Program-made: the position numbers and the translations under genes
Shown here: in pieces, positions 1 through 22,111 of the stretch
Layout of the letters: the number at the start of each line of letters is the position of its first letter
Position numbering within the stretch: position 1 is the first letter of the stretch
Notes under the pieces: model-generated
The model's input: only the letters and a program-made list of their open reading frames with translations
Database searches by the model: none
What the model was told of the DNA's origin: nothing
DNA from: a virus
Virus record (IMG/VR): IMGVR_UViG_3300032282_002974
Location: 1-22,111 of that record
Strand: one strand, 5' to 3'
Length of the DNA stretch: 22,111 nt

Positions 1-65
1 AGTCGGTAGCGGTTGCTGATGATGACGATGATTTGAATTATTTCAAGTCACTGGCTGATGACTAA
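1..65 (+). CDS. C-terminal end of an unidentified gene (partial)
   Basis: The only open plus frame at the left edge (codons from base 3) reads SVAVADDDDDLNYFKSLADD and stops at TAA 63-65. Only about 20 residues are visible. The tail is very acidic (five consecutive Asp) and is followed at once by a strong terminator, so this is the last gene of a rightward transcript. Acidic C-termini of this kind occur on phage single-stranded-DNA-binding proteins such as T4 gp32, but twenty residues cannot establish identity, so no function is assigned. Confidence 0.6.
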   Translation, partial: SVAVADDDDDLNYFKSLADD

Positions 66-94
66 TAAATAGTTTTGATTCCAGTCGGTCTTCA

Positions 95-123
95 GGAGAG
101 GGTAGAAATGCCCTCTCCTTTTT
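95..123 (+). terminator. Rho-independent terminator, rightward
   Basis: A perfect 8-bp stem GGAGAGGG (95-102) / CCCTCTCC (111-118) encloses the loop TAGAAATG and is followed by five T (119-123). It closes the transcript of the partial gene at 1-65. The T-tract overlaps the TAA stop (122-124 on the minus strand) of the convergent 742-aa gene. On the minus strand no T-run follows the stem, so it should terminate well only rightward. Confidence 0.9.
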
Positions 124-2350
124 AGTATCCGTGATTAGAGTAAACAGCACCAATCGGTGAAAGGTTGTTTAGTCTTGGTTCAAGTTTTGCATCTGCATAA
201 GCTTTACGAACAGATGGTGCTACAGGAGGATGTGATGCGTTAACTCCTAATGGTGCTTGATCGATTGAAACACCTTGTTTCATTTTCATTGAGTTTACTG
301 TATGTTGTTGCTCATCTTTTAAATGATGTTCTTCTATCTGTTGATTTCTAGTAGCAACTTCATTCTGAACCGGTTGTTGCCAGGATTGTTGTCCAACATC
401 TGCGGCAGAAACTTTATTGTGTGGAACGATACTTTCCGGACCCTTCTCTCCCATCAAAACTTTTGGACCATTACCATCTACCGGATTAGCTAGATATGGC
501 TTATTGATTGTTCCACCTTCTGCCATAGGAATTATTTGTTCTGGTTCAACATCACCAATTTTTAAATCTTGTGATGTATATGGTGGTGCTGTGCCTGTAT
601 CAGAAGTTTGTTGTTGCGTATTAATAAGAGATGCTGTTTGCACTGAATCTTGTTGATCTGGTGATAATCCTTGTGCAACAAATGTTGTTGTATTTGTTTG
701 TTCATCTTTTACGGCAGTCATTCGGCTCGTATAATTACCGTTGTCATCGACTTTGCCATAAATTTGTTGTGCAAGTTTTGCTTTTGTTTCTGGAGATCCT
801 AATGCTACATTTTCGGGTATACCATATGTCTGCATCATTTCCTTATCCCAACCAGTTTCCCAGTTATAACCGGCTGCACCGTTAGGATGTGTTATATCTC
901 CGTGCATCAAATCAAATTTAGTTTCACCAGACTTAAATCCTATTCCTGGTGTAATTGTTGTTGAATCAGGAAAATAATATGCTTGTGCAAGAGCAGCAGC
1001 AGAGTGAAGCTTTGCATAAAGTGAAGCAGCTTGCCCTGGTGTTCCTACTTGCCCCTCATATGGTTTATTGAAGTTTGTTAATTGTTCGCCTGTTTTACTA
1101 TCAACAATAACAAAGTCCATGGCACCACCTTTGCCTGTTCCAGGTTGTTCGCCATGATTGCGTGTTGACCCTGAGTGTCTAACACCGGATGATTCACCAA
1201 ATACTTCTACATGATATCCAGGATTATCTAATTCAAATTGTTGAATACCTTCTGAATAGCTTTTAAGTATTACAGGATCAACATCACCTAATTCTGCACC
1301 TCTAGGATTTCTACCTTGAAGATAACCTAATGGATCATCAATAGGTTTAACTTTTCTATCTTGTTCTGATAAACCAGCAGCAATATTCTCGCCGTATTGT
1401 TTGGAAGCTATCGTTGCTTCTGATTCTCCAGGCTGATCAGATTCAACAGATCCTATTTTAGGAGTTATTGTTCCATCAGCAGAGGCAACTTGCTGTTGTT
1501 GTTTTAGATTTTCAGCAATCTTCTCAGCCGAATACGTTGCATATGGTCCAGGTTCTACATTAGGATCTTTTGCATAAACATTTCCACCAACATCATTATA
1601 TCCCTGACTTTGAGCAAGTCTATCGAAAGTTTTACCTCTGCCTTCGCCCTCAAGATAATAACTTGCACGATAAGCATCTGCTCCATTTGTAGGATCAGGT
1701 ACTGCACCCGAGGCAACTTCACGAATACGCTGACGAATCATTTCTGCTTCTTCTTTAGTGGCTTTTCTATAGCCTGCATATTGTCCTGGCGCTCTTGCGA
1801 CCTCATGTAAATTTCCAGATGGACCCCAGTCTTTAGTGCCAAGTCGATTAAACAGATTATTAACAACACCATCTAAGCTTCTTGAATCACTTAATCTCGC
1901 TTCACCTGCAATAGTATTGATAACATCATCTGATAGATCAGCTTCATTTAATTGATAAACTGGACGATATGTGCCTTGTTTGCCTGGTGCAACAGGTGTT
2001 TTTGTTGGTTGTTCTGATGCAGATTTTGTTTTTCCTATCTCTGCCGTTGTTGTTTTAGGAATAGATGAAAGATACGGCGTAACTGCTGAACTTTTGTTTA
2101 GATTTTTTAAATCTGTAGGAGAAGCTGCCATAGCAGTTTTAGCTTTAACACCAAAATAAGACTCTTGTCCGGCATTAGTTGCTAATGCTTGTTTAAAATA
2201 ATTAGGAAATAATGCGGCTCTTTGTCCAGGCGTCAACTCTCTTGCAATCATATCCATAACGCTTTGATTGCCTTGAAGTGCTTGTCTGGATGCAAATGGT
2301 ATTGTTGCTATATCTCTATAACTAACTGTTTGTAAATTTGGATTATCCAT
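122..2350 (-). CDS. Virion-associated protein with two peptidoglycan-hydrolase-like domains and tape-measure-like C-terminus
   Basis: 742 aa. Residues ~141-265 resemble SleB/CwlJ-type cell-wall hydrolases: INTIAGEAR with Glu150 as the likely catalytic acid, then an NR pair at 168-169 and GQYAGY near 190. Residues ~355-500 resemble an M15-type zinc D,D-peptidase, with candidate ligands His399 (TRNHG), Asp412 (GGAMDF) and His484 (DLMHGDI). Residues ~609-643 (MAEGG... VLMGEKGPESIVPHN) match the short motif seen near the C-terminus of many tail tape-measure and tail-lysin proteins. No signal peptide or membrane segment is seen. The ATG overlaps the stop of the 67-aa ORF (TAATG), so translation is probably coupled. 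Inferred role: a tail-carried protein that opens the cell wall during infection. Its place directly after the gp26-like pair could also make it the tape measure, but it lacks a long coiled coil. The domain calls are by eye and no homology search was possible. Confidence 0.7.
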   Translation of the reverse strand: MDNPNLQTVSYRDIATIPFASRQALQGNQSVMDMIARELTPGQRAALFPNYFKQALATNAGQESYFGVKAKTAMAASPTDLKNLNKSSAVTPYLSSIPKTTTAEIGKTKSASEQPTKTPVAPGKQGTYRPVYQLNEADLSDDVINTIAGEARLSDSRSLDGVVNNLFNRLGTKDWGPSGNLHEVARAPGQYAGYRKATKEEAEMIRQRIREVASGAVPDPTNGADAYRASYYLEGEGRGKTFDRLAQSQGYNDVGGNVYAKDPNVEPGPYATYSAEKIAENLKQQQQVASADGTITPKIGSVESDQPGESEATIASKQYGENIAAGLSEQDRKVKPIDDPLGYLQGRNPRGAELGDVDPVILKSYSEGIQQFELDNPGYHVEVFGESSGVRHSGSTRNHGEQPGTGKGGAMDFVIVDSKTGEQLTNFNKPYEGQVGTPGQAASLYAKLHSAAALAQAYYFPDSTTITPGIGFKSGETKFDLMHGDITHPNGAAGYNWETGWDKEMMQTYGIPENVALGSPETKAKLAQQIYGKVDDNGNYTSRMTAVKDEQTNTTTFVAQGLSPDQQDSVQTASLINTQQQTSDTGTAPPYTSQDLKIGDVEPEQIIPMAEGGTINKPYLANPVDGNGPKVLMGEKGPESIVPHNKVSAADVGQQSWQQPVQNEVATRNQQIEEHHLKDEQQHTVNSMKMKQGVSIDQAPLGVNASHPPVAPSVRKAYADAKLEPRLNNLSPIGAVYSNHGY

Positions 2351-2553
2351 TATCTTCTATTCTGTCTTCTTTGAAGTGCATTCTGTTCTTTTATCTTTTC
2401 GTTTTGCTCTTGAATATGTGCTTTTAATAAATCAATATAAATGAATCTTTCCCATGGCATCATATTTTCCAAGTCGCTTAGTGAATACTTATGAAATTGC
2501 ATTAAGTTGAAGTTCGTAGTATAATAATTTTTTAGATTATCATAGCCGAACAT
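2350..2553 (-). CDS. 67-aa tail-assembly ORF, probably the frameshift extension of the gp26-like gene
   Basis: 67 aa, helical and rich in Gln, Asn and Lys at the end, with the core motif MMPWERFIYIDLLKAHI. Its ATG overlaps the preceding stop as TAATG, and no Shine-Dalgarno precedes it; the upstream bases are a T-run. A -1 slip on that run leads directly into this frame (TAC TTA ATG). It is therefore probably made mainly as a C-terminal extension of the 241-aa protein, as lambda T is of G, although coupled reinitiation at the ATG is possible. Position and size suggest a small hub or tape-measure assembly chaperone like the T domain; T4 gp51 occupies a similar genomic place but is much longer. 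Function is inferred from context only. Confidence 0.75.
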   Translation of the reverse strand: MFGYDNLKNYYTTNFNLMQFHKYSLSDLENMMPWERFIYIDLLKAHIQEQNEKIKEQNALQRRQNRR

Positions 2554-3278
2554 TAAGTAAAAAAACTTGTGAAGTCTCCTGTCTTAATGTTGTGGTTATG
2601 TCCACATTTTGGACATTTTTGTTTAATGTCAATTTCAAATGACGGAAAATTGTAAATCCATTCTTCAAGTTTTGCCAATTGTGCATTTGTTAAACTGTCA
2701 ATAAACCTTGAAAAGTCTTCAGGCGCATAATCTTTTGTTGTATAAACATTATCTTTATCATAAACAAATTCAATAGAAGCGCAGATTAGATCAAACTTTT
2801 TATCTACAATATTTTCATCACCCATTATTCTTTTCATCTCAGAATATTTTGGATATTTCATCTTAACGCCAATTTGATTAGTCAGTTCTATCTTGCTTTC
2901 CAATATTTTATTTTTTTTAATTTTTGTTTTTGTTAAATCAACTTCTGCTGGAAATACTTGCCCACACTTTTGACCATCAACAAGCCTATTGCATGTAAGA
3001 TTAATCTCAACATTTTCACCAATAGACTTTGATCTTAACATGATAAAAAGATAATCAATATCAAAAAATGGTAGTTCATCAATCTTAACATCTTTTGATA
3101 TGCAACAATTTTCAATGATTTGTATTGTTGTATTAATTACTTCCAATTCTTCTTTTGTTTGTGCGGCTATAAGAAGAAGTTTTTCTTCTTTTACCAGAAA
3201 AGGTCTGAACTTGGCTGCTTTACCTGTAGATGGTATTTTCACTTCAAAAGTTGGTACCGCAATTGTAGGTAAACTCAT
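2553..3278 (-). CDS. 26: gp26-like baseplate hub / tail assembly protein with Cys-rich zinc motif
   Basis: 241 aa, similar in length and layout to T4 gp26 (208 aa), which is needed for baseplate-hub assembly. Recognisable features are the N-terminal block LPTIAVPTFEVKIPSTGK, the FRPFLVKEEKLLLIA segment, and two cysteine pairs: Cys96/Cys105 (LTCNRLVDGQKCG) and Cys222/Cys225 (KCPKCGHNHN, with nearby His228 and His230). Together these look like a split zinc-binding site. The gene has a clear SD (TTGGAGATT) upstream of its ATG. It ends with codons AGT TTT TTT ACT TAA, a slippery run just before the stop. It lies between the tube-fold gene and the 67-aa ORF. The gp26 family assignment is fairly secure; the proposed tape-measure-chaperone role is an inference from gene order and the frameshift signal. 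Confidence 0.8.
   Translation of the reverse strand: MSLPTIAVPTFEVKIPSTGKAAKFRPFLVKEEKLLLIAAQTKEELEVINTTIQIIENCCISKDVKIDELPFFDIDYLFIMLRSKSIGENVEINLTCNRLVDGQKCGQVFPAEVDLTKTKIKKNKILESKIELTNQIGVKMKYPKYSEMKRIMGDENIVDKKFDLICASIEFVYDKDNVYTTKDYAPEDFSRFIDSLTNAQLAKLEEWIYNFPSFEIDIKQKCPKCGHNHNIKTGDFTSFFT
2559..2565 (-). promoter_or_regulatory. Candidate -1 programmed ribosomal frameshift site T_TTT_TTT
   Basis: The plus strand has seven A; the minus mRNA reads AG[U UUU UUU] AC UUA AUG in the frame of the gp26-like gene (Ser238-Phe239-Phe240). The heptamer is correctly phased (X_XXY_YYZ) for tandem -1 slippage. After the slip, reading continues UAC UUA AUG into the 67-aa ORF, giving a 309-aa fusion (240 + 2 + 67). 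The zero-frame stop is only one codon past the run, and the downstream ORF lacks its own ribosome binding site. I have not identified a stimulatory pseudoknot or upstream SD element. Confidence 0.6.
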
Positions 3279-3298
3279 AATTTAATCTCCAATAATAA

Positions 3299-3991
3299 TT
3301 AATTAGTGCCAGTTCCTGGTGTATAAAGTCTAGGTGTAATTTGTTTTCCTGCATCGGTATCTGCACCTATTACAGGCTTAAATGGCTTCAATGGTTGAGC
3401 ATCCATTGTTTCTCTGTACCATTTGTTAAATGTAAATGTTACTTGAAGTCTATGAAAATTGTCATCCGCCCAGGTAACAGGTTGTGCTGCAACTTCTAAT
3501 GGATATGCTTTTTGAAATGTAAATTTGTATTTTGCGAATGATCCTGAATCAGAACTAGAATCAAATTCACTTAATTGATATATTTCAATTGTAGCCGCAT
3601 AATCATCTTTGTAAGAAAAATCATATGTATTGGTTGGATTAATATATTCCATCCAATCGTCAAAAAACTTTCTTTCCGCAAAATCATTTCTACACAGAAA
3701 GATCAAATTCAAGTCTTGATAATTTGTCTGTGTGGGCATTTTAAAGTTTGGTCCATAATATCTAACATCGGTAACAACCAACTGTCTTGTAGGAAACTCT
3801 GCTGATTCACACAAGTACGGTAAATCTCTCATTACACCAGAATTACCATTAAATAACGTTCCTGGATTACCCACAATTCTAACTAAAAATCTTGCGGAAC
3901 GTGCTAAACCACCGTATGCCGAAGATACATTTCGAACTGTATTTAAATTTATACTTTGACTTTCAGGTGAATTTTTAATATTATTTGCCAT
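3299..3991 (-). CDS. Tail-tube-fold protein: tube initiator (gp54-like) or tail tube (gp19-like)
   Basis: 230 aa. The core (residues ~33-195) has the signatures of T4-type tube proteins: ARFLVRIVG, then RDLPYLCESAEFPTRQL, YYGPNFKMPT, the LNLIFLCRNDFAERKFFDDWM block, FSYKDDYAATIEIYQL, and the closing TWADDNFHRLQVTFTFNKWY strand pair. A Pro/Thr-rich tail follows from ~197. T4 gp19 (163 aa) and the tube-binding part of gp54 (320 aa) share this fold. The location among hub genes rather than beside a sheath gene favours a gp54-like initiator, but the length is also compatible with a tube subunit. The start is 4 nt downstream of the preceding stop, with a weak SD (AAGAGA) inside that gene's end. 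The fold is confident; the choice between gp54 and gp19 is not. Confidence 0.75.
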   Translation of the reverse strand: MANNIKNSPESQSINLNTVRNVSSAYGGLARSARFLVRIVGNPGTLFNGNSGVMRDLPYLCESAEFPTRQLVVTDVRYYGPNFKMPTQTNYQDLNLIFLCRNDFAERKFFDDWMEYINPTNTYDFSYKDDYAATIEIYQLSEFDSSSDSGSFAKYKFTFQKAYPLEVAAQPVTWADDNFHRLQVTFTFNKWYRETMDAQPLKPFKPVIGADTDAGKQITPRLYTPGTGTN

Positions 3992-3994
3992 TTG

Positions 3995-4489
3995 TTATCT
4001 CTTATATACAAACAATTCGACTGGTAATGCTATAGCATTTTCCCATTCGTTTGCTGTAATTTCTATGAAGGGGCTTCTGACATGACCAAATAGATATCGC
4101 TTAATGCAGGGTTGGACTAAACCCATTGATTTTGTGGACTGAAGAAGATCGTAAGATAGCTTCAGTCTTGTTTTCTCTGTTAGCTTTGAACCAGTTTTAT
4201 ATTCTAAAAGCTTGTTGAGAAGGGCTTTTCTTTGCCCGGGATTGAGATAGTGAAGATTTAACCCAAGGAATCCATCGGCATACGGCTCAATTGGAAATAC
4301 CAAGGGAAAACGGTCATACATTGGAAGAGTTTTCTTGTGCTTAGGATCATAATAGAAAAAATACATCTTTCCGATGACCGTTGATGAACGATCACGATCT
4401 GTATTGTTTATGATGTTTTTTCTATAGCCAGCGGCGGATCGTGCTTTGCCGATAAACCAATCTGACGCTTGTTTACTATCTACTGCCAT
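3995..4489 (-). CDS. Conserved-looking phage protein of unknown function
   Basis: 164 aa, soluble, basic at both ends. Distinctive segments are GKMYFFYYDPKHKKTLPMYDRFPLVFPI (residues ~41-68), DGFLGLNLHYLNPGQRKALL (~72-91) and RYLFGHVRSPFIEI near 131-144. I recognise this pattern as a short protein that often sits beside head-completion and baseplate genes of T4-like phages, but I know no established function. It lies between the gp4-like nuclease (4 nt upstream) and the tube-fold gene (3 nt downstream), so it is co-expressed with late structural genes and is probably a minor virion or assembly protein. No signal peptide, membrane helix or catalytic motif is evident. The ATG has no clear SD and probably depends on coupling. 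Confidence 0.75.
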   Translation of the reverse strand: MAVDSKQASDWFIGKARSAAGYRKNIINNTDRDRSSTVIGKMYFFYYDPKHKKTLPMYDRFPLVFPIEPYADGFLGLNLHYLNPGQRKALLNKLLEYKTGSKLTEKTRLKLSYDLLQSTKSMGLVQPCIKRYLFGHVRSPFIEITANEWENAIALPVELFVYKR

Positions 4490-4493
4490 GTTA

Positions 4494-4940
4494 CTATTTA
4501 TTGTTAATTCCTAAGTCATCCTCAGTAATTAGCTTAAATTCCCATCCTCTATCTAAACAATAACCATTAGCCGCTTCCCATTTAGCTTGATTCTTACCCC
4601 AGGTAGCTACCTCAGTCAGGTATCTTTGAGTTATTCTTCTCTGTTTTTTTGGTTCTCTTGTCTGAGCTTTAGGTTTTACCTCTAAAAGCATCGACTTAAT
4701 CTTTCCGTCTTTTGCTTTGGCTTTGACAAAGAAATCTGGAAAATATCTATGGATACGGTTGTCCACGGGCGATAGATATGGAATGACAATTTCCTCACTA
4801 CTCCACTCCAGCACATTTGGATTTTCGTCTAACTGCTTCATAACTCTCAATTCCCACAAAGACCGATAGATTACATTGGTAGGGTCACCTCTGTACTTTC
4901 TTGGGTTCTTGGGGCTAAATTTTCCTTTATAGGTTTTCAT
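4494..4940 (-). CDS. 4: Head completion nuclease gp4-like
   Basis: 148 aa, nearly the length of T4 gp4 (about 150 aa) and strongly similar from memory: YKGKFSPKNPRKYRGDP, VIYRSLWELRVMKQLDENPNV, SSEEIVIPYLSPVDN, HRYFPDFFV, LLEVKPKAQT and NQAKWEAANGYCLDRGWEF. The E..PYL...D..HRYFPDF....LLEVKPK order fits a TnsA/PD-(D/E)xK-type nuclease core. T4 gp4 finishes the DNA-filled head before tail joining. This is the first gene of the leftward operon, and its ATG abuts the rightward late promoter. The MKTYKGKF start matches the family N-terminus, but no SD is visible upstream (AT-rich TATATATTTAT), so initiation may be weak. Confidence 0.92.
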   Translation of the reverse strand: MKTYKGKFSPKNPRKYRGDPTNVIYRSLWELRVMKQLDENPNVLEWSSEEIVIPYLSPVDNRIHRYFPDFFVKAKAKDGKIKSMLLEVKPKAQTREPKKQRRITQRYLTEVATWGKNQAKWEAANGYCLDRGWEFKLITEDDLGINNK

Positions 4941-4947
4941 ATAAATA
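4940..4947 (+). promoter_or_regulatory. T4-type late promoter box TATAAATA for the hub/baseplate operon
   Basis: A perfect TATAAATA. T4 late promoters consist of this box centred near -10, read by the gp55/gp33/gp45 late machinery. The start of transcription would be near 4953, giving a leader of about 24 nt that includes the AAGAGGA SD (4966-4972) before the ATG at 4977. It lies in the 36-nt divergent gap between the gp4-like and gp48-like genes. Confidence 0.75.
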
Positions 4948-4965
4948 TATAGAAAACATTGCCTA

Positions 4966-4972
4966 AAGAGGA
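4966..4972 (+). promoter_or_regulatory. Shine-Dalgarno that fixes the gp48-like start
   Basis: AAGAGGA lies 4 nt before the ATG at 4977. It falls inside the longer reading frame opened by TTG 4959, so the true start is the ATG and not the TTG. Confidence 0.8.
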
Positions 4973-4976
4973 TATA

Positions 4977-6047
4977 ATGGTTGAAAGACTTGGTTCCTAC
5001 TATACGGACTATGCAGTTAATCCTGATACTGGAACGCCCACGTTTGAAATTCCCTATACAGGAGGGGCTAAGACTACATTAGATAATCTTAATGAGGCTT
5101 TATTTGGTCCTGATGTTACCGATACTAATTTGGGGCAAAATAAGTATGACTTCACTTCTCGCGTTTTTCCACCAGATATTGGTTCAGCGGGAAGTTATAA
5201 CGGTCATTATATGGTTATAAACATTAACGTCCAAAATACATCCGGTATGGCCCTTGTTGGTGGCAATAAAGTATTTTCTAGACTTACAAATGAATTATCA
5301 AAAACAGATTCGTTGAGATACAGTATTGATCCTCTAGTCAGTACAGATCGTTCTGATGGTGCAGCAACATCATTTAAACTTCCTAGATACACAAGAAGAA
5401 TTGCTGAGTCAATTGCAATTTTTATGCCTAATTCAGAACTAACTTATACAGACCTACATACATATGACGATATCAGTTTAACCAAATTTGGATCAGCAAT
5501 TGCTGGCGGCACAGCTAAGTTTGCTGCTATGGGTGTTGGTGGTCTTTTAGGTGGTAAAGTTGGTGCAAAATTAGGTGGTGCTGTTGGTGATATAATGACT
5601 GGTGCTGCACAAGCTGCGGGTTCAGTTTCACAGCTATTTGGATCTCCTATTAATCCAAAAGTAGAAGTATTATTTTCCAATACATCACAACGTCAATTTA
5701 CTTTTGAATTTTTGATGGCACCTTCAAATCAAAAAGAATCTATGATTATTGAACAAATTATTAGAACACTTCGTTTTCATGCGGCACCAGAGCTTAATAC
5801 AGGTCTTCCTGGTTCGTTTTTCTGGACACCACCATCAGAGTTTGACATTACATTTTTCAATCGTGGTGAAGAAAACAAAAAGATTCCTCGAATTAATACC
5901 TGCGTTTTGACACAGATTGATGTGTCATATGCACCATCAGGAGTTTATGCAACATTCCATAACGGATATCCAACACAAATTCGTATGGCACTTTCGTTTA
6001 GAGAAACAGAGGTTGTTCACAAACTCAGAGTTCTACAAGGATTTTAA
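4977..6047 (+). CDS. 48: Baseplate tail-tube cap gp48-like
   Basis: 356 aa from ATG 4977, close to T4 gp48 (364 aa), which caps the hub and starts tube polymerisation with gp54. The C-terminal block is diagnostic: KIPRINTCVLTQIDVSYAPSG, then YATFHNGYPTQIRMALSFRETEVVHK. The preceding QRQFTFEFLMAP and IEQIIRTLRFHAAPEL segments belong to the tube-like fold. Residues ~172-222 form a Gly/Ala-rich hydrophobic stretch (GVGGLLGGKVGAKLGG...), probably a packed helical hairpin rather than a membrane anchor. An in-frame TTG at 4959 would add six residues, but the SD and late promoter support the ATG. It is the first gene of the rightward operon; gp53 follows 3 nt later. Confidence 0.9.
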   Translation: MVERLGSYYTDYAVNPDTGTPTFEIPYTGGAKTTLDNLNEALFGPDVTDTNLGQNKYDFTSRVFPPDIGSAGSYNGHYMVININVQNTSGMALVGGNKVFSRLTNELSKTDSLRYSIDPLVSTDRSDGAATSFKLPRYTRRIAESIAIFMPNSELTYTDLHTYDDISLTKFGSAIAGGTAKFAAMGVGGLLGGKVGAKLGGAVGDIMTGAAQAAGSVSQLFGSPINPKVEVLFSNTSQRQFTFEFLMAPSNQKESMIIEQIIRTLRFHAAPELNTGLPGSFFWTPPSEFDITFFNRGEENKKIPRINTCVLTQIDVSYAPSGVYATFHNGYPTQIRMALSFRETEVVHKLRVLQGF

Positions 6048-6050
6048 AAT

Positions 6051-6800
6051 ATGGCGCAGTATTTCGATCAATTTCCTGTTACTCCATATAATATTAGTAA
6101 AGGTTTTAACGGTGTTAATGTTTATGATTTTCCTGTAAACATTCTCGTTAGACTAGGAATAGTTGCAAATAGCCTAGATCAATATTTTCATTATTATGAA
6201 TATGTTGTAAAAGATGGTGATACTCCAGAAATTCTTGCGGAAAAGTATTATGATGATGCAGAAGCACACTGGTTAATTTTATTGACAAATAACATTGTAG
6301 ATCCTCAGTATGACTGGGTTTTAAGTAACGATGCGTTTAACAAATATGTTGCAAACAAATACCGTTATGCTGCTGCAACCGATTTAGTAGTTTCCACATC
6401 AGAAATTACAGATGGACAAGTTATTGCATGGACACAAAGTCTATCAACAAGTAACAATATTCATCATTATGAGAAAATTCAAAAGACAGTTGACCTTGAT
6501 ACTGGAATAGAAACTCTTAAGATATATGAGATTTCAGCTTCCGAGTATGCAAATACCGCAGCATCTTTAGGAAGTCCATTGTCTTATACTATTCAACAAA
6601 CCGGTTCTGTGGTTGATGTTTATGATTATTATAGAAACGCTGTTCGTTTTTATGATTGGGAAGTTGAACAAAATGAAAAGAAAAGACAAATTAAACTTAT
6701 TAAAAAAGAATATTATGATACCATTAAAGATGAATTTAGACAACTCATGAAATCAGCCAAAGTATCAAACAGACAACCGGGAATTAGAAGTCTTACATAA
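6051..6800 (+). CDS. 53: Baseplate wedge subunit gp53-like
   Basis: 249 aa (T4 gp53 is 196 aa). The family pattern is plain: YFDQFPVTPY near the N-terminus, YYEYVVKDGDTPEILAEKYYDD (~45-66), then HWLILLTNNIVDPQYDWVLS (~69-88). The latter is the LysM-like segment in which T4 gp53 has YWVLLMCN...PYYGW. The C-terminal part VYDYYRNAVRFYDWEVEQNEKKRQIKLIK also fits. gp53 binds the assembled wedge and allows six wedges to join around the hub. The insert ~105-185 relative to T4 explains the extra length. SD AAGGA lies inside the end of the gp48-like gene; the stop overlaps the next start (TAATG). Confidence 0.9.
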   Translation: MAQYFDQFPVTPYNISKGFNGVNVYDFPVNILVRLGIVANSLDQYFHYYEYVVKDGDTPEILAEKYYDDAEAHWLILLTNNIVDPQYDWVLSNDAFNKYVANKYRYAAATDLVVSTSEITDGQVIAWTQSLSTSNNIHHYEKIQKTVDLDTGIETLKIYEISASEYANTAASLGSPLSYTIQQTGSVVDVYDYYRNAVRFYDWEVEQNEKKRQIKLIKKEYYDTIKDEFRQLMKSAKVSNRQPGIRSLT

Positions 6801-8074
6801 TGGCAGATCAAACAAAACAGTCGAGCTATTTAACTTCCGTTACAGGAAAAGTTAATGTCTCTCAAAATATTCAGGATGAAATCACTTTAACAGAAATTAT
6901 GTTAACTGAAAGTCTTTTGACGCCTGGACTTCAGACAACAATGCTTGTTCAAAACAAATTGAACATGGATACAGGATTAAAAAACTTAGATGAATATTAT
7001 GGTAAAGATGTTACCATTAATGCACAAAGAGAAATCATTGCAAAAATATTTCCAGGTAAAAAAGATACTTTTTCCACAACTCAACAAATTTATAGAATAA
7101 GCAACAGAGAATTAATCAATTATAATATTGAACAGTTTCAAATTGATGCGTGTGATCGTAGTTTAATTAAAGATGCTAGAACTTTTATGACCAAATCTTG
7201 GTCATGCGCTACAGCTTCGGATATTGTTTCGGATGTTTTAAATCATTGTATTCAACCAGATAATGTAAATATAGAATCTTCTTTTCCACCAAAAGATTAT
7301 ATCGCAGAAAATTTACATCCATTCCAAGTAGTAACACAACAAGCAGAAAATACATTAAGTTTTGCTGACAATGATCCTTCGTTCTGTCATTTTATGACAT
7401 ATCAAGATGAATCGGGTGATGATATTCCAACTCATAATTTTAGATCATTGTCAAAAATGGCAAAACAAAAACCAATTTTTACATTCACTTATTCAGGAAA
7501 AGCAACAACAGATTTAAACTACGCTATTCCATCAGAAATTATGGCATATTCTTTCCCATGTGATTTTGATATGCTTTCTGATACACTCAATGGCGTTGAC
7601 TCAAACGGTCAACAGATATTTTCTCTTATAACATTTAATAAACTTAGTGGTGCAGTATCAAGTTTTGGTCCACAATTTGACACATGTGGAACAACAGCAT
7701 TTTCAGCTTCAACAAATTTAGGAACAGCAGAAGATCAAAACTCATGTAATACAAATGTTGAGAAGTATCTTATTACAAGAAAAGCAAGAATGGGTTTGCT
7801 TGAACAAGATAAGATTGCTTTAAGACTTACAGTTCCTTTTAATCCTATTATGAATGTTGGTAAAGTTATCACAGCTAACTTTTTAAATTCTACAACAGGC
7901 AATTTAAATTATGGATCAGGTGATTATCTGATTGTAAATATGACCCACAATATTAAAATGGGTGGTTTTGGTGTTACTGTTATGGATTGCGTATCAAATA
8001 CAGTTGTAGCAGGAAGCACAATAGGTAATCAAACATTACAATTAGGAATGGCTAGATTTGGAGGTGTTTACTAA
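6800..8074 (+). CDS. 27: Baseplate hub subunit gp27-like
   Basis: 424 aa (T4 gp27 is 391 aa). Order between gp53 and the gp5 OB-fold gene fits gp27, the trimeric ring that joins the spike to the tube. Visible features are the N-terminal beta strands with LTEIMLTESLLTPGLQTTMLVQN, and a middle with YIAENLHPFQVVTQQAENTLSFADNDPSFCHFMTYQDE (~165-202), the extended-loop segment typical of hub proteins of the gp27/VgrG/gpD class. The C-terminal ITRKARMGLLEQDKIALRLTVPFNP and MNVGKVITANF strands suit the second tube-like domain. Sequence identity to T4 is low, so the call rests partly on synteny. It overlaps its neighbours by 1 nt on both sides. Confidence 0.82.
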   Translation: MADQTKQSSYLTSVTGKVNVSQNIQDEITLTEIMLTESLLTPGLQTTMLVQNKLNMDTGLKNLDEYYGKDVTINAQREIIAKIFPGKKDTFSTTQQIYRISNRELINYNIEQFQIDACDRSLIKDARTFMTKSWSCATASDIVSDVLNHCIQPDNVNIESSFPPKDYIAENLHPFQVVTQQAENTLSFADNDPSFCHFMTYQDESGDDIPTHNFRSLSKMAKQKPIFTFTYSGKATTDLNYAIPSEIMAYSFPCDFDMLSDTLNGVDSNGQQIFSLITFNKLSGAVSSFGPQFDTCGTTAFSASTNLGTAEDQNSCNTNVEKYLITRKARMGLLEQDKIALRLTVPFNPIMNVGKVITANFLNSTTGNLNYGSGDYLIVNMTHNIKMGGFGVTVMDCVSNTVVAGSTIGNQTLQLGMARFGGVY

Positions 8075-9324
8075 TGCCAATTAATCCAACAGAGAATACT
8101 AGAAGATATATTGGAATTATTGTAGATAGAGATGATCCACAAAAGTCAGGTGGTCATAAAGTTTTTTGCCCTCAAATTCACGGCAAAGATGTAAACATTG
8201 AACATCTTCCATGGGTACGATATATTGTTCCTCCTGGTCAAGGATCAGCAACTACAAATTATGGTTCACTTGACTGTGGGCAGTTAGTTTACATTGAAAA
8301 AGATCGTGGAGAAGGTGGTACAGGATTTGGTACAATAGTTGGTGTTGTACAAACGAAACGTAAATCAAATCCAGGAATGCCAGGCAATGTATCATTAATT
8401 ACTTACTTGCCACAAATTTCAGAAGCGTTAAACAAAGAGTCTCCAATAAGAATAAGACCTGACGTTGAAGAAACTATGGAAAATGGTGCGAGAGTTCGTA
8501 ATGTAAAAGAAAAAGGTAAAAATCATAAACACACTTTGCTTGACGGAATTGTTGGTCACGGTTCTGCTTATCCCTTAAACGGTACAATTTTACCACAAGT
8601 TAAAAACGTTTCAACTGGTGTTGAGCCAGTCGTTAATTCTATAACATCATCGATGTTGTCATCTCTTCCTGGAAGTTTTCTCAATTTAAATAGTTTATTA
8701 AGTTTGATACCTCCACAAATATTGGAAGAATTAACTTCAAAGTTAGATCCTGAAGTATTAACAACATTAACCAATACAACTGCATTAATGAGTTCTGTCA
8801 GTACAATGGCAGTTGATGGTGCTATGTCTGGTGGTTTGAAAGTTGATCCTACAACTTTTATAACTAATGCTGTAAGCGCACTTACAAATATGACAAACAC
8901 ATCTGATGTTTCTAATGTTATTAGTGATCTTGCAACAAATCCTTCTTTGACGGGGCTTGCAACACAAGCTGTTACAAGTATTGTTAATGGACCATTTGGA
9001 CCAATCACTCAATCAATTGATCCTATAACAGGCGCACTATCAAGTATTATACCAGATGAAATTTCTAGTTTACTAGGATCTTTTGGATCATTAATGGGTT
9101 CTCTTCCTGGTGCAGGTGGATCAAATTTATTTGGTGATTCTTCCGGTGTTTTAAGTGAAATGGGGCAGAGATTTGCTGATCCTAATTTAGCTTCTAGATT
9201 TAAACAAGTTATGGAACAAAATATTTCGACCGCACAAGGAACACAACAGCGAAAAGCATTAAATGAAGTAGGCAGTACAGTAAATAGTTTTGCTGTTGGC
9301 GCTGCAAAATTTTTAGGAGGATAA
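8074..9324 (+). CDS. 5: gp5 N-terminal OB-fold hub protein without a lysozyme domain
   Basis: 416 aa. Residues ~1-105 match the OB-fold of T4 gp5: RRYIGIIVDRDDPQKSGGHKVFCPQIHG, LPWVRYIVPPG and GQLVYIEKDRGEGGTGFGTIVGVVQ. T4 gp5 continues into a T4-lysozyme-like domain and then a beta-helix. Here the rest (about residues 150-416) is a Ser/Leu/Thr-rich low-complexity stretch of probable short amphipathic helices (LSSLPGSFLNLNSLLSLIPP, LSSIIPDEISSLLGSFGSLMG), with no E...D...T lysozyme catalytic layout visible. A strong SD (GGAGGTG) precedes the ATG at 8074, which overlaps the gp27-like stop. The beta-helix is encoded separately just downstream. Confidence 0.85.
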   Translation: MPINPTENTRRYIGIIVDRDDPQKSGGHKVFCPQIHGKDVNIEHLPWVRYIVPPGQGSATTNYGSLDCGQLVYIEKDRGEGGTGFGTIVGVVQTKRKSNPGMPGNVSLITYLPQISEALNKESPIRIRPDVEETMENGARVRNVKEKGKNHKHTLLDGIVGHGSAYPLNGTILPQVKNVSTGVEPVVNSITSSMLSSLPGSFLNLNSLLSLIPPQILEELTSKLDPEVLTTLTNTTALMSSVSTMAVDGAMSGGLKVDPTTFITNAVSALTNMTNTSDVSNVISDLATNPSLTGLATQAVTSIVNGPFGPITQSIDPITGALSSIIPDEISSLLGSFGSLMGSLPGAGGSNLFGDSSGVLSEMGQRFADPNLASRFKQVMEQNISTAQGTQQRKALNEVGSTVNSFAVGAAKFLGG

Positions 9325-9331
9325 TTATATT

Positions 9332-10066
9332 ATGACTGAACCAGCAGATAGAGGCAAAACACCGCCTAAGATGACTTTTCCACCAGACGCAAGAGAAAAT
9401 AAAGCGTCTCATGATCCACGCAATTCATATATTATGGGTTCAAGATCAGGGCATGTGTTTGAGTTCAATGACAATCTAGAAGCGGAACACATTACTTTAC
9501 AACACCGCACAGGATCATTAATTCAATTTCATCCAGACGGTGCAATTGCAATTACTGCACACAAAGGCAAATTTACAATGGTGTTTGGTGAGAATAGAAT
9601 GTATATCACTGGTGCATATGATATTGTAGTTGATGGTGATGCATCACTTAAAGTTAAGGGTGATTATAATGTAACAGTTGATGGAGATTATAATACCACA
9701 GTTACAGGAAATATGAATACCACTGTAGGTAAAAATCACAATACAGTTGTTCTTGATGATCAAGTAATTCATGCAAAAAATCAGACGACAAAGATTGCAG
9801 AAAATACAGAACACACAACTGAAGGTAAAACTTATATTGGATCACATCAAGGATTAGCTCTAATATGTACAGGTGCTAATGCTGATCTTGCATCCGATCA
9901 AGAAGTTAATGTTTCTTCTGGCAAAAAAACTTATGTTCAATCTTTTGGCCCTGTTAATATTAAAGCTGGTGAAGATATTCTTGTAACTGCAACAACTAGC
10001 ATGGATATTAATTCTAAGACTGGTATGAAGATTGTAGATCCTAAAAGTATTGATCTTAACCCGTAA
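9332..10066 (+). CDS. 5: gp5 C-terminal beta-helix needle as a separate protein
   Basis: 244 aa. Residues 100-139 are five contiguous octads of the gp5C type (VDGDASLK, VKGDYNVT, VDGDYNTT, VTGNMNTT, VGKNHNTV), the repeat that builds the trimeric triangular beta-helix of the T4 membrane-piercing spike. More degenerate strands continue to the end (VNVSSGKKTYVQ, VNIKAGEDILVTATTSMDI). Residues 31-95 (SYIMGSRSGHVFEFNDNLEAE, ITLQHRTGSLIQFHPDG) resemble the strand-rich segment that precedes the helix in gp5 and VgrG proteins. SD AGGAGGA (9315-9321) lies at the end of the OB-fold gene. It probably trimerises with that protein and receives the PAAR tip encoded next. Confidence 0.88.
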   Translation: MTEPADRGKTPPKMTFPPDARENKASHDPRNSYIMGSRSGHVFEFNDNLEAEHITLQHRTGSLIQFHPDGAIAITAHKGKFTMVFGENRMYITGAYDIVVDGDASLKVKGDYNVTVDGDYNTTVTGNMNTTVGKNHNTVVLDDQVIHAKNQTTKIAENTEHTTEGKTYIGSHQGLALICTGANADLASDQEVNVSSGKKTYVQSFGPVNIKAGEDILVTATTSMDINSKTGMKIVDPKSIDLNP

Positions 10067-10075
10067 GGATAAATT

Positions 10076-10390
10076 ATGCCTGGCGCACATAGAAATGGTG
10101 ATAGTAGATTTTGTGGAGCTTCAACAATTGCTTCACAGTCTATTGTTAAAGTTAATGGTAAAGGATGGGCTGTTGAAGGTGATGGCAATTCTCATGGTGG
10201 TGGTAATCTTATTGCTGTATATGGTAAAAAAAATGTAAAGATAGGTGGTAAACTTGTTATATGCGCTGTAGGTGATGCTGCCGGTAAAGATTTATTGGAT
10301 CATCCTATTCCTCCTACTGATCCTGCAGGTGCATCACCCAATGTATATGTTTATGAAAGTTTAGACGGTTCAGCAATCGGTCCGATATGA
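10076..10390 (+). CDS. 5.4: PAAR-type spike tip protein (gp5.4-like)
   Basis: 104 aa, the size of T4 gp5.4 (97 aa). It shows the PAAR arrangement: MPGAHRNGDSRFCGAS at the N-terminus, SIVKVNGKGWAVEGDGNSHGGG in the middle and GGKLVICAVGDAA after. Candidate metal ligands are His5, Cys13, His40 and Cys63. PAAR proteins cap the beta-helix needle with a sharp, usually metal-bound cone. The C-terminal ~25 residues (Pro-rich DHPIPPTDPAGASPNV) go beyond the minimal fold. SD AAGGA precedes the ATG by 6 nt, and the stop overlaps the next start (ATGA). Confidence 0.85.
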   Translation: MPGAHRNGDSRFCGASTIASQSIVKVNGKGWAVEGDGNSHGGGNLIAVYGKKNVKIGGKLVICAVGDAAGKDLLDHPIPPTDPAGASPNVYVYESLDGSAIGPI

Positions 10391-10893
10391 CAAATTTTGT
10401 AACATATGAATATGTTTATCCTGTTGGATCAAATTCAAACACAGCTTTATCTTTAGGCACTGTTAATTTCCGTCAAGATGGTTCTTTTGAAATCATCAAT
10501 ATACAAGGAGATATGTTTGCCAATGGTATGAATATCATTGGTGAAGATTCAAATACTACCAACGTACTTACAAATTTTGATTTATCCACTCGCGTTGAAG
10601 CTGGCAGCCCATGGGATATAACATATGCTGTTGTTGACGATAGAGATAGAATAATTGTACAAGATTCTTTTTTTACAGGAAAACGATCACAAAACTATCA
10701 GCAAAAGGATATTGTTGTCGCACTAAATATTCCAGCACCTGACTTTCCGTTTCCTTTGCCAGGTATACCAGGAGCTCCTGTTACTGACAATATTGTATAT
10801 CAGGGGGCTGAGTATGTTGTTTTAGAAGAATGGTTTACAAATGGTGCTAATACTTCAAATGCTAACATTTACACTTATGTGGTAACAATCTAA
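10387..10893 (+). CDS. Unrecognised 168-aa protein at the hub/fibre boundary
   Basis: 168 aa, acidic and apparently beta-rich, with no family I recognise. N-terminal half: YEYVYPVGSNSNTALSLGTVNF, FEIINIQGDMF and ITYAVVDDRDRIIVQDSFF, reading as alternating strands. A Pro-rich linker follows at ~117-131 (IPAPDFPFPLPGIPGAP), then YQGAEYVVLEEWF. It overlaps the PAAR gene by ATGA and the fibre gene by TAATG, so all three should be translated together. Position suggests a small baseplate or fibre-attachment protein; this is inference from context alone. Confidence 0.75.
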   Translation: MTNFVTYEYVYPVGSNSNTALSLGTVNFRQDGSFEIINIQGDMFANGMNIIGEDSNTTNVLTNFDLSTRVEAGSPWDITYAVVDDRDRIIVQDSFFTGKRSQNYQQKDIVVALNIPAPDFPFPLPGIPGAPVTDNIVYQGAEYVVLEEWFTNGANTSNANIYTYVVTI

Positions 10894-12443
10894 TGCCAGT
10901 ATCAATTTCTAATTTAAGAGCCACGTTTGCAAACTCTGCCAGTTCATACTCGGCATTGTCTGTTGATGTTACCAATGTTGCATCTGCACCCACATCAAAA
11001 ATTCTTGATCTTAAGGTTAATGGTGTTACAAAATTTTCTGTTGATCTTAATGGTTATCCTTCAGCAAACTTATCTGCTACTGATACTGTAGCAAGAAGTT
11101 TAGCAACTGCCGCTGGAACTACAGCAAGTGCAGGATATAATAAAGCAAATTCAGCTAACATTATTGCGTCCAATGCTTATGATAAGGCAAATGCTGCAAA
11201 TATAATTGCTTTTAGCGCATTTGAAACAGTTAATCTATATTCTCCTGTAATTGTAACAGCATCATTTACTCAAGCTAATACAGCTTTAGCTGCTGCTTCT
11301 GCCGCTTTTGCCAAAGCAAATGCTGGATATACATTACCAAGTGTACAAACAAATCAGTTTTTAATTGTCAATACTGATAATTCAATTTGGGGAACAATTG
11401 ATGCGTATTATTCCGGCGGTATAGGAAATACAATTGAAGTTTATACGCAAAGTAATACCAGATTAAAACTTAGCGCATTTGATGAAACACAGATTCGATT
11501 GTATCCTGATGATCCAGGAAGAGGAACTTATCAGGGTATAATTGAAATATTTAATCCTGGTAATCCTGGCTATTCTGTAATTGATAGAGATGGTAATCTA
11601 GGGCTTGGTCGTTATCCTGGTGGAACATATGCTCTAGATGTTACTGGAAAAGTTAATGCCTCTGCAATATATGTAAATGATGTTCTCCTGACGACAAGCG
11701 CACTTGATATTTCTGCTCCATATAACAAAGCAAATGCTGCAAATATTTTAGCCTTCCAAGTTGGCGGAGCAGTAACAACAACCAATGCAGCCGTTGTTGC
11801 AGCTTTTGCTAAGGCAAATACTGCAAATCTTTTAGCTTATCAGGCAAATATTATAGCTGTAGCAGCTTTTGCTAAGGCAAATACTGGCGGTGGCAGCAAT
11901 ATATCCTTAGGAAGTACAGGTAATACTCAAGTTCTTTACAATGACAGTGGAAATATTAGTGGTTCTGCTGCTTTTGTTTTCTATAATGCAAATAATACCG
12001 TTGTTGCACAAAATTGGTTAGTATCCGGAAATGCTGTCGTAGTTAATGCATCATCAATTACTGTATCTAATCTGAATGTAACCGGCGCATGGATCAGAAG
12101 CTTGCAAGCCGATTCAGTTACAATTGGTAAAACACAAATTAATAGTTCTATTGTTGCAACAAGCACAACAAGTAACCAAACTATCGATTCATTTGCTTCA
12201 TCTTATATTCGTTCTTCTGAATATACAATTACAATAACTAATTCTTCAAACTATCACACAACCAAAATTTCATTGCTCCAAGATGGTACAAATGTTTATA
12301 CCACACAATATGCATCACTTTTTAATTCACAAGCTTTAGCCACATTTACAGCCACAATTTCTTCTGGCACGGTAAGACTAAATGCTACACCAACATTTAC
12401 TGCTACAAATTTTAATGTAACAAGAATATCTACGTTATTATAA
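10893..12443 (+). CDS. Tail fibre-like protein with KAN repeats
   Basis: 516 aa, modular. Residues ~1-55 (ISNLRATFANSASSYSALSVDV, LDLKVNGVTKFSVDLNG) resemble the N-terminus of the 237-aa protein encoded at 15307 and are probably an attachment module. Seven copies of (Y/F)xKANxAN-like motifs occur at ~82, 96, 125, 139, 277, 305 and 326, as in trimeric fibre shafts. Between them are YALDVTGKVNASAIYVNDVLL (~246-266) and NTQVLYNDSGNISGSAAF (~344-361), motifs frequent in phage fibres. Residues ~430-516 form a beta-domain (IDSFASSYIRSSEYTITITN, KISLLQDGTNVYTTQYASLF) common at C-termini of T4-like marine phage fibre and structural proteins. Inferred role: trimeric tail fibre or tail spike shaft. Confidence 0.8.
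   Translation: MPVSISNLRATFANSASSYSALSVDVTNVASAPTSKILDLKVNGVTKFSVDLNGYPSANLSATDTVARSLATAAGTTASAGYNKANSANIIASNAYDKANAANIIAFSAFETVNLYSPVIVTASFTQANTALAAASAAFAKANAGYTLPSVQTNQFLIVNTDNSIWGTIDAYYSGGIGNTIEVYTQSNTRLKLSAFDETQIRLYPDDPGRGTYQGIIEIFNPGNPGYSVIDRDGNLGLGRYPGGTYALDVTGKVNASAIYVNDVLLTTSALDISAPYNKANAANILAFQVGGAVTTTNAAVVAAFAKANTANLLAYQANIIAVAAFAKANTGGGSNISLGSTGNTQVLYNDSGNISGSAAFVFYNANNTVVAQNWLVSGNAVVVNASSITVSNLNVTGAWIRSLQADSVTIGKTQINSSIVATSTTSNQTIDSFASSYIRSSEYTITITNSSNYHTTKISLLQDGTNVYTTQYASLFNSQALATFTATISSGTVRLNATPTFTATNFNVTRISTLL
11137..11892 (+). repeat. In-frame KAN repeat array, including a 25-bp perfect direct repeat
   Basis: Related codon strings encoding (Y/F)(N/D/A)KAN(A/S/T)(A/G)(N/G) recur inside the fibre gene. 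The two last copies contain an identical 25-bp stretch at 11799-11823 and 11862-11886, starting GCAGCTTTTGCTAAGGCAAA, 63 nt (21 codons) apart and in the same frame. Such repeats can expand or contract by recombination and change shaft length. Confidence 0.8.
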
Positions 12444-12847
12444 TGGCAGTTACTTTTGTAAATCCTAAAATATCAACATTCTTTACTCCTGTTGGGCAAA
12501 TTCAATATACAACTCCAGGAACATATACATTCACTGTTCCCAATAAAGTGTATAGTATTTCTGCGGTGTGCGTTGGTGCTGGTGGAGGTGGAGGTGTTTA
12601 TGCCGGCAATTCTGGTCAATCTGGCGGTGGTGTTGGAATAAATGTAGAAGGTTCTAGTGGTGCAGCAGGCATATCCACAAATTCAGGTTATGGAGGAGAA
12701 TCTCCTGGTGGAGGAGGTTCTGGAGGAACAGCGGGTGGGCCATATGGTTCGGGAGGTGGCACAGGACAAAATGGTGCTAATGGAGCAGTCAGAATTATCT
12801 GGGGTGTAAACAGATATTATCCTTCTTCAAATACGAGTAACGTATAA
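12443..12847 (+). CDS. Glycine-rich fibre-tip/adhesin protein
   Basis: 134 aa. A short beta N-terminal domain (PGTYTFTVPNKVYSISAVCVGAGGGGG, ~28-54) is followed by a Gly-rich region (~48-115) with SGQSGGGVG, GGESPGGGGSGG and GGPYGSGGGTGQNGANG, closing with AVRIIWGVNRYYPSSNT. This is the widespread phage glycine-rich tip architecture ending in G-AVRIIWG..R.(F/Y)PS.NT. In the solved S16-type gp38 adhesin, glycine-rich strands form a polyglycine-II lattice that displays variable receptor-binding loops; here that structure is only an analogy. It overlaps both neighbours by TAATG. Probably a small receptor-binding subunit at the end of a fibre. Confidence 0.8.
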   Translation: MAVTFVNPKISTFFTPVGQIQYTTPGTYTFTVPNKVYSISAVCVGAGGGGGVYAGNSGQSGGGVGINVEGSSGAAGISTNSGYGGESPGGGGSGGTAGGPYGSGGGTGQNGANGAVRIIWGVNRYYPSSNTSNV

Positions 12848-13596
12848 TGACAGAAAATATTTATTTTGATAAATTACAAGTATATTCATATAATCGCACA
12901 GCAATTCCCAATATCGCAACAGATGGTTTGCTTTTACACTGGGACGTTTCTGTTCCACAATCATATCTAAGTCAGATACCAATATCAATTAATGACTTAT
13001 CGGGAAACTATAATAACGGCGCATTTTCAGGTACACCAACATATAATTCAGGTTTTGGTGGCTATGTTTATAATAACGGACAATATGTATCTAATGAGAC
13101 TATAGGAAGTAATTTTTATAATAAAGCTCCTTCTTTTACTATCTCTGCTTGGTTGAGAATAAAGAGTGGTGGATTTTTTAATTCTATCATGGGATTTAAA
13201 GCTGATGATACCAATGGAATTTTTGCTTATTTAGATATCAATAATGTAACAAACAAATCATATGTATATGTGGGAAGAAATTATAGCGTGACTTTTGGTG
13301 ATATTGTTATTAATAGCTGGACACAAGGCACTTTTAATGCATACGCACAGTTTGATGCTTGGGCATATGTAACCATTTGGGGTGATGGAACAAATATTGG
13401 AATGTATGTAAATACAACTTCTTATGGATCAACTGCTGCTGGTTATAATTTAGGAACAAGCGGTAATTTTGTGGTAGGTAGAACTACTTTTACTGGCAAT
13501 ATGGATATTGGTGCCGTTCATGTGTATAACAGAGGTCTAAATCTAACAGAGATTACAAGCAATTACAATAATACTAAGGCTCGTTTCGGCTTATAA
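12847..13596 (+). CDS. LamG-domain (concanavalin-like) fibre protein
   Basis: 249 aa. A short N-terminal lead (MTENIYFDKLQVYSYNRTAI) is followed by one LamG/concanavalin-A-like domain over ~26-249. It has the usual header GLLLHWDVS...INDLSGNYNNG, central strands PSFTISAWLRIKSG and AWAYVTIWGDGTNIGMYVN, and closing strands FTGNMDIGAVHVYNRGLNLTEITSNYNNTKARFG. The closing D(I/A)GAVHVYNRGLN.TEI..NYN signature is typical of phage and bacterial LamG domains that bind sugars. It is coupled to the Gly-rich gene upstream by TAATG. Likely a receptor-binding part of a fibre. Confidence 0.85.
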   Translation: MTENIYFDKLQVYSYNRTAIPNIATDGLLLHWDVSVPQSYLSQIPISINDLSGNYNNGAFSGTPTYNSGFGGYVYNNGQYVSNETIGSNFYNKAPSFTISAWLRIKSGGFFNSIMGFKADDTNGIFAYLDINNVTNKSYVYVGRNYSVTFGDIVINSWTQGTFNAYAQFDAWAYVTIWGDGTNIGMYVNTTSYGSTAAGYNLGTSGNFVVGRTTFTGNMDIGAVHVYNRGLNLTEITSNYNNTKARFGL

Positions 13597-13599
13597 ATA
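13592..13599 (+). promoter_or_regulatory. T4-type late promoter box TATAAATA before the double-LamG gene
   Basis: A perfect TATAAATA overlaps the stop codon (13594-13596) of the 249-aa gene. Expected transcription start is near 13605, followed by the GAGG SD (13611-13614) and the GTG start at 13624. It would give the downstream fibre genes and possibly gp25-gp6 their own late transcript. Confidence 0.65.
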
Positions 13600-13610
13600 T
13601 CCAGAGAATA

Positions 13611-13626
13611 GAGGAATTTATCTGTG
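13611..13626 (+). promoter_or_regulatory. SD and GTG start of the 557-aa gene
   Basis: GAGGAATT lies before GTG at 13624-13626. No ATG lies in frame near this point, and the GTG start keeps the MTTKEFRIEDGLIVNNN leader that is typical of phage fibre N-termini. Confidence 0.7.
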
Positions 13627-15297
13627 ACCACTAAAGAATTTAGAATTGAAGACGGTTTAATAGTCAATAATAATGTTGACGTTTATGGCACGGTTAATGC
13701 TGCCGCAGTTCTTGTCAACGGCTCTCCGGTGTCTGGTGGCGGAATATCTTGGAGTTCTGTTCCTGCTTCTCCAATTACATCTGGCTCAGCCGGTTCTGTG
13801 GCATATGATACAAACTATTTTTATGTGTGTGTTAGTAACAATACATGGAAAAGAACACCACTTTCAACTTGGACATACACACCAACATATAGAAAAAATA
13901 ATCTTTTGGTATTATTGGATGCTGCCAATACAGCAAGTTATTCTGGATCAGGAGACACTTGGTACAATCTTGCTAAAAATTTAGACACAACCTACTCTGT
14001 TACTTCAACAAATCTTGCTGTTGCTTTTGTAATAGCCAATACAAGTTGTTTTTCAGGAAATGGTAGCTCAACATTATATGATCTTTCACCAAATGGAAAT
14101 GATGGCACACTTTACAATAACACAGAAACCGTATATGACGGATATCAACTGTCATTTTTCCCTGTAAGTGGTCCTTATATAAGCGTTCCAGATTCATTGT
14201 CACTTCATATGAATGATGAAGTAACACTTGATATTTGGTTATCTTCTGATTATCTTGCCAACACTGTTTATGGCGCTGGTTTTGCGATGATCGCTTCAAT
14301 CGAGAACGGTGGATCATGGGGCGAAGGTTTTGGAATGCACATTCAAGATGATAATAATTTATATTTCTGGATCAATGGTTATAGCACACATTATGCAACC
14401 TGCAATCTATTAAGTACAGCAAACAGCACATCTCTTATTAATTTTACTGGTGTATATAAACAATCAGAAGGTGTTATAAAATTATACAGAGATGGAGTAT
14501 TAGTATCTAATACATCTGAGCCTGAAGCACAATATTCCGATCCAATTACTGTTACAAATACTCCATTAAACATTATGGATGATGGAACCGGATATAATTT
14601 TAATGGAGGGTTATATGCAATATTCCTTTATAACAAAGCTTTTACGGATACAGAAGTAGGAAATAATTTTAAAAATACTATAATTCAAACTGATTATGTT
14701 AAAAATTCATATGATGCCGTTTTGCAAAATAATGTTCCATTTACAGGTAATTCATTTGTATTTTCTAGTAATGTTTGGTCAACTTTAGAAAGATATTATA
14801 CTGATAAAGCTATAGATACATTTTCTTTAGCTATTTGGATGAAAGGATATAACTTTCCTTTCAATTATCAAACTTTAATTGATACTCCAGATGATAGTAT
14901 TTTATATTATCTTCATCGCATTGATGCCGGCAATACTGGAAATGCTTATCAAGCAATTTATAATCCTGACACAGAAGATTACTATACCTTTGATAATGTT
15001 TTAGCGGCGCAATCATCTTATATGATAGCTGCCACACATACAATTAATGGTGGAGTAAAATATTATGTAAATGGATCTTTTGTTTTTGAGGCAAATAATG
15101 ATAGTTATGGTTCATCAAACTATGATTATACAACAGGATCATTTAATCATTTTTCATTTGGTGGCGGATTAGATGATGATGAAAATCCTGGTGCAGGTTC
15201 TAATGAAAACTTTATAGGTGAAATTTCAAGAGTTATGGTATATGATGCTCAATTGACAGATCAAGAAGTTGCTGATCTTTATACTACATTTGCTTAA
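13624..15297 (+). CDS. Tail fibre protein with two LamG domains
   Basis: 557 aa, GTG start. Residues 1-35 (TTKEFRIEDGLIVNNNVDVYGTVNAAAVLVNG) are a fibre-type N-terminal module. Residues ~42-82 (PASPITSGSAGSVAYDTNYFYVCVSNNTWKRTPLSTW) match a short domain very common in T4-like phage fibres. LamG domain 1 spans about 145-350 (SPNGNDGTLYNN, VTLDIWLS, GVIKLYRDGVLVSN, GGLYAIFLYNKAFTDTEV). LamG domain 2 spans about 360-557 (FSLAIWMKG, GVKYYVNGSFVFE, IGEISRVMVYDAQLTDQEVADLY). An extra LamG-like header (LLDAANTASYSGSGDTWYNLAKN, ~97-119) sits before domain 1. Probable trimeric receptor-binding fibre recognising a cell-surface glycan; the ligand cannot be told from sequence. Confidence 0.85.
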   Translation: MTTKEFRIEDGLIVNNNVDVYGTVNAAAVLVNGSPVSGGGISWSSVPASPITSGSAGSVAYDTNYFYVCVSNNTWKRTPLSTWTYTPTYRKNNLLVLLDAANTASYSGSGDTWYNLAKNLDTTYSVTSTNLAVAFVIANTSCFSGNGSSTLYDLSPNGNDGTLYNNTETVYDGYQLSFFPVSGPYISVPDSLSLHMNDEVTLDIWLSSDYLANTVYGAGFAMIASIENGGSWGEGFGMHIQDDNNLYFWINGYSTHYATCNLLSTANSTSLINFTGVYKQSEGVIKLYRDGVLVSNTSEPEAQYSDPITVTNTPLNIMDDGTGYNFNGGLYAIFLYNKAFTDTEVGNNFKNTIIQTDYVKNSYDAVLQNNVPFTGNSFVFSSNVWSTLERYYTDKAIDTFSLAIWMKGYNFPFNYQTLIDTPDDSILYYLHRIDAGNTGNAYQAIYNPDTEDYYTFDNVLAAQSSYMIAATHTINGGVKYYVNGSFVFEANNDSYGSSNYDYTTGSFNHFSFGGGLDDDENPGAGSNENFIGEISRVMVYDAQLTDQEVADLYTTFA

Positions 15298-15306
15298 GGA
15301 AAATAG

Positions 15307-16020
15307 ATGACTGTACCTGTATCAAATATAGCCTTAACCTACTCCGACTCAAACGTATCTTATACAGGTATTGGTCTTAATGTATCAAACACTGGTGCTG
15401 CGTCTAATTCAACTTTGCTAAAACTCCGTGTCAATGGAAATACTAAGTTCCAGATTGATATGGACGGCAATATGACCGCTGGTGGTGGAAGTAAGCAAAC
15501 AATTTGGATTCCAGCCAGAGCTATGATTCCAAGATTATCAAACGGTGCAACATATTCCTATGCAGAAACCGCATCATCAAATGTTGTTTATCAGACATTA
15601 GCTTTTTCAAACTCATCAAATCAATTTGCACAGTTTGAAATTCTTATGCCTAAGTCTTGGAACACAAGTAAAAATGTAACTTGTAAAGTTGTATTCTCAC
15701 ATACCAATGCGACAGCAACATCGGCCAATGTCAACTGGGCAGTTAAAGCTCTAAGTGAAAAAGACGGTGACGTTTATACCAATGCCACATGGGGTGGTGA
15801 TACTTCGTTAAGATATCAAATCTCATCCATTTCTCCTAATAATATTCTTTTAACAGCAGAGAGTCAAAATATCAATATTGGCGGTAGCCCAGTCTCAGGC
15901 AATCTGGTTATTTTCCAAGTCTATAGAAATGTGATAGGAGATACAAAAAATTTACAAAGTTCCGTAAGACTACATGGTACTAGTATTTACTATTATACGA
16001 CACAAGGAACCGATGACTAA
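15307..16020 (+). CDS. Fibre/tail protein sharing the N-terminal module of the KAN-repeat fibre
   Basis: 237 aa. Residues ~1-55 (VPVSNIALTYSDSNVSYTGIGLNV, LKLRVNGNTKFQIDMDGN) resemble the start of the 516-aa fibre protein. The remainder (~65-237) looks like a jelly-roll-type phage structural domain: IWIPARAMIPRLSNGATYSYAE, FAQFEILMPKSWNTSKNVTCKVVF, VNWAVKALSEKDGD and a closing VIFQVYRNVIGDTK, SVRLHGTSIYYYTTQ. I know this WIPARAM... F.VYRN..GDT... LHG..I.Y pattern from tail proteins of many myoviruses, without a proven activity. SD AAGGAAAA precedes the ATG; the stop overlaps the next ATG (TAATG). Confidence 0.8.
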   Translation: MTVPVSNIALTYSDSNVSYTGIGLNVSNTGAASNSTLLKLRVNGNTKFQIDMDGNMTAGGGSKQTIWIPARAMIPRLSNGATYSYAETASSNVVYQTLAFSNSSNQFAQFEILMPKSWNTSKNVTCKVVFSHTNATATSANVNWAVKALSEKDGDVYTNATWGGDTSLRYQISSISPNNILLTAESQNINIGGSPVSGNLVIFQVYRNVIGDTKNLQSSVRLHGTSIYYYTTQGTDD

Positions 16021-16817
16021 TGTTAGTCAATAATCAGTTGTCGGGTTTTGGTGCTGGTGGTGTTAACAAGATTTATCCACCAAAACGAGTATATTCTGGT
16101 TACATTGATACTATATCAAGTGTTAATTCAACGACAGGAGTAGCTTATACTTTTACTGATATACCTATTGGAAATCCAAGTCCAAATAGGAGAGTTGCTA
16201 TAGCAATCCAAGGCATATCATATTATGGTTTCAGTCAATATGATATTGCAATTTTGGCTTTGCCCGCCAATTCGGATACTTATACAGGTAATTATAATTT
16301 TGGTTTTATTCAATATGGATTTGACACACCATCATATACAAACTTATCAACCGCTATATTAAGCTTTAGAATGCCTACAGAAATTACAAAGACAGACATT
16401 GCTATCAAACTATATGATGATGCAACAAAAGATTTTATCTACGATACAAATTATGCTTTTTTAGGTGCTTCCATTGATGTTTGGAATTATGAGGGCAAAT
16501 CTACAGCTTTAACAACAAAAGACTTTGCTTTGTATGGCAGCCATTCACCCACTATTCCGAGTTTATACGATAAAAACTTAAACGTCAACGATGATGGAAT
16601 TGTGCTATCGGCTGCATATACAAAAGGAACGCAAACTGCCAATTGGAACGGTTCTTTGGATGATTATGTCAACAATACCTATACATTTGGGGGTAAAACT
16701 ACCACATTAAGCAGCGGATATAAGATTCCAACAGAAAAGCAAAATGACTATCCTGTAGATCCTAATTGGACTGGAACAGTAACAGACAATCAGGCAGTAT
16801 CAATTTTCATATCTTAA
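16020..16817 (+). CDS. Unrecognised 265-aa fibre-cassette protein
   Basis: 265 aa, beta-rich, no known domain recognised. Start is Gly-rich (LSGFGAGGVNKIYPPKRVYSG). The middle alternates strands (RRVAIAIQGISYYGFSQYDIAILALP; FRMPTEITKTDIAIKLYDD) and the C-terminal third is rich in Tyr, Asn and Thr (YTKGTQTANWNGSLDDYVNNTYTFGG), ending TDNQAVSIFIS. No signal peptide or membrane segment. It is coupled by TAATG to the 237-aa gene and is the last gene before the wedge genes. By position it is probably a partner or tip of the preceding fibre protein, but the sequence itself does not prove this. Confidence 0.72.
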   Translation: MLVNNQLSGFGAGGVNKIYPPKRVYSGYIDTISSVNSTTGVAYTFTDIPIGNPSPNRRVAIAIQGISYYGFSQYDIAILALPANSDTYTGNYNFGFIQYGFDTPSYTNLSTAILSFRMPTEITKTDIAIKLYDDATKDFIYDTNYAFLGASIDVWNYEGKSTALTTKDFALYGSHSPTIPSLYDKNLNVNDDGIVLSAAYTKGTQTANWNGSLDDYVNNTYTFGGKTTTLSSGYKIPTEKQNDYPVDPNWTGTVTDNQAVSIFIS

Positions 16818-16844
16818 TTGGAAAAAGAAGAATAAATAACTATT

Positions 16845-17240
16845 ATGGCAACAGCAAGACAAAGAGACTATTCAGATTTAGACTTGGACTTCATAGCACA
16901 TCCTCTGACCGGGGATGTGGTTAAAAAGACTGGTCCGGACGCGGTAGCCCGTTCAATTCGGAACTTAATTTTGACAAATTTTTATGATCGTCCGTTCAGA
17001 TCATTTATTGGTTCCAGCTCTCAAAAGATGCTTTTTGACAATGTTAGCTCTATGACAGCGATAAATCTAGAAACGGCTATCACTCAGGTTATAGAAAACT
17101 TTGAACCTAGGGCAAAAATTATTGGTGTAAAGGCTGTTGTAAGTGAAGACGGTAATGGTTATTCAGTTAGAATAGCATTTGGAGTTAATAACAGACCTGA
17201 GCCTTATCAGGTTACAATATTTCTCCAGAGAATAAGATAA
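16845..17240 (+). CDS. 25: Baseplate wedge subunit gp25-like
   Basis: 131 aa, the size of T4 gp25 (132 aa). Family features are the N-terminal SDLDLDFIAHPLTGDVVKKTG, then DAVARSIRNLILTNFYDRPFRSFIGS, and the EPR motif (Glu87-Pro88-Arg89 in VIENFEPRAKI) that makes gp25 the conserved sheath-initiation element of all contractile tails (the GPW/gp25 family, also TssE). It binds the gp6 dimer at the inner baseplate and templates the first sheath layer. It is followed 24 nt later by gp6, its known partner. Confidence 0.95.
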   Translation: MATARQRDYSDLDLDFIAHPLTGDVVKKTGPDAVARSIRNLILTNFYDRPFRSFIGSSSQKMLFDNVSSMTAINLETAITQVIENFEPRAKIIGVKAVVSEDGNGYSVRIAFGVNNRPEPYQVTIFLQRIR

Positions 17241-17264
17241 GTATAAAATAAAAGGGATATTAAG

Positions 17265-19343
17265 TTGGCATCCGCAAACACAGCACTCCGCATCAGCGAA
17301 TTAGATTTTGAAAGTATTAGAAATAATCTTAAGCAGTTCTTGCGTAGTCAGAACGAATTTATAGATTATGACTTTGAGGGATCAGGTTTATCTGTTCTCT
17401 TGGACATTCTAGCCTATAATACTCATTATATGGGCTACTATCTGAATATGGTAGGAAATGAAATGTTCCTGGATACAGCCCAAATTCGTAGCTCAGTCAT
17501 TTCTCATGCCAAACATCTTAACTATTTACCTTCTTCAAAAAAGGGTGCTGAAACACAAGTTAATATTAAAATTACTCCCCTTCCAAATTCAGAAGATACA
17601 ACAAAAACATCACTTGTTCTTCCAAAATTTACTAAATTTATTTCAGAACCGGTCGATGGCGTAAACTATACATTCTCAACAATATATGCCAACACAGTGG
17701 CAAAAGTTGATAATGCCTTTACGTTTAACAATATCAATATCCATCAGGGTGAACCAGTCACACAACAATATACTGTTTCTGGAACAAATAAGTTTTTAAT
17801 TCCATCTTCAAACGTTGACGTTGATACTATTACCGTTGCTGTTCAAGAATCAGTAACAAATACCTCATTGACCATTTATAATATGGTCGAAGACTTAACA
17901 CAAGTTCGTTCTAACTCTACTGTGTTCTTCGTTGAAGAAAATTCGGATGCTAATGGTAGATATAGCTTAACATTTGGTGATGGTGTTCTTGGTAAACAAC
18001 TATCAAATGGCAATATTGTTATTGTGACTTATCTTGATACAGTTGGAACATATGCAGATGGTGCCAATGGGTTTACAAATATGCAATCCATTGGTGGTTA
18101 TACGTCTAATATTCGTGTCAGTTCTGTTTCAGCGGCCGCTGGTGGTTCCGATAGAGAAACAATTGAGCAAATTAAATTCCGCGCTCCAATTTTCTATACA
18201 ACACAAAATCGCGCTGTTACTAAAAAAGATTATGAAACAATTATTACAAAAGACTATCCAAACATTGATGCCGTATCTGTTTGGGGTGGCGAAGAAGAAA
18301 TTAACCCAGTATATGGTAAGATTTTCATTTCTCTTAAGCCTAAGAACAACTATGCTATCTCTCTATTAGAAAAGCAAAGAATTATTAACGAAATTATTTC
18401 CAATCGTAACGTATTGACAGTTACACCTGTAATTGTTGATCCCGATTACACATATATTCAAACAGTAAACACAGTTTACTATGATCCAAAACTTACAACT
18501 CTCACACAGGATGAATTAGCTGCGCTTGTTCGTGCATCAATTCTTGACTATAATGACGCGGAACTTAATACATTTAGTTCTTCATTTAGAATTTCAAGAC
18601 TTGAAAAGTATGTTGACATTGCTGATCGTTCAATTACATCAAGCGATGTAAAAGTTTATTTACAAAAGCGTGTTATTCCTACATTAAATTCATCACAAAA
18701 TTATACAATCAATTTTAATGTTCCTCTTAAGAAAGGCGTATCAACAAACGATAAGCTTCTATCTTATCCAGCAATAGTTGTTACGGATAGCACTGGAACA
18801 AATAGAGAAGTCTATTTTGAAGAAGTTACAAATTCATATACCGGCATTGATTCAATTAAAATTGAAACAAGCGGATCCGGCTATGTATCATCACCAACTG
18901 TAACAATTACAGGTGATGGTTCAGGTGCAACAGCAACAGCTAAGATTTTAAATGGAAAAGTTGTTGGAATTACCGTAACAAACAGAGGCATTAATTATAC
19001 AAGAGCATTAGTTCAAATTACTGGCGGTGGTGGTTTTGGTGCAACAGCTTCAGCACAATTACAGGCTTCTAATGGAACATTAAGAACATTCTATTATAAA
19101 GCATCAGGTGAAAAGGTTGTTGTCAATTCTGCTGCTGGAACAATTGATTATAATAATGGTGTTCTTGTTATTAATAAGTTTAATCCAGTTTCATTGGCAG
19201 AAAATCCTTATTATACAAATGATACTTTGACATTCAATGTTCAACCAGAAGATTCAACAATATTCTCTAAAAGAAATTTAATTCTTTCTATTGATGAAAA
19301 TGATGTATCAAGTATTCAAACTTCCATGATTGCTGAAGTCTAA
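17265..19343 (+). CDS. 6: Baseplate wedge subunit gp6-like (gpJ family) with an added beta-repeat domain
   Basis: 692 aa (T4 gp6 is 660 aa). Start is TTG, preceded by AAAGGGAT (17250-17257) as SD; no ATG occurs before residue ~56, and starting there would remove the conserved N-terminus. Typical gp6/gpJ blocks are ISELDFESIRNNLKQFLRSQ, FEGSGLSVLLDILAYNTHYMGYYLNMVGNEMFLDTA (~38-73) and the RAPIFYTTQNRAVTKKDYETII segment (~304-325). The last resembles the 'R..APr.l....RAVT..DYe.l' motif of baseplate J proteins. Residues ~526-602 hold two copies of a GxGYxxxPxVxITGDGSGATA-type repeat, apparently an insertion. gp6 forms the continuous iris-like ring that holds wedges together. Confidence 0.92.
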   Translation: MASANTALRISELDFESIRNNLKQFLRSQNEFIDYDFEGSGLSVLLDILAYNTHYMGYYLNMVGNEMFLDTAQIRSSVISHAKHLNYLPSSKKGAETQVNIKITPLPNSEDTTKTSLVLPKFTKFISEPVDGVNYTFSTIYANTVAKVDNAFTFNNINIHQGEPVTQQYTVSGTNKFLIPSSNVDVDTITVAVQESVTNTSLTIYNMVEDLTQVRSNSTVFFVEENSDANGRYSLTFGDGVLGKQLSNGNIVIVTYLDTVGTYADGANGFTNMQSIGGYTSNIRVSSVSAAAGGSDRETIEQIKFRAPIFYTTQNRAVTKKDYETIITKDYPNIDAVSVWGGEEEINPVYGKIFISLKPKNNYAISLLEKQRIINEIISNRNVLTVTPVIVDPDYTYIQTVNTVYYDPKLTTLTQDELAALVRASILDYNDAELNTFSSSFRISRLEKYVDIADRSITSSDVKVYLQKRVIPTLNSSQNYTINFNVPLKKGVSTNDKLLSYPAIVVTDSTGTNREVYFEEVTNSYTGIDSIKIETSGSGYVSSPTVTITGDGSGATATAKILNGKVVGITVTNRGINYTRALVQITGGGGFGATASAQLQASNGTLRTFYYKASGEKVVVNSAAGTIDYNNGVLVINKFNPVSLAENPYYTNDTLTFNVQPEDSTIFSKRNLILSIDENDVSSIQTSMIAEV
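18840..19070 (+). repeat. Two-copy beta-repeat insert in the gp6-like gene
   Basis: The encoded residues ~526-602 read IKIETSGSGYVSSPTVTI then GDGSGATATAKI, followed by ITVTNRGINYTRALVQI then GGGGFGATASAQL. This is a tandem duplication at protein level that has diverged at DNA level. Similar units occur several times in the next gene. Confidence 0.65.
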
Positions 19344-19345
19344 TA

Positions 19346-21478
19346 ATGACAACAAACAATAAAATATCAAATCTTGTTAATAGTCAGGTTCCTTTCTTTG
19401 TAAGAAACGATCATAGAACGTTTGTTACTTTTCTTGAAAAATACTACGAATATTTGGAACAAAATGAACCTGCTCTAAGTGATGGTAAAGTTATTGAACG
19501 CATTAAAAATATTACACAGTATTTTGATGTTGATAAAACACTACCTGATCTTTCGGAAAAAATCTATTCAACATATCTTAATTTAATTCCTAATAGCATT
19601 GCAACAGACAAAGCTCTTGTCTTAAAGCATGTTAAAGACTTATACCGTGCAAAGGGTACTGAGAAAGCTCTTTTGTTCTTTGTTAATATTCTCACTGGAC
19701 AATCAGCCGAAGTTTATTATCCTAAGAAAGATGTTCTTCGTGCATCTGATGGTAAATGGTATGTACAAAAAGTTTTAAGAGTTGACGATCCTTTTGTAAA
19801 TGGTGTAGCTAATACTGATGGTCTTGGTTTATATAACTTTGTCAACAAGTACATTACAGGAAATAACTCAAATTCATCCGCTATTGTTGAGAAAGTTGAA
19901 ACATACTACGATAACGGAACAAAAGTAAATGAGATAACAATCTCATCTTCAAAAGGATATTTTGAGGGTGGTGAGCAAATCTTTACACTGTTTGAAGAAA
20001 ACGGTGTAACAAAATCTTTATATGCAAATGTCTTTAATGATATTTTCAATACAATAACAATAACTGTTCCTGGTTCTGGATATTCCGTTGGTGATCCTAT
20101 CATCATTAATCATCCATATGGAACTGGAGCAAATGCAACAGTTGATACAATTACACTTGGTTATATTTCAGGTGTTGCTGTTGTATCTTCTGGCGCAGGA
20201 TTTAAAGCTAATTCTCCCGTAACAATTACAAGCAATACTGGTTCTGGTGGTTCAATTACTTTTAATGTTGACACATCTGGAAATACACATCCTAATTCTT
20301 ATAATATCATCTGGACAACAGTTGGTTCTATAGCTTCTGCAAATATCAACAATGTAAATTATGGAACATATTTTGTAGGCTTTCAACCAAATTCAAATGC
20401 TAATACAACATTAGCAAATTCATTATCTACATTTGTATATGCCAATGTTGGACCAATTACCTCAGCCTTTGTCAATACTTTTGGTTCTCTTTACGCTACC
20501 GCTCCAACATTAGATGTTCAAGCAAATACTATTGTTCGTTCAATGGGTATTCTTGGTAAGATGCAAATTAATGATGGTGGAACAAGTTATGTTGTAGGAG
20601 ATACAATTACTTTTGTTAATCCACTTGGTGGCTTTGGTTCTGGTGCATTAGCTAATGTAACTGCTGTAAATGCTACAGGATCAATTACTAAAGTCTCATT
20701 CCAACAAATGTCTGGGCATATCATTGGTGGTGAGGGATATAATCCTCAAAAACTTCCATATGGTGTTGTTACTAGCTCAAATCTACAGGCTTCAGGTGCC
20801 AATATTGCGGCTGTAGCTATTCTTGGTGACAATGAAAATCTTGTTGTCAGCACCGCTCCATTAGGTGCAATTCTTACAATTAAAGTTAATAATAGAGGAA
20901 CTGGTTATAATACAGTTCCTACACTAAACTTGACTGTTGGAAATACACATTTTGGTGCAAATCTTGCTCAAGCTGTGGCTACAATTATTCCAGGTCATTA
21001 TACATATCCTGGTCGATATATCAACGATGATAGCCATCTTTCGGAATATAATTATCTACAGGACAGAGATTACTATCAAAACTTCTCATATGTTGTTCGC
21101 GTCTCTAAATCTTATGATGATTATGTTAATTCCGTAAAACAGTTGTTGCATCCAAGCGGCATGAAAATTTTCAACCAGTATATGAGTTTGGATCAAAACA
21201 CAGTTATTTACAATCAGGCTACTGTTGATAGATCAAACGTTTCTGTACAAAAGTTAGCAACATATAAAGCTAATTTAGGAAATGTGGTTATTACTCTATC
21301 ATCCCATGGATATAGCCAAAATGATAATGTTTATGTTGAGTTTATTACGGGTGATACGGCAAACGTAAATTCTGGTATCTTTATGATCAATAGTGTTTAT
21401 AACGGAAGTACGTTTAATATTGCTCATGCCAATACCTCAAATACCAATGGAAGTGCCTATGTTGGACCCTATATTTAA
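19346..21478 (+). CDS. Large baseplate wedge protein, gp7-like by position
   Basis: 710 aa. The N-terminal ~150 residues are a conserved block I know from baseplate proteins of large myoviruses: VPFFVRNDHRTFVTFLEKYYEYLEQ, TDKALVLKHVKDLYRAKGTEKALLFFVNILTG, YYPKKDVLRASDGKW. The middle (~235-545) holds repeated GxGYxxGxxIxI units (PGSGYSVGDPIIIN, SGAGFKANSPVTIT, GGTSYVVGDTITFV, RGTGYNTVPTLNLT). Residues ~555-612 (YNYLQDRDYYQNFSYVVRVSKS, VKQLLHPSGMKIFNQY) form a second conserved block, and ~645-705 a small beta-domain (SSHGYSQNDNVYVEF). Order after gp25-gp6 and before gp8 fits T4 gp7 (1032 aa), but direct similarity is not evident to me, so the gp7 label is from synteny. Start ATG 19346 lies 2 nt after the gp6-like stop. 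Confidence 0.8.
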   Translation: MTTNNKISNLVNSQVPFFVRNDHRTFVTFLEKYYEYLEQNEPALSDGKVIERIKNITQYFDVDKTLPDLSEKIYSTYLNLIPNSIATDKALVLKHVKDLYRAKGTEKALLFFVNILTGQSAEVYYPKKDVLRASDGKWYVQKVLRVDDPFVNGVANTDGLGLYNFVNKYITGNNSNSSAIVEKVETYYDNGTKVNEITISSSKGYFEGGEQIFTLFEENGVTKSLYANVFNDIFNTITITVPGSGYSVGDPIIINHPYGTGANATVDTITLGYISGVAVVSSGAGFKANSPVTITSNTGSGGSITFNVDTSGNTHPNSYNIIWTTVGSIASANINNVNYGTYFVGFQPNSNANTTLANSLSTFVYANVGPITSAFVNTFGSLYATAPTLDVQANTIVRSMGILGKMQINDGGTSYVVGDTITFVNPLGGFGSGALANVTAVNATGSITKVSFQQMSGHIIGGEGYNPQKLPYGVVTSSNLQASGANIAAVAILGDNENLVVSTAPLGAILTIKVNNRGTGYNTVPTLNLTVGNTHFGANLAQAVATIIPGHYTYPGRYINDDSHLSEYNYLQDRDYYQNFSYVVRVSKSYDDYVNSVKQLLHPSGMKIFNQYMSLDQNTVIYNQATVDRSNVSVQKLATYKANLGNVVITLSSHGYSQNDNVYVEFITGDTANVNSGIFMINSVYNGSTFNIAHANTSNTNGSAYVGPYI

Positions 21479-21481
21479 TGT

Positions 21482-21489
21482 TATAAATA
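21482..21489 (+). promoter_or_regulatory. T4-type late promoter box TATAAATA before the gp8-like gene
   Basis: A perfect TATAAATA in the 34-nt gap after the gp7-like gene. Expected transcription start is near 21495, about 18 nt before ATG 21513. Confidence 0.7.
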
Positions 21490-21512
21490 CAAGAAAACAA
21501 ATGGATAATTAA

Positions 21513-22111
21513 ATGGCTTCTGTTAGCTTAATAAATTTGAACGTAAATAATGCGGAATTGTTTAAGGGATCAGTTAACGAAACTGGAGCCAACACCAAAT
21601 TATATTTGGCTTATGGTAAAGTAAATGAGTGGACAAACGATTTATCTCCACCCGCAGCAAATTCTTCTATAGCCGAAAGATACTCACTTTGGAATAATAT
21701 GATTGGCGGCAAAAAGCTTACAGGAAATGACATCCATCATGTTATTCCTCGTTATCAGTGGACAGCAAACACAAAATATACAGCATACGATCAACTTTCC
21801 ACAACCCTTTATGACGGCTCACATCCATTTTACATAGTCACATCAAATAATAATGTTTATAAGTGTTTAGCCAACAATTCTGGTGCAAATTCTACTGTTG
21901 AGCCATCATATGTTTCTACAAATATCGGCACAACATCAGATGGATATATTTGGAAATATATGTACACCCTTTCTGATTCGGAAAGATTAAGATTTACAAC
22001 CAGTTCTTATATTCCAGTAAAAACACTAACATCTGATGATAACTCACAACAATGGCAAGTTCAAGAAAATGCCGTAGATGGTGCAATCTATTACATTCGA
22101 GTTGTCAATGG
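21513..22111 (+). CDS. 8: Baseplate wedge subunit gp8-like (3' end beyond window)
   Basis: The first 199 codons are visible (T4 gp8 is 334 aa). Family features: RYSLWNNMIGGKKLTGNDIHHVIPRYQWTANTKYTAYDQ (~58-95), then FYIVTSNNNVYKCLANNSGANSTVEPS, and GYIWKYMYTLSDSERLRFTTSSYIPV. T4 gp8 carries matching 'YKC...N.GA.ST..P' and 'DGY.WKYMYT' stretches. gp8 is a dimeric wedge protein that binds gp7 and gp10. The upstream ATG at 21501 stops after three codons, so 21513 is the start; its SD is weak (GGAT). It has its own late promoter. The position after gp6 and the gp7-like gene repeats the T4 order 6-7-8. Confidence 0.88.
   Translation, partial: MASVSLINLNVNNAELFKGSVNETGANTKLYLAYGKVNEWTNDLSPPAANSSIAERYSLWNNMIGGKKLTGNDIHHVIPRYQWTANTKYTAYDQLSTTLYDGSHPFYIVTSNNNVYKCLANNSGANSTVEPSYVSTNIGTTSDGYIWKYMYTLSDSERLRFTTSSYIPVKTLTSDDNSQQWQVQENAVDGAIYYIRVVN

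Follow-up and report, generated by a model that had tools for sequence, protein, structure and literature searches.

Probable programmed -1 frameshifting at a conserved slip site of a gp26-like tail assembly chaperone gene, a distant case of the T4-like chaperone frameshift

A probable single chaperone gene with a short and a long product

The window analyzed here, an AT-rich virus contig of 22,111 nt from an IMG/VR record, encodes on its minus strand a gp26-like protein and, immediately downstream, a 67-aa open reading frame (ORF) that together very probably make up one tail assembly chaperone gene, with a short and a long product generated by programmed -1 frameshifting. Judging from the sequence, some ribosomes almost certainly slip by -1 at seven consecutive T's in the window phage, which is of the T4 type. 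Under the proposed mechanism, most ribosomes would halt at the TAA codon and release a 241-aa short form, and a fraction would slip by -1, with two Phe tRNAs on T_TTT_TTT, to yield a 309-aa long form carrying an extra C-terminal domain. On the model of lambda gpG/gpGT, coating of the tape-measure protein would fall to the part shared by the two forms, and recruitment of tail-tube subunits to the domain unique to the long form. Sequence and comparison establish the site and its conservation, as well as the conserved -1 domain with its homology to the end of gp51; that the shift takes place in the window phage, how efficient it is, and that the products act as chaperones are inferred. The elements of the locus are the following.

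2553-3278, minus strand: gp26-like gene encoding 241 aa, the putative short tail assembly chaperone (TAC-N); PF12322 and phrog_150
2559-2565, minus strand: slippery heptamer T_TTT_TTT, one codon ahead of the zero-frame stop; from the sequence
2553-2555, minus strand: TAA stop of the zero frame, which forms TAATG with the start of the 67-aa ORF; from the sequence
2350-2553, minus strand: 67-aa ORF, starting at the ATG of TAATG; from the sequence
2350-2559, minus strand: -1 extension of 69 codons (YL followed by the 67-aa ORF) plus stop, putative C-terminal domain of the long form (TAC-C); phrog_634

The gp26-like gene ends, on the minus strand, with ACA AGT TTT TTT ACT TAA, so the preliminary description, which had reported the end AGT TTT TTT ACT TAA with a phased T_TTT_TTT, agrees with the sequence in every detail. 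After a -1 slip, reading continues as TAC TTA ATG TTC..., that is, the -1 frame is open straight into the 67-aa ORF, as had been described, and the product comprises 240 + 69 = 309 aa; the coordinates, frame and lengths (241 aa and 309 aa) given there are all correct. The 241-aa protein is matched by the Pfam family PF12322 (T4_baseplate, E 1.6e-56) and by phrog_150 of the PHROGs (baseplate hub, E 1e-60). The 67-aa ORF is itself matched by phrog_634, the gp51 family, annotated in PHROGs as 'baseplate hub assembly catalyst' (E 1.6e-24).

Conservation of the slip site

Comparison of homologous loci revealed T_TTT_TTY, located 0-3 codons ahead of the gp26 stop, in all 87 loci of the window type, which consist of 79 usable viral-contig relatives, seven annotated phage relatives and the window itself; the window member shows 35-48% identity to the relatives found. 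Of the 15 annotated phage loci examined at the outset, eight fall outside the 87 and lack T_TTT_TTY at the end of the gene. At 87/87 loci, the Phe pair begins with TTT and is preceded by T; its other codon reads TTC in 63 loci and TTT in the remaining 24. The codon ahead of the Phe pair varies (Ser AGT or TCT, Asp GAT, Asn AAT, Gly GGT, Ala GCT, Arg CGT) and always ends in T. Thus, the positions that need T for the slip are fixed and the free one varies, and these constraints are exactly those of a double-tRNA -1 slip site. Given the codon use of each gene, the probability of the observed NNT-TTT is about 1e-10 for 15 representatives with less than 40% mutual identity and about 1e-21 for 41 representatives with less than 60% identity, showing that in the window-type relatives the slip site is kept beyond codon bias. 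Whether gp26 homologues keep both the T run and the -1 ORF that overlaps the gene end had been named beforehand as the check on the proposed frameshift; both are kept at each of the 87 loci.

These observations bear on two explanations that do not involve ribosome slippage. The juxtaposition of a T run with two overlapping genes could be due to chance in AT-rich DNA, given that in-frame T_TTT_TTY occurs three times among the 6920 codons of the window, and finding one of them close to the end of a gene is, by itself, only mildly unexpected in the window (a few percent by our estimate for about 20 genes); however, this explanation is refuted by the conservation in 87/87 loci, with proteins diverged to less than 40% identity, and its probability is practically negligible. 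Alternatively, RNA polymerase might add or drop a U on the T7 run, so that a subset of the mRNAs would encode the fusion. Runs of this length can cause slippage in AT-rich DNA, and the window has T7, as do its four nearest relatives, but 63 of the 87 loci carry T6C in that phase, which is standard as a double-tRNA slip site but short as a run for polymerase slippage; we consider the transcriptional route exceedingly improbable.

A conserved domain in the -1 frame

The same small domain, with the consensus ...LxHxSLxNYYKxNFALMQxHKYSLxELENMIPxERxIY..., is encoded in the -1 frame of 87/87 loci, and the similarity starts directly after the slip site. In principle, this domain could be produced with no shift, by termination at TAA and restart at the overlapping ATG, in which case the 67-aa protein would be a separate product. 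The TAATG of the window, where the -1 ATG is well placed, is compatible with such a restart, and the same overlap is found in several close relatives. However, 26 of the 87 loci contain no ATG, GTG or TTG within the first nine -1 codons (in one, L083, the -1 frame contains no start codon at all, and in another, L020, none until codon 55), and a Shine-Dalgarno (SD) sequence at a usable distance precedes none of the 47 early -1 ATGs, compared with 60 of the 86 gp26 starts. Independent initiation, therefore, cannot be the general route to the -1 domain. Restart also leaves the fixed T_TTT_TTY unexplained and is at odds with the organization of T4-type gp51, where the domain is fused to a gp26-like body. 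We regard termination and restart as a very unlikely explanation of the locus. In the window itself, the SD-like run nearest to the ATG of the 67-aa ORF, AGGAG at 2576-2580, lies 22 nt ahead, which by its spacing is too far to serve this ATG, consistent with the earlier remark that the ATG has no SD. Within the frameshifting mechanism favored here, reinitiation at the TAATG of the window could add some free 67-aa protein.

Labels of the -1 domain in phage records differ: some show a separate gene that starts late, others have 'baseplate hub assembly catalyst', gp51, a hypothetical protein or no label, and none of the phage records examined contains a joined CDS for the gp26 homologue and the -1 domain. 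The present analysis corrects this widespread annotation habit, in that the domain called a separate gene most likely forms the C-terminal end of a chaperone made by frameshifting.

Relationship with T4-type gp26 and gp51 and with known frameshifts

The gp51 protein of the T4-type phage RB10 (249 aa) is a paralogue of gp26 over residues 1-201 (PF12322, E 4e-55), and the C-terminal stretch that follows these residues matches the 67-aa ORF (4e-4 by BLASTP and 7e-5 by profile comparison). In the KVP40 record, the annotators had already noted C-terminal similarity to gp51 for a small ORF of that phage. The -1 frame of RB10 gp26 lacks the chaperone domain, with gene 25 located there instead. In RB10, genes 26 and 51 are separate and divergently transcribed, whereas the window has one gene with a frameshift; the correspondence is that gp26 equals the short form, and gp51 combines a gp26-like body with the C-terminal domain. 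On sequence grounds, the T4-type arrangement is best read as the short and long forms being encoded by two genes, and the window-type arrangement as one gene with a frameshift. The loci collected here provide a large comparative data set for tracing how T4-type phages switched between frameshifting and gene duplication.

The locus resembles lambda gpG/gpGT in the location of the proposed slip just ahead of the short-form stop, in the presence of a C-terminal domain in the long form and in the adjacent tail-tube-type genes; the difference lies in the slip site, which is T_TTT_TTT in the window and G_GGA_AAG in lambda. Ranked by Foldseek probability, the top PDB match to the AlphaFold2 model of the 241-aa protein (pLDDT 89) is 2ob9, a tail assembly chaperone of HK97 (probability 0.72, with a non-significant E of 0.55 and a TM-score of 0.40 of the target). 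In the viral library, the model matches gp26-type proteins best, and a search of the gp26 profile against PDB sequences produced chance matches only. The proposal of the preliminary description that the pair of gp26-like gene and 67-aa ORF corresponds to G/GT is, accordingly, backed by the gp26/gp51 relationship and, weakly, by the fold.

A 2022 study by Vladimirov, Gautam and Davidson (Virology 566:9-15, pmid 34826709) reportedly found frameshifting to be conserved in several T4-like groups, with genes 26 and 51 kept apart in T4 itself. The preliminary description knew of no such shift in T4-type gp26 genes, and in this one point it fails, as sites of this kind in T4-type phages were already reported in that 2022 study. 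The window is a distant further case of this known T4-like chaperone frameshift, and no difference of principle was found. A 2016 review on frameshifting describes the G-T type shift as conserved among long-tailed phages 'except T4' (PMC5009743). A paper that cites Vladimirov et al. describes the gp26/gp51 families as having poly-T slippery sites and a product of each length, short and long (PMC12846349), and another paper citing the same work mentions T4-like phages with separate short and long genes (PMC10885494). The former paper also presents a conserved -1 shift at GTTTTT for the chaperone of Vandenendeviridae/Andersonviridae, exemplified by the contractile-tail phage Adele. Like the shift proposed for the window type, this is a -1 shift in a chaperone gene, here of different phage families.

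Possible stimulatory elements

Two elements that flank the heptamer of the window are possible stimulators of the shift but not defining parts of the site.

2576-2580, minus strand: SD-like AGGAG, possible stimulator, 10 nt upstream of the heptamer; from the sequence
2512-2551, minus strand: predicted hairpin, possible stimulator, beginning 7 nt downstream of the heptamer; from RNA folding

The hairpin has a predicted energy of -10.3 kcal/mol (z -5.0), with 1 of 200 shuffled sequences folding as well, and we take the combination of internal SD, heptamer and hairpin in the window to resemble the dnaX arrangement. Neither the AGGAG spacing nor the hairpin of the window is kept in its four nearest relatives, and the family-wide enrichment of both kinds of element is uneven. 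SD-like runs are found upstream of the heptamer in most relatives, mostly at 7-10 nt, and among the upstream E-G codons, GAG is enriched over GAA (40:27, against a background of 469:1502). We rejected the internal SD as a conserved element: it is common, yet absent at the right spacing from the four nearest relatives of the window. The 48-nt region after the heptamer has z < -2 in 34% of the loci, compared with 9% of the controls, and the enrichment is weak after thinning to 41 representatives (p 0.034). Conserved downstream structure was likewise dismissed as a defining element, the effect being weak after thinning and the registers differing between clades. The eight loci of one clade, A2 (L016, L048, L053, L057, L060, L062, L066 and L079), share a hairpin of 11 bp immediately downstream of the slip site, in which a few of the changes are compensatory.

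Variants among other relatives

Outside the window type, the loci of Ackermannviridae (L089, L091, L094, L095 and L098-L115), as well as L086, retain the -1 domain, with A_ATT_TTC, G_GTT_TTC or A_CTT_TTY at the corresponding site. Only the A-site T_TTY is conserved in these loci, and P-site pairing after the slip would be poor. In the Listeria phage LIS04 and two relatives (L092, L116 and L117), the chaperone C-domain is read in +1 relative to the gp26 homologue, and a conserved TTT TTT nnn nCC nGA TTC, possibly the site of a +1 (or -2) shift, is located near the stop of the gp26 homologue, ahead of the +1 C-domain. Tentatively, all these loci can be viewed as one homologous chaperone family in which the long form would be made in four ways, namely, slippage on T_TTT_TTY (window type), slippage with only the A-site T_TTY conserved (Ackermannviridae), a +1 frame (LIS04 type) and gene duplication (T4 type), with the window adding a dnaX-like three-part signal; we consider this picture possible rather than probable.

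Neighboring genes

The chaperone locus is flanked by two genes on the same strand.

3299-3991, minus strand: tail tube or gp54-like protein, 230 aa, upstream neighbor; Phage_TTP_2 (E 5e-8) and phrog_45, tail tube (E 1e-31)
122-2350, minus strand: 742-aa gene, downstream neighbor, overlapping the stop of the -1 ORF (TAATG); candidate tape-measure protein or tail hydrolase

The 742-aa protein has no match in Pfam, PHROGs or PDB. Genes at the same position in two relatives (L005 and L007) partially match tape-measure families, and those in several other relatives match endolysin or transglycosylase families. A tape-measure identity of the 742-aa candidate is plausible. On inspection by eye, this protein contains stretches resembling cell-wall hydrolases, and its C-terminal MGEKGPESIVP motif is reminiscent of tape-measure proteins. 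Elsewhere in the window, the gp4-like head closure protein (4494-4940, minus strand) matches PF08722, the family of TnsA-like endonuclease N-terminal domains (E 1e-24).
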